Shown: piece after piece, positions 1-64,000 of the stretch
How positions within the stretch are numbered: the first letter of the stretch is position 1
Layout of the letters: each line of letters opens with the position of its first letter
DNA from: Terriglobia bacterium
Lineage (GTDB): Bacteria; Acidobacteriota; Terriglobia; Terriglobales; Acidobacteriaceae
Direction of reading: 5' to 3'
Assembly: GCA_020073465.1 (NCBI GenBank)
Contig: JAIQFC010000008.1
Location: 62,001-126,000 of the forward strand
Length of the DNA stretch: 64,000 nucleotides
The notes under the pieces: generated by a model
What the model saw: only the letters and a program-made list of their open reading frames with translations
Databases searched by the model: none
What the model was told of the DNA's origin: nothing
Translations under genes and position numbers: made by a program

Positions 1-233
1 GGCCCGATCCACGCCACGCTTCCCAGCACCCGCGACGCCTTCAGTTGCTCCAGCAGCCGTTTCTGCTCGCGCTGCGTCCTAGTGCGCAGCCCTGCCGGTT
101 TGTGCTTGAGTTCGCGCTCCAGCCCGATGATTCCGACCAGAATCGCGGCCAGCACCAGACGGGCCATCGAACTCGAGACGATGCCGCTCGACATCTCGCC
201 GCGCAGCAAGTCGATGACGTGCCGCCAGTTCAC
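1..233 (-). CDS. MgtC/SapB-family membrane protein, N-terminal fragment (runs off the window)
   Basis: The minus-strand reading from a GTG at 233 begins with a short polar stretch, then a hydrophobic helix (ARLVLAAILVGIIGLERE) followed by KHKPAGLRT. This resembles the MgtC/SapB signature, in which the first membrane helix runs into GLER...PAGLRT. MgtC proteins are inner-membrane proteins linked to magnesium limitation and envelope homeostasis. Odd point: after GLRT the family normally enters a second membrane helix, but here the residues are charged (RTQREQKRLLEQLK). The gene may therefore be a divergent variant or damaged. The remainder lies before base 1, so length and integrity cannot be judged. 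No strong ribosome-binding site precedes the GTG. The identification rests on about 50 residues. Confidence 0.4.
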   Translation of the reverse strand, partial: MNWRHVIDLLRGEMSSGIVSSSMARLVLAAILVGIIGLERELKHKPAGLRTRTQREQKRLLEQLKASRVLGSVAWIG

Positions 234-315
234 TGGTTCCGCCGCATGGAATAAGGTGGCTGGATTTTATCACCGCCACGCGCCGCTGCCCGAGACCGCT
301 ACGTAACCCGCGTGA

Positions 316-2007
316 TTACCGCGCGCGGTAGACGATCGCTCGCCGTTGCCCAGTCACGTTGATCTCCACCAGCTCCGGCAGGTGCCGGGTGTGCACCGCC
401 TGCCAGACAGCATCGCCCTCGAAAGCAACTACGTAGTCCGCCAACTCCGATGGATTGGCCAGCGCCCGCTCCCACAATCCCTCGGGATCCACCGGCCGCT
501 TCCACACCCGGTGGTTGCCTTCATTGATCACGCGTTTCAGGGGGATGACCGCCTGCTGCACCGCGCCAGGATGCTCCCCCAGATACATCAGCAGCGTGCA
601 GTTCGGCGGCAACGAGCTAAGCCAGCCCGCCAGTTGCTTCTCCAGCGCATTCCGGGTGCGCATGTTGACCGCAGCCTCGGTGTAGCAGATAGGCTGCGCC
701 ACCCAGATCGAGACGTAACTGATGCCTGCAACGGCGATCACTCCTGTGACTGACGCACGGCGCAACCACGCAGGCCAGTCGTCCGAGCGCAGCGCCACAT
801 AAACCAGAAAGGCCGCAGCCGTGGCGAACAGTGGCAGCAGCTGCAATCCATAGCGAACGTTGTAGTGCGTAAACGGCCACCACGCTGGAATGAAAATGGG
901 GACGCCGCCGTACGCGACAGACAGCGCGTAGAACGGGAGCGGCACCAAGAGAAAAACGAGCGGCAGCGACGGCACAAACCTGGGTGCCCCATCTTCGCGT
1001 TCTTTGCGAAGGTGGGGATTTCCCACTGCCAGCGCCAACACGCACGCAATAGCCAGCACAATCCACAATCTCTGCAGCCACTCGTTCTCCGCGAGATTTG
1101 CCTCCGCCGACTTGAGAAAATACAGGCCCCCTACAACCGGATTCCCCGACCCCGGATGTCCTGGCGATCCCGATGTCTCCGTTCTCTTCTCAATCGCCTT
1201 CGCCGAATATGGCCCATTCTCAAACTCCAGCGGATTGTGATAGACCACCGCGTTGTAACCGAGCCAGAGCGCAGGCGCTGCTGCTGCGAACAAGACAAAC
1301 TTGATGAGCGTCTTCCGCCACGCAGGCTCCGAGAACCAGGGTGCCCCATTTCTCGCGTCCTTTGCGAGAAGTGGGGCCTTTGTTACTGCCACCACTCCCA
1401 CGACCAACGCCGCCGCCAGAAACCATGCGTCGTAGCGCGTCAAACAGGCAGCCGTCAGACACAGCCCACACTTGGTAGGCGCCTTCTCCTCGCCACGGGC
1501 AAACTCGGAGAAATAGACCACCGCCCAAATGAAGAATGCCAGATACAGCGCCTCTCCCATGGCGGTGGTCTGCATGTAAATCAGATTCGGATTCGCCCCA
1601 TAGATCGCGGCTGCGGCCCACGCTGCCGCCCGTGCTGCCACGCCAGGTTCGGCCTTACGTGCCAGCGCCCCCCGCACCAGCCGGAACATCCCGATCACGC
1701 CGAAGACATACGCCGCCATCGACGGAATCGACCCGCCCACCCCGCTCCGCCACAGCCGATCGGAAATCAGAAAAGGAATCATCAGCAGATGCGGCAGCGG
1801 CAGCCACACTGTTCCCAACTGCAACAGCCCGGGAGTGCTGGAATCAAATACGCGCCGCGCGATATTGATATGCGCCACTGCATCCCCGTAGAGCATCACC
1901 TCTCCGCGCCGGAAATAAAACAGGAAGGAAAAAACAGAAACGCAGACCGCCAGCAAGGCTAGCAGCCTGACCTCGTAGTCCCAGCGAGAGCTGCCCGGCG
2001 TACTCAT
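316..2007 (-). CDS. GT-C fold glycosyltransferase, PMT/ArnT-like integral membrane protein
   Basis: The 563-residue protein has about ten hydrophobic segments. An acidic motif in the first periplasmic loop (LYGDAVAHINIARR, about residues 40-55) fits the catalytic D-x-H type region of GT-C enzymes. These enzymes use lipid-phosphate sugars to glycosylate proteins or lipids at the outer face of the inner membrane; the acceptor cannot be deduced. The C-terminal third is soluble and probably periplasmic. It lies downstream of a PfkB kinase on the same strand, with 177 bp between them. Odd feature: residues about 210-224 and 330-343 are each encoded by a copy of the same palindromic repeat, both translated in the same frame (ending GAPWF and GAPRF). 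They fall in loops between membrane helices, which may explain why they are tolerated. Confidence 0.75.
   Translation of the reverse strand: MSTPGSSRWDYEVRLLALLAVCVSVFSFLFYFRRGEVMLYGDAVAHINIARRVFDSSTPGLLQLGTVWLPLPHLLMIPFLISDRLWRSGVGGSIPSMAAYVFGVIGMFRLVRGALARKAEPGVAARAAAWAAAAIYGANPNLIYMQTTAMGEALYLAFFIWAVVYFSEFARGEEKAPTKCGLCLTAACLTRYDAWFLAAALVVGVVAVTKAPLLAKDARNGAPWFSEPAWRKTLIKFVLFAAAAPALWLGYNAVVYHNPLEFENGPYSAKAIEKRTETSGSPGHPGSGNPVVGGLYFLKSAEANLAENEWLQRLWIVLAIACVLALAVGNPHLRKEREDGAPRFVPSLPLVFLLVPLPFYALSVAYGGVPIFIPAWWPFTHYNVRYGLQLLPLFATAAAFLVYVALRSDDWPAWLRRASVTGVIAVAGISYVSIWVAQPICYTEAAVNMRTRNALEKQLAGWLSSLPPNCTLLMYLGEHPGAVQQAVIPLKRVINEGNHRVWKRPVDPEGLWERALANPSELADYVVAFEGDAVWQAVHTRHLPELVEINVTGQRRAIVYRAR
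979..1019. repeat. Palindromic repeat family 1, copy a, inside the glycosyltransferase gene
   Basis: A hairpin of the form CCCCATCTTCGC ... GCGAAGGTGGGG with a 6-base loop, preceded by CCTGGGTG. The second copy is at 1336-1378. The stems differ in length (TTCGC/GCGAA here, TTCTCGC/GCGAGAA there), yet each arm matches its partner, so pairing is kept. It is translated on the minus strand as part of the glycosyltransferase. Confidence 0.85.
1336..1378. repeat. Palindromic repeat family 1, copy b, inside the glycosyltransferase gene
   Basis: Second copy of the hairpin at 979-1019: CCCCATTTCTCGC ... GCGAGAAGTGGGG, preceded by CCAGGGTG. It has the same orientation and reading frame as copy a. The T opposite G in the lower stem (a G-U pair in RNA) occurs at the same place in both copies. 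Confidence 0.85.
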
Positions 2008-2104
2008 TCGTTATGGGTCACCCGTTATCGCTCGCCCGAGGCTATTTCATGAATGGGGTTGGGAAGGACACGGGTTCCAGCGGTGCCGTTAGCAGCTGCA
2101 GAAA

Positions 2105-2135
2105 AGTTGGGGCTTTAGCCCCTGAGGCACCCGGG
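2105..2135. repeat. Partial palindromic repeat, family 2 half-unit
   Basis: GGGGCTTTAGCCCC at 2109-2122 followed by GAGGCACCC. It resembles the first half of the longer element at 21014-21080 and the one inside the MFS gene at 13984-14052. It lies in the 177-bp gap between the PfkB kinase and the glycosyltransferase. No other gene-like signal was found in this gap. Confidence 0.55.
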
Positions 2136-2184
2136 ACGCCAGCACGTGCACTTGATCGCGAAACAGCTTCTCGGCAGACCCACT

Positions 2185-3108
2185 CTATTCCAAATGCGTC
2201 AGTTCGCGGAAGACCTGGAAACGCGCTTCGATCTCGTCACGCGTCAGCCCCTGCAACCGCTCCGTCCCGAAGCGCTCCACCGCGAACGACCCCATGACGC
2301 CGCCGTAGAACAGCGCCCGCTTCAGAACTTCCCGGTTGATCTCCTGTTGCGCGGCCAGGTATCCCATAAATCCGCCGGCAAACGAATCGCCTGCACCGGT
2401 GGGATCCTTCACTTCCTCGATGGGCAGCGCCGGCGCACGAAATGGATGATGCCCGATCCCAAACGCCCCCTCACGAAAGAAAATTGTCGCTCCGTATTCG
2501 CCGTGCTTGATGACCAGCGCCTTCGGCCCCATGGCCAGCACCTTCTGCGCCGCCCGCGGCAGATTGCTCTCGTGCGCCAGCATCTTGGTCTCGGTGTCAT
2601 TGATGAGCAGCACGTCGACCAACTTCAGCGTCGCAGCCAGTTCCGTAGGCGTGCCCTTGATCCAGTAATTCATCGTGTCGCAGCCGGTCAGCCGCACGCC
2701 GTTCATCTTGCGCCGTACATCTGCCTGCAGCGTCGGTTGGATGTTCGCGAGGAAGAGGAATTCCGTGTCTTCATACTCTGTCGGGATGCGCGGCTGGAAT
2801 GTCTGGAAGACGTTCAGGTCGGTGAAGTTCGTCTTCGCTTCGTTCAAGTTGTCGGAGTACGTTCCTCCCCAGCGAAATGTCTTGCCCTGGGCGCGCTCAA
2901 TACCCCGCGTGTCAATGCGATGTTCCCGGAAGACACGCTCCTGCTCCGGCCCAAAATCGTCACCCACGACGGCCACAACCCGCACCTGCGTAAAGTAGCT
3001 AGCCGCCAGCGCGAAATAGGTCGCAGCCCCGCCGAGAATATTCTTCACGCTCCCGGAAGGCGAGGTGACATCATCAAACGCCACCGATCCGACTACCACA
3101 ATGCTCAT
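2185..3108 (-). CDS. PfkB-family (ribokinase-like) sugar or nucleoside kinase
   Basis: A 307-residue cytosolic kinase. The N-terminal motif GGAATYFALAASYF (about residues 26-39) is the PfkB substrate-binding glycine motif. DPTGAGDSFAGGF (about 243-255) is the second PfkB signature, containing the anion hole and the catalytic Asp of GAGD. Family members phosphorylate sugars or nucleosides such as ribose, fructose-6-phosphate or adenosine using ATP. The substrate is not determinable by eye. It lies 63 bp downstream of mtnP on the same strand, so a nucleoside-salvage role is possible but unproven. MTA phosphorylase already yields a phosphorylated sugar, so a methylthioribose kinase would be redundant. 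The ATG at 3108 starts directly at the expected first beta strand (MSIVVVGSVAFDD). Confidence 0.85.
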   Translation of the reverse strand: MSIVVVGSVAFDDVTSPSGSVKNILGGAATYFALAASYFTQVRVVAVVGDDFGPEQERVFREHRIDTRGIERAQGKTFRWGGTYSDNLNEAKTNFTDLNVFQTFQPRIPTEYEDTEFLFLANIQPTLQADVRRKMNGVRLTGCDTMNYWIKGTPTELAATLKLVDVLLINDTETKMLAHESNLPRAAQKVLAMGPKALVIKHGEYGATIFFREGAFGIGHHPFRAPALPIEEVKDPTGAGDSFAGGFMGYLAAQQEINREVLKRALFYGGVMGSFAVERFGTERLQGLTRDEIEARFQVFRELTHLE

Positions 3109-3121
3109 CGTGTACGCTTTC

Positions 3122-3193
3122 TAGTGGTCAGTGGCCAGTGACCAGTAAAATCTCGTTCTTCTGGCCACTGGTCACTGACCATTGGCCACTCGC
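3122..3193. repeat. GTGGTCAGTGGCCAGTG-type repeat, family 4, overlapping the mtnP stop
   Basis: Two inverted clusters built from units like GTGGTCA, GTGGCCA and GTGACCA flank the sequence AAAATCTCGTTCTT. The right cluster reads into mtnP and supplies its last codons and stop. A related cluster at about 18773-18803 similarly ends the HAD hydrolase gene. The element fills the whole mtnP-pfkB gap. Confidence 0.8.
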
Positions 3194-4044
3194 TTCCCGA
3201 GAATCAACTTCAACTTCTTCCGCGTCGCCGCCGGAATCTTTTTCGGGTCAGTCAGAATCGCATGCGCCAGCGCCGACCCGCACTTGCACGAACGCCCGCG
3301 CGGCATCGCAGCCACCGTCTCGCGCACAACCTTCGCGGCGTTCTCCGCATTCTTCAGCAGCACCGCCACGATCTGATCCACGGTCACCGAATCGTGATGC
3401 GGATGCCAGCAGTCGTAATCCGTCACCATGGCCACGGTCACGTAGCAAAGCTCCGCTTCGCGCGCCAGCTTCGCCTCCTGCAGGTTGGTCATGCCGATCA
3501 CGTCCATGCCCAGCCCGCGATACACATTCGACTCTGCCTTGGTCGAAAATTGCGGACCTTCCATGCACAGGTAAGTTCCGCCCCGCTTGCCCACCACGCC
3601 CGCCTTCTTGCACGCCGCCTCGACAATACCCGCCAACTCGCCGCACACCGGATCGGCAAAGGCAATGTGTGCAACCACACCGCCGCCAAAAAACGTATCC
3701 ACCCGATGCCGTGTGCGATCGAAGAACTGGTTCGGGATCACAAAATCCAGCGGCTTATGTTCTTCCTTCAGCGACCCCACCGCCGAAATCGAGACGATCC
3801 GCTCAACTCCCAGCTGCTTGAACCCATGAATGTTTGCGCGAAAATTCAGTTCGCTCGGCAGAATTCGATGTCCGCGCGCATGCCGCGCCAGAAACGCCAC
3901 TTTGCGACCTTCGAGCGTGCCGCACACATAAGCATCGGAAGGCGCGCCAAACGGCGTCTTCACTCGCACTTCCTTCACCTTGCTCAGCCCCGGCATCGAG
4001 TACAGCCCGCTGCCGCCGATGATGCCAATCTCCGCTTGTGCCAC
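3172..4044 (-). CDS. mtnP: S-methyl-5'-thioadenosine phosphorylase
   Basis: A 290-residue trimeric purine-nucleoside-phosphorylase family enzyme. It cleaves methylthioadenosine with phosphate to adenine and methylthioribose-1-phosphate, recycling the by-product of polyamine and homoserine-lactone synthesis. Visible motifs: phosphate-binding GGSGLYS near residue 11; NFRANIHGFKQLGVERI in the middle; CMEGPQFSTKAES; GMTNLQEAKLAREAE; TDYDCW. The last is typical of MTA rather than inosine/guanosine phosphorylases. Length matches the family. The final five residues (VANGQ) and the stop are encoded by a dispersed repeat, so the original C-terminus may have been replaced. The start ATG at 4044 gives MAQAEIGIIGGSG, as expected for the family. 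Confidence 0.93.
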   Translation of the reverse strand: MAQAEIGIIGGSGLYSMPGLSKVKEVRVKTPFGAPSDAYVCGTLEGRKVAFLARHARGHRILPSELNFRANIHGFKQLGVERIVSISAVGSLKEEHKPLDFVIPNQFFDRTRHRVDTFFGGGVVAHIAFADPVCGELAGIVEAACKKAGVVGKRGGTYLCMEGPQFSTKAESNVYRGLGMDVIGMTNLQEAKLAREAELCYVTVAMVTDYDCWHPHHDSVTVDQIVAVLLKNAENAAKVVRETVAAMPRGRSCKCGSALAHAILTDPKKIPAATRKKLKLILGKRVANGQ

Positions 4045-4129
4045 TCAACCTCCGGAAAGCCCAGAGCTTCGACGCAGAACCCGCGATTATACAAGACGGC
4101 CCAGCAACTCCTCTGCGCCCCCTGTGTCC

Positions 4130-4272
4130 GGTAGTGGTGCAGTTTGCTTGTCATCCTGAGCAAGCGTACTTTGCGCCGCGAAGGATCTGGGCGAGCCGCG
4201 CGAAGCGTCGCGTTCTTTGCGACGCAATAATCGCGCGTTTGGCTCGCTTCCTTACCAAACTGCACCACTACC
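4130..4272. mobile_element. MITE-like element with perfect 17-bp terminal inverted repeats
   Basis: GGTAGTGGTGCAGTTTG at 4130-4146 is repeated as an exact reverse complement at 4256-4272, giving a 143-bp unit with no coding potential. Inside lies a TCATCCTGAGC ... GAAGGATCTGG palindromic core related to the repeats flanking the GIY-YIG gene at 11.6-12 kb. Similar units occur at 30658-30801 and 33849-33980. It lies just upstream of the retropepsin-like gene, whose start is 33 bp beyond its right end, so it may carry or block promoter activity. Confidence 0.75.
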
Positions 4273-4304
4273 CAGGGCCCTCTGTGGTTAAATGGTTTTC
4301 TGTC

Positions 4305-5555
4305 ATGAAACCAGCAGTCCCTCTCCTCGCACTCTTCCTTCTCGGCAGCTTGTCCTTTGCGCAGACCGCGCCTCCGCCTGAACCCAAGTCCGTCACCGTC
4401 CCCATCACCTTCGACCACAACCGCATCATCATCGACGTCTATCTCCAGCTCCCGGACGGCTCCACCAAACGAATCCGCGGATGGGTCGACAACGGCAATC
4501 CCGACCTCATGCTGTCACGCCGCGTCGCAACGCTCCTGGGCCTCAACGTCACCTGCAATGACAAGGAATGCTCCGCCCCGCCGCCGCAGGAGATCACGAT
4601 CGGCGGCATGAAGGTTCCACTCGCCGCGATCAAGGAAGCCAAGATCCCCCTGAAGCCGGTAAACGCCGCGTCAGTCATGGCTCCCGGCATGTCTGCCGAG
4701 ATCAATATCCCCGCCACCGTCCTGCGAAACTATGCCGTGCTCGTCGACTTCCCCGAGCGCGAGTTCACCCTCGCGGCGCCCGGCACGCTGAAGTTCAGAG
4801 GCATGAGTACGAAGATTCAGATCAACGCCGCCAATGGACTCGTCCAGGTTCCCAGCCAGATCGAGAACAAGAAATACAACCTTGCCCTCGACGTTGGCTC
4901 CTCGTTCAGCTTCCTGTCGCAAGAACTCAGCGACAAGCTGCTGGCCACACATCCCGACTGGCCGCACATGACCGGAGCCGTTGGCCACGCCAACCTGTGG
5001 GGCCTGGACAGCGAACCGAAGTGGCAACTGCTGCGCATGGAGCGCTTGCAGTACGGCCCCGTATTCCTCACGGGCGTTGCAGTGGCCGGCTTTCCGAAAG
5101 AAGCGATGGACTGGTTTGAAAAGCGCGCTGGCATCCCCACGGTCGGCCTGCTCGGCTCGAACGCGTTGCTGAACTATCGCGTGGGAATTGATTACGCACA
5201 GTCGACCGCATACTTCGAGATAGGTTCAACCTTCAAAGCCCCCGACTTCGACGTCGTTGGACTCATCCTGCGCCCCGAAGACGATACGCGCTTCACCATC
5301 CTCGGCGTCGCCGACTTCGAAGGCAAGCCGTCAGTTCCGGAAGTTCAGGCCGGCGACCACCTCGTCGCTGTCGACAGCACTCCCGTGCCCGACTCCACCA
5401 TGGGTCAAGTCTGGTCCCTGCTCGAGGGTCAACCCGGCCAGGAGCGCAAGCTTACCGTCGAACGCGCGGGAAAGCAGTTCACGGTTACGGCGAAGGCGCG
5501 GCATTTCCTTGGAGAAGCCCCGGAAGACACAGGAGGCAAGGGAAAAAGGAGATGA
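4305..5555 (+). CDS. Secreted retropepsin-like aspartyl protease with C-terminal PDZ domain
   Basis: A 416-residue exported protein. An N-terminal signal peptide (MKPAVPLLALFLLGSLSFAQ) is followed by two lobes typical of bacterial gag-pol-like aspartic peptidases and a C-terminal PDZ domain (about residues 330-410; GDHLVAVDSTPVPDSTM is the carboxylate-loop/GxxL area). The active-site loops would be VDNGNPDLMLS (Asp62) and LDVGSSFSFLS (about Asp199). The first loop has DNG instead of the usual DTG/DSG, so activity is uncertain. The start at 4305 was chosen because it begins the signal peptide; the frame is open further upstream into the MITE. No operon partners: the next gene is convergent. 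Confidence 0.7.
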   Translation: MKPAVPLLALFLLGSLSFAQTAPPPEPKSVTVPITFDHNRIIIDVYLQLPDGSTKRIRGWVDNGNPDLMLSRRVATLLGLNVTCNDKECSAPPPQEITIGGMKVPLAAIKEAKIPLKPVNAASVMAPGMSAEINIPATVLRNYAVLVDFPEREFTLAAPGTLKFRGMSTKIQINAANGLVQVPSQIENKKYNLALDVGSSFSFLSQELSDKLLATHPDWPHMTGAVGHANLWGLDSEPKWQLLRMERLQYGPVFLTGVAVAGFPKEAMDWFEKRAGIPTVGLLGSNALLNYRVGIDYAQSTAYFEIGSTFKAPDFDVVGLILRPEDDTRFTILGVADFEGKPSVPEVQAGDHLVAVDSTPVPDSTMGQVWSLLEGQPGQERKLTVERAGKQFTVTAKARHFLGEAPEDTGGKGKRR

Positions 5556-5654
5556 ACATGTGAGGCAGCCGCCTCGGCTGTCCGGCCGGGCAAAGCCCGG
5601 CGGGTCGGCTGCGCAACCGGATTCAATCGACAATTGACAACTGGAAGCCGGGAG

Positions 5655-7196
5655 TCACTTTCCAAATAGTTCCCTTTCCAGCGTCTTCGTTGTCTCTTCA
5701 TCCAGACCCTCACTCACGAACACCGTGTCACCCTGCTCTTCAATGATGACTGTACCCTCTTCGGTCGACCACGAGTGTCGCCCCGTCAGCAGATCAGTTT
5801 TGTGCAGAGAATCCGGCGCTGCTGATTTGCTGGCTCGAGGATCCGCCACCTCTTCCGCCTTCTTGTACCGCTGGGCCAGCGACTTGGCGTAGATTGCCGC
5901 AAACTCCGACGCCTTCTCCGCGCTTGCCCACCGCGACACATACAGCAGCCCAAGCGGCGCCGCCGCGTCGTTCTTCGGTCTCGCCGCGTAGTAATATCCG
6001 CCACGCCATTCCGGATACATGCCCTTCGACAATTCCTTCCCGGCGTACTGCTCGATCAGCACCGCTACGTCAAACTCTCCCATGGCCCCGATGTCGAATT
6101 TCTGGTAGGCCTTGAAGTCCTGCTTGAAATCCGGCACACGCATGGGCTCAATCTTCTCGCCTGACAGATATTTGTCCGGCTCCATGATCTGCCGCGTGGT
6201 GTGCGGAGGATTGCGCAGCACGTCGGCAAACGCCTTCTGCTTGCCGCCCTTCTGCATCAGCTTCACCACGAATTCCATGCCGTAGCTGTAAGGGAAGGTG
6301 AGCGACTCTTTTAGAAAAATCGGGGCATCTTTGAATACCGTCGAATCCGGCGTGCCGCTGACCATGCCCGACTCCATGGCATCCACCAGATCGGGTGAGT
6401 CCACAATCGACCGCCCCACGGGCGCGAGCGCATACTGCAGCATCACCGTCTCGGCCTGCCCCTCGACCACGGCCTGGCGCGCGTTGTCCATTTCATCGTT
6501 CTCGATATCGGCGGGGGTGGGATCTTTCCTGGTCTCCGCCAGATCCTTCTCGCCCTTTTTCATCCACTTCTCGAGCCCGATGGTCTGATCCTGCAGTGCG
6601 TGCGTCAGTTCGTGCGCCATCACCGGCTCCTGCTCCTCAATCGGAACCCAGTCAAGCAGATTGACGGTCTTGGTCTTGGGATCGTAGTAACCCGCGACCT
6701 GCTCGCGCAGCAGCGCCACCAGCAGCTTCTCCAAATCGAAGTCGCGCGGCAGCAGCCCGAACTTTTTCAGCACCAGTTCCGACCGCCGCAGCCGTTGCGT
6801 GTCTTCATCGTTCATGTGCTTGGTCAAATACGAAACCACTTCGTCGCGGCTGGTGAGCTTGCGCTTCACGTCCTTCTTGATCGGCAACCCGGTCTGCTTG
6901 GAATCGAACGCCAAAATCTCATCGACCGAATGAAAAAGTTCATCTGCTTCCCGCGGCGTGATCTTGACTTCTTGTGTGGCGCGGGCGCCCTCGCCCGCGG
7001 GGGTTTGATCCGGTGTGGGGCGGACACTCTTGTCCGCCTGCTTTTGATCTTGTTGTTGATTTTGATCTTGCCCAACCGCAACTGGCGCAGTCGAGGCCAG
7101 TGTGGACACAGGTGACCCGCCCGCTGACCCCTGCCCCAGGCAAGCCGCACCGCCGAACAGCAACACAAATACTAGGAAACTCCCCAACTTTTTCAC
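5655..7196 (-). CDS. Exported HExxH zinc metallopeptidase-like protein
   Basis: A 513-residue protein from a GTG start at 7196 (MKKLGSFLVFVLLFGGAACLGQ is a signal peptide, possibly lipoprotein-like). A Q/D/K-rich linker covers about residues 25-80. The zinc-binding motif HELTH is at 195-199 within EEQEPVMAHELTHALQDQ. A large C-terminal domain follows, with sequences such as PPHTTRQIMEPDKYLSGE. The family is widespread as uncharacterised secreted proteins in Acidobacteriota; its substrate is unknown. Residues about 52-75 are encoded by a double hairpin repeat (6972-7041). The likely Shine-Dalgarno AGGA belongs to another dispersed repeat directly upstream (7199-7224), an unusual arrangement. 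Confidence in the peptidase fold is moderate. Confidence 0.72.
   Translation of the reverse strand: MKKLGSFLVFVLLFGGAACLGQGSAGGSPVSTLASTAPVAVGQDQNQQQDQKQADKSVRPTPDQTPAGEGARATQEVKITPREADELFHSVDEILAFDSKQTGLPIKKDVKRKLTSRDEVVSYLTKHMNDEDTQRLRRSELVLKKFGLLPRDFDLEKLLVALLREQVAGYYDPKTKTVNLLDWVPIEEQEPVMAHELTHALQDQTIGLEKWMKKGEKDLAETRKDPTPADIENDEMDNARQAVVEGQAETVMLQYALAPVGRSIVDSPDLVDAMESGMVSGTPDSTVFKDAPIFLKESLTFPYSYGMEFVVKLMQKGGKQKAFADVLRNPPHTTRQIMEPDKYLSGEKIEPMRVPDFKQDFKAYQKFDIGAMGEFDVAVLIEQYAGKELSKGMYPEWRGGYYYAARPKNDAAAPLGLLYVSRWASAEKASEFAAIYAKSLAQRYKKAEEVADPRASKSAAPDSLHKTDLLTGRHSWSTEEGTVIIEEQGDTVFVSEGLDEETTKTLERELFGK
6972..7041. repeat. Double-hairpin repeat inside the metallopeptidase gene (family 5)
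   Basis: Two consecutive perfect hairpins: GCGGGCG-CCCT-CGCCCGC, then GGCGGACA-CTCT-TGTCCGCC. They are joined by a G/T-rich spacer (GGGGGTTTGATCCGGTGTGG) and introduced by GTGTGGC. Only one copy is present in this window. Elements of this look are, from memory, common in Acidobacteriota genomes. It is translated in frame as part of the low-complexity linker. Confidence 0.6.
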
Positions 7197-7198
7197 GC

Positions 7199-7224
7199 TG
7201 TCATCCTGAGCGAAGCGAAGGACC
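7199..7224. repeat. TCATCCTGAGC palindromic repeat (family 3), short copy
   Basis: TGTCATCCTGAGCGAAGCGAAGGACC lies directly upstream of the metallopeptidase. On the minus strand its CAGGATGACAG reads into the GTG start, placing AGGA about 8 bases before the start. It belongs to the family found at 11555-11604. Confidence 0.7.
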
Positions 7225-7334
7225 TATGCAACCCGAACCAGCACAGGCTGGTCAAGGAATTCTCACGCCGCACCCTGATCTTAGCAGCACCGAGAGAATT
7301 GCCTGACGCGTCCCTGCCAGTCCAACCGGTACAG

Positions 7335-7397
7335 GGGTCCTTCGACTGCGCGAGCCGATTCGCATTCGCGAATCGGCTCACTTCGCTCAGGATGACA
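7335..7397. repeat. TCATCCTGAGC palindromic repeat (family 3), extended copy
   Basis: GGTCCTTCGACTGCG ... CTTCGCTCAGGATGACAG with an internal perfect 11-bp hairpin (GAGCCGATTCG / CGAATCGGCTC). It lies immediately downstream of the leuB-like gene, where it could act as a transcript-end structure. Confidence 0.75.
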
Positions 7398-7408
7398 GAG
7401 CTTGATTT

Positions 7409-8491
7409 TCATTCGCGGCCGACGAAGTTCGCCACCCATTCCCCTGCTTCCCGCGTTCCCAACGAGCCGCCGATGTCCTGGGTGGCCTTCTTCTGCCGAA
7501 CGGCTTCGAGCACGGCGGCTTCGATCTTCTCGGCCTCGCGCGTCATGCCCAGGTGCCCCAGCATCATGGCCGCAGTCAGAATCGCGCCGACGGGATTGGC
7601 CACATTCTTCCCAGCAATGGGCGGAGCCGAGCCGTGGACCGGCTCGAACATCGATGTCTTTCCCGGATGAATGTTCCCGCTGGCGGCCATGCCCAGCCCA
7701 CCCTGCAGTCCGGCGGCGAGGTCGGTGATGATGTCGCCGAACATATTGTTGGTCACGATGACGTCGAACTGGCGCGGATCGCGAACCATTTGCATGCAGA
7801 GCGCGTCCACGTACATGTGCTGCGCCATGATCTGCGGATACTCGCGGCTCACTTCCTTGAACACGCGCTGCCAGAGGCCCCCGGCGTGAGTCATGGCGTT
7901 GGACTTGTCGCACATCAGGACTTGCTTGCGGGGTGAGCCGTCGAGCTTCTTGTGGCGCTCGCAGTACTCGAAGGCGTAGCGGATGATGCGCTCGACGCCT
8001 TTACGAGTGTTGATGTCTTCCTGCGTGGCAATCTCATCGGGCGTGCCTTGCTTGAAGACCCCGCCAGCATCGGTGTAGACGCCCTCGGTATTTTCCCGGA
8101 TCACGACGAAGTCGATGTCTTTGGGCTCGATTCCCTTCAACGGACACAACGCAGCATCGAGTAGCCGCACCGGGCGGACGTTGGCGTAGAGGTCCATCTG
8201 GAACCGCATGCCCAGGAGAATTTGTTTGGCATGAATGTTGGTCGGCACCCGAGGATCGCCGAAGGCGCCAACGAGGATGGCGTCGAAGTCGCGGCCGAGC
8301 ATGGCGAATCCATCGGCGGGGACTGTAGTGCGATCACGCAGGTAGCGATCCGCGCCCCAGTCAAACTCGGTGAGTTCGACGGTGGCGCCGGTCGCCTGGA
8401 TGACGTTGACGGCTTGGGGGATCACTTCCTTGCCGATCCCGTCCCCGGGGATAACGGCAATCCGCTTCTTGGATGGTGCTGGCTCAGTCAC
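7409..8491 (-). CDS. Isopropylmalate/tartrate-type beta-decarboxylating dehydrogenase (leuB-like)
   Basis: A 360-residue cytosolic NAD(P)-dependent enzyme of the isocitrate/isopropylmalate dehydrogenase family. Visible features: [10 protein letters not shown] at the N-terminus; substrate-binding LYANVRPVR (about residues 100-110); [30 protein letters not shown] (catalytic Lys region); DALCMQMV; and the metal/NAD region [21 protein letters not shown]; then [18 protein letters not shown]. Family members oxidise and decarboxylate 2-hydroxy acids: 3-isopropylmalate in leucine synthesis, or tartrate/malate. No other leu genes are adjacent, so the substrate is left open. The ATG at 8491 gives a normal start ([20 protein letters not shown]). 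Confidence 0.85.
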
Positions 8492-8552
8492 GGCAGGAAA
8501 GTTACCACAAGCCGTGCAGAATGAGTAGCTTCTATCGATATTTGCTGCTAGC

Positions 8553-8760
8553 TATAATACAACGGCAAAACTGAAGGCTACAAGGACTCCCATTCCTGGT
8601 CGGGAGAACTCCTGGAATCGACGCTGGGCTGCCTAGCGGTCGCGTAGAGCGACTTTCAGTGCCTCGCTGAGCCCAAGGGCTGTCCGCCGCAGGCGAGGGG
8701 CTAGAATCGCCTGCAATCGCCGCCTGTGTTAACTTCTGGCTAAGTCATTGATTCCCCGTA
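8553..8760 (+). other. Non-coding interval with a promoter-like box and possible structured RNA
   Basis: The 449-bp gap between leuB and ygfZ has no convincing gene. A perfect TATAAT is at 8553-8558. Downstream are stackable hairpins: CTCCC/GGGAG around 8589-8608; GTCGC-GTAGA-GCGAC near 8640-8655; and a longer GCCTCGC ... GCGAGG arm enclosing GCCC-AAG-GGC (about 8661-8701). This could be a small structured RNA, for example a 6S-like RNA, but no family signature was recognised. The end is arbitrary. Confidence 0.25.
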
Positions 8761-8917
8761 AAAGTCGTTGAGGATCGTGCAAGTGACTGATTGCGGGTCT
8801 CGGCAGGACTTCCAAGGAGAATCCCCAGCGACAGTTTGGGATCGGGGCAGCGGGCGGGGCGCCCGCTGGACAACCGCCGGGACGGCGGCGTTACTCTTCC
8901 TCTGCTGACGCCTTCGC

Positions 8918-8923
8918 TATAAT
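8918..8923 (+). promoter_or_regulatory. Probable -10 box of the ygfZ-DUF1844-hydrolase operon
   Basis: TATAAT 18 bases before the ygfZ ATG (8941), preceded by CTTCGC; no good -35 hexamer at standard spacing. Initiation about 7 bases downstream would leave a leader of roughly 10 bases containing TAGGG. Confidence 0.4.
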
Positions 8924-8940
8924 CGAAAACTAGGGTAGTT

Positions 8941-9999
8941 ATGGGTCTTACTGCACTCCAGGTTCATGCCGCCGCTCTCGGCGCGGCTCGGGTTGAGGAT
9001 TATCGCGGGGCCACCACTGCAGCCAGTTTTGGCGATCCGCAGGCGGAGTTCTCTGCCCTGCGCACCGGTTGTGGCGTATATGACTTGGGGTTTCGCGCCA
9101 AGATCTCGTTGACCGGCGGCGACCGCGTGCGCTGGCTGAACGGGATGGTGACCAACAACATCCGCGACCTGGAGTCGGGCCGGGGGGTCTATGCGTTCCT
9201 GCTCAATCCCCAGGGGCACATTCTCGGCGATCTGTTTGCCTATAGCCGCGGCGACTCACTACTGGTCGACACCGACTACAGCCAGGTCGAAAAGATTCTG
9301 GCAACGTTCGATCACTACATCATCATGGACGATGTCGAGGTAAAGAATCTCAGCCATCAACTCACCGCGCTGGGCCTCAGCGGGCCGAAGTCGCGCGAGG
9401 CACTTGAGGCAGCCGGATTCAACATTGGGGATCTGCTGCCGCTGCAGTTTCAGGACTTGAACTGGCAGGGTGTAAGCTGCATGGTGGTTCGCGGCGACAC
9501 GGAAAGTGTTTCCTATGAAATCGGGTTGCCACCGGCGAGCGTGAAGCAGCTTTGGGACGCATTGCTGGCTGGCGGGGCCGCTCCGGTTGGTGCGGAAGCG
9601 CTTGAGATGCAGCGCATCGTGTCCGGGATTCCGCGGTACGGAGTCGACATCCGGGAACGTGACCTGCCGCAGGAGACGGAACAGGCGCGCGCGCTGAACT
9701 TCAACAAGGGCTGCTATGTGGGGCAGGAAATTGTCGAGCGCATCCGGTCGCGAGGGAATGTACATCGAAAATTCACCGGATTCGTTTTCAAGGAAGGAAC
9801 CTCGATTGCTCCCGGCTCGAAGATCTTGGTTCGTGGGAAGGAACTGGGCGAGATCACCAGCGTGACTTCTCTGCGTAACGGGCACGAGCGGCGAATGGCG
9901 CTGGGATATATTCGACGCGAGGCAGGGGTTCCGGGCAAGGAAGTCGAGGTCGGCGACGCGGCAGCCGTGGTTTCCGGCTTGCCCTTCCAAGAGGTCTAG
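8941..9999 (+). CDS. ygfZ: Folate-binding YgfZ/GcvT-like iron-sulfur maintenance protein
   Basis: A 352-residue protein related to the T protein of the glycine cleavage system. YgfZ proteins bind tetrahydrofolate and assist iron-sulfur cluster repair or assembly. The diagnostic motif K-G-C-Y-x-G-Q-E is present as KGCYVGQEIVER at about residues 256-267. The N-terminal half contains LTGGDRVRWLNGMVTNNIRDL, typical of the folate-binding fold. Length agrees with the family. It is followed after 22 bp by a DUF1844 gene and then a metallo-hydrolase, all on the same strand, so an operon is likely. Confidence 0.9.
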   Translation: MGLTALQVHAAALGAARVEDYRGATTAASFGDPQAEFSALRTGCGVYDLGFRAKISLTGGDRVRWLNGMVTNNIRDLESGRGVYAFLLNPQGHILGDLFAYSRGDSLLVDTDYSQVEKILATFDHYIIMDDVEVKNLSHQLTALGLSGPKSREALEAAGFNIGDLLPLQFQDLNWQGVSCMVVRGDTESVSYEIGLPPASVKQLWDALLAGGAAPVGAEALEMQRIVSGIPRYGVDIRERDLPQETEQARALNFNKGCYVGQEIVERIRSRGNVHRKFTGFVFKEGTSIAPGSKILVRGKELGEITSVTSLRNGHERRMALGYIRREAGVPGKEVEVGDAAAVVSGLPFQEV

Positions 10000-10021
10000 T
10001 GTCGGGGTGAGGGACAGGTCT

Positions 10022-10630
10022 ATGGCTCAAAAGAAACACGAACAGTCAGAGTTCACCGTAACCGACCGGCGGCTATTCACGTCGGAGGGCGAGCTGCGCA
10101 GCGACGTGCCGGAGGAAGCCGAGCAGGCAAAACCGGCTCCGCCAGCCGCTGTCGCCGACAACACAGCATCCGGCGTGAGGCCGGCGGCCCCGACCCTGGA
10201 AAAGTCCGATGGGGGCGGGGATCCCGATGTCCCCCCTCCACCGACCAGCGCCGAGCAGGATGCGCAGGCGGCCGCGTACCGTCAATCCTCCAAGGATCTG
10301 GATTCGCAGGTTGAACTGAGCGGGCGCTCGGCGAAAGAATTCGAGATGACGTTCGAGCGCTTCATGGCGTCGCTGTACATGACGGCGATGCTGCAGCTGG
10401 GATTGATGCACGAGCAAGGGGGGCAGCCGCGCATCGATATCATTGGCGCGCGCCAGACGATTGATACCATCGGGTTGCTGGCAGAAAAGACCAAGGGGAA
10501 CCTGACTGCGGCGGAGCAGAATTTTCTGCAGAACAGCCTTTACGAGTTGCGCATGGCGTATGTGGAGGTCACCAACGCGCTGGCGCGTCCGCCGCAACCA
10601 GGACCGGCCACGGGAACGACCGGGCGTTAA
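10022..10630 (+). CDS. DUF1844 domain protein
   Basis: A 202-residue protein with an N-terminal disordered P/A/D-rich half and a C-terminal DUF1844 domain. The domain core is FMASLYMTAMLQLGLM ... IDTIGLLAEKTKGNLTAAEQNFLQNSLYELRMAYVEV, a helical module of unknown function. ATG 10022 is chosen because GAGGGACAGG lies just upstream; an in-frame GTG at 10007 would add five residues. The P-rich stretch includes GGGGATCCCGATGTCCCCC (10218-10236), which resembles GGCGATCCCGATGTCTCCG in the glycosyltransferase (about 1162-1180), a possible extra shared repeat. It is cotranscribed with ygfZ by position. Confidence 0.8.
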   Translation: MAQKKHEQSEFTVTDRRLFTSEGELRSDVPEEAEQAKPAPPAAVADNTASGVRPAAPTLEKSDGGGDPDVPPPPTSAEQDAQAAAYRQSSKDLDSQVELSGRSAKEFEMTFERFMASLYMTAMLQLGLMHEQGGQPRIDIIGARQTIDTIGLLAEKTKGNLTAAEQNFLQNSLYELRMAYVEVTNALARPPQPGPATGTTGR

Positions 10631-10650
10631 CTAAGACCAAAAGATCAACG

Positions 10651-11424
10651 ATGAAAGCCACACTGACCGTGCTGGGCAGCGGGACTTCGATGGGCGTGCC
10701 CACGCTGGGCTGCGACTGCGCTGTCTGCCACTCCACTGATCCGCACGACCGCCGCACACGGCCGTCGGTGATGATCGAGTATGGCGGCAAGGTCGTCCTG
10801 ATCGACACCACTCCTGACTTCTACACACAGGCAATCCGCGAGAACATCACGCGGGTCGATGCTGTTTTCTATACCCACACGCATGCCGACCACATCCTCG
10901 GCATTGACGACTTGCGGCCACTGAGTTACCGGCTCAAGCCCGAGAAGTTGCCGCTCTATGCGCGACCGGATTCAGCGGCGTTTCTGCGCCGGATGTTCAG
11001 CTACATTTTTGACGCCGACTACAAGTTCGGGGGCTTGCCTCAACTGGAACTGAGGCCCATCGATGGCCCGGTGGATGTATTCGGCGTGCAGTTCGATCCG
11101 GTCCTGCTGATTCACGGGGAGACGCAGATTAACGGCTACCGCTTCGGGTCGGCAGCTTACCTGACCGATCACAGCGAGATTCCAGAGAAATCGTTTGATC
11201 AGTTGGAGGGGCTGGACATTCTGTTTCTGGATGCACTGCGGCACAAGCCGCATCCCACGCACTCGACGGTGCAGAATTCCCTGCGAATCGTGGAACGGCT
11301 GAAGCCGAAGCGGGCCTTCTTTACGCACATTTGCCACGATCTGCCGCACGAGGCAACCAACGCGCTGATGCCGAGGAACGTACGGCTGTCGCATGACGGC
11401 ATGAAGCTGGAGTTTGAGATTTAG
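10651..11424 (+). CDS. Metallo-beta-lactamase-fold hydrolase, PhnP-like
   Basis: A 257-residue enzyme. It starts with LGSGTSMGVPTLGCDCAVC (a cysteine pair as in PhnP-type phosphodiesterases), then VVLIDTTPDFYTQAIR and the metal motif THTHADHILGIDDLR (HxHxDH at about residues 75-80). SAAYLTDHSEIPE and a C-terminal THICHDLPHE supply further metal ligands. Relatives hydrolyse cyclic phosphodiesters or act in RNA and lipoate metabolism; the exact substrate is unknown. It starts 20 bp after the DUF1844 stop and is probably the last gene of the ygfZ operon. Confidence 0.82.
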   Translation: MKATLTVLGSGTSMGVPTLGCDCAVCHSTDPHDRRTRPSVMIEYGGKVVLIDTTPDFYTQAIRENITRVDAVFYTHTHADHILGIDDLRPLSYRLKPEKLPLYARPDSAAFLRRMFSYIFDADYKFGGLPQLELRPIDGPVDVFGVQFDPVLLIHGETQINGYRFGSAAYLTDHSEIPEKSFDQLEGLDILFLDALRHKPHPTHSTVQNSLRIVERLKPKRAFFTHICHDLPHEATNALMPRNVRLSHDGMKLEFEI

Positions 11425-11554
11425 GAGCGGCGTCGGGCGTCAGAACTCGGCCGGATTGAGCCGGCGATCGTGGAGTCTTGAACGGCGAGGTACCGATGGT
11501 TGAGGCCTGATGTCTGAGGTCCGACGCTGTTGTCGCAGGCTTGACGGTTCGTGC

Positions 11555-11998
11555 GGCGTCATCCTGAGCACAGCCGTTCTTCAGGCGGAGCGAAGGATCT
11601 GGCGTGGAGCACGCGAAACCGGCTTGTAGACGTCGTACCAGTCTTTTGCCAGGTCGTACCAGTGAGGATTGGCGCTTTCGATCAGCTCAATCTTTCGGCG
11701 GCGTAGCCAGCCCTTCAATTGTTTCTCACGGGCAATGGCCGCGTCAGGATAGAAGAACCTTTCGTAGTGGACCAGGTGGGTCAAGTTGTAACGGCTGGTG
11801 AAGCCGGGGATGAGCTTGTTCTTGTGTTGGAATACGCGACGAACCAGATTTCCCGCGACACCGATGTAAAGTACGTGATGTCTGGAGCCGTTCGTCATGA
11901 TGTAGACGAAAAAGCATTTTGACTTGCGCATGGTTCGATGCTGCCGCACGCCGGATCCTTCGCTCCGCCTGAAGAACGGCTGTGCTCAGGATGACGCC
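11555..11998. mobile_element. Putative mobile unit: GIY-YIG gene between 50-bp inverted repeats
   Basis: The left arm (11555-11604) and right arm (11949-11998) are reverse complements with 49 of 50 positions identical. They begin/end with GGCGTCATCCTGAGC and contain GGCGGAGCGAAGGATC. The 344 bp between them is almost entirely the GIY-YIG gene. The left arm also encodes that gene's last residues and stop. Solo copies of the same core are scattered across the window. No transposase or obvious target-site duplication was seen. Confidence 0.75.
11581..11931 (-). CDS. Small GIY-YIG endonuclease domain protein (UPF0213/YhbQ-like)
   Basis: A 116-residue protein consisting essentially of one GIY-YIG nuclease domain: FVYIM (residues 8-12); LYIGVAGNLVRR (21-32, the YIG element with the catalytic Arg); a mid-domain Tyr/His region; Glu69 in AREKQLKGW as the metal ligand; then SANPHWYDL, typical of the small stand-alone GIY-YIG family. 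Such proteins cut DNA, and some are linked to repair or mobile DNA. It is flanked by near-perfect 50-bp inverted repeats; residues QILRSA and the stop are repeat-encoded. ATG 11931 is preferred. An in-frame ATG at 11949 would begin exactly at the right repeat edge and add six residues. Confidence 0.88.
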   Translation of the reverse strand: MRKSKCFFVYIMTNGSRHHVLYIGVAGNLVRRVFQHKNKLIPGFTSRYNLTHLVHYERFFYPDAAIAREKQLKGWLRRRKIELIESANPHWYDLAKDWYDVYKPVSRAPRQILRSA

Positions 11999-12020
11999 CT
12001 CTGTTATTTATTCTGTATTG

Positions 12021-12034
12021 CTACGGAGCCGTAG
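12021..12034. promoter_or_regulatory. CTACGG-AG-CCGTAG palindrome upstream of ribF
   Basis: A 14-bp inverted repeat 57 bp before the ribF start, in an AT-richer stretch (TTATTTATTCTGTATTG just before it). It may be an operator or part of the ribF promoter. No FMN riboswitch features are visible here. Confidence 0.3.
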
Positions 12035-12090
12035 TATGTGACAGGTAAACTGGCAATCGGCAGAGCTGTGGAAATTGTCGACTATTTCCC

Positions 12091-13044
12091 ATGGAAGTCT
12101 TTCACAAACTTGATGATGTGCCGGCGAGCTTTGGTCCGACGCTGGTGAGCGTGGGGAATTTTGACGGGGTTCACCGGGCGCATGCGGCAGTGCTGCGGGA
12201 GATCGTTTCGCGTGCCCGGGAGCGCTCCGCTAAAGCAGTGGCGGTCACGTTCGAACCGCATCCGGCGCGGATTTTGCGGCCGGAGGGGGGGCTGAAGCTG
12301 CTGACGCCGACTCCGGAGAAACTTCGTCTGCTCGCGAGCACCGGTGTGGACGCGGTGCTGCTGCTGCCTTTCGGGCGGGACCTCTCTCTTCTTACTCCCC
12401 GGCAGTTCGCGGAACGAATCCTCAAGAAGAAACTGCACGCGCGCGAGGTGCATGAAGGCTACAACTTTCACTTCGGACACAAAGCCTCCGGCGACATGAA
12501 CATGCTGTCAGAGTTTGGCCGCGAGATGGGGTTTGAAGTGAAAGTCTATTCCGAGATGAGGCTGCGGGGCGAATCGGTCTCAAGCAGCCAGATTCGCAAG
12601 CTTCTGGCCGATGGACGCGTAAGCCGGGCGCGGCACTTGCTGGCGCGTCCGTTCTGCATTCTGGGGACGCCGGGACGCGGGCGCGGATACGGTTCAAGGT
12701 ATACAGTGCCGACCATCAACCTCGCGCGCTATGAGGAATTGGTTCCGAAGGATGGCGTCTACATTACCTGCACCCGTGTGGGGACGGAAACATTTGAATC
12801 AGTCACCAACGTGGGGAATCGTCCGACGTTCGGCACGGAACTGTTTGCGGTCGAGACGCACCTCCTGAATTTTCATCCGTTTGAATTGACGCCGGAGACG
12901 GAGATCGAGATTTGCTTTCTGGAGCGGATTCGCGACGAGATCAAGTTCCCTTCGGTCGAGGCGCTGCGGGAGCAGATTGCGCGGGATGTGAAGAAGGCGC
13001 GGAGGTATTTTCATCTGCTGAAGTCTGCGGGCAGAGTTTTCTGA
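12091..13044 (+). CDS. ribF: Bifunctional riboflavin kinase / FAD synthetase
   Basis: A 317-residue enzyme converting riboflavin to FMN and then FAD. The N-terminal nucleotidyltransferase half shows VGNFDGVHRAHAAVL (residues 18-32) and the downstream EGYNFHFGHKASGD motif. SSSQIRKLLADGRV marks the end of the FAD-synthetase domain. The C-terminal riboflavin-kinase half carries PGRGRGYGSRYTVPTINL and NVGNRPTFG. Length and domain order match RibF. It is monocistronic by position. The following 310 bp contain only dispersed repeats. Confidence 0.95.
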   Translation: MEVFHKLDDVPASFGPTLVSVGNFDGVHRAHAAVLREIVSRARERSAKAVAVTFEPHPARILRPEGGLKLLTPTPEKLRLLASTGVDAVLLLPFGRDLSLLTPRQFAERILKKKLHAREVHEGYNFHFGHKASGDMNMLSEFGREMGFEVKVYSEMRLRGESVSSSQIRKLLADGRVSRARHLLARPFCILGTPGRGRGYGSRYTVPTINLARYEELVPKDGVYITCTRVGTETFESVTNVGNRPTFGTELFAVETHLLNFHPFELTPETEIEICFLERIRDEIKFPSVEALREQIARDVKKARRYFHLLKSAGRVF

Positions 13045-13085
13045 TCGCGGCTCTCCGTCCCTACCTGCCGCTATATACGTCGCGA

Positions 13086-13124
13086 TGTCATCCCGACGAG
13101 AGCGACAGCTCTCGGAGGGACCTT
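13086..13124. repeat. TCATCCCGA-type palindromic repeat (family 3 relative)
   Basis: GTCATCCCGACGAGAGCGACAG followed by CTCTCGGAGGGACC, downstream of ribF. The hairpin CGAGAG/CTCTCG is internal. It shares the opening and closing blocks with other copies. The remainder of the 13045-13354 gap up to 13220 shows no gene. Confidence 0.6.
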
Positions 13125-13219
13125 ACGAAATTTGTACAGTGCTAGCACCGCAGGCAGGCGCGCCCAAGCTACGGGCATCCGAGTAGTCCCCGCAACAGCA
13201 TCGATACAACTAACCTCCG

Positions 13220-13282
13220 CGAGGTCCCCTTCGGCTTCGCTCAGGGCAGGCTCTCTCGCGGCTTCGCCGCGCTCGGGATGAC
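13220..13282. repeat. Family 3 repeat, long copy upstream of the MFS gene
   Basis: GAGGTCCCCTTCGGCTTCGCTCAGGGCAGG ... GCGGCTTCGCCGC ... CTCGGGATGAC. It carries the same 5' block (CCCTTCGGCTTCGCTCAGGGCA) as copies at 30.7 and 58.5 kb. Confidence 0.75.
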
Positions 13283-13354
13283 ATTGCTCGATAGGGTTGC
13301 TGGCCTGCAACCACAATTGGAAATTGGCAGTTCTCCCCGTACAATCGCGGCCAC

Positions 13355-14752
13355 ATGGCGATTGGTCCCATCCAACTGATCCGGCAGGCTACGCCCGGGC
13401 AGCGGCGCACGCTGCTCGCGGCGGCGCTGGGGTGGGCGCTCGATGCGTTTGACGCCATGCTCTACGCGCTGGTGCTGGCGTTGTTGATGCGCGAGTTTGG
13501 GATGTCGAAGACGGTGGCGGGGCTGCTGGGAACGCTGACGCTGCTGGCATCGGGGATTGGCGGCGTCGGATTCGGATTTTTGGCGGACAGCATTGGGCGG
13601 AAGCGGGCGCTGATGGCGAGCATCCTGACCTATTCGGCGTGCTCGTTTGCTTCGGGACTCTCGACCAGTATTGGCATGCTGGCTGTAGCGCGGTTCGTGC
13701 TCGGACTCGGCATGGGCGGCGAGTGGAATACCGGGGCTACGTTGGTGGCGGAGAGCTGGCCTACGGAATTTCGTGCGAAGGCGATTTCCATCGTGCAGAG
13801 TTCGTGGGCGCTGGGCTTTGCGGCGGCGGCGCTGGTGGCGGGTCCGGTGGCGCGGTATTTTGGGTGGCGGGCGGTGTTTTTCGTGGGCATCCTGCCGGCG
13901 GTGGTCACGCTTTGGATTCAGCGCAGCGTGCCGGAATCGGAGATGTGGGAGGAGCGCCAGCTTTCTTCCGGGCCGCGTCCCCCAGCGGCTAAAGCCGCTT
14001 CGAATAGTTCGCCTGCCACGGCGCGGCTGGAAGCCGCGCCCTTTCAAAGCGTTCCGGGCAAGAGCCGTGGTACGTCGTTTCGAGACGCTCCTGGACAGGA
14101 CCGTGGCGCGCCTATTCCAAACAATGCTCCACAGGACCACGGGAGGTTCTCGCAAATCTTTCGGCCGCCGTATGTGAAGCATACGTTTGCACTGCTGCTG
14201 TTCAACTTTTTTGGGATGTTTGCGTGGTGGGGATTGTTTACCTGGCTGCCTCCGTACCTGTCGCTGCCGGTCGAGCAGGGCGGGCGCGGGTTTGGCGTGA
14301 TGGGGATGACGACGCTCATGGTTGTCCTGAACCTGTGCGGGATGTTTCCCGGGTATGCGAGCTTCGGGTGGGTGGCCGATCACATCGGGCGGCGGAATGC
14401 GTTTCTGCTCTACACACTGGTGGCGGCGGTGTTGATTCCGGCGTATGCGGCGGCGCGGTCTCCGGGCGTGTTACTGGTTCTGGGAGCGCTGGTGGCGTTC
14501 TTCGGGACAGGAATTTTCTCGGGCTCGGGGATTATGGGCAGCGAGATTTTCCCGACCGCGGTGCGGGCCCGCGCTCTGGGTTTTACTTACAACGGAGCGC
14601 GGACCATGAGTTCGCTGGCGCCGCTGGTGATTGGGCGCGTGGGACAGGCGAAGGGGTTGAGCTGGGCGTTTTACTTGTGTGCGGCGGGATATCTGCTGGC
14701 GGCGTTGATGACCACGCAACTGCCGGAAACCAAGGGGAAGCGGCTGGAGTGA
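13355..14752 (+). CDS. Major facilitator superfamily transporter
   Basis: A 465-residue, twelve-helix transporter of the sugar/organic-acid symporter branch. The loop 2-3 motif GFLADSIGRKRAL (about residues 70-82) and the repeat motif GWVADHIGRRNAF in the second half are MFS signatures. WALDAFDAMLYALVLALL in helix 1 with an Asp pair resembles aromatic acid/H+ and sialic-acid type symporters. The substrate is unknown. Odd feature: the central cytoplasmic loop (about residues 203-262) is unusually long and partly encoded by a palindromic repeat (13984-14052) also found intergenically at 21 kb. Flanking helices 6 and 7 look intact, so the insertion appears tolerated. Confidence 0.87.
   Translation: MAIGPIQLIRQATPGQRRTLLAAALGWALDAFDAMLYALVLALLMREFGMSKTVAGLLGTLTLLASGIGGVGFGFLADSIGRKRALMASILTYSACSFASGLSTSIGMLAVARFVLGLGMGGEWNTGATLVAESWPTEFRAKAISIVQSSWALGFAAAALVAGPVARYFGWRAVFFVGILPAVVTLWIQRSVPESEMWEERQLSSGPRPPAAKAASNSSPATARLEAAPFQSVPGKSRGTSFRDAPGQDRGAPIPNNAPQDHGRFSQIFRPPYVKHTFALLLFNFFGMFAWWGLFTWLPPYLSLPVEQGGRGFGVMGMTTLMVVLNLCGMFPGYASFGWVADHIGRRNAFLLYTLVAAVLIPAYAAARSPGVLLVLGALVAFFGTGIFSGSGIMGSEIFPTAVRARALGFTYNGARTMSSLAPLVIGRVGQAKGLSWAFYLCAAGYLLAALMTTQLPETKGKRLE
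13984..14052. repeat. Palindromic repeat family 2 inside the MFS gene
   Basis: AGCGGCTAAAGCCGCT (13984-13999), then GGCGCGGCTGGAAGCCGCGCC (14020-14040) and CCTTTCAAAG. The intergenic copy at 21014-21080 reads GGCACGGCTGGAAGCCGTGCC at the second stem: G-C pairs here are A-T pairs there, so pairing is preserved. Translated in frame as part of the central loop. Confidence 0.85.
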
Positions 14753-15112
14753 GGGCCGGTGCCGTCCCTACGGGACTTGTTCCGCCGTTCCATGTCTACC
14801 GGCACTGCCGTGCCGGGCTTTCACATTTCGCCCCTGACGGGGCTGGGGTGTCGGATGATTCCGTTCCGTCTCTTCTCCTAGGGATTCCAGTCTTCTTGGG
14901 TAGAGATGTGGACGAGTGGAGGCTACTGCCGACCTGGCAGGATCTGTCGTGGCTTTTCTTTCGCCCCGCTGGGGCTTATCCCCCTTCACTTCTTACCCAC
15001 GCCTTGCGGCGTGGGCTGCATTCTTCCGCCGCTTCGCGGCTGAACACAAACACTCAGGCGCAACGGGGAACATGCAGCCTTCCCGTCACGGATCAGGTCC
15101 ATCGGCATCGTT
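14753..15112. other. Repeat-filled intergenic region between convergent genes
   Basis: There is no credible gene in these 360 bp. The left part has GGTGCCGTCCCTACGGGAC and CGCCCCTGACGGGGCTGGGG-type hairpins. The right part is the family 6 element at 14956-15041. The region separates the MFS gene from the convergent secreted hydrolase. Confidence 0.6.
14956..15041. repeat. Three-hairpin repeat, family 6, intergenic copy
   Basis: TTCTTTCGCCCC-GCT-GGGGC, then CCCACGCC-TTGC-GGCGTGGG, then GCTGCATTCTTCCG and CCGC-TTC-GCGG. A second copy, 87 bp, lies in the peptide-binding-protein gene at 27858-27944, with the middle stem changed to CCCACAGC-TTGC-GCTGTGGG. Confidence 0.85.
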
Positions 15113-16183
15113 TCAATGCCGCTTGATGCATCCGGCGACGGGGTCGGTCATATCGGAGGTGATAGCAAGGAATCCGATTTCGCCCTGCGGAGTGGTTCCG
15201 GAGTCAACGCCTTCCGGACCTGAGCAACCGTCGATGCGGGTCAATGAGTAGTGGGCAGTCTGGGCAGGGCTGGTGAAGTTTACGAAGAACAGTTCGCCTT
15301 GCGCGGCAGAGTTGTTCAAGGCGTTGCTGCACAACCATCCCGCGACGGCGGTTTTGGGATAAGAGAAACTGGGAGTGCGCGTGCCGTCCACGATGCTCAT
15401 CGACTTCCAGGCGAGATTGTCCTGCGCCCAGGTGGTGGTCTTGCTCTGGCACGGGATGCCCGTCCAGCGGCTCACCAGGGATTGAAAACCGACAACGTAT
15501 TGCGGCCGATCGCGCCAGGGCGAGCCCACACAGCCTAGCTGTCCTGGGGGGCATACCGTTACCGGCGGCGCCTCCGGCACCATGCAGCCCTGGGCAATGT
15601 CACTGAGCACGGGCCCGGAGAGCAATTCGACTTTGTCGAGAAAGTTCGCGCTGCCATATAACGCCAGGGAGTAGGCGAGTTGGGCTGAGCCGGCGCTGAA
15701 ACCCTGGGCGCATATGCCCCCGTTTCCATCGTAAACATTCTGGTCGAAAAAGTTCAGGAGAGTTGCCGGACGGCAGGCCGCGGCTTTGACACTCTTGCCG
15801 TTGGAAATACCGGTGTCCTCCCAATCGGTGGCCCATGCGGTTTGCACGATGCGATAGCCCGCCTGCAGATAACTGGCGCCGTAGTTTCCTAGGCCAGACC
15901 CTCCGCCGTAGGGCTGGGTACCTCCCGCACCTTTCAGCAGAACGATGGTGCCTCGAGGGATACCGCGAGGATTGCTGACGCCATAGGTGACCTGAATGCT
16001 CAGCGTGTCGGGACAACTCACACCGGCCTGAAAGCAGCGTGCACCAGGGTTGTAACCAGTGGGGCACGTGGTCAGCGGAGTCACCGCAGAGATGCTGCCC
16101 AGCGCAAGCGGTGCGGCCTGGGCAGACGCCACCTTCAGACCAAACAACAAGAAGAAAATGACGGCAATCGGTATGCGCTTCAA
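15113..16183 (-). CDS. Secreted protein with alpha/beta-hydrolase-like nucleophile motif
   Basis: A 356-residue protein with a clear signal peptide (MKRIPIAVIFFLLFGLKVASAQA). The central segment GGICAQGFSAGSAQLAYSL contains a G-x-S-x-G-like nucleophile elbow (GFSAGS). Before it, IVLLKGAGGTQPYGGGS resembles an oxyanion-hole strand. Several cysteines (for example CPTGYNPGARC, CPPGQLGC) suggest disulfides outside the cytoplasm. This may be an esterase or depolymerase-like enzyme; the precise family was not recognised. The stop lies next to a CGGCGACGGG-rich end, with no partner genes. The mRNA leader (16184-16446) holds no recognisable gene. Confidence 0.6.
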   Translation of the reverse strand: MKRIPIAVIFFLLFGLKVASAQAAPLALGSISAVTPLTTCPTGYNPGARCFQAGVSCPDTLSIQVTYGVSNPRGIPRGTIVLLKGAGGTQPYGGGSGLGNYGASYLQAGYRIVQTAWATDWEDTGISNGKSVKAAACRPATLLNFFDQNVYDGNGGICAQGFSAGSAQLAYSLALYGSANFLDKVELLSGPVLSDIAQGCMVPEAPPVTVCPPGQLGCVGSPWRDRPQYVVGFQSLVSRWTGIPCQSKTTTWAQDNLAWKSMSIVDGTRTPSFSYPKTAVAGWLCSNALNNSAAQGELFFVNFTSPAQTAHYSLTRIDGCSGPEGVDSGTTPQGEIGFLAITSDMTDPVAGCIKRH

Positions 16184-16446
16184 AGGCTTTTACCTCTCTT
16201 GAGAAACACGAACCTCCTCCCCCGGGGGCATTGCCCCTCCAATTCTCTTCGGAGTGAGGTTACGAGATCGAGGCAGGGACTCCGATCAAGCTGAAATTAG
16301 ATTAGGTTGCGTCGCAGGAGCGCTGTGTCATGAGAGCGTCAGCGAGTTGTAAAAGGTTCGTCTGAACGCCGGGCGCTTTCGAAAAGACAAGACAGGGATG
16401 GGCTGTTGAGAAAAGAGCGCCGCCGGAGTTTCGTTTGGTCAACAGC

Positions 16447-17187
16447 TCACACTCGAAATCGAATCAGCAGCGCTTGCGCCTTGCGAAACCAGGTGCGTTC
16501 ACGACGGCGAAGATATCCCGGCATGGTGGGTTTCTTGTTGAGAATGTTCTGGGCCCACTGCCGGGCTTCTGCGGTGCGTCCTTGGGACTGCAGGAAAACA
16601 GCGTAGTTGTAGTAAGTCTCAGAGATGGTTGAAATTTTGGTGGCTTGTTGAAAAAGGATGTCGGCTTTCTCAGACTGCCCGGTTTGGGCGTAGGCATGGG
16701 CCAGAAGGCCTTTGGCACGGTGAAAATCGTAGCCGGGATCGTCTTTGACCGCGCGCTCGAGGTCGGGAACAGCCGCGGCGAAATCTCCAAGCTCGATTTC
16801 GGCGACGCCGCGCCGGTAAAACGGGTCCACGTGATCGGTGCGCGACGAGATCGCCTTGTCATAGCAGGCGCGGGCACGTGAGAAATTGCCGTCGTCTAGA
16901 TAAAGAAGGCCCAGCTCTTCGTAGTTTCCGGCTGAGGGATTGTCGAGAATGGCGCGCTCGAGTTCGTGAATGCGGCGGCGACGCGGGAATGCCTGGAACG
17001 AGGTGCTGAGCAGGCCGGCGTCGGGAATAACCTCTACCAGAATGTAGACGAGAGCGCCCAGCCACCCGCCGATAAGGATGATAAAAAGCCAGTATGTATC
17101 CGGCCGGCGGCGGATGAAGTGGAAAATGGCCACGGCCTGGAGAGCGAATCCCCACCAGGACGCGAAGAAGAACAGGAGCGATCCCAT
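16447..17187 (-). CDS. Membrane-anchored tetratricopeptide repeat protein
   Basis: A 246-residue protein. Two N-terminal membrane helices (LLFFFASWWGFALQAVAIFHF and WLFIILIGGWLGALVYILVEV) are followed by about four TPR-like units (NYEELGLLYLDDGNFSRARACYDKAI; PFYRRGVAEIELGDFAAAVPDLERAV; KGLLAHAYAQTGQSEKADILFQQA; TYYNYAVFLQSQGRTAEARQWAQNIL). The topology resembles PLDc_N-like anchors carrying a cytoplasmic TPR scaffold for protein contacts. ATG 17187 is chosen because residues upstream in frame are low-complexity and repeat-derived. It probably lies in its own unit. Confidence 0.72.
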   Translation of the reverse strand: MGSLLFFFASWWGFALQAVAIFHFIRRRPDTYWLFIILIGGWLGALVYILVEVIPDAGLLSTSFQAFPRRRRIHELERAILDNPSAGNYEELGLLYLDDGNFSRARACYDKAISSRTDHVDPFYRRGVAEIELGDFAAAVPDLERAVKDDPGYDFHRAKGLLAHAYAQTGQSEKADILFQQATKISTISETYYNYAVFLQSQGRTAEARQWAQNILNKKPTMPGYLRRRERTWFRKAQALLIRFRV

Positions 17188-17204
17188 GAAGAGCGAAATA
17201 TAAC

Positions 17205-17236
17205 ATGGACTCGGGCTTCGGCTTTCCGGCTTCGGC
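17205..17236. repeat. CGGGCTTCGG-type short repeat
   Basis: ACTCGGGCTTCGGCTTTCCGGCTTCGG just upstream of the TPR gene start. It is built from the same CGGGCTTCGG/CAGCTTTCGG words as the inverted repeat inside the lytic transglycosylase gene (19085-19206). Confidence 0.5.
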
Positions 17237-17312
17237 GAACCGTTCAGACTGCAGGTTTCGCAGAAAGGCACACGAGTGCCTCCCGGGCTGCTGCATCATT
17301 CGGCACCGCTGG

Positions 17313-17732
17313 TTACGGGCAGGTCAAATTTGTCGAACTGGACACGGCGGGCGACATGGCGGTGCCCATACTCGAGTTCGCCGACACCGTCGCCTGAACG
17401 GTAACAGTGCCCGCGGCTCCGGGAATGCACTGGGCGAGGCCGGTCTGGCTGATGGTAGCAATGGAAGAAGCGCCAACTCCCATCAAGAACCAGCTACCCG
17501 TGTAGGGAGGCTGGAACGTGACCGGGCCCGGCGATGGAGCTTTGCTGAACGTTCCGGTAGCGCTGAACTGCACCTGCCCGCCGGGAAAATTCTGGGCATC
17601 CGGATTCGCGGGAGAGATCACCATCGATTGAAGCACACGGTTGGAGTTCATGCTGGAGTTGCCGCATCCCAGGATTTGGAGGGCCAGGGCTGCCAGGAAG
17701 AGTATCGCAAGAACCGTCCTGTATTTGGTCAT
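17313..17732 (-). CDS. Small lipoprotein with bacterial Ig-like (Big2-type) domain
   Basis: A 139-residue protein starting MTKYRTVLAILFLAALALQILGCGNSS, a type II signal peptide with lipobox ILGC. The rest reads like a bacterial Ig-like domain: VISPANPDAQNFPGGQVQFSATGTFSK ... SIATISQTGLAQCIPGAAGTVTVQATV, where A-T-I-S-x-x-G is typical of Big2 repeats. It is likely anchored in the outer membrane and displays a single adhesion-type domain. ATG 17732 has GAGG about 8 bases upstream. The partner protein is unknown. Confidence 0.72.
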   Translation of the reverse strand: MTKYRTVLAILFLAALALQILGCGNSSMNSNRVLQSMVISPANPDAQNFPGGQVQFSATGTFSKAPSPGPVTFQPPYTGSWFLMGVGASSIATISQTGLAQCIPGAAGTVTVQATVSANSSMGTAMSPAVSSSTNLTCP

Positions 17733-17918
17733 GGAGAACCTCACGCGCCGGATGGCCACGGCAGGGACGTGGCTCGGGTACTCATGGATCCTGAGAACCC
17801 TAGTGCGGTCAAAAAGTTGCTTGGAGAAGTCTTGACCAGGGAGAATTTCGCGTCAAGTCCGAACTTCGGTGCCGCGCAAGGTCGCGCCGGGTCCAAAGCA
17901 CGGATGTTAGAATGACCA

Positions 17919-18782
17919 ATGGTGAAGTCTTCCACGTCCTCCATTCGGCTGCTGGCGACCGATATCGACGGCACGCTGCTCAATCCAGAATTTCAGATTT
18001 CCGATGCCGACTTGCAGTCCCTGCGGCGGGCCCACTCTGCCGGGGTCGAGATCGTGCTCGTGACCGGCCGCCGGCACACCTTCGCGCTGCCGATTGCACG
18101 GCAACTCGGATTTGATTTGTGGCTGATCAGTTCGAACGGCGCGGTGACGCGTTCGCTCTCGGGCGAAACCTTTCATCGCGACCTGATGCCGCGCGAGACT
18201 TGCCGGCAGCTGTGCGGAGCAATGCGGGACTTCCGCGGGCACACGGTGCTGACCTTCGACAAGGAGACGAAGGGTGCGATCGTTCTGGAGCACCTGGACG
18301 ATCTGAGCGCCAGCATCCGCCGGTGGCTGGAGAAAAATATCGAATACATCGAGTTTGTCGTGCCCATCGAGAAGGCGCTGGTAACGGATCCGGTGCAGGC
18401 GATGTTCTGCGGCTCGACGGAGAAAATGAAGGGGGCGCTGGCAGCACTCGAAAGCTGCGGGATGGATGGACAGATCACGGTGCTGCGGACGGAGTATCCG
18501 GCGCGGGATTTGTCGATGATCGACGTTTTGAATGCCGGGTGCTCGAAGGGACATGCGCTCGAACGGTGGGCCAACTATCGCGGCATCGCCCGCGAAGAGG
18601 TCATGGCCATCGGAGACAACCACAACGACATCGAAATGCTTGCCTTCGCCGGACACCCGGTTATCATGGGAAATGCGTGCGAAGAATTGCGCGGGCGGGG
18701 ATGGACGGTGACGCTCGGCAATGATCGGTGCGGGGTTGCGGCGGCGGTGGATGCGATGTTGGGAACAGTGGTCAGTGGCTAG
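17919..18782 (+). CDS. HAD-superfamily hydrolase, Cof/YidA type
   Basis: A 287-residue cytosolic phosphatase. Motif I LLATDIDGTLL (about residues 12-22, nucleophile Asp); motif II region IVLVTGRR; SNGA at the cap boundary; motif III Lys in CSKGHALERW; motif IV AIGDNHNDIEML. The large C2-type cap places it with the Cof-like sugar-phosphate or FMN phosphatases. Substrate specificity cannot be predicted. The last residues (TVVSG) and the stop lie in the family 4 repeat, similar to mtnP. The next gene (lytic transglycosylase) begins 54 bp later on the same strand. Confidence 0.88.
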   Translation: MVKSSTSSIRLLATDIDGTLLNPEFQISDADLQSLRRAHSAGVEIVLVTGRRHTFALPIARQLGFDLWLISSNGAVTRSLSGETFHRDLMPRETCRQLCGAMRDFRGHTVLTFDKETKGAIVLEHLDDLSASIRRWLEKNIEYIEFVVPIEKALVTDPVQAMFCGSTEKMKGALAALESCGMDGQITVLRTEYPARDLSMIDVLNAGCSKGHALERWANYRGIAREEVMAIGDNHNDIEMLAFAGHPVIMGNACEELRGRGWTVTLGNDRCGVAAAVDAMLGTVVSG

Positions 18783-18803
18783 TGGTCAATGGCCAGTGCT
18801 GGC
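18773..18803. repeat. Family 4 GTGGTCAGTGGC repeat at the HAD gene end
   Basis: AGTGGTCAGTGGCTAGTGGTCAATGGCCAGTG spans the stop codon of the HAD gene. The word set matches the element at 3122-3193, which spans the stop of mtnP. Confidence 0.75.
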
Positions 18804-18836
18804 AACTTGGTGCTCGACATACTTTGCCTTCTAAGC

Positions 18837-19733
18837 ATGAGACATCTAACTCCATTACGGCGGCGGCTGTGGATTATCGCGCTGGCGTTGGGTTGCTCCC
18901 TTCCCTGCTTTGCGAGCGAGCTGGCGGTGCTGCGGAACGGGTTTTCCATCCGGCACGAACGACGACAAGTCATGGGCACGGTCACGCGGCTCTACGTAAG
19001 CGTCGACGGTTCGAGCTATGTGGATGTGCCGACGTCGGAGATCGAGCATTTCGAGGAAGCTCCAGAAGAACGGGCTTCAGCTTTCGGGCTTCGGGCTCCG
19101 GCGAGCCCGGACTTGCGAGGAACACAACCATCCCAACCGGATGAATCCTGCCGCGCCGGCCTACACAACGATGTGCTGAAGCCCGCTTGCCGAAGCCCGA
19201 AGCCCGATCTCAACGACTTGGTGAATGCGGCAAGTGGGAAGTACCGGCTGGATCCCGATCTGGTGAAGAGCGTGATCAAGGCGGAAAGCGGTTTCAATGT
19301 GCGCGCCGTGTCGCGCAAGGGGGCGCAGGGGCTCATGCAGTTGATGCCGGACACCGCGTCCAAACTGGGCGTGCCGAATGCGTTTGATCCGCAGGCGAAT
19401 GTGGAAGGTGGGACGCGGTATCTGCGCGAGTTGCTGGAACGCTACAACTTCGATTTGATCAAGGCGCTGGCGGCGTACAACGCAGGGCCGCGCCGCGTGG
19501 AGCAGTATGGGGGCCTTCCGCCGTACTACGAGACGCACGCGTATGTCGCGCGCATCGTGCGGGACTTTAATAAGAAGAAGATCGCGGAGAAGGGGGCGGG
19601 AGCCCCGGTCTCACGGAAGAGTTCGCCACAAAAAACGGGTGCCCAGACACGGGTTGCGGCCGGCAGATCAGCAAACACAAGCACGCAGGTTCAAGAGCAG
19701 GCGGGCAGCGCTCCGGCGAGTCAGCCGAGGTAA
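18837..19733 (+). CDS. Soluble lytic murein transglycosylase (SLT domain)
   Basis: A 298-residue exported enzyme cleaving the beta-1,4 bond of peptidoglycan with 1,6-anhydro product. Signal peptide MRHLTPLRRRLWIIALALGCSLPCFA. A short N-terminal domain (residues 28-75). SLT domain from about 125: the catalytic Glu150 lies in IKAESGFNVRAVSRKGAQGLMQLMP, followed by FDPQANVEGGTRYLRELL and ALAAYNAGPRRVEQYGG. The positively charged, S/T/Q-rich C-terminus could contact the wall. Residues about 83-123, between the two domains, are encoded by an inverted CGGGCTTCGGGCT repeat pair plus intervening sequence. ATG 18837 is preferred, as upstream residues precede a proper signal peptide. Confidence 0.88.
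   Translation: MRHLTPLRRRLWIIALALGCSLPCFASELAVLRNGFSIRHERRQVMGTVTRLYVSVDGSSYVDVPTSEIEHFEEAPEERASAFGLRAPASPDLRGTQPSQPDESCRAGLHNDVLKPACRSPKPDLNDLVNAASGKYRLDPDLVKSVIKAESGFNVRAVSRKGAQGLMQLMPDTASKLGVPNAFDPQANVEGGTRYLRELLERYNFDLIKALAAYNAGPRRVEQYGGLPPYYETHAYVARIVRDFNKKKIAEKGAGAPVSRKSSPQKTGAQTRVAAGRSANTSTQVQEQAGSAPASQPR
19085..19206. repeat. Inverted repeat inside the lytic transglycosylase gene
   Basis: CGGGCTTCGGGCT at 19085-19097 recurs as its exact reverse complement at 19194-19206, with 96 bp between. The unit lies in the interdomain linker and is translated in frame. Neighbouring words CTTCAGCTTTC and GCTGAAGC extend the similarity. Confidence 0.65.
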
Positions 19734-19778
19734 CCGTTCCTTCCGCTGAGTCACAGGTCCAGTCAATTCGCGGGCGGG

Positions 19779-19812
19779 GGCCCCTTCGACTCTCGCTCAG
19801 GGCAGGTCCGCG
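19779..19812. repeat. Truncated family 3 repeat
   Basis: GGGCCCCTTCGACTCTCGCTCAGGGCAGGTCC, matching the 5' block of the longer copies at 13.2, 30.7 and 58.5 kb but lacking the TCAGGATGACGCC end. Confidence 0.55.
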
Positions 19813-19917
19813 CCACATGAGCAGATAAGTTTGACCCCTTGAGCAGTGTCATTTACCTTGGGAGCTGCCGTTTCCAGCTTCGCGTTGCGAAGAGCGCGGC
19901 GCGAGGCTTCTCTCTGA

Positions 19918-20982
19918 ATGAACAAAAAGCGAGTAATAGCCAGCGTTGTGTTCCTTATCCTGGCCTTCCTGGTTTACCTGCAGTATCGCGAATGGCACAG
20001 CTTTGACTGGAAAACCTTCTGGAGTCAGACCCGACATATCAATTGGCTCCGTGTAGCGCGAGGCGTCGGGCTGATCTACGTGGCCTACGTCATGCGGGCA
20101 ATACGGTGGAAGATTTTTCTGAAGCCGGTACGGCCCGAGGCGAAGGCGATGGATCTGGTCTCGCCGACTCTAATCGGCTTCACAGGGTTAGCAGTCCTAG
20201 GAAGGGCTGGCGAACCTATTCGACCATTCTTGATTGCGCGGCGGCTGAAGCTCACCCTTTCGTCGCAACTAGCCGTCTGGGCGGTCGAGCGCATCTTTGA
20301 TATCGGAGCCTTCACGCTCCTTCTGGCCATGGCTGTTTTCCGGGAGGGTGGAATGGAATCGATCCCGGAGCCAGGATGGTACACGGACCTTCAGCGTGGT
20401 GTCTTAATTCTGATTGGTTTCGTCTTGGGAGTTGTAGTGGCAGCGGTTGTGATCCACCGTAAGGGCGAAGCGGTGGCACGGTGGGTCGAGAAAGAATTTG
20501 GACACTTGTCGGCCAACTTGGGGCACCGGATTGCGCAATGGGTCCGAGAGTTTGGTGCGGGGTTGAATACGATCCATGGGCCGCTTTCCTTTGTATGGCT
20601 GACTCTAGCGTCCGTAGGAATGTGGTACGTCATTGCGCTCGCATACAAGGAAGTGACTCATTCGTATGGCGTAGCTTCATTGGAGATTCCACTATTGCAG
20701 ATTCTGATCCTGATGGGATCGAGTATGGTTGGATCAATGCTGCAATTGCCGGCGGTTGGAGGGGGTTCACAGCTCGCTACCATTAGAACGCTATCAAGTT
20801 TGTTCTCTGTGCCTCCAGAATTGGCCGCGAGCTGTGGGATTCTGCTGTGGCTGGTCACGTTTGCGGCGGTAGTGCCGGTGGGGTTGCTCTTGGCTCATAG
20901 GGAGAGATTGTCGCTACGAAAATTGTCGGTGGAGAGCCACCGAGCGGAGGAGGCAGAGATGGGGGCGCCGCCTGCGGGGTGA
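19918..20982 (+). CDS. UPF0104/AglD-like (lysylphosphatidylglycerol synthase TM region) membrane protein
   Basis: A 354-residue protein with about eight membrane helices. The first helix (VIASVVFLILAFLVYL) is followed by VARGVGLIYVAYVMRAIRWKIFLKP, and later LIGFTGLAVLGRAGEPIRPFLIARR, an LPG_synthase_TM motif with the conserved GR-GE/PxR pattern. Family proteins flip or modify lipids at the inner membrane; the catalytic GNAT domain of true MprF is absent. The C-terminal PAVGGGSQLATIRTL stretch also fits the family. Codon usage and base composition (more A/T at third positions) differ somewhat from its neighbours, hinting at transfer. The ATG at 19918 gives a natural start. Confidence 0.8.
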   Translation: MNKKRVIASVVFLILAFLVYLQYREWHSFDWKTFWSQTRHINWLRVARGVGLIYVAYVMRAIRWKIFLKPVRPEAKAMDLVSPTLIGFTGLAVLGRAGEPIRPFLIARRLKLTLSSQLAVWAVERIFDIGAFTLLLAMAVFREGGMESIPEPGWYTDLQRGVLILIGFVLGVVVAAVVIHRKGEAVARWVEKEFGHLSANLGHRIAQWVREFGAGLNTIHGPLSFVWLTLASVGMWYVIALAYKEVTHSYGVASLEIPLLQILILMGSSMVGSMLQLPAVGGGSQLATIRTLSSLFSVPPELAASCGILLWLVTFAAVVPVGLLLAHRERLSLRKLSVESHRAEEAEMGAPPAG

Positions 20983-21013
20983 GAGTGGTGTCGCCGCCCA
21001 TACAGCTCGACCT

Positions 21014-21080
21014 CAGGGGCTGAAGCCCTGATTTCTTGGGTGCCTCCTGCGGCACGGCTGGAAGCCGTGCCCTTTCAAAC
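21014..21080. repeat. Palindromic repeat family 2, intergenic copy
   Basis: CAGGGGCTGAAGCCCTG, then GGCACGGCTGGAAGCCGTGCC (21051-21071) and CCTTTCAAAC. It is the reference copy for the element inside the MFS gene (13984-14052). Confidence 0.85.
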
Positions 21081-21187
21081 CTAATATACGAACCATCCTC
21101 ATGAGACCCACTCAGGTGCGTGGGATCACTGCACGGCCGCTCCAGAGCAGTACAATTATGGAGAACAGGGTTTGTCGGGAGGTCCTT

Positions 21188-21379
21188 ATGACCGCGACTA
21201 CGCTTTCGCTGTCCTTGACCGACGAAGAGAGAGATCTGGTGCAAGAAGTTCTCGAAGAACGCCATCGTACCCTTCTGCTGGAAATTGCACACACCGACCA
21301 CCACCATTTCAGGACCGTTCTGCGGAAGAAGGCGGAGCTACTGGAGTCGGTATTGAGCCGACTGATGGTTCACGCCTGA
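21188..21379 (+). CDS. Small helical protein of unknown function
   Basis: A 63-residue acidic, helical protein: MTATTLSLSLTDEERDL, then VQEVLEERHRTLLLEIAHTDHHHF, then RTVLRKKAELLESVLSRL. The composition suggests two amphipathic helices around a His-rich HTDHHHF centre. GGAGGTCCTT lies upstream of ATG 21188. In-frame upstream starts exist (for example 21158) but lack a ribosome-binding site. The family has no assigned function that I recognise; similar short proteins occur in Acidobacteriota from memory. It stands alone between repeats. Confidence 0.6.
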   Translation: MTATTLSLSLTDEERDLVQEVLEERHRTLLLEIAHTDHHHFRTVLRKKAELLESVLSRLMVHA

Positions 21380-21440
21380 GTCTCCCACTCACCTCAAAGA
21401 CCGCATCGAACGAGTGGCGTAGAGAGACGAGAAGCGGGTA

Positions 21441-21501
21441 GGGATGCTTCGACTCCGCATCGTTTTCACGTGCGCGAAAGCGATGCTGCGCTCAGCATGA
21501 C
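21441..21501. repeat. Divergent family 3 repeat
   Basis: GGGATGCTTCGACTCCGCATCGTTTTCACGTGCGCGAAAGCGATGCTGCGCTCAGCATGACAAGC. It keeps the outer CTTCGACT ... GCTCAGCATGAC blocks of family 3 with a CGCATCG/CGATGCT-like internal pairing. It is located downstream of the sigma-54 activator stop. Confidence 0.6.
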
Positions 21502-21513
21502 AAGCTGCAACGA

Positions 21514-23304
21514 CTAGGAGTGAAACTCCCAGCCTTCATCCTTCATTTTATTGTTGGTCCAGTGCTGGAGTTGCTCGAAGAGAGCGGGCTCGATCACCAC
21601 GAAGCGGATGCCGACACGGCTTTCGTCGCCCACCCACATGAGTCGTGCCTTGGCCTGAAAGGCGATGTCGCTCTCAGGCAACGTAAAGCTTACGTCGAGC
21701 AGGCCGGCGAAGCGCAGCGGTTCCTTCAGTCCGTCCAGGCCCATGCCTCCCGTGCTCAGGTTCACGCCCCGCACACGGATCTCTTCTCCTTGAGAGTTCT
21801 TAATCGTGACCTGAAGCTCGACCCGGGCACGGAAGAATTTCTGCTGTTCCAAGCTGATGTAGCCGAGCGATGCGGCGGTGTCTCCCGGAGCGAAGCTGAT
21901 GCTGTATTCCTTCAGCTTGCGGCTGAGGGTACGACGCGAAATGCCCAGTTGTTCCGCGGCCTGGGTGCGATGACCTCCCGTACGCTCCAAGGCCTTGAGG
22001 ATCATCTGCTCTTCCATACTGTCGAGGTTGCCGATGGGCATGGACGCAGTCTGGCGAATCGATGCCGGTTCGCCCGAGATGGAGGCGTTGATCTTTGCGG
22101 CATCCACTTCGGCAGCCGAGGATTCCATCGCCACCTTGGCGACAAGATTTCTCAACTCGCGAATATTTCCCGGCCAGGAATGGGAGAGTAGGGCGGAAAT
22201 CGCTTCGGGCGTGAATTGCTTCGCGGGAGCTTTCAAGCGCAGGAAGTGTTCGGCCAGGGCAACGATGTCTTCCGGGCGCTCACGGAGCGGAGGCACCCGA
22301 AGCTGGAACTGGCCGAGGCGATGGAAAAGATCCTTGCGGAAGCGACCGTCTTTGACGGCGGCTTCCAGATCCTGGTTGGTGGCGGCCACGATGCGAACGT
22401 CAACTTTGATCTTGCGGTGGCCGCCAAGCCGGTAGAAGGGCTGGCCATCGAGCACGCGCAGGAGTTTGACCTGAGTGTGCAGTTGGAGCTCACCGATCTC
22501 GTCGAGGAAGAGCGAGCCCTTCTCGGCCATCTCAAACAAGCCGGGCTTGGAGGACTCTGCGCCGCTGAAAGCTCCTTTTTCATAGCCGAACAACTCGCTC
22601 TCCACCAGATTCTCGGGCAGAGCGGCGCAGTTGATGTCGACCCAGGGGCGGCCGCGGCGGCTGGAGGATTCGTGAATCGTGCGGGCGATCAGTTCCTTGC
22701 CGGTTCCCGTCTCTCCCGTGATCAGGACGGTCTCGGTGTGACCGGCGACGCGATCGACCAGGCCCATGAATCGGTGCATCACGGGACTGGCAAGGATGAA
22801 CTGCGTGCCATCAATTTCGCGAAAGTTGATGGTTGAGACGTCAGCCGTTTCTGTCCCAACGCCGGTCTTGAGAACCCCCGCTCCACCATTGGCGGCTGCG
22901 CTGTCCAACTCTGTCAGCACCCCAACCATTCCGGTGGGGGCCGACGTGTGGTCACGAACGAGTGTCACCGAGAGCCGGGCATGGAGGCTCTTCCCTGACT
23001 TGGCACTGAGCCAAACCGCAGACTGGTATCGACCCTGCTCGGACACAGAGGCGACGATGGTCTTTCCCAGAGGATCGAGAGGGGCTCTTTCGGCCATGTT
23101 GTGCGAAAACAAAACGCTCAGGTTCCTGCCCCGGAGTTCATTGGGTATCCATCCCAACAGCCGCGAGAACGTCTCATCATAGGCGGAGATATTGCCCTTC
23201 TGGTCCGCGAAAAAAACGGCGAAGTCTGTGGGAGCAGTCGCAGGGACGTCCCCCGGGACTGCGGCTCGGCCGATCCGGCTCGAATTGCTCTTAGGAACAG
23301 TCAT
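21514..23304 (-). CDS. PAS-AAA+-Fis sigma-54 activator with C-terminal PilZ domain
   Basis: 596 residues. A PAS-like sensor (about residues 26-135: FAVFFADQKGNISAYDETFSRLLGW) is followed by a sigma-54 interaction AAA+ domain: Walker A GETGTGKE (197-204), Walker B GSLFLDE (263-269), and sensor/arginine regions FRKDLFHRLGQFQLRVPPLRER and HSWPGNIRELRN. A Fis-type HTH follows (about 430-467: GGHRTQAAEQLGISRRTLSRKL), then a PilZ c-di-GMP-binding domain (about 488-585: FRARVEL ... NLSTGGM). The sigma-54 contact loop reads GAFSGA (244-249) rather than GAFTGA. It is divergent from the HD-GYP/GGDEF gene, so it may respond to the c-di-GMP made or degraded next door. The start at 23304 is weakly supported. 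Confidence 0.88.
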   Translation of the reverse strand: MTVPKSNSSRIGRAAVPGDVPATAPTDFAVFFADQKGNISAYDETFSRLLGWIPNELRGRNLSVLFSHNMAERAPLDPLGKTIVASVSEQGRYQSAVWLSAKSGKSLHARLSVTLVRDHTSAPTGMVGVLTELDSAAANGGAGVLKTGVGTETADVSTINFREIDGTQFILASPVMHRFMGLVDRVAGHTETVLITGETGTGKELIARTIHESSSRRGRPWVDINCAALPENLVESELFGYEKGAFSGAESSKPGLFEMAEKGSLFLDEIGELQLHTQVKLLRVLDGQPFYRLGGHRKIKVDVRIVAATNQDLEAAVKDGRFRKDLFHRLGQFQLRVPPLRERPEDIVALAEHFLRLKAPAKQFTPEAISALLSHSWPGNIRELRNLVAKVAMESSAAEVDAAKINASISGEPASIRQTASMPIGNLDSMEEQMILKALERTGGHRTQAAEQLGISRRTLSRKLKEYSISFAPGDTAASLGYISLEQQKFFRARVELQVTIKNSQGEEIRVRGVNLSTGGMGLDGLKEPLRFAGLLDVSFTLPESDIAFQAKARLMWVGDESRVGIRFVVIEPALFEQLQHWTNNKMKDEGWEFHS

Positions 23305-23379
23305 TCGAGAAGCGTTTGGGGATGATCTTGACACAGGCTTGCATGAACGAAAGAGAACTGGCGCGCCGGGGGCGTAACG

Positions 23380-23397
23380 AAGGTAACCAGTTACCTT
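23380..23397. promoter_or_regulatory. AAGGTAAC-CA-GTTACCTT palindrome in the divergent control region
   Basis: Perfect 8-bp arms around a 2-bp centre lie 76 bp upstream of the sigma-54 activator start and 260 bp before the c-di-GMP gene. A second inverted pair, CTTAGGGG/CCCCTAAG (23404-23411 and 23450-23457), follows. These are candidate operator sites. The 23305-23656 gap has no gene. Confidence 0.35.
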
Positions 23398-23656
23398 CCA
23401 GTGCTTAGGGGCAGGTCGGCGAAAACGCTTCCGCAACCCTTGTAGTCAACCCCTAAGGTGGGCTCTGGTTGATTACTTCGGTAAGGTTCAGAAGACGTAC
23501 TCCTTGCCATACGATTCCGGGGAGGCCCGTCCGGGGAAAGTGTGCGGTTTTGCGGGCCGATGCGGGCAGAAACCGTCCGTGTGTAAGTGTTCGTCCGCTT
23601 GAAGGAAAGGCGGGACCGCGCTTCCGGCTCGGAAGAGCGGCGTCCTACGGGTGTGG

Positions 23657-26131
23657 ATGAAGCCAGAGACTGAGACTCTTTCGATTCAGACGAAAGCATT
23701 CGTCGGTGTCTCGTCTTTATTGGGCGCCGCGGTGCTGATCTCCGCCTTGTCGCACTGGCATTCGGCAGACCCGATGCGCTTTCTGTGCTATCTGGCCGTG
23801 GCGATTCTGGCGTCGGGGTTGAAAGTGCAGTTGCCCGGCATCGACGGCACGATGTCGGTGAATTTTCTCTTTATCCTCCTGGGTGTAATGGAGTTAAGTC
23901 TTCCGGAAACTCTGCTCATCGGGTGCCTGGCCAGCCTGGTGCAGAGCCTGTGGCACGCGCGGAAACGACTCGATCCGGTCAAAGTGATCTTCAACGTCGC
24001 TGGCATGATGGCCAATGCCAGCGCGCTTACGTACCTCACCTATCACTGGCTGGAGTCCCGATTCGGGGACAACAAGCCGATTCTCCTGATGGTGGCGGCG
24101 CTGGTCTTCTTCTTTGCGAACACACTGCCGATCTCGGTGGTGATCGCATTGACCGAGGGCAAGTCGAGCCGGAAGGTCTGGTCGGAATGCTACTTCTGGT
24201 CGTTCCCCTACTACCTTGTCGGCGCGGCAGCGGTGGGCCTGGTAGGCATTGTGAATCGCCAGGCAGGGTGGGAAACGTCGCTGCTGGTGTTGCCGCTGAT
24301 CTATTGGGTGTACCGGTCGTACCGTCTCTACCTGGGACGTCTCGAGGCCGAGAAGGAGCGGGTGGAAATTGAGAAGCGGCACGTGGAAGAGATCGCGTCG
24401 CTGAACATGCGAACCATCGAGGCGCTCGCGCTGGCTATTGAGGCCAAGGATCACACCACGCACACGCACTTGCGCCGGGTTCGTACCTACGCGATCTCGG
24501 TGGCGAAGGAGCTAGGGCTGTCGGAGAACGAAATCGAGGCCCTGCGAGCAGCGGCCCTGCTGCATGACATCGGGAAGCTGGCGGTTCCAGAACAGATCAT
24601 CAACAAGCCAGGGCGACTAACGCCAGAAGAGTTCGATCGCATGAAAGTGCATCCGTTGGTGGGAGCGGAAATTCTGGAGCGGGTGGCGTTTCCTTATCCA
24701 GTTGCGCCCATCGTGCGCTCGCACCACGAGAGGTGGGACGGGTCGGGTTATCCCGAAGGCTTGAGGGGTGAGGAAATTCCCATTGGGGCGCGAATCCTGG
24801 CGGCGGTGGACTGTCTGGATGCGATGGCCTCGGACCGGCAATATCGTCCGGCAGTGCCGCTGGCGATGGCCATGGAGAAAGTGAAAGAGAGGTCCGGCTC
24901 CTGGTTCGATCCGCAGGTGGTGGAGATTCTGCAGCGCCGTTACGTGGAACTGGAGCGCGTCGCGCAGATGCAGGAAGAGATTGTGGCGCCGCACAGCCTG
25001 TCGAAGACTGTGCATGTGGAGCGCGGCCTTGCTCCGGCAGCGGGATTCGAAAAGTGGACGGAGCCGACCAACGGTCCGGCAGAGAATGCTGACTTCCTGA
25101 CGTCGATTGCGGCGGCGCGGCAGGAAGCGCAAGCCATGTTTGAGCTCAGCCAGGATCTTGGCGTGTCGCTGAGCTTGAGCGAAACGCTGTCTTTGCTGTC
25201 GATGCGCCTGCGCAAGATGATTCCATACGATTCGATCGCGGTATTCGTGAACCGCAATGGATGGCTGTTGCCGGAACTGGTCAGCGGCGAGAACTTCCGC
25301 ATCCTGTCCTCGCTCAAGATCCGGGTGGGAGAAGGGTTGTGCGGATGGGTAGCGGAGAACTGCAAGCCCATCGTGAATGGGAATCCGCAAGTCGAAGTCG
25401 GATATGTGGTCGATCCGGAGAAGCACACCACGCTGCAATCGGCCATTGCGGTGCCGCTGGAAGGACTGAATGGCGTGGTGGGTGTGCTGGCGATGTACCA
25501 GGTCAACCGGGACTCGTTCACTCCTGATCATCTGAGGATTTTGTTGGCGGTCGGATCGAAGGTGGCTCTGTCGGTGGAAAACGCACTGAAGTATCAACAG
25601 GCAGAGAGTTCGGCGACAACGGACTACCTGACGGGACTGCCCAATGCGCGGTCCTTGTTCGTGCATCTGGCGCAGGAGGTGACCCGCTGCCGGCGCATGA
25701 AGACGTCGCTGGCGGTGATGGTGTGCGACATCGACGGCTTCAAGCAGATCAACGACTCATTCGGACACCTGGAGGGAGACAAACTCCTGCGCGAGTTCAC
25801 TTCACGGCTGAAGGAAGCGTGCCGTGGATACGACTACGTGGCCCGCATGGGTGGAGACGAGTTCGTGATCACCGCTCCGGGGCTCACGCCGGAGGCGGCT
25901 CAGGAAAAAGCCGACCGGCTGAACCAGGCCGCGATCGAGTCGGGCCGTCACACCTGCGGACGCGACATCATCACGCTGAGCGTGGGAACAGCGTTTTGCC
26001 CGGAAGACGGATTTGATGTCGAGAAACTGCTGGCGGAGGCGGACCGGCGCATGTACTCGATGAAGCAGAGTCATCATGCCGAAGCCGAGGCCCGGCAAGA
26101 AACCAAGGCTCACGGGGCCAAGGCGAGGTAG
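23657..26131 (+). CDS. Membrane HD-GYP / GAF / GGDEF c-di-GMP turnover enzyme
   Basis: 824 residues. The N-terminal membrane sensor (about 1-225) has at least six helices including KVQLPGIDGTMSVNF. HD-GYP phosphodiesterase (about 255-430): HDIGK at 303-307 and HHERWDGSGYP at 356-366. GAF domain (about 490-640). Diguanylate cyclase (about 655-815): I-site RGYD at 723-726 five residues ahead of GGDEF at 732-736. Both synthetic and degradative signatures are intact, so it could make and hydrolyse c-di-GMP. The sensor part is paralogous to the stand-alone protein at 32899. The ATG at 23657 is used; a GTG two codons upstream is alternative. It is divergent from the PilZ-bearing sigma-54 activator. 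Confidence 0.92.
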   Translation: MKPETETLSIQTKAFVGVSSLLGAAVLISALSHWHSADPMRFLCYLAVAILASGLKVQLPGIDGTMSVNFLFILLGVMELSLPETLLIGCLASLVQSLWHARKRLDPVKVIFNVAGMMANASALTYLTYHWLESRFGDNKPILLMVAALVFFFANTLPISVVIALTEGKSSRKVWSECYFWSFPYYLVGAAAVGLVGIVNRQAGWETSLLVLPLIYWVYRSYRLYLGRLEAEKERVEIEKRHVEEIASLNMRTIEALALAIEAKDHTTHTHLRRVRTYAISVAKELGLSENEIEALRAAALLHDIGKLAVPEQIINKPGRLTPEEFDRMKVHPLVGAEILERVAFPYPVAPIVRSHHERWDGSGYPEGLRGEEIPIGARILAAVDCLDAMASDRQYRPAVPLAMAMEKVKERSGSWFDPQVVEILQRRYVELERVAQMQEEIVAPHSLSKTVHVERGLAPAAGFEKWTEPTNGPAENADFLTSIAAARQEAQAMFELSQDLGVSLSLSETLSLLSMRLRKMIPYDSIAVFVNRNGWLLPELVSGENFRILSSLKIRVGEGLCGWVAENCKPIVNGNPQVEVGYVVDPEKHTTLQSAIAVPLEGLNGVVGVLAMYQVNRDSFTPDHLRILLAVGSKVALSVENALKYQQAESSATTDYLTGLPNARSLFVHLAQEVTRCRRMKTSLAVMVCDIDGFKQINDSFGHLEGDKLLREFTSRLKEACRGYDYVARMGGDEFVITAPGLTPEAAQEKADRLNQAAIESGRHTCGRDIITLSVGTAFCPEDGFDVEKLLAEADRRMYSMKQSHHAEAEARQETKAHGAKAR

Positions 26132-26138
26132 ACCCACC

Positions 26139-27035
26139 ATGCCGGGACGAACGACGCTGCGACAAACCATGCTGGGATGGAGCATCGCGCGGCATGGGTT
26201 GGCGATGCTGGTCACGGTGCTTCTCGGGGGACTGCTTTCAGCTACTCTGGTGCGCTTTGCGCCGGGGTTCGATGTAGATGAAAATCAGCTCGACCCACGC
26301 CTCAACGCGGCCAGCGTGCAGGCGTTGCGGGATGCGCGGCTGCAGGAACACAACGTTGCCCGCTTCTATTACAAGTCGCTGATGCGGGCGGCACACGGCG
26401 ATCTTGGAACCTCCATTTCTCTTGGCCAACCGGTAACCACGCTTCTGAAACAGCGGGCGCCGTTGACGCTGCGACTGGTCTCGATCGGTCTTCTGATGAG
26501 CTGGTCGGCGGCGCTAGCCCTGGCTCTGAGCGCGGCCTGGTGGCGCAGCGCTTCCTACGATGCGGTGACAACGATTGTCAGCGGACTATTCCTTTGCCTT
26601 CCGGCGGCGGTGCTGGCGCTGTTGTCGGTGTTGTGGAATGTGCCGGGCTCGCTGGCGATTGCACTCATTGTTTTCCCCCGCAGCTACCGGTACGCCCGCA
26701 ATCTGCTGGCAAAGGCCTATTCCCTGCCTCACATCATCACCGCGCGGGCAAAGGGGTTGAGTGAGCTGCGCATTTTGTTGTGGCATGCCATGCCGGTCAT
26801 AGGACCGCAGTTGCTGGCGGTGGCCGGAGTCTCGGTCAGCGTGGCGGTGGGGGCAGCGATCCCGGTGGAAGCGCTGTGCGGACTGGCAGGATTCGGCCAA
26901 CTGGCGTGGCAAGCGGCACTGGCACGGGATCTGCCGCTGCTGGTGAATATCACGGTGCTGGTCACGCTGGTGACGCTGCTGGCAAATTCGGGAGCGGACG
27001 TCCTCGGCCAGGCTTTACGGGGAGAACACGCATGA
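26139..27035 (+). CDS. Peptide-type ABC transporter permease (DppB/OppB-like)
   Basis: A 298-residue inner-membrane permease with six helices. The EAA-like cytoplasmic loop reads ARAKGLSELRILLWHAMP (about residues 205-222), which contacts the ATPase. The N-terminal helix is followed by a large periplasmic segment, then HGDLGTSISLGQPVTTLLKQRAPLTLRL, typical of DppB. It overlaps the next permease by ATGA. ATG 26139, 8 bp after the preceding stop, was chosen; an in-frame upstream reading overlaps the GGDEF gene. It probably imports oligopeptides together with the following three genes. Confidence 0.85.
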   Translation: MPGRTTLRQTMLGWSIARHGLAMLVTVLLGGLLSATLVRFAPGFDVDENQLDPRLNAASVQALRDARLQEHNVARFYYKSLMRAAHGDLGTSISLGQPVTTLLKQRAPLTLRLVSIGLLMSWSAALALALSAAWWRSASYDAVTTIVSGLFLCLPAAVLALLSVLWNVPGSLAIALIVFPRSYRYARNLLAKAYSLPHIITARAKGLSELRILLWHAMPVIGPQLLAVAGVSVSVAVGAAIPVEALCGLAGFGQLAWQAALARDLPLLVNITVLVTLVTLLANSGADVLGQALRGEHA

Positions 27036-27841
27036 AAGCCGGACGCACCCTGGCCTGTGTTGTACTGCTGATCGTGGTGGGCGCATCGCTGGCCGCCGGC
27101 TGGCTGGCGCCGGCGGGTTACGCCAAACAATATCGCGAGGCAGCCGATGCTCCTCCCTCGGCGCAACATTGGCTGGGCACCGACGAAATCGGCCGGGATC
27201 GATTTGCGCGCGTTCTGTACGGGACCAGAATTTCGCTGCTGCTGGCACCGGCAGCAGCTTTGCTCTCGACTTTTCTGGCGGTGCTGGTGGGCGGGCTCGC
27301 GGGATATCTGGGTGGCGTGTGGGCGCGGGTCGCGATGGCGGTAACCGATCTGTTTCTCTCGCTGCCGTGGTTGTTTCTGCTGATCACGGTGCGGGCATTG
27401 ATGCCGCTGAATGTGTCTCCGCTGGTTTCGGTGCTGGTGACGTTTCTGATCCTGGGCGCGTTGGGGTGGACCAGTGCGGCGCGCGTGCTCTGCGCCACGG
27501 CGGCAACGTTGCGGAGTTCGGACTTTGTGTGCCAGGCGCGGGCATCGGGTATCCGCGGCGGGCGGTTGTTCTGGATACACGTTCTGCCGAATTTGAAGCC
27601 GGTGTTGTACGCGCAGTTCTGGATTTCGATTCCGGTCTTCATCTTGAGTGAGGCGAATCTGGGGATTCTGGGATTGGGCGTGGCTGAGCCGTTGCCTTCG
27701 TGGGGAAGTCTGTTGCGAGAACTCGAAGGATTAGTTTCGGTCGGAGAAGAGCCGTGGAAGTTTGTGCCGCTGATTCTGCTGGTGGTGGTGGTCACGTCAT
27801 TTCAGTTTCTGCTTTCCAAGCAGGAGGAGGTGGCTGCATGA
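27032..27841 (+). CDS. Peptide-type ABC transporter permease (DppC/OppC-like)
   Basis: A 269-residue second permease. HWLGTDEIGRDRFARVLYGTRISL is the classical DppC N-terminal motif. The EAA loop reads CQARASGIRGGRLFWIHVLPNL. The C-terminus contains EANLGILGLGVAEPLPSWGSLLREL, also diagnostic. The start ATG overlaps the stop of the upstream permease (ATGA at 27032-27035), implying translational coupling. The stop overlaps the start of the binding-protein gene in the same way. Confidence 0.9.
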   Translation: MKAGRTLACVVLLIVVGASLAAGWLAPAGYAKQYREAADAPPSAQHWLGTDEIGRDRFARVLYGTRISLLLAPAAALLSTFLAVLVGGLAGYLGGVWARVAMAVTDLFLSLPWLFLLITVRALMPLNVSPLVSVLVTFLILGALGWTSAARVLCATAATLRSSDFVCQARASGIRGGRLFWIHVLPNLKPVLYAQFWISIPVFILSEANLGILGLGVAEPLPSWGSLLRELEGLVSVGEEPWKFVPLILLVVVVTSFQFLLSKQEEVAA

Positions 27842-29574
27842 TGCGCCGCCGTAACTCTTCTTTCGCCCCTTCGGGGCTTGCTCGCCCCAATTCGTCTACC
27901 CACAGCTTGCGCTGTGGGCTGCATTCTTTCGCCGCTTCGCGGCTAGGCCACGGTGTGCGGCGCACGATATTTCAATACTTTCTCCCGCTGATGTTCTGCT
28001 TCACATTTCTGGGGCAAGTCTGGGCGCAGGGTGGGGGCGAGCTGCGGTTCTGTCTGCGCGCGGAGCCGAAGACGTTTGATCCACTGAAGGTGGAAGACGA
28101 TGCTTCGGTATCGATCCGTTATCTGACCGGTGGCGTGCTGGTACGGATGAACCGTCAGACGCAGGCCCTGGAGCCGGAACTGGCGCAGTCGTGGAAGGTG
28201 TCGAAGGATGGCAAGTCGATCAGCTTCAAATTGCGCACCGGCATCTCATTTTCTGACGGCACGCCGTTTTCGGCTGAGGATGTGGCCTACACGGTGCAGC
28301 AGTTGATGGATCCGGCGCTCCATTCGCCGACCGGAGACGCGTTCCGCTCCGGTCCCAGCAAGGTGGAGACCAAGATCATTTCTCCAAGCCAGATCGCGAT
28401 CACGTTCCCGGCTCCAGTGGCGGGGCTCGACCGGCTATTCGATCAAGTTGCCATTCTTTCGGCGCGCTCGTCGAAGAAAGAGATGGCGGTGCTGGGACCG
28501 TTCATGGTGGCGGATTACAAACCCGGCACGACCGTGTTGCTGAAACGCAACCCCAACTACTGGAAGACGGATGCCCAGGGGCGAAAACTTCCCTACCTCG
28601 ACTCGATCAGTCTCGATATCCAGCCGAACCGGGATGTGGAGATGCTGCGTTTCAAACGCGGGGAAGTGGATCTGATCAATGCTCTCGACAGCGAATACTT
28701 CGACAAGCTGGCGGCAACCTCGCCGCAACTGGTGCACGACGCGGGGGCGTCGCTCGACAGCGAGCAGATGTGGTTCAACGAAGTGGCGAAGGCTCCACTT
28801 CCGGCTTACAAGAAGAACTGGTTCCGGTCGGCCACGTTCCGGCGGGCGGTTTCGCAGGCCATCAATCGCGAGGATTTGAGCCGGGTGGTGTTTCGCGGGC
28901 ATGCGCAGCCGGCGGTGGGTCCGTTTTCACCGGCGAACAAGTTCTGGTTTAACAGCAAACTGAAGCCCACGGTGTACAGCCCGCAGGCGTCGCTGAAGTC
29001 GCTGCAGGCGGAAGGCTTCCGCCTGGAAAACGGGACGCTGAAGGATCGGGAGGGGAACGACGTGGTGTTCTCCATCATCACGAACTCGGGGAACAAGTAC
29101 CGCGAGCGCATGGCGGTGCTCATTCAGGAGGATCTACAGAAGGTTGGGATCCACGTGAACGTGGTGACGCTCGATTTCCCATCTCTGATCGAGCGGATGA
29201 CGCAGACGTTCGACTACGAGGCGATTTTACTCGGACTCACGAATGTGGGGCTTGATCCCAACGAAGAGATGAATGTGTGGCTGAGTTCTTCGGAGAATCA
29301 CCAGTGGAATCCGCAGCAGAAGACTCCGGAGACGGCCTGGGAGGCGGAGATTGACCGGCTGATGCGGGCGCAAGCCTCGGGCGCGGACGCGAAAAAGCGC
29401 AAGGAGAGCTTTGACCGGGTCCAGGAGATCGTGGTGGAGCAGGCACCATTCATCTTTCTGGTCAACAAGAATGCGCTGTCAGCGGTTTCGAGCAGCGTGC
29501 AGGGGGCGAGCCCGGTAATCTTGCATCCGCAAACGTTCTGGAATGCGGAGCGGCTGACGGTGACGGCAAAATGA
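27838..29574 (+). CDS. Peptide-binding ABC transporter substrate-binding protein with repeat-derived N-terminus
   Basis: A 578-residue SBP_bac_5 family periplasmic protein. LRFCLRAEPKTFDPLKVED begins the mature fold. ALEPELAQSWKVSKDGKSISFKLRTGISFSDGTPFSAEDVAYT is the family signature. It ends with SFDRVQEIVVEQAPFIFLVNKNALSAV. Export signal: RRTIFQYFLPLMFCFTFLGQVWAQ. Between the ATG and this signal lie about 30 residues encoded by an 87-bp palindromic repeat (27858-27944). Either the signal peptide has an unusually long n-region, or translation starts at the GTG at 27955 behind the repeat. CAGGAGGAGG upstream of ATG 27838 supports the first start. Confidence 0.85.
   Translation: MMRRRNSSFAPSGLARPNSSTHSLRCGLHSFAASRLGHGVRRTIFQYFLPLMFCFTFLGQVWAQGGGELRFCLRAEPKTFDPLKVEDDASVSIRYLTGGVLVRMNRQTQALEPELAQSWKVSKDGKSISFKLRTGISFSDGTPFSAEDVAYTVQQLMDPALHSPTGDAFRSGPSKVETKIISPSQIAITFPAPVAGLDRLFDQVAILSARSSKKEMAVLGPFMVADYKPGTTVLLKRNPNYWKTDAQGRKLPYLDSISLDIQPNRDVEMLRFKRGEVDLINALDSEYFDKLAATSPQLVHDAGASLDSEQMWFNEVAKAPLPAYKKNWFRSATFRRAVSQAINREDLSRVVFRGHAQPAVGPFSPANKFWFNSKLKPTVYSPQASLKSLQAEGFRLENGTLKDREGNDVVFSIITNSGNKYRERMAVLIQEDLQKVGIHVNVVTLDFPSLIERMTQTFDYEAILLGLTNVGLDPNEEMNVWLSSSENHQWNPQQKTPETAWEAEIDRLMRAQASGADAKKRKESFDRVQEIVVEQAPFIFLVNKNALSAVSSSVQGASPVILHPQTFWNAERLTVTAK
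27858..27944. repeat. Three-hairpin repeat, family 6, copy inside the peptide-binding-protein gene
   Basis: 87 bp (29 codons): GCCCC-TTC-GGGGC, CCCACAGC-TTGC-GCTGTGGG, CCGC-TTC-GCGG. It corresponds to 14956-15041 with the middle-stem bases changed on both sides and pairing retained. The length is a multiple of three, so the reading frame survives. Confidence 0.88.
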
Positions 29575-29584
29575 CGTGCGCCGC

Positions 29585-29699
29585 AGATTGCGCAGAAGAC
29601 GGAGATCGGAGAGACAGAAGCATGGTTTACCGGGACTTCCCGGGACGCAGGCACGGCAAAACAATTCGCGCCGCAGATTGACGCAGATAACGCAGATCT
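29585..29699. repeat. CGCCGCAGATTG-type direct repeat pair
   Basis: CGCCGCAGATTGCGCAGAAG near 29580 and CGCCGCAGATTGACGCAGATAACGCAGAT near 29670 lie in the 153-bp gap between the binding protein and the ATPase. A CCGGGACTTCCCGG palindrome separates them. No gene is present. The gap also raises the question whether the ATPase is cotranscribed. Confidence 0.55.
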
Positions 29700-29727
29700 A
29701 GAGCAAGGGATCAGAAGCACACGAACC

Positions 29728-30588
29728 ATGACCACCGGGGCTCACACAAGGCCGACGTTGTTATCGGCACATTTTTCCGTTCGCTACGGGAAGAGAGCGC
29801 CGACTCTGCGCAATGTGAAACTGGAAATCCTGCAGGGCGAAGTCGTGGGACTGGTGGGCCAGAGCGGCTCGGGCAAGAGCACGCTGGCGATGACGATCCT
29901 GGGGTTGCTCGACCGGAAGCGGGCGCACGCGGAAGGCACGGTTCAATTCGAGGATCGCGACCTGCTGCAGCTTGGGGAACGCGAGTTGCGCAGTCTTCGG
30001 GGCCGGAAGCTGGCATTGGTGTTGCAGAGTCCGCTGTCGTCGCTGAATCCCGCGTTGCGAATCCGAACTCAATTGCGGGAAGCCTGGAGAGCCCACGCCG
30101 CCGGCAGCAGTGCCGACTGTGAGCAGGCGATCCGCGCGGCGCTGGAGGGCGTGAGCCTGCCGTCCAGCGATGAGTTCTTGCGCAAGTATCCGTCGCAGAT
30201 GAGCGTTGGCCAGGCACAGCGTGTGCTGATTGCGATGGCGATCCTGCACCGGCCCGCACTCTTGATCGCGGACGAAGCGACCAGCGCCCTGGACGTGATT
30301 ACTCAAGCCGAGATTCTGGCGCTCTTTCGCGAACTGAACCGGCAGACTGGCATGGCAATCCTTTACATCTCGCATGACTTGGCATCGGTAGCTGAGATTT
30401 GCGACCGTGTCGCCATTCTGCATGAAGGGCAGATTGTCGAGTGCGGACCGACGGAAGAGATCCTGTCGTGCCCTCAGCACGAGTACACCCAGCGACTGAT
30501 GGCGGCGATGCCACGAATACCAAGAACGAATGCGGCTCAATCGCGTCCGGCCGCCGCCAGCGCGGCGAAGGCAACCGGCTCCGGGTAA
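29728..30588 (+). CDS. Peptide-type ABC transporter ATPase (DppD/OppD-like)
   Basis: A 286-residue ATPase. Walker A GQSGSGKST (about residues 45-53); Q-loop ALVLQSPLSSLNPALRI; signature YPSQMSVGQAQRVLIAMAI; Walker B ALLIADEATSALDV; H-loop LYISHDLASVAEICDRVAILHEGQIVE. The signature reads MSVGQ instead of LSGGQ. The C-terminal oligopeptide extension (CPQHEYTQRLMAAMPRI) is present, but the protein is somewhat shorter than typical OppD. The usual second ATPase (OppF) is absent here; either the single ATPase homodimerises or a partner lies elsewhere. It follows the binding protein after 153 bp. Confidence 0.88.
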   Translation: MTTGAHTRPTLLSAHFSVRYGKRAPTLRNVKLEILQGEVVGLVGQSGSGKSTLAMTILGLLDRKRAHAEGTVQFEDRDLLQLGERELRSLRGRKLALVLQSPLSSLNPALRIRTQLREAWRAHAAGSSADCEQAIRAALEGVSLPSSDEFLRKYPSQMSVGQAQRVLIAMAILHRPALLIADEATSALDVITQAEILALFRELNRQTGMAILYISHDLASVAEICDRVAILHEGQIVECGPTEEILSCPQHEYTQRLMAAMPRIPRTNAAQSRPAAASAAKATGSG

Positions 30589-31041
30589 GCGAATTAGATG
30601 CGGCTGCGCTTGCATCCTGCGGTTCGCCTCTCTGCAAGCCTGCGTTGAGCTGCTAATGGCGCAGTTTGGCCCGGAATGTCACGGCGACGCGCGCAGGATC
30701 CCCTTCGGCTTCGCTCAGGGCAAGCTCTCGCTCCGCCTGAAAGACGGCTGCGTTCAGGATGACGCCCTGACAAAGGTGCTCGTCGGAACCCAAACTGCAC
30801 CCCTACCGTTGAGTTCCTTGAGGTCACGTCTTTCCTGATCACCGAAGTCACTAAATCTCAAGGACAAAGTGTCCCATGCCCGCGCCTGTGGGACAGAGTG
30901 GCGCAATAGCCCGCCCTCGCCAGGCACTCATCCCTAGCAATATCAACGAGTTACGGTCTGTTGATTGGTAGTGCCCGTGCAACGGAGTGAGTGGATTGAA
31001 ACGGCACGATTTCCCCTGCACGACCTAGAAAGGGTGAATTT
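30589..31041. other. Intergenic region with MITE-like element and short palindromes
   Basis: There is no gene in 453 bp. The region holds the element at 30658-30801 and a TGTCCCA ... TGGGACA hairpin near 30868-30893. A GAAAGGG ribosome-binding site precedes the S8 protease start. Confidence 0.55.
30658..30801. mobile_element. MITE-like element, second copy
   Basis: GGCGCAGTTTGG (30658-30669) and its near reverse complement CCAAACTGCACC (30790-30801; 11 of 12 matching) bound a 144-bp unit, almost the same size as 4130-4272. The core (30693-30766) is a full family 3 repeat: GGATCCCCTTCGGCTTCGCTCAGG ... GTTCAGGATGACGCC. Confidence 0.7.
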
Positions 31042-32865
31042 ATGGTGCGTACACAGAAATCCAAGCCGGCGGGCCGCAACGAGCGCCACAGCGCCGCCTG
31101 GGGTAAACGGCTCAGCGTCCTGCTTCTGGTCTTATTGGCCGAAGCTGCGTTTGCCCAGCGTTGGAACCGCCAAGCGGACAGTGAAGGGTTTTCCCGCGGG
31201 CGGCTGTCGCCTGAGCTGACGCGCGTCCTGGCAAATCGCAATGTGACTTCTACGACGAAGACCGTGAAGGTCATCGTGCAGTACCGGCAGCGGCCGGTAG
31301 CGGCCCATTTTTCGAGGATGCAAAAACTGGGCGGGCGCCTGCATGGCAAGCTTCAGCTCATCAGGAGCGCGGTCTTCACGATTCCGGTGAGCGCTCTGTC
31401 CGCTCTGGAAGCCGATCCCGACGTCGTTTCCGTGAGCATCGACCATCCGCTGAACGGATTGGATGACTATGCTGACGCGGCTGCGAATGTGAGCGCCGCA
31501 TGGAACGCGGGCTTTGACGGAACGGGCGTTGGCGTGGCCGTGATTGACAGCGGCATCAACGACAATCACCTCGACCTGTGGGATTCGACCCAGACTCAGT
31601 CCCGCGTGGTGTATCACCAGGACTTCACCGGAACCAGCACCACGGACTCGACTGGAGCCGTGGTTTGGGACCTTTACGGACACGGCACCCACGTCGCCGG
31701 GATCATCGGCGGCAATGGATACCGGTCGGCGGGGCAATTCACCGGCGTAGCGCCGAATGTGAATCTGATCGACCTGCGCGCCCTGGATGCAAACGGCTCC
31801 GGCAGCGACAGCAGCGTGATCGCAGCCATTCAGCAGGCGATTACGTTGAAGGACACCTACAACATCCGCATCATCAACCTCTCGCTCGGGCGCGGCATTC
31901 CGGTCAGCTACACCCAGGATCCTCTTTGCCAGGCAGTGGAAGCTGCCTGGAACAACGGAATCATGGTCGTCGTAGCGGCCGGCAACTATGGCCGTCTGAG
32001 CGTGAATGGCAGCAACGGTTTCGGAACCATTACTTCGCCCGGAAACGATCCGTTCGTTCTTACGGTCGGCGCAATGAAGTCAATGGACACTTACACGCGT
32101 ACCGACGACCGGAAGGCCAGCTACAGCTCGAAGGGGCCCTCAACCTATGATCACGTGGTGAAGCCTGACATTATGGCGGACGGCAACCGGGTGGTTTCGC
32201 TCTCGAATCTGGGGGCGACGCTGGAAGGCAAGTACGCGGGCGATCTGGTGGCGGGCACCAGCGGCAGCAACGATTATTTCGTTCTGAGCGGCACCAGCAT
32301 GGCGACGCCCGTCGTCACTGGGGCAGCCGCGCTGCTGTTGCAGCAGGACGCCACGCTAACTCCGGACCAGGTGAAAGCGCGTCTGATGAAGACCGCGTAC
32401 AAGGCGTTTCCTTTCTCCAGTTACTCCTATGTTCCGCACCTGTCGTTTAACTTCCTCGAGTTCTACGATCTGTTCTCCGTGGGCTCGGGCTACCTGGACG
32501 TCCAGGCAGCCCTGGCCAACTCCGATCTGGCTCCGGAAACGGTCGGATCCGCGCTGTCCCCATCGGCTGTTTATGACCCCACGACTGGCACGATCACTCT
32601 GGCGAACGGAAACTCAACCGTTCTGCCGGTCTCAGTGGTTTGGGGTTCATCGGTGGTGTGGGGATCCTCGGTAGTCTGGGGCGCGAACGTGAGTGGCAGC
32701 TCGGTGGTCTGGGGCAGCTCCATTCCGTGGAACAGCACCACCTCGAGCGCGTTTAGTGTGGTTTGGGGATCGAGCACCGGGACGTCGGCGACCAGCGTGG
32801 TCTGGGGCGCGTCGGACCTGAGCGCCACCAGCGCCTTCTCTGACGCAGGCGACGACGAAAACTAG
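31042..32865 (+). CDS. Secreted subtilisin-like (S8) serine protease with C-terminal VVWG repeats
   Basis: 607 residues. Signal peptide to about residue 39; inhibitor-type propeptide (about 75-137: VKVIVQYRQRP ... DPDVVSVSIDHPL). S8 catalytic domain with Asp169 (VAVIDSG), His214 (GHGTHVAG), oxyanion Asn315 (AAGN) and Ser419 (SGTSMATP), so the triad is complete. The tail (about 530-590) contains six copies of S-V-V-W-G in a Ser/Gly-rich context, probably a surface-binding or secretion-related stalk. The next gene, 33 bp downstream, encodes a membrane sensor-like protein. GAAAGGGTGAATTT precedes ATG 31042. Confidence 0.93.
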   Translation: MVRTQKSKPAGRNERHSAAWGKRLSVLLLVLLAEAAFAQRWNRQADSEGFSRGRLSPELTRVLANRNVTSTTKTVKVIVQYRQRPVAAHFSRMQKLGGRLHGKLQLIRSAVFTIPVSALSALEADPDVVSVSIDHPLNGLDDYADAAANVSAAWNAGFDGTGVGVAVIDSGINDNHLDLWDSTQTQSRVVYHQDFTGTSTTDSTGAVVWDLYGHGTHVAGIIGGNGYRSAGQFTGVAPNVNLIDLRALDANGSGSDSSVIAAIQQAITLKDTYNIRIINLSLGRGIPVSYTQDPLCQAVEAAWNNGIMVVVAAGNYGRLSVNGSNGFGTITSPGNDPFVLTVGAMKSMDTYTRTDDRKASYSSKGPSTYDHVVKPDIMADGNRVVSLSNLGATLEGKYAGDLVAGTSGSNDYFVLSGTSMATPVVTGAAALLLQQDATLTPDQVKARLMKTAYKAFPFSSYSYVPHLSFNFLEFYDLFSVGSGYLDVQAALANSDLAPETVGSALSPSAVYDPTTGTITLANGNSTVLPVSVVWGSSVVWGSSVVWGANVSGSSVVWGSSIPWNSTTSSAFSVVWGSSTGTSATSVVWGASDLSATSAFSDAGDDEN

Positions 32866-32898
32866 CCGTGTGATCGCGCAAGGGGAAAGGAGGAGATC

Positions 32899-33603
32899 GT
32901 GAACAGCACACGGCGAACGCAAACATTCATCGGAGCCATGGTCCTGGCAGCGGCGGCAAGCACAGGCTATGCCGGATTCCTGAGTCACAGTCTGCATCTG
33001 TACTACGGCCTGGGAGTGCTGGCGCTGGCGGCGGGAACTTCGCGGATGAAAGTAAAGCTGCCGGGAATTGACGGGAATATGTCGGTCAACCTGCCATTCC
33101 TGCTCACGGCGGTGGTCAGTCTGAGCACCGTGGAAGCGGTTGCGATCACCGGCATATGCACGGTGGTGCAGTGCTGGCCCCAGCGTGACGCGAGGTTTAA
33201 GCCGCAACAACTCCTGTTCAACCTCGCCATGATGGCCTTTGCGAGTTCCACGGCAAGCCTGGTGTTTCACTCCGCCTGGTTGCGCTCCACGGGATGGTCT
33301 TCCGCGGTAGCCGGGCTGATTCTGACCACAGCAGCTCTGTTCCTGGGTCAGACGGCTCCGGTCGCCACGGTGATCGGACTGAGTGAAGGGCGCAGCATCG
33401 CACACATCTGGTGGAACCTGGCGCAGCTCTCGTTTCCGTACTACGTGGTCAGTGCCGGGGTCACCTCACTGATGCAGAGTGTCAGCCATCGCATGGGCTG
33501 GGGAGTGGCGCTCGCGGTTTTTCCAGTCATGTACGCATCTATCGCTCCTACCGGCTGTACTTCGGCGGCATGGCTCAGACTTCGTCCACACCGCACCTGG
33601 TGA
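32899..33603 (+). CDS. Stand-alone membrane sensor domain, probably frameshifted at its end
   Basis: 234 residues as read. It is homologous to residues about 10-225 of the HD-GYP/GGDEF protein at 23657: KLPGIDGNMSVNLPF versus QLPGIDGTMSVNFLF, and LSFPYYVV versus WSFPYYLV. Six or more membrane helices; no enzymatic domain follows. After FPVMY (about 33535) the frame diverges into ASIAPTGCTSAAW. The +1 frame instead reads IYRSYRLYFGGMAQTSS to a stop at 33626, matching the paralogue's VYRSYRLYLGRLEAE. An indel near 33537-33542 is therefore likely (mutation or sequencing error). AAAGGAGGAGATC is a strong ribosome-binding site. The gene may be cotranscribed with the S8 protease. Confidence 0.75.
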   Translation: MNSTRRTQTFIGAMVLAAAASTGYAGFLSHSLHLYYGLGVLALAAGTSRMKVKLPGIDGNMSVNLPFLLTAVVSLSTVEAVAITGICTVVQCWPQRDARFKPQQLLFNLAMMAFASSTASLVFHSAWLRSTGWSSAVAGLILTTAALFLGQTAPVATVIGLSEGRSIAHIWWNLAQLSFPYYVVSAGVTSLMQSVSHRMGWGVALAVFPVMYASIAPTGCTSAAWLRLRPHRTW

Positions 33604-33647
33604 GGGCGGCGAGCGCGGGTCGCTAAGTCCTACCTGGGCTGCACTCT

Positions 33648-33674
33648 GGCAGGCACCTCTGAACGGTGCCTGCC
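33648..33674 (+). terminator. Strong hairpin downstream of the S8 protease pair
   Basis: GGCAGGCACC-TCTGAAC-GGTGCCTGCC, a perfect 10-bp stem with 7-base loop, 22 bp after the restored stop of the membrane gene. No T-tract follows, so it may be a Rho-assisted end or an RNA-stabilising structure. Confidence 0.45.
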
Positions 33675-33848
33675 GGCGCGGCCCAAACATCTCCAGCACA
33701 AAGCGTCGTTCCTCTTCCGTCGGTCCTAAACATCCGAATTTGACCACCAAGGACACAAAGGAATGCGAAAGAAACCTTTAGGGTTTACCCTTTGTGTGAC
33801 TTCGTGCCATTTGCGACTGATGAACCTGTGACGTTACCAGGCCCGTGG

Positions 33849-33980
33849 GGTAGTGGCTCAGGTTGGGCCTGACTGAGGTGGGGTGCACGCGAGATCCCAC
33901 ACTTCGCCTGAAGAACGGCTCCGGTCGGGATGACGCCAATAGAAGTTGTTAGGCGTCAAACTCCAAATTGAGCCGCTACC
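33849..33980. mobile_element. MITE-like element, third, diverged copy
   Basis: GGTAGTGGCTCAGGTTGG (33849-33866) and CCAAATTGAGCCGCTACC (33963-33980) are inverted with 15 of 18 matches. The unit is 132 bp. The inside carries a family 3 core (33889-33937: GCGAGATCCCACAC ... GGTCGGGATGACGCC). Confidence 0.65.
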
Positions 33981-34035
33981 AAGCCGTGGAATCGCTTTGA
34001 CAAAAACGGCAGCGTCCGGTTAAATGGGGCGGTTG

Positions 34036-34063
34036 TCGTTAACGGTAACGAAAACGTTTACCC
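34036..34063. promoter_or_regulatory. Candidate LacI-type operator upstream of the L-arabinose-type operon
   Basis: CGTTAACG (34037-34044, perfect palindrome) is followed by GGTAACGAAAACGTTTACC (34044-34062), with alternating AACG/CGTT half-sites. It lies 26-50 bp before the araD ATG. LacI-family sugar regulators bind such CG-centred palindromes. No regulator gene is present in the window. Confidence 0.45.
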
Positions 34064-34087
34064 GCCGGGGAGCATCCGACTTCCACT

Positions 34088-34789
34088 ATGTTGCTGAAGA
34101 CACTGCGCGAAGAGGTGCTCGAGGCCAACCTTGAACTGGTGCGCCGCGGCCTGGTCCTCTATACCTTCGGCAATGCCAGCGGGATCGATCGCAAGGACGG
34201 GTTGGTCGCCATCAAACCCAGCGGCGTCGCCTATGAGGAGCTCACCCCGGAGCACATCGTCATCTCCGACCTGAATGGGAAGATCGTCGACGGCAAGCTT
34301 CGGCCTTCTTCGGATCTGGCGACGCACCTGGAGCTGTACAAGCACTTTCCGAACATCGGTGGCGTGGCACACACGCATTCCGAATTTGCCACCGCCTGGG
34401 CGCAGGCCGAGAAGCCAATCCCCTGCTTCGGCACAACCCATGCGGATTATTTCCACGGACCGGTTCCCGTCACTCCCCGGCTCAGCCCAGCAGAAATTGC
34501 GGGCGATTATGAGCAGGTGACGGGAGCAGTCATCTGCCGGACGTTTTCCGGGATCGATCCCGACGCCATTCCCGCCGTGCTGGTGGCGGGGCATGCCCCA
34601 TTCTGCTGGGGACGCACGGTGGCGGAAGCCGCCCACAACGCGGTCATACTTGAGTATGTAGCGCGGATGGCTATGCATACGCTTACAATCAGTGCCGAGT
34701 CCCGGCCGCTCGGGCGCGAATTGCATGACAAGCATTTTCTGCGCAAGCACGGCCGCAATGCCTATTACGGACAGGTCAAAAGCCAATGA
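34088..34789 (+). CDS. araD: L-ribulose-5-phosphate 4-epimerase
   Basis: A 233-residue class II aldolase/epimerase fold protein. It carries the AraD hallmarks: GNASGIDRKDGLVAIKPSGV, then SSDLATHLELY, metal-binding HTHSEFATAWAQ, GTTHADYFHGPVPVT, VLVAGHAPFCWG, and the C-terminal KHFLRKHGRNAYYGQ that separates AraD from fuculose aldolases. It interconverts L-ribulose-5-phosphate and D-xylulose-5-phosphate, delivering L-arabinose carbon to the pentose phosphate pathway. It is the first gene of the operon and overlaps the symporter by 4 bp (ATGA). Confidence 0.93.
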   Translation: MLLKTLREEVLEANLELVRRGLVLYTFGNASGIDRKDGLVAIKPSGVAYEELTPEHIVISDLNGKIVDGKLRPSSDLATHLELYKHFPNIGGVAHTHSEFATAWAQAEKPIPCFGTTHADYFHGPVPVTPRLSPAEIAGDYEQVTGAVICRTFSGIDPDAIPAVLVAGHAPFCWGRTVAEAAHNAVILEYVARMAMHTLTISAESRPLGRELHDKHFLRKHGRNAYYGQVKSQ

Positions 34790-36489
34790 ATCCTGCTCTG
34801 CTGGTATTGAGTTCTTCGACCCTGGTTCACCTCTCGCCCGTCGATCTGGTCATCATCGTCTTCTACTTCGTGCTGGTGCTGGCAATCGGGCTGTACCTGA
34901 AAGGCCGCGCCAACACGAGTGAAGACTTCTTCCTGGCGGGACGCGAAATGACGGCATGGATCGCCGGCTTGAGCTTCCTGTCAGCGAACCTGGGATCGCT
35001 CGAACTGATGGGTTGGGCCGCATCGTCTTATCAATACGGGATTCTGGCGGCGCACTGGTACTGGATTGGCGCCATTCCGGCCATGGTGTTCCTCGGGCTG
35101 GTGATGATGCCGTTCTACTACATCTCGAAGACCCACTCTGTGCCGGGCTACCTGAAACTGCGTTTCGGCGAGCCCAGCCGCACCCTGTCCTCGATCTCGT
35201 TCGCGTTCATGACCGTGCTGATGAGCGGGATCAATATGTACTCGATGGCGCTGGTGATGAAGGTCATCCTCGGCTGGGACATTCATTTCAGCATCTGGGT
35301 CTCATCGATTACGGTGGCGATTTACGTGGCTCTGGGGGGCCTGCGTTCGGCGATCTTCAATGAAGTACTGCAGTTCGTGCTGATCTGGGCGGGCGCTCTG
35401 CTGGTTCCGATCCTGGGGTTGGTGGAAGCGGGAGGCCCAGCGGGATTGCGGGCCCGCGTCATCCAGAATGCGGGTGAGGCTTACACGCATATGTGGGGCA
35501 CAATGGGATCGCCGGACGCGAATCCGATGGGGATTCACTGGACCGGGATCGTGTTCGGCCTGGGCGCAGTGATCTCGATGGGCTACTGGACGACCGATTT
35601 TCTGGTGGTGCAGCGGGTGCTCTCGGCACACAACCTGCGCGCCGCGAAGCTGGCCCCGATTATTGGCGCCGCCTTCAAAATGTGCGTTCCCTTCATCGTG
35701 ATCCTTCCCGGCCTGCTGGGATGGGCCGTTCTGCCCTTCAAACTCACGGGCGAAGACGTAGCCGTGGCGACCGGGGGACACAGCTACAACGAAGTACTGC
35801 CCCTGATGCTGGCCAGGTATTGCGGGCCGGGTCTGCTCGGCCTGGGCGTGACTGCGCTGATTGCCGGATTCATGTCGGGCATGGCGGGCAATGTAAGCGC
35901 GTTTGCCACCGTCTGGACGTATGACATCTATGGTGCCTTGATCCACAAGAACGCCAGCGATAAACAATACGTGAACATGGGCCGCTGGTGCACGATTGTG
36001 GGCGTGATTATCAGTATTGGCACGGCCTACCTGGTGATGCACTTCAAGAGCATCATGGACTACGTGCAGGCATTGTTCAGCTTCTTCATTGCCCCGTTGT
36101 TCGGCACAGTACTGCTAGGGATGTTGTGGAAGCGCGCCACCAAGGCCGGCGGATTCTTCGGATTGCTGGCAGGTACGCTTTCCTCGATCGGGATGTGGGC
36201 CTGGGTCAAAGTGGATCCTTCCGCGCTCCGCTACATCGCGATGTCGCCACATGCGAAGGATATGGCGGAAAATATGTACCGCGCGCTGTGGTCGTGCCTG
36301 GTTTGTGTGCTGGTAACGGTCGTGGTCAGTCTGCTGACCAAGCCGCAGCCGGTCGAGGAGTTGAAGGGCCTGGTGTACGGCGCGACTGAAATTCCGCATG
36401 AAGAGCATGTCTCGTTGCTCCACCGGCCTGCGTTCTGGGCAGCGGTGGTGGTGGTGATATTCGTGATCCTGCAGATCATCTTCTGGTAA
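34786..36489 (+). CDS. Sodium/solute symporter (SSS, SGLT-like sugar transporter)
   Basis: 567 residues, about 14 membrane helices. EDFFLAGREMTAWIAGLSFLSANLGSLELMGWAASSYQYG is the SSS N-terminal signature including Na+-site residues. VPGYLKLRFGEPSRTLSS and GGLRSAIFNEVLQFVLIWAGAL follow in family order. The position between araD and a sugar isomerase strongly suggests uptake of L-arabinose or a related pentose/deoxyhexose with Na+. Translation is coupled to araD. Confidence 0.92.
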   Translation: MNPALLVLSSSTLVHLSPVDLVIIVFYFVLVLAIGLYLKGRANTSEDFFLAGREMTAWIAGLSFLSANLGSLELMGWAASSYQYGILAAHWYWIGAIPAMVFLGLVMMPFYYISKTHSVPGYLKLRFGEPSRTLSSISFAFMTVLMSGINMYSMALVMKVILGWDIHFSIWVSSITVAIYVALGGLRSAIFNEVLQFVLIWAGALLVPILGLVEAGGPAGLRARVIQNAGEAYTHMWGTMGSPDANPMGIHWTGIVFGLGAVISMGYWTTDFLVVQRVLSAHNLRAAKLAPIIGAAFKMCVPFIVILPGLLGWAVLPFKLTGEDVAVATGGHSYNEVLPLMLARYCGPGLLGLGVTALIAGFMSGMAGNVSAFATVWTYDIYGALIHKNASDKQYVNMGRWCTIVGVIISIGTAYLVMHFKSIMDYVQALFSFFIAPLFGTVLLGMLWKRATKAGGFFGLLAGTLSSIGMWAWVKVDPSALRYIAMSPHAKDMAENMYRALWSCLVCVLVTVVVSLLTKPQPVEELKGLVYGATEIPHEEHVSLLHRPAFWAAVVVVIFVILQIIFW

Positions 36490-36499
36490 GGCGGGCGAA

Positions 36500-36751
36500 A
36501 TGACTCCAACTACGGCGCATGTCGAAGGTTCGATTTCCATCTGGTTCTTCATCGGCATTTCGTTGCTGGTGAACGGCCTCATTATCGTGGGCGCGGGCGT
36601 GTATGAACTGTTTCAGCCTCCGCCCGCGGAAGTGCGGGTCGTGCTCTTTCAATTTCATGCAAGCGTGTGGTGGGGAGCCTTGCTGGCGGTTCTGGGAGCG
36701 TTCTACTGCTGGCATTTTGCTCCGTCGCGGGGAAGCGGAGAGGGGGCCTAG
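36500..36751 (+). CDS. Small two-helix membrane protein of the sugar operon
   Basis: 83 residues with two membrane helices (ISIWFFIGISLLVNGLIIVGAGVYELF and VWWGALLAVLGAFYCWHF) joined by a short loop. It starts 10 bp after the symporter stop with GGCGGGCG upstream, and ends 27 bp before the isomerase. No known function. A possible accessory subunit or stabiliser of the symporter, inferred only from position and topology. Confidence 0.75.
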   Translation: MTPTTAHVEGSISIWFFIGISLLVNGLIIVGAGVYELFQPPPAEVRVVLFQFHASVWWGALLAVLGAFYCWHFAPSRGSGEGA

Positions 36752-36778
36752 GCATGGGGACTTCGGTTGGGAGAGTGT

Positions 36779-38194
36779 ATGTCGAATAAGAAGATGACGA
36801 TGGGCGTCATCGTTGGGAACCGGGGATTCTTCCCGGACCAACTGGCGAAGGTGGGACGCGAAGAAATCATCCAGGCATTGGCCAAAGCCGGCATGGATTC
36901 AGTAGTGCTTGGTCCCGAGGAAAGCAAGCACGGGGCGGTCGAGACGCACGAGGAGGCGAAGCGGTGCGCGGCGCTGTTCCAGAAGAATCGCGAGCGTCTC
37001 GATGGCGTGGTGGTTACGCTGCCCAACTTCGGGGATGAACGAGCGATTGCGGACACGCTGCGACTGGCGAGACTCGATGTCCCGGTGCTGGTGCAAGCGA
37101 CCCCCGACGACGCCAAAAAAATGACGATCGCCTTCCGCCGCGACAGTTTTTGCGGAAAGATGTCGGCGTGCAACAACCTGCGGCAGTTCGGCATTCCCTA
37201 TTCCCTCACACGGCTTCATACTGTCAGTCCCGATTCGGAAGATTTCCAGAAAGATCTCGCCTGGTTTGGAGCCACTTGTCGCGTGGCCAACGGGATGCGC
37301 AACCTGCGGGTGGGCAGTATCGGTGCGCGGCCGACGGCATTCAACACCGTGCGCTACAGCGAGAAACTGCTCGAAGCCCACGGAATTTCTACGGAGACTC
37401 TCGACCTGTCGGAGGTGTTCGGCCGCATTGCCAGGTTAAAAGACGATCACGCCGGAGTGCAGGGCAAGCTGGCCGAGATTCGCAAGTACGTGACCACGAG
37501 CGGAGTCCCCGACGCAGCCCTGCTCAAAATGGCGAAGCTCGGATACGTGATCGACGACTGGATGAAGAAAACCGACGTGAAGGTGAGCGCGGTGCAGTGC
37601 TGGACGTCGATGGAAGAGTACTTCGGCGTGGTTCCCTGCACCATCATGAGCATGATGAGCAATAATCTGCTGCCGGCGGCCTGCGAGGTCGACGTTTGCG
37701 GTACGCTCAGCATGTACGCGCTGGCGCTGGCCTCAGAGACGCCGAGCGCGCTCCTCGACTGGAACAACAATTACGGGGACGATCCCGATAAGGCGGTCTG
37801 CTTCCATTGCAGCAATCTGCCCAAGCACTTCTTCCAGGACGTGCGGATGGATTTCCAGGAAATCATCGCGGGCACCGTGGGCAAGGAGAACACGTTCGGC
37901 ACGGTCGTAGGCCGCGTGAAGTCCGGTGCGATGAGCTTTGCGCGGTTCTCCACCGACGATACGGCGGGCGTGATTCGCGGCTACGTCGGGGAAGGGGCGT
38001 TCACCAACGATTCTCTGAACACGTTTGGGGGAGTGGGCGTGGTGCAGATTCCCCAACTGCAGAAGCTGCTGCACTACATTTGCGAAAATGGATTTGAACA
38101 TCACGTGGCGGCGAATCTCTCCACGACTGCCGCGGCGGTTCATGAAGCTGCAGTCCGCTACCTGGGCTGGCAGATGCACTGGCACCGGAATTGA
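36779..38194 (+). CDS. L-fucose/L-arabinose isomerase family protein
   Basis: A 471-residue aldose-ketose isomerase of the FucI/AraA fold. MTMGVIVGNRGFFPDQLAKVGREEI is the N-terminal domain. GVVVTLPNFGDERAIADTLRL and AFRRDSFCGKMSACNNLRQFGIPYSLTRLHTV follow. The C-terminal half carries the metal-binding regions QCWTSMEEYFGVVPCTIMSMMSNN and ACEVDVCGTLSMYAL. With AraD in the operon, conversion of L-arabinose to L-ribulose is most likely, though L-fucose/D-arabinose activity cannot be excluded. No ribulokinase gene lies between these genes, which the pathway requires. ATG 36779 follows GGGAGAG. Confidence 0.88.
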   Translation: MSNKKMTMGVIVGNRGFFPDQLAKVGREEIIQALAKAGMDSVVLGPEESKHGAVETHEEAKRCAALFQKNRERLDGVVVTLPNFGDERAIADTLRLARLDVPVLVQATPDDAKKMTIAFRRDSFCGKMSACNNLRQFGIPYSLTRLHTVSPDSEDFQKDLAWFGATCRVANGMRNLRVGSIGARPTAFNTVRYSEKLLEAHGISTETLDLSEVFGRIARLKDDHAGVQGKLAEIRKYVTTSGVPDAALLKMAKLGYVIDDWMKKTDVKVSAVQCWTSMEEYFGVVPCTIMSMMSNNLLPAACEVDVCGTLSMYALALASETPSALLDWNNNYGDDPDKAVCFHCSNLPKHFFQDVRMDFQEIIAGTVGKENTFGTVVGRVKSGAMSFARFSTDDTAGVIRGYVGEGAFTNDSLNTFGGVGVVQIPQLQKLLHYICENGFEHHVAANLSTTAAAVHEAAVRYLGWQMHWHRN

Positions 38195-38280
38195 GGGTCG
38201 CGTCAACCTAGGGGCACAAGCCAAATCAATGTGGAATCGCAGCGCTGAAGTGCTGCGACATGCAAGTGAGAGCAAGGACA

Positions 38281-38308
38281 AAGCCGCCCGGCAAGAGGGT
38301 GGCTTTTC
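38281..38308 (+). terminator. Rho-independent terminator of the sugar operon
   Basis: AAAGCCGCCC-GGCAAGA-GGGTGGCTTTT: 10-bp stem (one G-U), 7-base loop and a T run, 87 bp after the isomerase stop. Confidence 0.75.
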
Positions 38309-38372
38309 GCCTAGAGGTTGGCAATCAGTAGCTCTCTCAAGATACTAGAAGCTGCGGGCCGGTTATGTAACT

Positions 38373-38449
38373 TGGAGGCCCCGGGCGGAGTCGAACCGCC
38401 GACCAACGGTTTAGGAAACCGCTGCTCTATCCAACTGAGCTACGGGGCC
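38373..38449 (-). tRNA. tRNA-Arg (anticodon CCT)
   Basis: Cloverleaf on the minus strand: acceptor GGCCCCG/CGGGGCC, D-arm GCTC-AGTTGGATA-GAGC, anticodon arm GCGGT-TTCCTAA-ACCGT, variable TGGTC, T-arm GGCGG-TTCGACT-CCGCC, discriminator T. CCT in the loop centre decodes AGG (Arg). The CCA end is encoded in the DNA (38373-38375). 77 nt including CCA. Confidence 0.97.
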
Positions 38450-38562
38450 AATGCGGCGTGACCTCATTATCGCACGCTGGTTTACCGAGGCAGGCACGGC
38501 GCGAGAGCCGGGTTCGAGCGTGCTGAGGCTGTCCCGAAGGCAGGATGGACAAGGATCAAAAC

Positions 38563-39006
38563 TCAGGTCACGCGGAGAATCATGACCTCTGTGGCTTTGA
38601 TGAGGGCAGCTGCGGACTGGCCAGCCTTGAGCTGCATTTCGCGCGCTGATCTGGACGTTATGATCGAGATGATCTGCTGATTTCCAATGGAAAGAATAAC
38701 CTCCGCCATGAGACCGCTGATGCGAACTGCCTCGATTCGTCCGACGAGCTGATTCCGCCCGCTGACGCGGCGGATTACCTCCCTGCGTTCGTGCTCGGTT
38801 CTGCCGCGCGTTCTAAAGAGCAGCCGGTCCACTTCGTTTTGTGGAATGCGGTGATGGCCTCCGGCGGTCGGGATACTGCGAATCTTTTTCTTGTAGATCC
38901 ACTGCTTGATGGTGGGAAAGCTGATCCCCAGTTGTAAAGCCGCGTCACGAACTCCCAGCAGCTCTTCCGTCTTCGACTTGCGTCCGGATTTGTTGTTCCT
39001 TTGCAT
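38563..39006 (-). CDS. MerR/excisionase-type HTH regulator with TOBE domain
   Basis: 147 residues. The N-terminal DNA-binding domain (about 15-60: LGVRDAALQLGISFPTIKQWIYKKKIRSIPTAGGHHRI) resembles MerR/excisionase winged helices. The C-terminal TOBE domain (about 83-146: SGRNQLVGRIEAVRISGLMAEVILSIG ... SAREMQLKAGQSAAALIKATEVMIL) is the module that binds molybdate/tungstate in ModE and Mop proteins. It is a likely oxyanion- or anion-responsive repressor of the divergent outer-membrane gene. No modABC genes are present here. Confidence 0.85.
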   Translation of the reverse strand: MQRNNKSGRKSKTEELLGVRDAALQLGISFPTIKQWIYKKKIRSIPTAGGHHRIPQNEVDRLLFRTRGRTEHERREVIRRVSGRNQLVGRIEAVRISGLMAEVILSIGNQQIISIITSRSAREMQLKAGQSAAALIKATEVMILRVT

Positions 39007-39100
39007 TGGGACGAAATCGTACAGTCAACCCATGATGCGGTCAACCAGCCGGGGTCGACGCCGGCCAGCCTGTAAAGCGTCTTCGATCGCATATAACTGT

Positions 39101-39137
39101 ATTGTTTTTGACAATGCAAGTGTATTTACTGTACATT
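39101..39137 (+). promoter_or_regulatory. Promoter with overlapping palindrome for the outer-membrane gene
   Basis: TTGACA (39108-39113), 18-bp spacer, TACATT (39132-39137). The palindrome ATTGT-TTTTG-ACAAT (39101-39115) overlaps the -35, as expected for a repressor site. CATATAAC lies just upstream (39090-39097). Distance to the ATG is 39 bp. The HTH-TOBE regulator is the obvious candidate ligand. Confidence 0.6.
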
Positions 39138-39175
39138 TCTGACTCCTTGGTCCATTTACTGATCCCGGAGGCGGA

Positions 39176-40000
39176 ATGCGTACGGCTGGCTTATTCTTCG
39201 CAGTGGTTCTTTGTCTCTCACCAAAGTTGACGGCTGCCCAGGACGGCTATTTTGCCAACTGGTTTGCCCGCGTGGACAAGACCAAGGACGAAGAACCGCA
39301 CTGGGTCACGCCCCTGGCGACGACCACACCTCGTCTCGAAGAGGAATATCGCTACGATCAGCTCTGGCAGACAAACGCCAAGGGGATTACCACCTACAAC
39401 TATGACGGCGGCAAGGGGCTGGAATTGATTCCCTTCGAGAAGGTGGAAGTCATTTTCAATATCCCTCCGTATTTCGCGCACAATGATCCCGCGGCGCACG
39501 ATGGATTCGGCGATGTCGCGTTTCTGGTCAAGTACCGGTTGCTCTCGGAAAACGAGGACCATGGCAACTACATCCTCACGGCATTCCTGGGCTGGACCCT
39601 GCCCACCGGGGACCACAAGAACGGAGCGCTGCACGCGGTGATTACGCCGACGATCGCGTATGGCAAAGGCTTCGGCAATCTCGATCTGCAAGGCACGTTT
39701 GGGGTCGGGCTTCCGACGTCGGATACCGACGCGGCAGGAAGAAACTACGTCTGGAACAATGCTGTCCAATACCGCGTGTTCCGGAAGTTCTGGCCCGAGG
39801 TCGAGTTCAACTCAACGTTCTTTCAGGATGGTAAGAACGACGGCCAGAAGCAGACCTTCGTGACACCGGGACTCGTCATGGGTCGCTTCCGCCTGTGGGG
39901 AAGGGTCGGCTTTACGGTTGGCGGCGGATACCAGATCGCCGCTACCCACTTCCATAGCACGAACCACAACGCAATTCTGTCGGTACGTTTCCCGTTCTAG
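39176..40000 (+). CDS. Outer-membrane beta-barrel protein (phenol-degradation MetA-like/transporter family)
   Basis: 274 residues with signal peptide MRTAGLFFAVVLCLSPKLTAAQ. The mature protein alternates aromatic and polar residues and ends in Phe (ILSVRFPF), as in outer-membrane barrels. TAFLGWTLPTGDHKNGALHAVITPTIAYGKGFGNLDLQGTFGVGLPTSD matches the look of the MetA-pathway/DUF transporter-like family. It possibly forms a channel for an anion or aromatic compound. GGAGGCGG precedes ATG 39176. It is divergent from the TOBE regulator. Confidence 0.75.
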   Translation: MRTAGLFFAVVLCLSPKLTAAQDGYFANWFARVDKTKDEEPHWVTPLATTTPRLEEEYRYDQLWQTNAKGITTYNYDGGKGLELIPFEKVEVIFNIPPYFAHNDPAAHDGFGDVAFLVKYRLLSENEDHGNYILTAFLGWTLPTGDHKNGALHAVITPTIAYGKGFGNLDLQGTFGVGLPTSDTDAAGRNYVWNNAVQYRVFRKFWPEVEFNSTFFQDGKNDGQKQTFVTPGLVMGRFRLWGRVGFTVGGGYQIAATHFHSTNHNAILSVRFPF

Positions 40001-40024
40001 CGAAAACTTGCATCCAAGCGAGAG

Positions 40025-40058
40025 AGAAGGCATCTACCTATGTTGGCGCTCGCCTTCT
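40025..40058 (+). terminator. Possible hairpin terminator after the outer-membrane gene
   Basis: AGAAGGC (40025-40031) and GCCTTCT (40052-40058) pair 25 bp after the outer-membrane protein stop. The T run is very short, so this is weak. Confidence 0.3.
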
Positions 40059-40108
40059 TGTGGCGAAGGGGTTACCAACGTTCGGGTGTGTGTCGTTGTT
40101 TAAATTGC

Positions 40109-40114
40109 TATAAT
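40109..40114 (+). promoter_or_regulatory. Extended -10 promoter of the first RND efflux region
   Basis: TTGCTATAAT: an extended TG-N motif before TATAAT. There is no clear -35. Start of transcription near 40121 favours ATG 40137 for the small leader protein over an ATG at 40113. Confidence 0.45.
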
Positions 40115-40136
40115 GCTCACGAGGATAGCGTTGCAC

Positions 40137-40469
40137 ATGCGGTCGTCAGGGGATTACCGGCTCGGTCATCGCCAGCATCAGTTCTGGTGCCTGCTTGTGA
40201 TCGTCCTGGCCATTACTGCCTTGACCTGCAGTCTGGCAACGCGGACCTTCCCGGCGACGACTCCTCACGGAGTCAGTGCTCAGAGCGCTGATTCCCATGA
40301 CATGCGCCAGCACCTGGACCGTGACGCTGTTCGATGGGCGCCTCCTGTCCCGGTCTTCAGCATTCTGCAGGCCCCAAGGTTTTATCCACGTGTCGCCCCG
40401 GCGGGTCCGCCGCTGCCCAGCGTTCCCTTTGACGAGAGTCTTTCCAACCGTCCGCCTCCTTCCTGCTAG
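40137..40469 (+). CDS. Small membrane/exported protein preceding the RND operon
   Basis: 110 residues. Basic start (MRSSGDYRLGHRQHQFW), one hydrophobic segment (CLLVIVLAITALTCSLATRT), then a Pro/Ala-rich extracytoplasmic tail (APPVPVFSILQAPRFYPRVAPAGPPLP). No recognised family. GAGGATAGC lies upstream. The adaptor gene of the efflux pump begins 125 bp later, so it may be an accessory or leader protein of the pump. Moderate risk of being spurious. Confidence 0.45.
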   Translation: MRSSGDYRLGHRQHQFWCLLVIVLAITALTCSLATRTFPATTPHGVSAQSADSHDMRQHLDRDAVRWAPPVPVFSILQAPRFYPRVAPAGPPLPSVPFDESLSNRPPPSC

Positions 40470-40594
40470 TTCTCGTCCTTTTTTCCCCTAACCAGGATCA
40501 TGAACTCCACCTCGCGGTCTTGTGTTGAGTGCTCTGCTCCAGTCCGGGACTAGCGCAGGCGGAGACTAACGAAGGGTCGGACCAAAAAGGTTGA

Positions 40595-41836
40595 TTGATG
40601 AACAGTAAGCAGAAACTTGTGATTTTGGCAGCTGTGGCGACGGTGTGCATGGTTGCGCTGTTGCGACTCCCCACGAAAACCGCGAAGGCTGATCCGCACG
40701 AGGACTCTTCGCTTCGGCCGGTTGCGGTCGCACTGGTCAAGCGAAAACCACTAGTGAACTCGCTCACTCTCTCGGGAGCCTTTCGGCCTTACCAGCAAGT
40801 AGACGTTCACGCCAAGGTGGCCGGTTACATCCAGAAGATCTTCGTGGACGTAGGGGACCACGTAAAGACCGGTCAGGTCCTCGCAATTCTGGAAGTTCCG
40901 GAACTGAACGCACAAGTGAAGGGGGCAAAGGCGGACATACAGCGCAGCCAGGATGCGACCCACAGGGCTAAAAGTGAGATTCAGCGTGCTGAATCGATGC
41001 ATTCCGCTTACCACGCTGCCTACACGCGATTGAAGCAGGCCTCCGAGTCGCGTCCCGGACTGATTGCGGAACAGGAACTCGACGACGCGGGGGCAAAAGA
41101 CAAAGAGGCAGAAGCGCAAGTCGAAAGCTCTCGTGCCATGCTTGCGGAATCGGAAAGCCAGCTTGCGGTTGCCCAAGCGGATCTTGATCGGCTGGCGGCA
41201 CTCGAAGCCTATTCACATATCACAGCGCCTTTCTCGGGAGTAGTGGTCAAGCGATACGCCGATACCGGCGCTTTGATTCAGGCCGGCACGTCTTCCAGTA
41301 CGCAGGCCATGCCCGTTGTCCAGTTGGCGGAATGGTCTCGCTTGCGCCTGGTGGTGCCGGTGCCGGAGTCGGCTGTTCCTCAGATTCACTTGGGTTCTGC
41401 GGTACAGGTGCGCGTGGGGGCTCTCAATCGAACATTTGAAGGCCGAGTGGCGCGCTTCGCCGACGCGCTTGATCAGCAGACCAGAACCATGGAAACCGAG
41501 ATTGATGTTGAGAATCGGAATGGAGCCCTGGTCGACGGAATGTACGCCGAAACCAGGCTCGTTCTCGACCAGAAAAATGACGTGCTCACAGTACCCATAC
41601 AGGCGGTGCAGCGGGAGACATCCGGAGCTGCGGTGTGGACCGTGGACCGGGAGGGACGCATACAGGAGAAGCCAGTCAAGCTCGGAGGAGAGGGGAGTGA
41701 CCGGGTGGAAATCCTATCTGGACTGGCGGAGAACGATCAGGTCGTAATCGGCAACCGAAGTGACTTGCGGCCGGGTGAAAAGGTGCAGCCCAAAGTGATC
41801 GAAGAGAAAGCGGGCAACGGGGAGGGTGGTCTCTGA
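40595..41836 (+). CDS. RND efflux periplasmic adaptor (membrane fusion protein), first system
   Basis: 413 residues. N-terminal membrane/signal segment LVILAAVATVCMVALLRL. Lipoyl half-motifs VDVHAKVAGYIQKIFVDVGDHVKTGQVLAILEVPEL and AYSHITAPFSGVVVKRYADTGALI flank a long alpha-hairpin (about residues 110-205). The beta-barrel and membrane-proximal domains end with DQVVIGNRSDLRPGEKV. It links the inner-membrane RND pump to the TolC-like exit duct. The next gene starts inside its stop codon (overlap at 41836). Confidence 0.92.
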   Translation: MMNSKQKLVILAAVATVCMVALLRLPTKTAKADPHEDSSLRPVAVALVKRKPLVNSLTLSGAFRPYQQVDVHAKVAGYIQKIFVDVGDHVKTGQVLAILEVPELNAQVKGAKADIQRSQDATHRAKSEIQRAESMHSAYHAAYTRLKQASESRPGLIAEQELDDAGAKDKEAEAQVESSRAMLAESESQLAVAQADLDRLAALEAYSHITAPFSGVVVKRYADTGALIQAGTSSSTQAMPVVQLAEWSRLRLVVPVPESAVPQIHLGSAVQVRVGALNRTFEGRVARFADALDQQTRTMETEIDVENRNGALVDGMYAETRLVLDQKNDVLTVPIQAVQRETSGAAVWTVDREGRIQEKPVKLGGEGSDRVEILSGLAENDQVVIGNRSDLRPGEKVQPKVIEEKAGNGEGGL

Positions 41837-44800
41837 TGTCCCGATTTTCCATTAAGAATCCCTACTTCATCATCGTCTGCTGTTTGGTGATCGCGATCGT
41901 GGGCAGTACCGTGCTGGTGCGTATGCCCGTCGATCTGTTCCCACCCATCAATATTCCGGTCGTGGTGGTCGCAACTTTCTATTCGGGGATGCCGCCAGAA
42001 CAGATTGAGACCGACATCACCGGCCGCTTCGAACGATTCTTCACGCTGGGCAGCAATATTGACCACATCGAGTCGCGGTCCCTGCCCGGTGTCAGCCTGA
42101 TCAAGATCTATTTTCAGCCCGGTACTGATCCCGACGCCGATCTTAGTGAGATCTCAAACCTGGCGTTGGCAGACTTGAGGAAGCTTCCGCCGGGAACCTT
42201 GCCGCCCGTAGTTTTGAAGTTTGATGCTTCGAGTCTGCCCGTCTGCCTCATCACTCTCAAGGGGCAAGGACTGAACGAGACGGAGTTACGCGATCTGGGT
42301 CAGTACAACGTGCGCAACCAGGTTGCCAATGTGCAGGGCGCCTCCGTCCCGCAACCGTTTGGCGGACGTTACCGGCAGATCATGGTCTATGTCGATCCGC
42401 TGAAGTTGCAAGCTCATCAGCTCAGCGTCATGGATGTCGTTCGTACGGTGAATGACAGCAACCTGATCCTGCCTGCCGGTGACGTGAAGATCGGTCCCAT
42501 CGACTACAACCTTTACACCAACAGCCAGCTTCCGAGCACCGAGGAAATCGATCATCTTCCCTTGAAAACCGTAGGGAGTGCTTCGGTCCTTGTACAAGAC
42601 GTGGGGAAGGCGCGGGACGCACAATCCATCCAAACTAACGTGGTTCGTGTCGACGGACAGCCCTCCGTCTATTTGCCGATCCTGAAACAGGGCGGCGACA
42701 CCAACACAATCGCCGTAGTGAACGGCATTCAGGACGCGGTTAAAGACCTGACCGACATTCCCAGACAGTTAGTCGCCAAGGTTGTATTTGATCAGTCCAT
42801 CTTCGTCAAAAAGGCGATTGAGAATCTGTTGCACGAAGGTGGAATAGGGCTGGTGCTGACCGGGCTGATGATTCTGCTGTTCCTGGGAAGCATGCGAGCC
42901 ACAGCGGCCGTATTTCTGTCGATTCCGCTTTCCGCGCTGGCCGCGTTCCTTGCCCTGAGCGCGCTCGGCGGCACGGTCAACACGATGGTATTGGGCGGGT
43001 TGGCTCTGGCGTTCTCACGGCTGATCGATAACTCAGTAGTCGTGCTGGAGAATATCTTTCGACACATGGAGATGGGTGAACCACCGGAAGTTGCCGCGGA
43101 AAAAGGAGGGCAGGAGGTTGCTTTACCGGTTCTCGCGGCGACGCTGACGACGGTGGTAGTTTTCTTCCCGGTTGTCTTTCTGTATGGGGTCAGCCGTTTC
43201 CTCTTCATCGCGCTCGCGACCGCCGTCGTGCTCTCGATGGTGGCATCGTTCTTCGTTGCGATGACGGTGGTCCCCTTGTTTTGCGCGAAGTGGATCAAGT
43301 CTCCTCACTTGGTGAATGAGCACGAGGTCTCTGATTCCCGCTTTGGCCACGTTATCTCCGCCTTCAATCGCTCTTTCGAGAAGCTGCTCCACCGGTACGA
43401 TCATACGGTCGGACACGCTCTCCTGCGGCCTGCGGCTACCACGGTCGGACTCGTAGGCGTCGCACTGCTGAGCCTCTCGCTGTATCCGCTGCTGGGCGTT
43501 GCCTATTTCCCGCGCACGGATCCGGGCCAGTTTGTGATCAACCTGAAGGCTCCCTCGGGAACCCGCCTGGAGCTAACGGAACAGGACATAAGCCAGGTGG
43601 AGGATGAGATTCGGCAAATCGTGCCCCCCAATGAACTGGGCATGATCGTCTCCAATATAGGTGTGACGCCGGGTTTCTCCGCCATCTACACGCCCAATTC
43701 TGCCGAGCATACAGCTTTCGTTCAGGTAAGCCTGAAAGAGGGACACAAGGTCGGGAGCTACGAATACATGAACCGCGTGCGCTCGGCGTTGCGCAACGAT
43801 CTGCCCGAGATGAGTGCCTACTTCCAATCGGGCGGCTTGGTCGACTCGGTGCTAAATCTCGGGCTGCCGGCACCGATTGACGTGCAAATCAGCGGGATGA
43901 ACCTGGATAAGACTTACCAGACTGCGAGTGGCATCGCGAGCCAGATTCGCCATCTGGATGGGGTAAGTGACGTCCTGGTTCCACAGGATGTGGACTATCC
44001 CGCGTTGCGCATCAATATCGATCGGCAACGAGCCAGTCTCGTGGGACTGAGCCAAAAGGAAGTCGTCGACAATGTCATCACCGCTCTGACCTCCAATCAG
44101 ATGATCGCTCCCAGCTACTGGGTCGATCCCAGGAGCGGCAATGACTACTTGTTGACCGTGCAGTATCCGGAAAGCGAAGTGCGCTCACTGAATGATCTGA
44201 AGCAGATCCCCATTCGCGCCGCAGCTAACGAACGTACCACGCAACTGGATTCTGTGGCGAGTATCGCTCCGATCCTCTCGCCGACCGAAGTCGATCACTA
44301 TCAACTCCGGCGTGTCATTGACGTGTACGTAGCTCCCAAGAACGAAGATTTGGGGAAGCTCACGGATTCGATCGAACAGATTATTGGCCAAACCAAGCTG
44401 CCGGAAGGAATTCGGGTCAACCTGAGGGGATCAGTACAGGGGATGCGGTCATCTTTCAAGAGCTTCGGAATCGGTCTTTTGTTATCGATCGCGTTGGTTT
44501 ACCTGATTCTGGTGGCCCAATTCCAGTCCTTTCTGGATCCCTTCATCATTCTTTTCGCCATTCCACCTGGGCTCGCGGGAGTGCTGTTCATCCTGCTGTT
44601 CACCGGCACGACCCTGAACATCATGTCGCTTATGGGGCTGGTGATGATGGTGGGGATCGTAGTTTCAAACAGCATTTTGATCGTGGACTTCGCCCGCACT
44701 TTGTGGCGAGAGGGGAGGCCCCTGAAGGAAGCGGTGGCCCTGGCCAGCCGGATTCGTTTGCGTCCCGTACTTATGACTTCTCTAGCCACGGTTATCGGCT

Positions 44801-44973
44801 TGATTCCCATGGCGTTGAAGCTGGGCACCGGCGCCGAGGCCTACGCTCCCCTGGCGCGCGCCATCATTGGGGGCCTGGCATTGTCCGTGGTAGTTACGGT
44901 TTACCTGGTGCCTGCTGCCTACCTCTGGTTCCACCAAAAGGACGAACAACCCTTGCAGGAGGTGTCGGCGTGA
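41836..44973 (+). CDS. RND efflux inner-membrane transporter, HAE1/AcrB-like, first system
   Basis: 1045 residues. N-terminal helix INPYFIIVCCLVIAIVGSTVLVRMPVDLFPPINIPVV; two six-helix bundles and two large periplasmic loops. Helix 4 in AcrB-type proton pumps carries a double Asp, and here LGGLALAFSRLIDNSVVVLENIFRHME shows a single D (RLIDNS), which should be compared with the second system. The C-terminal LGLVMMVGIVVSNSILIVDFARTLWREG is family-typical. Substrates are unknown; drugs or organic compounds are likely. It lies between adaptor and OMF genes with overlapping ends. Confidence 0.93.
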   Translation: MSRFSIKNPYFIIVCCLVIAIVGSTVLVRMPVDLFPPINIPVVVVATFYSGMPPEQIETDITGRFERFFTLGSNIDHIESRSLPGVSLIKIYFQPGTDPDADLSEISNLALADLRKLPPGTLPPVVLKFDASSLPVCLITLKGQGLNETELRDLGQYNVRNQVANVQGASVPQPFGGRYRQIMVYVDPLKLQAHQLSVMDVVRTVNDSNLILPAGDVKIGPIDYNLYTNSQLPSTEEIDHLPLKTVGSASVLVQDVGKARDAQSIQTNVVRVDGQPSVYLPILKQGGDTNTIAVVNGIQDAVKDLTDIPRQLVAKVVFDQSIFVKKAIENLLHEGGIGLVLTGLMILLFLGSMRATAAVFLSIPLSALAAFLALSALGGTVNTMVLGGLALAFSRLIDNSVVVLENIFRHMEMGEPPEVAAEKGGQEVALPVLAATLTTVVVFFPVVFLYGVSRFLFIALATAVVLSMVASFFVAMTVVPLFCAKWIKSPHLVNEHEVSDSRFGHVISAFNRSFEKLLHRYDHTVGHALLRPAATTVGLVGVALLSLSLYPLLGVAYFPRTDPGQFVINLKAPSGTRLELTEQDISQVEDEIRQIVPPNELGMIVSNIGVTPGFSAIYTPNSAEHTAFVQVSLKEGHKVGSYEYMNRVRSALRNDLPEMSAYFQSGGLVDSVLNLGLPAPIDVQISGMNLDKTYQTASGIASQIRHLDGVSDVLVPQDVDYPALRINIDRQRASLVGLSQKEVVDNVITALTSNQMIAPSYWVDPRSGNDYLLTVQYPESEVRSLNDLKQIPIRAAANERTTQLDSVASIAPILSPTEVDHYQLRRVIDVYVAPKNEDLGKLTDSIEQIIGQTKLPEGIRVNLRGSVQGMRSSFKSFGIGLLLSIALVYLILVAQFQSFLDPFIILFAIPPGLAGVLFILLFTGTTLNIMSLMGLVMMVGIVVSNSILIVDFARTLWREGRPLKEAVALASRIRLRPVLMTSLATVIGLIPMALKLGTGAEAYAPLARAIIGGLALSVVVTVYLVPAAYLWFHQKDEQPLQEVSA

Positions 44974-46367
44974 ATGACCGGGTGATGAAATTCACGTGCG
45001 TGATCAGCTTGGCGCTGCCATGTTTCGGGCAGTCCGCAGTCGTAGTCCAGAACCCGACGGATGCTCCGCTGGGCGCGCTCTCGGCTCAGGCAGATGACGC
45101 GGGATCTCGGTCCGCACAGAACGGCACGAATCCACAGGGTCCCAAGAACACAATTCACCTTTCGGTGAAGGATGCTGAAGCGATTGCGCTTAAGAACAAT
45201 CCCGCCATTTCCGTTGCCCGGCTGAGCGCACTGGCTTCGCAACAGGTGACGCGAGAGGTGCGGTCCACACTTTGGCCGCAAGCCTACGCCAACTTGACTG
45301 CGGTCGATGCGCGCAACAACAGCCGCATCACCGCCGGGGGCTTGAACAATCCGATCATCTACACGCGTGCAGCCGGTGGAGCAACCGTCAGCCAACTGAT
45401 CACGGACTTTGGCCATACCACGAACCTGGTCGCGAGCGCACGCCTTCAGGCCAGGGCAGACGAGCAGAATGCCCTCGCAACCAAGGAAGACGTGCTACTA
45501 GCCACGGACCAGGCTTTCTACAATGCCCTGCAAACCCATGCCGTTCTCAGGGTGGCGGAGCAGACGGTGGCATCGCGGCAATTGCTTGCCGACCAGGTGT
45601 CCGCGCTTACCCGGAGCAAGCTCAAATCGGATCTGGATTTGAGCTTTGCCAACGTGAATCTCGCCCAGGCCAAGCTGTTGTACTTGGATGCATTGAACAA
45701 CGACAAGGCTGCTGTGGCAGGCCTTTCGGCGATTCTTGGATATCCGACGCTCGAGAACTTCGAACTGGTGAACGACACCGAACCCTTGACACCACCGCCA
45801 GCGGATGTGGATCCGCTGATTGCGGATGCTTTCGCCAAGCGCCCCGAAATCCTGGCTCTGGAGTTCGAGTCGGAATCGGCCGAGAAGCTGCATCTGGCGG
45901 ACCGGGACCAGATGTTTCCCACCATCAGCGCACTGGCGGCGTACGGCGATTCTCCGGTGCGGGATGATCGTGTCTACGGGCCGTATGGGGCGGTCGGAGT
46001 GAATGTCCAGATCCCGGTGTTCAACGGATTCCTGTTTTCTGCCAAGTCGCGCGAAAGCGACTTGCGGACGCAGGCCATGCGGCAGCGGCTGGCGGACCTG
46101 CGCAACCGCATCTCGCGGGACGTGCGGACCAGTTGGCTGGCTGCCAGCACGGCCTTCGACCGCGTCAATGTGAGCGAGCAGTTGCTGGCCGAGGCAAACC
46201 AGGCGCTCGACCTGGCGCAGACCCGCTACAAACTCGGCCTTAGTTCCATTGTCGAGCTGAGCCAGGCACAACTGCAGCAGACACAAGCCGAAATCGGAAA
46301 TGCCCAGGCGGGATATGAGTATCGCCTGGCCCTATCGGCGCTGCGTTATCAAACCACAGGGTTGTGA
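44970..46367 (+). CDS. TolC-like outer-membrane efflux protein, first system
   Basis: 465 residues from a GTG at 44970 that overlaps the transporter stop (GTGA); CAGGAGGTG lies 7 bases upstream. The signal peptide is followed by two repeats of the OEP domain: LSVKDAEAIALKNNPAISVARL and FAKRPEILALEFESESAEKLHL. Long coiled helices and a C-terminal AQTRYKLGLSSIVELSQAQLQQTQAEIG are typical of TolC/CusC. It forms the outer-membrane duct. An in-frame ATG at 44985 is possible but poorly spaced from the ribosome-binding site. Confidence 0.9.
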   Translation: MNDRVMKFTCVISLALPCFGQSAVVVQNPTDAPLGALSAQADDAGSRSAQNGTNPQGPKNTIHLSVKDAEAIALKNNPAISVARLSALASQQVTREVRSTLWPQAYANLTAVDARNNSRITAGGLNNPIIYTRAAGGATVSQLITDFGHTTNLVASARLQARADEQNALATKEDVLLATDQAFYNALQTHAVLRVAEQTVASRQLLADQVSALTRSKLKSDLDLSFANVNLAQAKLLYLDALNNDKAAVAGLSAILGYPTLENFELVNDTEPLTPPPADVDPLIADAFAKRPEILALEFESESAEKLHLADRDQMFPTISALAAYGDSPVRDDRVYGPYGAVGVNVQIPVFNGFLFSAKSRESDLRTQAMRQRLADLRNRISRDVRTSWLAASTAFDRVNVSEQLLAEANQALDLAQTRYKLGLSSIVELSQAQLQQTQAEIGNAQAGYEYRLALSALRYQTTGL

Positions 46368-46441
46368 GGGAAGACCGGCACGGCATGAACCACGGCGAGC
46401 CCCCCGCCGCTTTCTGGAGACTTCCACGAGGATTTAAGAAT

Positions 46442-46487
46442 CCTCACCCCGGCAAAAGGAGAGAGGCAAAAAAATGCCGGGGTGAGG
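46442..46487. terminator. Bidirectional hairpin between convergent OMF and porin genes
   Basis: CCTCACCCCGGCA (46442-46454) and its perfect reverse complement TGCCGGGGTGAGG (46475-46487), with a 20-base loop containing AAAAAAA. It lies in the 130-bp gap between the converging genes. A 13-bp stem can end transcription from both sides, although T runs are lacking outside the stem. Confidence 0.55.
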
Positions 46488-46497
46488 GTAAGGTACG

Positions 46498-48315
46498 CTA
46501 CGGCAAGTAGTAGCGGAACGAGCTGAAGACCATGCCGTCCAGCCCATGCGGCTCATTCGGGGACGAGGCTCCTGACCAGGTGTTGCGGGTCACATAGGAG
46601 TACTGCAGACCCCATTGCATCCGGCCGCGATTTACCTTGTCCTTGGAACCGTCGTAGAACTTGAACCAGAACCCCGAACTCCCTTCGACCAGAACCCGCG
46701 TGTCAGCGGTGCAGTTGGAGCCGAGGCTTCCGGGGCTGAATCCACCACTGCCGGGGAGAGTCTCAGTAAAGCAGCTGGTATTGACGAAGAAGGGCGATCC
46801 GTAGCCTACGTACTTGCCGGTGACAGGATCGAAGTCGGCCGCGCGGCTGGCATACTCCGCTCCTGCGTTCAGGTAAACATCCCACTTGGGGCTGTGCCAC
46901 TCAAGGGTAGTCAGACCCTGATAGCTCTTGATCAGATTGAGCTTTCCGTTGGCGCGGATCGAAGCGTCAGGAAGGCCAACCGATCCATAGCGACCCACTC
47001 CGCTGCCGCCAAAGCCATGCAATCCGAAGTCGATATGCTTCTTGTAAAACGACCAGCGGGCGTTGGCGCCAAAGCCCCCACCGTCTTTCGAGGCGCTAAA
47101 GGCTCCCAGGGCGTTGGCACCCGGGGTGGTGCTGCCGCCGCAGAGGGTGGTGGAGGTTACATCGCCGCAAGGAAATACACGATCGCGGAAGCGGGCGTAC
47201 ACGCCGAAGACTTCATAGTGTCCGAAGCCCGGCTCAAAAACCGCCTTGGCGATGATATCGGGCGACGGGTTGAAGGAGTAGTTGCCGTTGAACGCGTTGT
47301 AGAGTCCGCCACCGGCCCCAAGGGAGCCGACAACAAAGTTAGCGGCGTTGTTGTGGCTGGTGATCGTAGCCTGCGGGTTTTCCATCGACACGGCGAACCA
47401 TGCCTTGTTGTTGAAGCCCTTGGCCAGCCGCAGCCCAAATTGACGCGCCCAGCTGAACCCAGCCGTGTACTGGGCGTCGATAACCATGGGTAGAGCTTCG
47501 GTGCGGTTATCCACACCATGCTTGGTTTCCGTCAGCAGGCTCCACATCTGTCCGCCGGTAACACTCCAGCCATTGTCGAAGGCCGCCTGGCCAAACGCCT
47601 GGCGCTGACGTAGCGAGTAGCTGTTGCTCTGATTGTTGTTGGAAGTGACGGCCGCGGACAGGAAGTCAGCTTCGACATAGCCTGACATCTTGACGGTCTT
47701 CAACCGGCCCTCGGCCAGCATCGAAACCCGCGATTGCCGGCCCGAACCGAAGAATTCTGACATGGAGCTCTGGGAAGCGCCGGGCATCGTGAGGTTGTTG
47801 AGGGGTGAGTTGACATCGGCGCCGAGAGCCCGCGACCGGCGTACGAATTCGGCCGCGAGAAAGCCGCCCGGAGTAACCGTGATGCCCTTGTAATGGAGCG
47901 CCAACGGAGAATCCGACACGCTCTTCTGAGTCTCTTGCAGGCTTACGACGGTATTGCCGACAGTCGTGTTGAGATCCGTAACTTGAGTCTTGAGTTCACT
48001 AACCGCTTGCTGCTGCTGGGTGGCCTGGGCCTGAGCCGCATCGGCCTTACCCGAAGCATCGGTGGCTGCCGTCTGCGCCTGTTGCACCGCCTGGTCCTTG
48101 CGCCGCAGTTCGTCCTGCAAGGCCTGGATTTGCTGCTGCTGAGAAGCCAGGGCTGACTGCTGCGCGGCAAGCGCGTCTTTTAACGCCTGGACGTCGGCCG
48201 CGGTCACTGGCGCGGGCTTTGCCTTCCTGGACTTGGGTGAGGTGCTGGTTTGCGCCACCAGCGTGGTCGCCAGAAACAGAATCGCGTACAACTTCCACGC
48301 AGACTTCATCTTCAC
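46498..48315 (-). CDS. Coiled-coil-anchored outer-membrane porin
   Basis: 605 residues. Signal peptide MKMKSAWKLYAILFLATTLVAQ. Residues about 40-130 form a Gln/Ala-rich coiled coil (ALAAQQSALASQQQQIQALQDELRRK) typical of porins that trimerise and reach the peptidoglycan. A barrel domain begins at about 140 (LHYKGITVTPGGFLAAEFVRR). Alternating aromatic/polar strands continue to a C-terminal SSFRYYLP ending in an aromatic-rich strand. General diffusion or substrate-selective porin; specificity unknown. The upstream region has palindromic AT-rich sites. Confidence 0.85.
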   Translation of the reverse strand: MKMKSAWKLYAILFLATTLVAQTSTSPKSRKAKPAPVTAADVQALKDALAAQQSALASQQQQIQALQDELRRKDQAVQQAQTAATDASGKADAAQAQATQQQQAVSELKTQVTDLNTTVGNTVVSLQETQKSVSDSPLALHYKGITVTPGGFLAAEFVRRSRALGADVNSPLNNLTMPGASQSSMSEFFGSGRQSRVSMLAEGRLKTVKMSGYVEADFLSAAVTSNNNQSNSYSLRQRQAFGQAAFDNGWSVTGGQMWSLLTETKHGVDNRTEALPMVIDAQYTAGFSWARQFGLRLAKGFNNKAWFAVSMENPQATITSHNNAANFVVGSLGAGGGLYNAFNGNYSFNPSPDIIAKAVFEPGFGHYEVFGVYARFRDRVFPCGDVTSTTLCGGSTTPGANALGAFSASKDGGGFGANARWSFYKKHIDFGLHGFGGSGVGRYGSVGLPDASIRANGKLNLIKSYQGLTTLEWHSPKWDVYLNAGAEYASRAADFDPVTGKYVGYGSPFFVNTSCFTETLPGSGGFSPGSLGSNCTADTRVLVEGSSGFWFKFYDGSKDKVNRGRMQWGLQYSYVTRNTWSGASSPNEPHGLDGMVFSSFRYYLP

Positions 48316-48391
48316 TCTCCTTTGAGCAGTTATGCAGATTGCCCTGTGCGGGAATTAATGGATACCTGATTGAAGCTAACCGTCTCATGTT

Positions 48392-48416
48392 ACAAATTTG
48401 TTAAGATCTGATTAAC
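48392..48416. promoter_or_regulatory. AT-rich palindromes upstream of the porin gene
   Basis: ACAAATTTGT (48392-48401, perfect) overlaps GTTAA-GATCTGA-TTAAC (48400-48416) in an AT-rich island 77-101 bp before the porin start. Likely binding sites or UP-element. The divergent ECF sigma gene begins at 48506, so both genes may share this control region. Confidence 0.4.
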
Positions 48417-48505
48417 GTCGCATGAATCGGGCTAGTCAATGTTGCTGTTGGCAAGTCCGGTGAGAATTGAGCCCTCTGATCTGCACGTAACGAAGAGGCT
48501 CCCAG

Positions 48506-49477
48506 GTGCTGACCACTCCTCAGTGTGACGGGCGGGTGGCAGCGGCAGCGGAGCGAAATGCCACATTCAACGCCATGCGTTCCGACATAGAAGACGCAGT
48601 CCACCTCTTGCAGCGAGGCGACGATGCGGCGGTGGAGCGGGCTCTGGCCCTTCTGCAAGACACGGTTTTTTCCTTCAGCATGCGCGTCTGCGGCCAGCGT
48701 GAGGATGCGGAAGACACGATGCAAGAGGTACTGCTGAAATCGGTTCCACACCTGCCCCGATTCGACAGTCCCAAAGCGCTTGTGGTCTGGCTCTACAAGG
48801 TGGCCAAGAATCGGTGCCTGATGAGTCGCCGCAGGAGCAAGTTTGCTCCTAAGCAAGACCTTTCCCTGGAAGAGTTAATGCCCGATCGGGAAGAACTCGA
48901 CCAACTGAGCACCGACAAGGAAATCAACCCCGAAGCACTCGCAATCCGCAGTGAAGAAGCAGCGCAGTTGCGAGATGCGATTCAAAGACTGCCACCGCAA
49001 TACCGAATCGTTCTGGTACTGCGCGATATGGAGGGGCTGACGGACGAAGAGGTTGCGGAGATCACGGGATTGCGTTCGGGAACGGTTCGCGTGCGTCTCC
49101 ACCGGGCGCGACTCTTCGTGCGAAAGGAATTGGTGAAAATGAAGACGTGGAAAGCCCGCTCCGGAAGAATGGTCGAGGCTGTTCCGTCGCGAACTGCGGC
49201 CACTGACCCGCCCCGAGCCGCCCGTTGCAAGGCGATGTTTGCGGAGCTCTCGAGCTATCTCGACGAGCAGTTGGACGATTCGCTTTGTGAAGAACTGGAG
49301 CAACACTTGAACGGTTGTGAACCCTGCAAGGCGTTTCTCTCCAGTCTCGCATCAACGATCGCGCAGTGCCGAAGATTACCCGCGGAGTGTCCCACAGGAA
49401 AAGAGGCAGTCCGTCTCCGTGGGCAACTGCTGAAGAATTACGAGCAAGTGCGTGCGGTCGTCAGACCAGGGCAGTAG
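48506..49477 (+). CDS. ECF sigma factor fused to a C-terminal zinc-finger (anti-sigma type) domain
   Basis: 323 residues. Sigma region 2 (about 30-110: ALALLQDTVFSFSMRVCGQREDAEDTMQEVLLKS ... VVWLYKVAKNRCL). Sigma region 4 (about 150-205: LPPQYRIVLVLRDMEGLTDEEVAEITGLRSGTVRVRLHRAR). A zf-HC2 segment (about 241-290) has H267-x3-C271-x2-C274, the zinc-binding pattern of redox-sensing anti-sigma factors. The fusion of both functions suggests self-regulated activity. GTG 48506 (GAAGAGG upstream) or ATG 48575 may be the start. It lies upstream of OsmC and a second RND operon, its likely regulon. Confidence 0.87.
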   Translation: MLTTPQCDGRVAAAAERNATFNAMRSDIEDAVHLLQRGDDAAVERALALLQDTVFSFSMRVCGQREDAEDTMQEVLLKSVPHLPRFDSPKALVVWLYKVAKNRCLMSRRRSKFAPKQDLSLEELMPDREELDQLSTDKEINPEALAIRSEEAAQLRDAIQRLPPQYRIVLVLRDMEGLTDEEVAEITGLRSGTVRVRLHRARLFVRKELVKMKTWKARSGRMVEAVPSRTAATDPPRAARCKAMFAELSSYLDEQLDDSLCEELEQHLNGCEPCKAFLSSLASTIAQCRRLPAECPTGKEAVRLRGQLLKNYEQVRAVVRPGQ

Positions 49478-49586
49478 CGAGCCCGATCCCCTACCCCAGA
49501 GCTTCCTCCCAATTTTCTCTGTAACAAAATCCCAGTTCCTGCATTTATTCGTGTGTCTGGTGGATAGAAACTGCAGGAGTTTAATC

Positions 49587-50054
49587 ATGATCACAGCCAA
49601 AGTCGAACTGAATCAACCACTTAAGCAACATCGCCAGTTTGCGGCCCAGACGGGTAGCGGCCACACCTTCCTGCTCGACGACACGGCAGGAGGCACTGGG
49701 CCAAAGCCGATCGAACTGGTCGCGGCTGCGTTGGCGGGATGTACCGCGTTCGACGTGGTCACCATCCTGCGCCAGAAGTATCACCAGAAGGTCACCGGCT
49801 ACGAAGTGCGGGTTGAAGCGGATCAGGCTGAACGGCCCCCACAGGTGTTCACGGCAGTGCGAATTCACCATGTGGTAACCGGCTTTGAAATCGATGTGGC
49901 TGCGGTGGAGGAAGCCATCCGCCTGTCGGAAGAGAAGTACTGCTCGGTGGGGGCCATGGTTCAGAAGACAGCCAGTCTGCACACAACCTACGAGATCGTT
50001 GAAGAGAAGACGGAGTGGATGAAGCCGGCTCAGGCGGCGGGAGTGCAAGGTTGA
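49587..50054 (+). CDS. OsmC/Ohr-family peroxide-detoxification protein
   Basis: 155 residues. Conserved cysteines Cys52 (AALAGCTAFDVV) and Cys119 (SEEKYCSVGAMVQ) fit the thiol pair that reduces organic hydroperoxides in OsmC/Ohr proteins. GPKPIELVAAALAG is typical of OsmC/YhfA. CAGGAG lies 8 bases before ATG 49587. It overlaps the OMF gene by 4 bp (TTGA), so it leads the second efflux operon, tying efflux to oxidative or electrophile stress. Confidence 0.9.
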   Translation: MITAKVELNQPLKQHRQFAAQTGSGHTFLLDDTAGGTGPKPIELVAAALAGCTAFDVVTILRQKYHQKVTGYEVRVEADQAERPPQVFTAVRIHHVVTGFEIDVAAVEEAIRLSEEKYCSVGAMVQKTASLHTTYEIVEEKTEWMKPAQAAGVQG

Positions 50055-51418
50055 AAGCGATCCTCAGAATTGCTCTGGGTCTGGCTACGGTGGGGCTGCC
50101 CTGGCTGGCGGCTTCGGCCCAGGAGCCCTCGTCTCTAACGCTGCAGCAAGCCGTGAAGATCGCGCTGGAGAAAAATCCGCTGCGTAAAGCCGCGATTGCA
50201 GACACAAAGGCAGCTTCCGCGGATGTTCGCGAGGCGCGCTCGTACCTCATGCCCCATTTGAGCTTTTCGGAAACCGCGACTCGCGGCAATGATCCCGTGT
50301 ACGTGTTCGGCAGTCAGTTGCGCCAACAGCGTTTCACGACTGCGGACTTAGCACTGAACAAGCTGAACACGCCGTTGCCCCTGGGCAACTTCACTACGCG
50401 TTTTGGGGGAAGCTGGAACCTGTTTGATTCGTTCGCCAGCTGGCACCGCATCAATCGGGCACAACAGCTGAACGACGCTGCCGGACACCAGCTTGACCGC
50501 ACGGACCAGGAGATTGTCTTCCGGGTCGTCAGCTCTTACTACGAGGTTCTGCTGGCCGGCAAGCAACTGGACGTTGCTGAGCAGTCTGCCAACACTGCGC
50601 AAGCGATCATGGAGCGCAGCCATGCGAGATTCGACAGCGGCCTGGCGGTTGAGTCGGATCTGCTGACTGCGAAAGTGCGGAGGGCCGCACGGCAACAGGA
50701 ACTGATCCGGGCCAGGAATAATCTGGAACTGGCACGAGCCCAGTTGAATTCGGCGATGGGCATGTCGCTCGAGTCCGGGTTCCGTCTCACCGAAGAGTTG
50801 TCGGAGCGCGCGCTTCCGGTCGCCGCGCTGCAGGACTTGGAGAAGCAGGCGCTGCTGAACCGTCCCGACTTGAAGCGGATCGCCTCGGAGAAGGAAGCCC
50901 AGCGGCAGACGGTGTCGATGGCCAAGTCGTCATTTGGTCCGCGGGTGAACGCTTTTGCAGGCTGGGAGATGGATAACCCCACTTTCCTCGCGGGCGGGGG
51001 AGGAAACAACTGGCTGGGCGGGGTCGAAGTACAATTCGACCTGTTCCAAGGCGGCGCCAAACGCGCGGAACTCTCTCGTCAGCGCGCCCTGGAAGAGAAA
51101 GCCGCAGCTATGCAGCAGGCAGCAAGCGACGGAGTTCGCCTCGAAGTGAGGCGAGCCTACTACGACGTCGATGCCAGCCGGCAACAGGTCGAAGTGGCAC
51201 GCACTGCGATCGCAGAAGCGCAGGAGAGTCTGCGCATTAACCAGGACCGGTACGACAGCGGGTTGACCACTATTACGGACTTGTTGGGCGCTGAAGAAGC
51301 GATGCGCCGCAGCCAGACCGATTACTGGGAAGCTGTTTACCGTTTCCACAGCAGCTACGCCAACCTCGAGTTGGCGAGCGGAAGCTTGAACCTGCAGTCT
51401 CCGGTGGTGATGCCGTGA
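50051..51418 (+). CDS. TolC-like outer-membrane efflux protein, second system
   Basis: 455 residues from a TTG at 50051 overlapping the OsmC stop. This start gives a clean signal peptide (MKAILRIALGLATVGLPWLAASAQ) and has GGGAG 8 bases upstream; an ATG at 50015 is a weaker alternative. OEP repeats: SLTLQQAVKIALEKNPLRKAAIADTKAA and LLNRPDLKRIASEKEAQRQTVSM. The terminal INQDRYDSGLTTITDLLGAEEAMRRSQTDYWEAV is typical. Overlaps the following adaptor by GTGA. Confidence 0.9.
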   Translation: MKAILRIALGLATVGLPWLAASAQEPSSLTLQQAVKIALEKNPLRKAAIADTKAASADVREARSYLMPHLSFSETATRGNDPVYVFGSQLRQQRFTTADLALNKLNTPLPLGNFTTRFGGSWNLFDSFASWHRINRAQQLNDAAGHQLDRTDQEIVFRVVSSYYEVLLAGKQLDVAEQSANTAQAIMERSHARFDSGLAVESDLLTAKVRRAARQQELIRARNNLELARAQLNSAMGMSLESGFRLTEELSERALPVAALQDLEKQALLNRPDLKRIASEKEAQRQTVSMAKSSFGPRVNAFAGWEMDNPTFLAGGGGNNWLGGVEVQFDLFQGGAKRAELSRQRALEEKAAAMQQAASDGVRLEVRRAYYDVDASRQQVEVARTAIAEAQESLRINQDRYDSGLTTITDLLGAEEAMRRSQTDYWEAVYRFHSSYANLELASGSLNLQSPVVMP

Positions 51419-52539
51419 ATCTCATAAATACAGGACTCAAACCTGGCTCCTTGATACTCGCAGCCATGGTCATTTTCAGCAGTTGCTCCAGTGAGCAACA
51501 ACCGGCGGCGCGGCCGGCAGAAACCGTGCGGAACGTTGCGGTGCTTGCGGTGCAGCAGGCCAGCATTCCTGATCCGCTGGAAGCCGTGGGAACAGTACGT
51601 GCCGAACAGGCCAGCCAGCTGTCCAGCCAGGTAATGGGGAACATCGTTGAGGTACGGGCTCACGAAGGAGACCATGTGCAACGAGGCCAAGTGCTGGCTG
51701 TGATTGACGATTCGCAGCCGCGCGCCGCCGTGGACCGTGCAACCGCCGCCGATGGTGCCGCGCAGCAGCAATTGGTTGCAGCGGATTCCGACCTTGTCCT
51801 TGCGGAGTCGACGTTAAAGCGATACCAGAGCCTTTACGAAAGGAAATCGGTCAGCCCGCAGGAGTTTGACGAGGTCAGAGCCCGTCAGCAGGCGGCTCTC
51901 GCACGCCGCGACATGGCACAAGCGGGACAATCGCAGGCCAAGGCCGCACTAGCCCAGGCACGCACAACGCTCGAGTACACGCGGATTCGAGCGCCGTTTG
52001 ACGGAGTGATCACGGAGAAGAAAGCCGACTCCGGCACGTTCGCTGCAGCCGGCATGCCAATCTTCACCGTCGAAGATGTGCGCCGCTATCGATTGGAGGC
52101 CACGGTGAATGAGAGCGATCTCCGATATGTGCGGACGGGACAAAAGGTCCCGGTCGCGATCGATGCACTCGACAGCACGGGGCTGCAAGGCAAGGTCGTA
52201 CAGATCGTCCCGGCTGCCGACGCCGCGAGCCGTACCTTCCTGGTGAAGATCGAATTGCCGGCGGATGCAAGGCTGCGTTCCGGCCTGTTCGGGCGGGCCC
52301 AGTTCTCTCGTGGCGAGCGGCAGGCGTTGTTGATTCCACGCTCGGCGGTGGTCGAGCGCGGACAACTGCAGGGAGTTTTTGTTCTGGATCAAAACAAGAT
52401 TGCGAACCTGCGCTACGTGACTGTGGGGAAGCCCTCCGGGTCGGACATCGAAGTACTTGCGGGTCTCCAGAACGGAGAACGACTTGTAACCAAACCGGGT
52501 GAACTGGACTTGAACGGCAAACGCGTCGAGGCCGAGTGA
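51415..52539 (+). CDS. RND efflux periplasmic adaptor lipoprotein, second system
   Basis: 374 residues from a GTG at 51415. Lipobox: [18 protein letters not shown], so the adaptor is lipid-anchored. Lipoyl halves [31 protein letters not shown] and [23 protein letters not shown] flank a helical hairpin (about 95-160). The barrel and membrane-proximal part end in [23 protein letters not shown]. It is translationally coupled on both sides (overlaps 4 bp with OMF and 1 bp with the transporter). Confidence 0.92.
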
Positions 52540-55500
52540 TGAGTGACAAAGAATCCAAGTCCGGGCTTCAGCCTCCACGCGTCTTGCGGCTGGCGGGCCG
52601 GATCGCTCACGCGTTCATCGACTCGAAGCTGACCCCGCTGGTCATTGTCGCCGCGTTGCTTCTGGGTGCCTTCAGCATCCTCAAAACTCCACGCGAAGAA
52701 GAACCCCAGATCGTGGTGCCCATGCTCGACGTGTTTGTGCAGATGCCGGGCGCCTCGGCCGACGAAGTCGCACAGCGGGTCAGCCTGCCCATGGAGAAGT
52801 TGCTGCGTGAAGTACCAGGCGTCGAATACATCTACTCCATCAGCCATCCCGGCGTGAGCATGCTGGTGGTTCGGTTCTACGTTGGCACAAAAGAAGAAGA
52901 CGCGATCATCCAGACCTACAACAAGCTCTACTCCAATTTCGATCGCATTCCGCCGGGCGTGTCACAACCGATCATCAAGGTCCGCTCGATCGATGACGTG
53001 CCGATCATGGCCCTGACGTTGTGGGGCAAGGACTATGACTCCTACCGTTTGCGGTGCATCGCGGGCGAACTGGAGAACTCGCTCAAGCCGCTCGACGATG
53101 TTTCTGAAACCAAGATCCTCGGCGGGCAACCGCGGCAAGTACGAGTGGTCCTCGATACACAGCGGTTGGCCGGGTATGGCCTTACGCCGGGCGCGATTGT
53201 GGGACAGCTTCAGAATGTAAACACCCGCGGCCAGGCAGGTAGCTTTGCGCGAGACAACCGCGAGTTTCAGGTTGAGGCGGGCACCTTTCTCACAAGTCTC
53301 GAAGACCTGCGCCAGGTCGTGGTAGGGGTTCACGCGGGACGTCCCGTGTACTTGCGCGACGTGGTGGAGAAGCTTGAGGACGGCCCCGCCGAGCCGAACA
53401 CCTACGTTCTGTTTGCCAATGCCCGCGGGGGAGTGGGACAGACGGCGGGCGCAGAATATCCGGCAGTCACGATCACAATTTCCAAACGAAAAGGTACGAA
53501 CGCCACTGATATTTCCGAGCGCGTACTGGACAAAGTCAAGGCGTTACGCGGTTATGTTCTTCCCGGCGATCTGAACATTACCGTCACCCGCAATTATGGG
53601 GAGACAGCAAAGGACAAGTCCGACGAACTGCTCAAGCACCTGCTGATTGCAACCTTGTCAGTCACGCTGCTGATAGCGCTCGCCCTGGGCTGGCGGGAAT
53701 CGGGAGTCGTGCTGCTGGCAGTGCCGGTCACGCTGGCCCTCACGCTCGCAGTTTTCTATCTTTACGGCTATACCCTGAACCGGGTCACGCTGTTTGCGCT
53801 GATCTTCTCTATCGGAATCCTCGTCGACGACGCGATTGTTGTGGTGGAGAACATCGTGCGCCATTTCCGGTTACCAGACAGCCGCGGGAGATCGCTGGTG
53901 GAAGTGGCAGGTGAAGCGGTCGACGAAGTTGGGAATCCTACCATCCTGGCTACGTTCGCCGTGATCGGCGCGATCCTGCCGATGGCCTTTGTGCGCGGCC
54001 TAATGGGTCCATACATGCGCCCGATCCCGGTGGGCGCGTCGGCAGCCATGCTGTTTTCACTGATTGTGGCTTTCGTCGTTTCGCCTTGGGCGGCACTGAG
54101 GCTACTGAGGAAATATGCGAGCGGTGCAGACCATTCCGGACACGACGCAGAAGGCTGGACCACGCGCCTGTACCGCCGGATGATGAATCCCCTGATCCTT
54201 AATGTCCGCCGCCGTTGGATGTTCCTGGGTGGGGTTGTGCTCTTGTTGCTGGCGGCGGTCGCTTTTGTCCCGCTGAAGTGGGTGCGTGTGAAGATGCTCC
54301 CGTTCGACAACAAGAGCGAGTTTCAAGTCATCATCGACATGCCTGACGGCACGCCGCTGGAACAGACCACTCACGTGGCACAGGCGCTGGGGCAATACCT
54401 CGGCAAGCAACCCGAGGTCGTTAACTACCAGATCTATGCAGGTACCTCCGGTCCTTATAACTTCAATGGTCTGGTGCGGCACTATTTTCTGCGCAGCCAA
54501 CCCAATCAAGCCGACATTCAGGTCAATCTGCTCTCGCATCAGGAGCGCAAGGCCCAGAGTCACGAAATTGCGCGCAGGTTGCGCCCGGAGTTGGACAAGC
54601 TTGCCGCACCCTTCGGGGCACGCATCAAGGTTGCGGAAGTTCCGCCCGGTCCGCCCGTGCTGCAAACCCTGGTCGCCGAAGTTTACGGCCCCAACTACAA
54701 GGGGCAGATTGAACTGGCCGCTCAGATCAAGAAAGTATTTCAACAGACGCCTGGCGTGGTGGATGTGGACTGGTACGTGGAAGACCCGCAAACCAAATAC
54801 GATATGAAGGTGGACCTGGACAAGGCAGCCCTCCACGGCATCTCGCCGGCCGACGTGACGCGGACGCTGCAGGTGGGACTGGGCGGCGCTAACGCCGGCC
54901 TGCTGCACGATCCGCATTCGCGCGAAAACGTCCCCATCGAAGTACGGTTGGCGCGTCCGGATCGTTCAGGAATTGAAGACCTTGGCAACCTGAAGCTGCC
55001 GACGCCTTCCGGTGGACAGATCGCTCTGCAGGAAGTGACGAACCTGGAGCAGGGCACAATCGATACCAGCGTCTACCGGAAGAATCTGCAGCCAGTGGTC
55101 TATGTGACGGGAGACGTCGCAGGCGGAGAAGAGAGCCCGGTCTACGCCATCGGGAAGATGAGCGACGCCATTGACAAGATCCGGTTGCCCGACGGCTACG
55201 CGGTAAAGCAGTACAAGGGCACAACACTGCCCGAGCGTACCGACCGCTTTTCCCTGAAGTGGGATGGGGAGTGGCACATTACGGTGGAGGTTTTTCGCGA
55301 TCTCGGACTGGCATTCGCCGCGGTCCTGGTCTTGATCTATGTGCTGGTGGTGGGATGGTTCCGGTCTTTTGTGACACCGCTGGTCATCATGGCGCCGATT
55401 CCTCTGACTCTGGTCGGCATTCTCCCCGCGCATGCGCTGATGGGGGCGTTCTTCACTGCCACCTCGATGATCGGTTTCATTGCGGGAGCCGGAATCATTG

Positions 55501-55853
55501 TGCGCAATTCCATCATTCTCGTGGACTTCATTGAGCTGCGCCGGTCGCAGGGAATGTCGCTGGAGGATGCCGTGGTCGACGCCGGTGCGGTGCGTTTCCG
55601 TCCGATGCTGCTGACCGCGGCAGCCGTGGTGGTGGGAGCCAGCGTGATTCTGTTCGACCCGATTTTCCAGGGCCTGGCACTATCGTTGATGGCGGGAGAG
55701 GTCGCGTCGACCGTCCTGTCGCGGATGACGGTGCCCGTTCTTTACTACCTGTCGCGCAGGGGAGGCTCGCTGCCGCCAGGACATTCGCATGCGCCGGAAA
55801 ACGTTGCAGAATACGAGACGGCCCAAGGCGAGATTGTGCAGAACACCTTGTAG
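52539..55853 (+). CDS. RND efflux inner-membrane transporter, second system
   Basis: 1104 residues. Helix 1 [51 protein letters not shown] is typical of the AcrB/MdtB-like family with EEP-x-I. Helix 4 contains [24 protein letters not shown], the double Asp of proton-relay in AcrB-type pumps. The C-terminal bundle has [36 protein letters not shown]. The start ATG 52539 overlaps the adaptor stop by one base. With OsmC, DUF2892 and the ECF factor alongside, a role in exporting toxic oxidised or electrophilic compounds is plausible. Confidence 0.93.
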
Positions 55854-55874
55854 TTCCTGAAGGAGAAACTCACT

Positions 55875-56063
55875 ATGACCGTAGAACGTGCACTTCGATT
55901 GATCGCGGGCAGTTTTGTGCTGCTGTCCCTGGCGTTAGGGTATTGGGTGAGTCCCTACTGGTATCTGTTCACTGCCTTTGTCGGGCTGAATCTGCTTCAG
56001 TCTGGCTTCACCAACTGGTGCCCGATGATGACCTTCCTGCGTAAGCTCGGTGTGGGACGGTAG
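55875..56063 (+). CDS. DUF2892 small membrane protein (YgaP-like transmembrane domain)
   Basis: 62 residues: MTVERALRLIAGSFVLLSLALGYWVSPYWYLFTAFVGLNLLQSGFTNWCPMMTFLRKLGVGR. Two membrane helices with the conserved GxNLxQSxFTxWCP motif, whose Cys can carry sulfane sulfur in YgaP relatives (DUF2892). GAAGGAG lies 8 bp upstream of ATG 55875, 21 bp after the pump. It is likely the last gene of the efflux operon. Confidence 0.9.
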   Translation: MTVERALRLIAGSFVLLSLALGYWVSPYWYLFTAFVGLNLLQSGFTNWCPMMTFLRKLGVGR

Positions 56064-56126
56064 GGTAACAGGCGAACGTGCCTGATTGGATTGGGGCGGG
56101 CGTTTGTTGTGGTCTGCTTCTGCAAC

Positions 56127-56570
56127 CTACTTCTTCAGCAGGCTGGTGTGGCTGGCAACGCATTGCCACTTGCCACTTTCCTGAACCCAGGTATCGGTGA
56201 AGCGGCCGACGTGGTCGTAGGGCTTGCCCTGGTAGGTTCCCTTGGTGTGATAGATGCCGGTGACGACGGCGGTATCGCCGAAGAAATTCACCTTGAGGTC
56301 CTGAATGTTGGCGCTGGTGGGTTTGAAGCGAGGATCGCGGATGTCAGCAAGAAACTTGGTCTTGTCGCTGACTTCGCCGTCCCACTCAGTATTGACGAAA
56401 CGGTTGGAAACCAGGGCGTCGAGGGCGGAGGAGTCGCGGTTCACCTGGGACTCATTCCACAGGCGTTCGAGCACGATCAGCCTGCTCTCGCGCGGGTCGG
56501 ACTGCTGCGCAATCGCGGCTGTGATTACGGTGACGGTGAGCAGAAGACAGCAGCAAAGGCTGCGGATCAT
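56127..56570 (-). CDS. Exported NTF2-like (DUF4440-type) protein
   Basis: 147 residues. Signal peptide MIRSLCCCLLLTVTVITAAIA. NTF2-like fold: LERLWNESQVNRDSSALDALVSNRFVNTEWDGEVSDKTKFLADI ... FGDTAVVTGIYHTKGTYQGKPYDHVGRFTDTWVQESGKWQCVASHTSLL. The conserved TDTWVxxxGxWQCVASH ending is characteristic of SnoaL/DUF4440 proteins, which bind small molecules or act as scaffolds. ATG 56570 was chosen; an upstream ATG at 56594 is in frame. Confidence 0.85.
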   Translation of the reverse strand: MIRSLCCCLLLTVTVITAAIAQQSDPRESRLIVLERLWNESQVNRDSSALDALVSNRFVNTEWDGEVSDKTKFLADIRDPRFKPTSANIQDLKVNFFGDTAVVTGIYHTKGTYQGKPYDHVGRFTDTWVQESGKWQCVASHTSLLKK

Positions 56571-56768
56571 GGACTTGCGCGCAAACCGCCACATCCCTAC
56601 GTGGGGCGGACGCTGCGAAAACATAGCAGTCCCGGGAGGGCTGGTGCCATGGAAATGCACCCCGGAAAGGTTACGAACGTCACGAAAGCGTTCGGGTTTG
56701 GGACTCTGCGTCGAGCCGGGACAAGAAGGGGAGATAGAATACTTGGAGCTAGGGGCTGGAGGTGTAGG
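56571..56768. other. Intergenic control region between divergent small secreted proteins
   Basis: 198 bp without a convincing gene; several GTGGGAT/GGGACTCT-like words. The divergent promoters were not resolved by eye. Confidence 0.4.
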
Positions 56769-57383
56769 GTGGCAAAGCTCCATGTCTTCTTCGGTTCCGC
56801 CTTCTTGATCCTCGTTTCTTGCCTCGCGCACGGACAAGATGACAGCAGCGTCAGCTGTCCGTTTTTTCCCGACCAGGAGGTTCGCGCCCACGATCTGCCA
56901 TTGCTAACGGCGCCGTCAAAGAACACCTCCGCAGTGCTGGCAACTGCGCTCGAAATAACCCTCCACGACAAAGCCGTGTGCTGTGGAAAGGACTCTGCCC
57001 TCGAAGATGCTGTGCTCTCCGATCCCCGATCCTTGCAGGAGCTCAGCCCCAAGTTGCAAGGAAGGCATCTGCTGAGCGATGGCCGGCCTATCGTGGTAAA
57101 TGCGGAGTATGTCCCACGAACCTCGGTTAACTCTGGTCTCGTCATCCGGGCCCTGCTCGAACAGCACGCTCCGCTCATCGAGTGGAAAGCGCACTTCTAC
57201 GTCTTGTACGGAGCAGTCTTCAATGAGACTCGCTGTCCCAGCGGAGGGCAATATGCGATTCACAAACTCTTGCTGCTGGACCCGAGATTCTCCGATGAGC
57301 GCCGGGAGGTTGTCTTCAACCGGGACACCGACGACTGGGAGAAGGTCCAGGGGTTGGTCATTCCGGTGGTCGCGCCGCAATAG
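56769..57383 (+). CDS. Secreted protein of unknown function
   Basis: 204 residues from a GTG at 56769. Signal peptide MAKLHVFFGSAFLILVSCLAHG. The mature part has a Cys-pair KAVCCGKDSALEDAVLSDP, then LKGRHLL-like SPKLQGRHLLSDGRPIVVNAEYVPRTSVN, and the C-terminus FSDERREVVFNRDTDDWEKVQGLVIPVV. No recognised family. The reading frame continues open further upstream, but a long N-terminal extension would overlap the divergent gene, so the GTG is preferred. Confidence 0.6.
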   Translation: MAKLHVFFGSAFLILVSCLAHGQDDSSVSCPFFPDQEVRAHDLPLLTAPSKNTSAVLATALEITLHDKAVCCGKDSALEDAVLSDPRSLQELSPKLQGRHLLSDGRPIVVNAEYVPRTSVNSGLVIRALLEQHAPLIEWKAHFYVLYGAVFNETRCPSGGQYAIHKLLLLDPRFSDERREVVFNRDTDDWEKVQGLVIPVVAPQ

Positions 57384-57393
57384 AGACTGGGCT

Positions 57394-58392
57394 TTAGAAT
57401 GCCCAGCGCAACAGCGTGGCGCCGATGGTAAATCCGGCACCGACTGAGGCCAGCATCACTAGGCTTCCCTTCTTCAGCTTCCCTTCCTCGATCGCGGTAG
57501 CCATCGCTAAGGGTATCGTGCCGGCCGTGGTGTTACCGTAGCGGTCGATGTTCACGATGACGCTTTCGGGGCGCAGGCCGAGTCGATCGGCGGTGGCGCT
57601 GATGATGCGCAGGTTGGCCTGGTGCGGGATGAAGGCATCGATGTCAGAGCCTTTCAGGCCGTTGCGTTCGAGCAGTTTCTGGCAAAGCTCGGTCTGCTTT
57701 CGGACGGCGACCTTGAAGACCTGCTGACCGTCCTGGTGAACGTAGTGCATCTTCTGGTCGACGGTCTGATGGGTTGACGGATTCAGGCTGCCGCCGCCGG
57801 GCATGTAGAGGAAGCAACCGCCGGAGCCATCGACTTCGTGGATGTAATCGATCAGGCCGACCGAATCGTCTTCGGCAGGCTCAAGCAGTGCGGCGCCGGC
57901 GCCGTCTCCGAAGATTACGCACGTGGCGCGGTCGGCGTAGTCGATGATCGAAGACATGACGTCGGCGCCAATCACCAGAACGCGTTTGTGCGACCCGCTG
58001 GCAATAAACTGCGCGCCGACCTGCAATGAGTAGATGAACGCCGAACAGGCGGCGGATAGATCGAATCCCCAGACTCCCTTGGCGCCGAGCTTGTGCTGCA
58101 CCAGGCAGGCGGTGGAGGGAAAGAACATGTCGGGAGTGACTGTGCCGACGATGATGGCATCGAGGTCGGTCGGCGCCAAGCCGCGCTGGGCAAGCGCTTT
58201 CTTCGCCGCCTCGACCGCGAGGTCGCTGGTAGCGACGCCCTTGTCGACGATGTGGCGTTCGCGGATGCCGACTCGCGTCATGATCCACTCGTTGGTTGTG
58301 TCGACCATCTTCTCGAGGTCGGAGTTGGTGAGAAGACGCGGCGGCACGTAGGTGCCGAGGGCGCTGATCTTGGCGCGAATGGGCTTGGTCAA
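57394..58392 (-). CDS. fabH: 3-oxoacyl-ACP synthase III (FabH)
   Basis: 332 residues. Starts fatty acid synthesis by condensing an acyl-CoA starter with malonyl-ACP. Catalytic triad visible: Cys116 in [12 protein letters not shown], His257 in IPHQANLRI, Asn287 in [13 protein letters not shown]. The C-terminal [15 protein letters not shown] is typical. Start chosen as TTG 58392 (protein [21 protein letters not shown]), because GGAG lies 7 bases upstream; an in-frame TTG at 58434 is less likely. No fab neighbours are visible. Confidence 0.94.
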
Positions 58393-58517
58393 TGATTGCT
58401 CCTGCAATGAGAGCCGCTGAGTTATGAGACTCAATATTTTGCAGGATTGGGGGAAGAATGTCTAACGGAGGTTCGAAGTAGGGCGCAGTTTGCCTTTTGA
58501 GCCGCGGTGCGATGCGC

Positions 58518-58591
58518 GCGAGATCCCTTCGGCTTCGCTCAGGGCAGGCTCTTCGCTCCGCCTGAAAAACGGCTTCGCTCAGGATGACGCC
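58518..58591. repeat. Family 3 repeat, long copy upstream of fabH
   Basis: GCGAGATCCCTTCGGCTTCGCTCAGGGCAGGCTCTTCGCTCCGCCTGAAAAACGGCTTCGCTCAGGATGACGCC. Its last 50 bp align with the arms around the GIY-YIG gene, including GCTCCGCCTGAA. GTAGGGCGCAGTTTG just before (58481-58495) resembles the MITE end, but no right-hand end was found. Confidence 0.8.
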
Positions 58592-58629
58592 GGACACGGA
58601 AGCAGGAATCGCCGTAGCAGCAAAGAAGG

Positions 58630-58902
58630 CTAGGCTGCTTTGTCGGACCTCTCGTGGTCCATCCACTCCTGGACAAAGTTTGGGCAGAAAACGATTCCGA
58701 AGTCGTGGCCCTCGCCGTTTATGAAATAGAACAGCGCAGCGCGGTCCAGTTCACCGAGGCCCTCCAGATTGAGCAAGGGCCACAGTTTGCACTGGGCAGC
58801 AGACTGGACGAGCTGATCGAGGTAGGCCAAATGGCCAACAAACAATTTGCCCGAAACTCTGATCGTAATCGTTGGATGAACGGACTCCCGACCACCGCGC
58901 AT
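58630..58902 (-). CDS. STAS-like domain protein (anti-sigma-antagonist type)
   Basis: 90 residues. TITIRVSGKLFVGHLAYLDQLVQSAAQ resembles the first strand-helix of STAS domains; LLNLEGLGELDRAALFYFING corresponds to the phosphorylation-loop strand (LVDLxxVxxxDxxG), here without the usual Ser. STAS domains regulate sigma factors or anion transporters by protein contacts. The start at 58902 and identity are moderately supported. Confidence 0.55.
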   Translation of the reverse strand: MRGGRESVHPTITIRVSGKLFVGHLAYLDQLVQSAAQCKLWPLLNLEGLGELDRAALFYFINGEGHDFGIVFCPNFVQEWMDHERSDKAA

Positions 58903-59039
58903 ATTCGTTTCCCTCCGTAAGCGACAGGCGGGTGGATGTCCCGCGAGCCTTACCTTGTCTTGATGCGCGGAAAAACCGTTTCTTGCGTAGAAATGTGTAG
59001 ACGTCGCACAAATCTTTGTAGCGACCTGAAAACACGAGC

Positions 59040-59588
59040 TTAGAACGTATAGTCGGGCGGCTTAATCCCTTTAGCACGCATGTAGACCTCGCACTGTGCG
59101 CGGTGATGCGCGGTGTGCACGAACATGTTGAGGATCATGGCGCGGCCATCGGGATCATTGCGTCCTTTCCATGACGGGATGTGCCAGGTGTGCTGCAGTT
59201 GCTCAGGCGTGATCTTTGGCAGCACGTCGAGGACGTAGTCGAAGGATTGCTCCAGCGTCTTGAGCACGTTTTGTTTGTCCGAGGCTGGGGGCTTGCTGGG
59301 ATCGAAGTCGAACGGCGGCTTGATGCCGGTGATCTCGCGGAAGCGGTAGACGTTCGCTCCGGCGATGTGGATCATCTGCTCACCGAAGGTCATTTCCTCG
59401 GGATTGGGCTTGAAGCTGTAGAACTCGGCGGGCATGGCGTTGGCTACGTCGATGGTGAATTGTTTGGAAATCTGCCAGTCGTGAAGGAACTCCGGCAGGT
59501 CGAGCACAGAGTTGAGTTTTGCGGTTTGGGCGGCGGCAGCGCAGGAAAGAAGTAATGAAAGAGCGAACAGAATGCGAGGACGCAACAT
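59040..59588 (-). CDS. Exported DinB-family protein
   Basis: 182 residues with a signal peptide (MLRPRILFALSLLLSCAAAAQTA). The DinB-like four-helix bundle: FLHDWQISKQFTIDVANAMPAEFYSFKPNPEEMTFGEQMIHIAGANVYRFREITG ... LNMFVHTAHHRAQCEVYMRAKGIKPPDYTF. Histidines at about 107 and 152-156 would form the metal site of DinB/YfiT-type hydrolase-like folds (thiol-transfer in some members). Export is unusual for this mostly cytosolic family. ATG 59588 was chosen for the signal peptide. Confidence 0.8.
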   Translation of the reverse strand: MLRPRILFALSLLLSCAAAAQTAKLNSVLDLPEFLHDWQISKQFTIDVANAMPAEFYSFKPNPEEMTFGEQMIHIAGANVYRFREITGIKPPFDFDPSKPPASDKQNVLKTLEQSFDYVLDVLPKITPEQLQHTWHIPSWKGRNDPDGRAMILNMFVHTAHHRAQCEVYMRAKGIKPPDYTF

Positions 59589-59659
59589 GGGTTCCTCCTG
59601 AAGGGCGACCGCGTGGTTGGACGGTCGGGAAGACGATGTGTAACAGGGTAGAAAGCCAA

Positions 59660-59770
59660 TAAGTCAGGCACCGGGGGCTCACTGCACACGCAAGAGCCCG
59701 TTACCGTTGCTTCCTTCCGGACCTGGCGGGGTTGGCGGGAGTACGTCGCGCGAGACCGATGCCTGACCGG
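59660..59770 (-). ncRNA. ffs: Signal recognition particle RNA (4.5S-type)
   Basis: The minus strand reads CCAGGTCCGGAAGGAAGCAAC in the conserved domain IV: the GGAA tetraloop with symmetric and asymmetric internal loops that bind Ffh. The ends pair: GTCAGGCA (59663-59670) with TGCCTGAC (59760-59767), giving a hairpin of about 105 nt. It is the RNA core of the SRP that targets membrane proteins. Exact ends are uncertain by a few bases. Confidence 0.95.
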
Positions 59771-59774
59771 AACC

Positions 59775-59780
59775 ATTCTA
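59775..59780 (-). promoter_or_regulatory. Likely -10 box of the SRP RNA gene
   Basis: On the minus strand TAGAAT lies 5-10 bases before the mature 5' end (about 59768), followed by GGTTCCG. The -35 is not clear (TTACCC with short spacing). Confidence 0.45.
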
Positions 59781-59858
59781 GCATCCGGGATTTTGGGGTA
59801 ACGCGGGACGGCCCGCAGCAACGCTGCATCGCCGGGCGAGAACTCGGGAGAGCTCCAC

Positions 59859-59909
59859 GCCAGATCCCTCGCCCCGCTCGTGAAAACGCGGGGACTTCGG
59901 GATGACGCC
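59859..59909. repeat. Family 3 repeat copy upstream of the SRP RNA gene
   Basis: GCCAGATCCCTCGCCCCGC-TCGTGAAAAC-GCGGGGACTTCGGGATGACGCC. The outer blocks AGATCC...GGATGACGCC match the others; the centre is a distinct CCCCGC/GCGGGG hairpin. Confidence 0.7.
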
Positions 59910-60074
59910 GCCGGAAGGGCGCCTCGCAAATGTGAGATATAGGAAACAGGGCCGACAAGAGGTGTGTGACTTTTGGTGCAAGAATTGAGTGGCGGGAGCT
60001 TCCCTTCTTCAGTGCGTTGTCGAACAATAGGAGTACCCGAAGCAGAAGGTTGAACGAGCTTTCCGTTTCTTACG

Positions 60075-62282
60075 ATGCCACAATCCACCGCACAATCCGC
60101 AGCGGGCCCGCTTGGCACGGCTATCGACCACTACTTCCAAGTATCTCTCTATCTTCTTGTGTTGACAGGTTTTGGGACACTGGCCAGCACGGGCGGATTG
60201 GATCTGCCCACAGTCGTAGTGGCGGGTGTTGCCTTGGCTGTGCGGGGCTACCTGCTGGCGAAACGCACGAGCGTCGTGATCTCGGAGCGTTGGACGACTC
60301 CGCTCACCGTCGTCTACTTCATCTTCTTCGCGGTCGACTACCTGCTGCTGTCGCGGAGCTTCCTGACGGCGACCGTGCATCTGTCGCTGTTTGCCGTGGT
60401 GGTGCGGATGTTCTCGTTGCGGCGGGAACGTGACCACGTGATGCTGGCGATCCTGGCATTTCTGATGGTGCTGGCTTCGGCGGTGCTGACCGTGGACAGC
60501 GTGTTCCTGCTTTTCTTTGCCGTCTTCATGCTGATGGCGGTGGCCACATTCGTACTGATGGAGATGAGGCGATCGGGACAGGCGGCGACCATACCCGCGC
60601 GGCATTCCAATGATCCGCAGGAGCACCGGCATCTGGCTTTTTCACTGGCCAGAGTTGCTCCGGCACTGATGTTGATGATCCTGACCGGGGCGGCGGCCGT
60701 GTTCTTTGTGCTGCCGAGAATGTCGGCGGGATATCTGGGGGCCTATTCGTTTGGGACTGACTTTTCGACAGGCTTCAGCGATCGTGTCCAGTTGGGCCAG
60801 ATTGGGCAAATCCAGCAGTCGAATGCGGTGGTGATGCACGTCCAGATCGACGGCGATAATTTGGGCCGTTACGACTTACGCTGGCGCGGAGTGGCGTTGT
60901 CGAATTTTGATGGAAGGAACTGGTGGAATCCTCACGAGCAGTTCCTCCTGCAGCGGCAAGGGGATGGGAGCTTCGGTGTACCTTCGTTTGGAACTTGGCG
61001 CCCCTCCGCAAATGGCGGGCAGAGCGTACTTGGAGGCTGGGCACCGCAGAAAGTCATTCGCTACCGCGTGCTGATGGAGCCGATCGGCACGAATGTATTC
61101 TTTCTCGCGCCCTGGGCACGCAGGGTACGCGGAGACTTTCAGAAAGTATCGGTAGACCCCGGCGCTGCCGTGTACGACCTGGACAGCCAGCGGGCGATCA
61201 GCCGTTACGAAGCGGAGTCAGACGTATCGTCGCCGCCGGCGGAGGGCTTGCGTACGGCAGGGCGAGACTATCCTCCACAGGTCGTCCCCAGGTACCTGCA
61301 ACTGCCCAGGCTCGACCCACGGGTTCTGCTGCTGGCGGAGCAAATCACCGACTCAGCCTCCAATAACTTCGACCGGGCGGCGGCGCTGGAAAGGTATCTG
61401 AAAACACACTACGGCTACACGCTGCAGATGTCGCGGACCCCGGTGCGCGATCCCATTGCCGACTTTCTGTTTGTACGCAGGCAGGGACACTGCGAGTATT
61501 TCGCTTCGTCGATGGCGGTGATGCTGCGGCTGCTGGGAATTCCGTCGCGAGTGGTGAACGGATTCCGCAGCGACGAGTTCAACGATCTATCGGGAAACTA
61601 TGTGGTCCGAGCAAAGGATGCACATTCCTGGGTTGAGGCCTATTTTCCCGGCTATGGCTGGCAGACGTTCGATCCGACTCCGGCAGGTCAGGCGGGAGTG
61701 CCACAGGGATGGAGCCGGGTGGCTCTCTACCTCGATGCAGCGTCGTCGTTCTGGCGGGAGTGGATCATCAGCTACGACGCCTCGCATCAGTATGTGCTGA
61801 GTCAGACAGCGATCAGTGGGACTCGGGGGATATGGGAGCGAGGGCGGGCTTGGGCTCGTGATCGATATGAGGCCATGCTCGGTTGGGCGCGGCGGAGCCG
61901 GGAACGCGTGTCGCAGTCACCCGGGAAATGGAGCAGCACGGGCCTGCTGGTCGCGCTTTTGCTGCTGGTATTGGGTAATGCGAAGCCGATCATGCGCCTG
62001 CTTCGCGAACGGCGCCTGCAGGCGCATCCGGAGCGTTCCCCCGAACAGGCCGCTTCGATGTGGTACGAGCGGATGACGCGGTCGCTGGCGCGGCGAGGCG
62101 TACAGAAGCCAACCGCTCAAACACCGCGGGAGTTTGTGCAGAAGATCGACGACGAAACGCTGAGGATACGGGTCGCGCTATTCACGGATGCCTACGAATC
62201 CGCACGCTTTGGAAACTCTCCGCAGGACGCACAAAGGTTGCCGGAGTTGTACCAGGAAGTGGAGTTGGCAATCAGGAACTAG
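60075..62282 (+). CDS. TgpA-type membrane transglutaminase-like protease
   Basis: 735 residues. N-terminal membrane domain (about six helices, residues 20-215; DUF3488). Transglutaminase core with Cys473 (RRQGHCEYFASSMAVMLRLLGIPSRVVNGF), His517 (AKDAHSWVEAYFPGYGW) and Asp533 (TFDPTP). A C-terminal membrane helix (TGLLVALLLLVLGNAKPIMRLL, about 635-656) is followed by a DUF4129-like soluble part. Family members are inner-membrane proteins with periplasmic catalysis, often paired with MoxR and DUF58 genes (absent here). ATG 60075 gives an N-terminus matching the family. Confidence 0.92.
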   Translation: MPQSTAQSAAGPLGTAIDHYFQVSLYLLVLTGFGTLASTGGLDLPTVVVAGVALAVRGYLLAKRTSVVISERWTTPLTVVYFIFFAVDYLLLSRSFLTATVHLSLFAVVVRMFSLRRERDHVMLAILAFLMVLASAVLTVDSVFLLFFAVFMLMAVATFVLMEMRRSGQAATIPARHSNDPQEHRHLAFSLARVAPALMLMILTGAAAVFFVLPRMSAGYLGAYSFGTDFSTGFSDRVQLGQIGQIQQSNAVVMHVQIDGDNLGRYDLRWRGVALSNFDGRNWWNPHEQFLLQRQGDGSFGVPSFGTWRPSANGGQSVLGGWAPQKVIRYRVLMEPIGTNVFFLAPWARRVRGDFQKVSVDPGAAVYDLDSQRAISRYEAESDVSSPPAEGLRTAGRDYPPQVVPRYLQLPRLDPRVLLLAEQITDSASNNFDRAAALERYLKTHYGYTLQMSRTPVRDPIADFLFVRRQGHCEYFASSMAVMLRLLGIPSRVVNGFRSDEFNDLSGNYVVRAKDAHSWVEAYFPGYGWQTFDPTPAGQAGVPQGWSRVALYLDAASSFWREWIISYDASHQYVLSQTAISGTRGIWERGRAWARDRYEAMLGWARRSRERVSQSPGKWSSTGLLVALLLLVLGNAKPIMRLLRERRLQAHPERSPEQAASMWYERMTRSLARRGVQKPTAQTPREFVQKIDDETLRIRVALFTDAYESARFGNSPQDAQRLPELYQEVELAIRN

Positions 62283-62372
62283 ACGCAGCCAAGAAGGCTC
62301 CCACACATGGGGCGGTTGAGGACTTCCGCAGAGAACGCGAAGACCTGGCCGGATCAGAGCCTGCAAACCAGA

Positions 62373-63008
62373 CTAGAAATGCCAGACCACACCTACGCCA
62401 ACAAAATAGTTGTGCTGCCGGGTCTTGCCGGTGTTGGCGAGAGGAAAGTCAGGATGTCCTGACCAGAAGTCACGACCCTCTCCACGAATACTGAAGCGGT
62501 GCCAGAACTTCACATCCAAGCCAACGCCACCCTGAATGACACCCGTCGTCGTATTCTTGCCGGGGTTCGCACCGGCATCAAAAATCAAGTTCTTATTCTG
62601 GCTGAAACGCCCAAACCCACCGCCAAAGCTTACCCAGGGAGAAACTGCGGTGGTTGGGAAAAGATTGACGCGAGCGGCCGGCGTAACAAAGATTTCCGAA
62701 TAGTCGATGGGAACAATGCCCAGGCCGGCATTCAGATCTTCGTCAGGGTTGTACACGGCCGGCACTTCGAGGGAAACGCCCCAAATTGCGGTTGTCCGCA
62801 AGTGGCGGGCATAGTTGACTCCGAAGCTCCAGCCTTTGCCCGAGCGAACGAAGGGATTGAAATAAGTGGCTCCCTGGATGCCCTGGTCGCTGATGACCGT
62901 TTTGCCGAACATGCCGGTCAATTCGTTCTTTTCGTCCTGGGCGGCCGCCGACGCAAGCAGAATCGTGAACACAGCGAGCACCGCAATGAACCATCGTTTC
63001 TCAGACAT
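62373..63008 (-). CDS. Outer-membrane beta-barrel protein
   Basis: 211 residues with a signal peptide (MSEKRWFIAVLAVFTILLASAAAQ). The mature protein shows an eight-strand OmpA-like/porin pattern: GATYFNPFVRSGKGWSFGVNYARHL ... VTPAARVNLFPTTAVSPWVSFGGGFGRFSQ ... GVGLDVKFWHRFSIRGEGRDFWSG, ending HNYFVGVGVVWHF, a terminal Phe typical of outer-membrane barrels. Function unknown. It lies convergent to the TgpA gene and divergent from rimO. Confidence 0.8.
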   Translation of the reverse strand: MSEKRWFIAVLAVFTILLASAAAQDEKNELTGMFGKTVISDQGIQGATYFNPFVRSGKGWSFGVNYARHLRTTAIWGVSLEVPAVYNPDEDLNAGLGIVPIDYSEIFVTPAARVNLFPTTAVSPWVSFGGGFGRFSQNKNLIFDAGANPGKNTTTGVIQGGVGLDVKFWHRFSIRGEGRDFWSGHPDFPLANTGKTRQHNYFVGVGVVWHF

Positions 63009-63180
63009 TTTCCCCCCTGAGAAGTAATTCCCAAGCAGTACGGCGGTAAGGACTAGCGTAGCACGACAGCAGCCATTTTGAATCCACAGATCCTATCTTT
63101 CATGGTGCCGGCGACCTGCAGGAGGTAGAGCCGCGATGCAAGGTCGCTACGGTTTCCGATGCTAAAATAGAAAGATTGTA

Positions 63181-64000
63181 TGCCCGTAAAGGACCTCACT
63201 AGTGCTGCGTCTGAGGAAAAAGCTTCAGGCGATCCGCAAATCTCGCGCCCTCAGAGAGTGGGCTTCGTCAGTCTGGGCTGCCCCAAGAACCTGGTCGATA
63301 GCGAGGTGATGATGGGGCTGCTCGCGCGGAGCGGCGCAGAATTAACGACGCGCGCCGAGGACGCGGATGTGATCGTGGTCAACACCTGCTCGTTCATCGA
63401 AAGCGCACAGCAGGAGTCCGTGAATGCCATCCTGGAAATGGCCGGGCACAAGACTGCCGGCCGGGCGAAGAAACTGGTGGTGGCTGGCTGCCTGGTGGAG
63501 CGGTTCCGCGACCAGATTCGGAAGAACATTCCCGAAGTCGACGCGGTAGTGGGAACCGGGGAACTGGAAAACATTCTGGCGGCGACGGGTGTGGCTCCTG
63601 CAGCCGGGCCGGGTAATTCTCCGTTCGTGGTGTTGCAGTCACGCCCGGAAGGCGATGCCCGGGCCGCACAGGGACGTTTCTCGCGCGAATCGTGGGATGG
63701 GGCGGTTGCCGATCTGCCCAACTATCTTTACGACGAATCCACACCGCGGGTTTTGGCAACGCCGCGGTACATGGCCTACATCAAGATTGCCGAGGGCTGC
63801 GATCATCCCTGCACGTTCTGCATCATCCCGCAGTTGCGGGGACAGTTCCGCTCGCGGCGGTTTGAATCGGTCGTGGCTGAAGCTGAGCGGCTGGCGCGCT
63901 CAGGAGTGCGCGAGATTACGCTGATCGGGCAGGATACGACGTGCTATGGCGAAGATTTTGGCCTTAAGGACGGGCTGGCTCTGCTGCTCGAGAAGCTGGC
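63181..64000 (+). CDS. rimO: Ribosomal protein S12 methylthiotransferase RimO (partial)
   Basis: Radical-SAM enzyme that methylthiolates Asp88 of ribosomal protein S12. From ATG 63181 it opens with VGFVSLGCPKNLVDSEVMMG, then NTCSFIESAQQESV and VVAGCLVERF, which carry the three cysteines of the auxiliary cluster. The radical-SAM motif follows as EGCDHPCTFCIIPQLRG (C-x3-C-x2-C). About 35 extra residues (SRPEGDARAAQGRFSRE) separate these domains before LPNYLYDESTPRVLATP. The gene continues beyond the window, so the C-terminal TRAM domain is not seen. Confidence 0.94.

Follow-up and report, generated by a model that had tools for sequence, protein, structure and literature searches.

The 64,000-nucleotide stretch of DNA analysed here, which we call the window, carries a small GIY-YIG nuclease gene framed by two near-identical inverted repeats that also occur alone in the same genome. 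The locus raises two questions: (i) whether the repeats belong to the nuclease; and (ii) what such an enzyme would do with them. The reading that we favour, with a probability of roughly 0.6, is that gene and arms together make up a REPtron-like unit, in which a dedicated GIY-YIG nuclease is located between its own target repeats.

The term CGTC REPs is defined in excerpts of Di Nocera et al. (2013; PMC3733652), where these repeats are said to seem to be without a dedicated transposase and to include dRS3 of Neisseria and RPE-4 and RPE-6 of Rickettsia. Their origin was left open in 2013, the choices in those excerpts being an enzyme since lost or a wide range of transposases, and several REP families in one species are linked there to repeat-specific REPtrons. 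According to an excerpt of PMC3898611, dRS3 is present in almost 700 copies in a meningococcal genome and is also used by a phage integrase. An earlier report of a GIY-YIG partner of REPs was not found among the matches listed in a literature search whose scope excluded most subscription papers and bioRxiv preprints; the one paper listed that contains both 'GIY-YIG' and 'repetitive extragenic', PMC9465073, leaves them unconnected in its excerpts.

The nuclease gene and its repeats

The first-pass annotation had described a 116-residue GIY-YIG gene with near-identical inverted flanks of 50 bp, the left of which encodes the last six residues and the stop. All three statements are borne out by the following features:

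11581-11931, minus strand: GIY-YIG nuclease gene, 116 amino acids; open reading frame with an ATG start; Pfam PF01541, E = 1.5e-11
11555-11605, plus strand: left repeat arm with the tag GCGTCAT at its outer end; hairpin part 11558-11599
11948-11998, minus strand: right repeat arm with the tag at its outer end, upstream of the nuclease start; hairpin part 11954-11995

When 11555-11605 is compared with 11998-11948 in inverted orientation, the arms are identical at 50 of 51 positions (98.0% over 51 nt; the two flanks match each other with E = 5e-24 in blastn-short), and extension to 57 nt (11555-11611 and 11942-11998) leaves them 95% complementary. The left arm overlaps the stop codon and the final six to seven codons of the nuclease. 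An alternative GTG start at 11949 would lengthen the open reading frame to 11581-11949 on the minus strand. Two complete reading frames enclose the gene, and no intron or intein of a host gene contains it.

Five residues, Y10, G24, R32, E69 and N88, are invariant in 44 aligned proteins of the family, and by comparison with I-TevI and UvrC we take them to be of catalytic type. A structure model of the nuclease (pLDDT 86.6) has UPF0213 (1zg2) and Slx1 as its closest solved folds (Foldseek E 3.7e-3 to 7e-2); no Foldseek match lies at E < 0.001, the best being 3.7e-3. The family profile matches UPF0213 (1e-8 to 1zg2) and, weakly, UvrC, Slx1 and I-TevI, and none of seven PDB matches at E up to 1 is a solved member of the window nuclease clade. 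The protein has no match to transposase families in Pfam or NCBIfam, nor any at E 1e-5 in 50,697 phage records. Slx1 is a cutter of branched DNA, and it is for this reason that a hairpin or cruciform substrate is proposed for the nuclease.

Beyond the two arms, repeats without an adjoining nuclease gene are distributed through the window:

4150-4187, plus strand: solo tagged repeat with a paired stem
7200-7224, plus strand: solo tagged repeat with a paired stem, short form
7336-7396, minus strand: solo tagged repeat with a paired stem and a long inner hairpin
13087-13122, plus strand: solo tagged repeat with a paired stem
21443-21501, minus strand: solo repeat of another variant (GTCATGCTGAGC...GAAGCATCC), by eye resembling the flanks of nuclease copy L007 of the same genome
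30728-30766, minus strand: solo copy of the window locus's own variant (blastn 90% over 39 nt)
33905-33937, minus strand: partial solo copy of the window locus's own variant (blastn 88% over 33 nt)
58551-58591, minus strand: solo copy of the window locus's own variant (blastn 93% over 41 nt)
59863-59906, minus strand: solo repeat of another variant (GTCATCCCGAAG...GAGGGATCT), by eye resembling the flanks of nuclease copy L002 of the same genome

The solo copies thus listed represent at least three repeat variants, two of which resemble, by eye, the flanks at other nuclease loci of the genome. The motif TCATCCTGAGC occurs in the window 6 times exactly and 10 times at up to one mismatch with both arms counted (1.6 expected), and none of 100 shuffles reached a count of 10. 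Since those 10 matches include the arms, the number of other places is nearer eight than the dozen or so first claimed, and the claim of solo copies as such stands. Across the 5.9-Mb genome there are 293 matches to GTCATYCYGARC, compared with 2 for a reversed control pattern, and 83 to CGTTYTTCAGRCGGAG, the core of the window locus's own variant, compared with 0 for the control (up to one mismatch).

The same genome encodes further members of the nuclease family. A protein search gave eight matches corresponding to seven loci, the window locus and six more, and all seven are flanked within 500 bp on either side by tagged repeats (YGTCAT...). Each locus has a variant of its own: the pair of flanks belonging to one locus aligns with 46-244 bits, as against at most 30 bits for mismatched pairs. 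One of the copies, L007/L008 (G000:C15:20657-20952), is a single locus whose frame is broken and whose flanking repeats are kept.

The repeats had also been called palindromes, which calls for a correction. As simple palindromes the window arms are poor (DNA folding z of -0.4 and +0.2, no significant hairpin), and what pairs in them is a short stem, GTCATNNNGA...GANNNAT, broken by two G.A mismatches. For a test of stem pairing, repeats were picked by GTCATNNNGA and the first GANNNA[TC]C after it, with no regard to pairing, and were found in 73 of 146 loci; the flanking G.A pair was part of the search motif. All three inner positions were Watson-Crick in 67 of the 73, over eight different stems, compared with 19 on average and 30 at most in shuffles. 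The pairing of the inner stem is therefore conserved while its sequence varies, and the stems covary across loci as hairpins.

Judged on their sequences, the repeats largely fit the CGTC-type REPs, that is, a GTC tag followed by a hairpin starting with AT, and they fall into two broad classes: PAL, with a perfect stem, and GA, with a conserved G.A mismatch pair, to which the window belongs. Both window arms carry the tag GCGTCAT, as expected of the CGTC/TGTC tag, and a stem that opens with AT (GTCATNNN...NNNAT); at other loci 22 of 73 stems end in ACC and not ATC. In place of the 8-9 bp stem and 4-5 nt loop of CGTC REPs, the window arms have a 5-bp stem, a G.A pair and a long variable loop, and in place of the CCA tail they end in ATCT or ATCC. 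The longer stem and short loop are seen by eye in PAL-class flanks, several of which end in CCA or CCAG.

Flanking repeats across phyla and their match to the nuclease

Loci for a survey of flanks were chosen by protein alone: genome contigs were scanned with a 15-protein alignment, and the best 80 among the matches listed were taken. Seventy-one had at least 350 bp on both sides and could be tested, 9 being dropped for short flanks, and 280 windows on the same contigs, at least 1.5 kb from the gene, served as controls. A locus was scored by an upstream/downstream repeat pair of at least 36 bits, or by a tagged stem on both sides. The repeat pair was found at 49/71 loci and 4/280 controls (Fisher p = 1e-37), the tagged stem on both sides at 45/71 and 2/280, and one or the other at 57/71 and 6/280, with positives in 17 of 18 named phyla (candidate phyla apart); the loci are related, and the 71 are therefore not independent draws. 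A stem motif on at least one side was present at 60/71 loci, and one such motif alone is weak evidence because 44/280 control windows also have one. Fourteen of the 71 loci score on neither count (three each in Bacteroidota, Bacillota and Pseudomonadota, one each in Ignavibacteriota, Chloroflexota and Verrucomicrobiota, and two unplaced), which speaks against a REPtron-like unit, and five of these 14 (L089, L110, L121, L125 and L127) have no tagged stem on either side.

Loci of other GIY-YIG families mostly lack such flanks. Among 20 of them from the same phylum, taken from the matches listed with profile E values of roughly 2e-16 to 3e-9, the repeat pair was found at 2/20 and the stem on both sides at 0/20. 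The corresponding figures are 17/20 and 7/20 for twenty further loci of the window nuclease clade, and 21/29 and 9/29 for 29 loci of the phylum. According to the first-pass annotation, its proposal would fall if other members of the nuclease family were without such flanks; relatives of the gene usually have them, and the proposal was not refuted on this count. The pattern GTCATYCYGARC is seen at 16 of all 36 GIY-YIG loci of the own genome and the phylum on any side, and at 12 on both sides, many of the loci having other repeat sequences. In a hand-picked subset of 28 loci, which excludes L015, L018, L025, L026, L028, L032, L033 and L038, the count is 15/28. The tag of the nearest repeat faces away from the gene in 68/89 cases upstream and 58/85 downstream, and the repeats lie at a median of 43 bp upstream of the matched stretch and 13 bp after the stop, with 18/85 beginning before the stop.

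A search of a plasmid collection matched 33 records, and twelve loci were examined. Nine have CGTC/TGTC-tagged repeats on both sides: those of Neisseria gonorrhoeae (where the repeat is dRS3), Azospirillum lipoferum, Sinorhizobium meliloti, Planktothrix, Spirosoma, Sphingobium, Aeromonas caviae, Shinella and Novosphingobium. At the nuclease locus of Sinorhizobium sp. C101 (L050) the repeat is a variant. No tagged repeat was found within about 150 bp in Photobacterium (L046) and Rhizobium (L049), and these 2 of the 12 loci are counted against the favoured reading. The records NZ_CP119140.1, NZ_CP119142.1 and NZ_AP026896.1 are filed as plasmids and yet are of chromosome size. On plasmid p1 of Planktothrix agardhii (L042), the nuclease has an MmeI-type restriction gene on one side and the DISARM gene drmA on the other. 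Tandem nuclease copies or fragments with repeats are present in Sinorhizobium meliloti (L041) and Flavivirga (L082).

Not only the presence of repeats but also their variant follows the nuclease. In 11 genomes with several copies, the upstream and downstream flanks of one locus match each other better than every mismatched pair at 29 of 36 loci, with one tie, and the medians are 65.9 bits for own and 20.3 bits for mismatched pairs (Wilcoxon p = 6e-7). The nuclease tree is itself of weak resolution: it is built on 96 columns, and of its 143 inner branches 19 are starred and 68 open. On this tree the repeat class requires 6 changes, the 103 labelled tips of 146 being labelled from stems beginning with AT and the 43 rows without a clear class being set aside. 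Shuffling of the class over the tree gives 32.8 changes on average and a minimum of 25 in 500 trials, and shuffling inside host phylum gives 18.5 and a minimum of 12 in 2000. With a looser labelling, in which chance stems not starting with AT are also counted, 36 changes are needed among three groups, compared with 63.6 when shuffled. Repeat class tracks the nuclease tree better than it tracks host phylum.

The same division extends to whole genomes. Among 46 genomes, the PAL pattern is present in 20/21 of the PAL class and 5/25 of the GA class, and at least 30 matches to the GA pattern are present in 17/25 of the GA class and 2/21 of the PAL class. These genomes derive from 48 of the 80 survey loci, with L105 and L118 left out and L067 put in GA by eye; L118 was omitted for the conflict between its label, GA, and its full-palindrome sequence, and its inclusion as GA would change the figures to 6/26 and 17/26. 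The association of the nuclease family with cognate flanking repeats across phyla is firm.

Repeat abundance and empty sites

If nuclease and repeat belong together, their numbers in genomes are of interest. Across 297 genomes of the phylum, at least 30 pattern matches were found in 23/31 with a strong nuclease match (E up to 1e-20) and in 10/266 others (p = 5e-20, kinship ignored). Eight strong genomes fall below 30 (G097, G131, G209, G002, G031, G114, G138 and G254), and seven of them, all except G097, have at the locus a repeat that the pattern misses. In the window's bacterial family the number of gene copies, counted as separate loci among the matches listed, correlates with the number of repeats (Spearman 0.61, n = 32, or 0.58 if the own genome is left out), and, again among the matches listed, the median number of repeats is 77.5 with the gene and 26.5 without it (p = 0.015). 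In 199 genomes of Flavobacteriaceae, the family of Kordia, at least five matches to one pattern were found in 24/104 strong genomes and 3/95 others. Gene and repeat abundance are thus associated in two bacterial families.

There are exceptions, which count against a REPtron-like unit. In Flavobacteriaceae, 80 of the 104 gene-bearing genomes have fewer than five copies of the sole pattern tried. The gene was not found at E up to 0.001 in the repeat-rich genomes G075, G199, G089, G155, G022, G202 and G060, and the pattern matches number 442 in G075, 95 in G155, 93 in G089 and 48 in G199. G115, G278 and G288 are also repeat-rich, and their nuclease matches are weak or partial. The first-pass annotation had held that equal abundance of the repeats in genomes without the gene would tell against its proposal; they are fewer in such genomes of the window's family, with clear exceptions. 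In G075, neither a nuclease of the family nor a Y1 transposase was detected.

Comparison of filled with empty sites, which had likewise been proposed at the outset, was possible in four groups. The interval between the MBL gene and ribF that holds the cassette in the window is 669 bp there and, by the same measure, 61-271 bp and gene-less in 29 genomes of the same genus; these relatives have only about 74-82% gene identity, and the edges of the window insertion cannot for that reason be fixed to the base. In one relative (L157 in G310) the interval contains a repeat doublet and no nuclease gene. The cassette of Azospirillum lipoferum has sufB on one side and sufC on the other and is absent from five other Azospirillum records, these being 5 of the 11 fully listed. 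Five Sphingobium plasmids comprise two filled and three empty sites, and at two of the empty ones (TYG64 and TYG74) a solo palindrome consists of the outer halves of both arms joined. Of three Shinella records, one is filled and two are empty. The position of the gene is variable, with insertion polymorphism among relatives.

No clean duplication was found at the insertion edges in Azospirillum, Sphingobium or Shinella. A regular target-site duplication is absent in the wider set as well, direct repeats outside the repeat proper being found at 13/146 loci and 2/304 controls, and this too is counted against the favoured reading. At a single locus, L013 in G070, a 33-bp exact direct repeat of the start of carB flanks the whole cassette in the manner of a target-site duplication. 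In Shinella sp. PSBB067 (L171), a GIY-YIG gene of the family is also located between sufB-like and sufC-like sequence, at about 1908-2165, as in Azospirillum lipoferum; the operon has possibly received such an insertion more than once.

Possible action of the nuclease and relation to known systems

In the reading favoured here, cutting and spreading of the repeat by the nuclease are inference; the enzyme might instead only use the repeats, or be carried by them. It would recognise the tag and hairpin when these are extruded or single-stranded, for example at replication, and would nick them, after which host enzymes would repair or copy the freed ends; the outcome would be the gain or loss of a repeat, or of the entire repeat-gene-repeat cassette. 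Solo repeats would then be copies that are not autonomous, the role proposed for REPs in RAYT systems. No covalent intermediate is known for GIY-YIG enzymes, and the joining would therefore have to come from host repair, which fits the absence of regular target-site duplications.

One competing explanation is selfish homing, in which the nuclease cuts pre-existing REPs of other origin and repair copies the gene in, so that the repeats are landing sites and not products. GIY-YIG enzymes include homing nucleases, the joined outer arm halves of the solo palindrome at TYG64 and TYG74 are what one would expect of a target or an excision scar, and the gene's neighbours vary among the annotated records (the suf operon, gltA/lpxB, fnrL, an amidohydrolase and others). 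Nevertheless, we consider homing unlikely: the class and variant of the repeat follow the nuclease, and in the window's family genomes with more gene copies have more repeats. Landing sites alone would predict neither, except where several nucleases had each settled on a separate repeat family that was already there. A reading in which RAYT-type Y1 transposases spread the repeats, with the GIY-YIG gene as a by-product, has in its favour that Y1 matches occur in 10 of 12 genomes examined and that, in excerpts of PMC3733652, GTAG REPs are thought to be spread by RAYTs. The same excerpts state that CGTC repeats were not found at tyrosine transposase genes by Di Nocera et al. In the present genomes, GTCATYCYGARC was found within 350 bp at 0/28 Y1 loci (30 loci from twelve genomes, 2 dropped for short flanks), compared with 17/23 GIY-YIG loci from seven of those genomes, where each of the 17 has it on both sides. 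In G035, which has no Y1 match, there are 249 repeats and three GIY-YIG loci. We regard this reading as very improbable.

Two other readings assign the enzyme no action on the repeats. Recombination at REPs could capture or keep small nuclease genes passively, and it is true that many flanks are direct as well as inverted repeats and that the tandem copies or fragments at L041 and L082 are such as recombination might leave. A passive association would not, however, readily explain why the repeats are mostly missing at other GIY-YIG genes (2/20 and 0/20), Y1 genes (0/28) and random windows (6/280), or why the link recurs across phyla with a repeat of matching class, and we think it improbable. 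We give equally little credence to the idea that the repeats are regulatory hairpins (a terminator, an attenuator or an element of mRNA stability) belonging to a repair nuclease of the host, with no action of that enzyme on repeat DNA. It would account for repeats located just outside or overlapping the coding region, and in Caulobacter, for which three COG2827 genes are noted, a COG2827 gene has an SOS box (PMC1839093, as excerpted). Against it, solo copies are numerous at other places in the genome, and the genes are inserted at sites that are empty in relatives, once within the suf operon. The passive, RAYT and regulation-only readings are accordingly ranked low.

Returning to the REPtron-like unit, the data suggest that the nuclease, a Slx1/UvrC-like enzyme unrelated to RAYTs, is the partner that the CGTC REP super-family has so far lacked. 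A broader proposal, to which we give even odds, is that such cassettes form a separate class of mobile element without a transposase, in which a GIY-YIG nuclease cuts its own hairpin repeats and host repair spreads repeats and cassette; it would be the missing CGTC REP enzyme in many phyla, with a repeat family of its own for each nuclease lineage. If the nuclease is indeed the dedicated enzyme of the CGTC REPs, REP-type systems would seem to have arisen twice, with one architecture built around two unrelated nucleases; numerous small GIY-YIG genes of 'UvrC-like' type would find their explanation as components of repeat elements; and compact nucleases, possibly hairpin-specific and with many natural specificities, would be at hand. 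A dedicated candidate enzyme turns the origin of the CGTC REPs into an experimental question.

Finally, we compare the cassette with known systems. With UPF0213/COG2827, the N-domain of UvrC, Slx1 and I-TevI it shares domain and fold; the match to UPF0213 is distant, and the 20 other GIY-YIG loci of the phylum are mostly without repeats. Unlike homing endonuclease elements, the window gene is not in an intron or intein. MITEs and insertion sequences also have inverted arms, solo copies and empty sites, whereas the window element has neither a regular target-site duplication nor a protein of a transposase family. The RAYT/REPtron system (TnpA-REP with GTAG REPs) is similar in that an enzyme gene lies between tagged hairpin repeats that also occur alone in high copy, but the enzyme there is an HUH/Y1 transposase and the tag is GTAG, where here they are GIY-YIG and CGTC. 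The repeats themselves share with CGTC REPs the CGTC/TGTC tag, the AT-opening stem and the high copy number, and PAL-class flanks (N. gonorrhoeae, Azospirillum, Sinorhizobium meliloti and Shinella) fit directly. The GA class of the window differs in its shorter stem, G.A mismatch pair and variable inner loops, and in ending with CT or CC where CGTC REPs end with CCA. The original suggestion of a palindrome family functionally paired with a GIY-YIG nuclease is partly supported: the association is firm, and the nuclease may copy or move the repeats. As a kind, the repeats have been described before, and largely fit the CGTC REP super-family, which was reported to be without a dedicated transposase.
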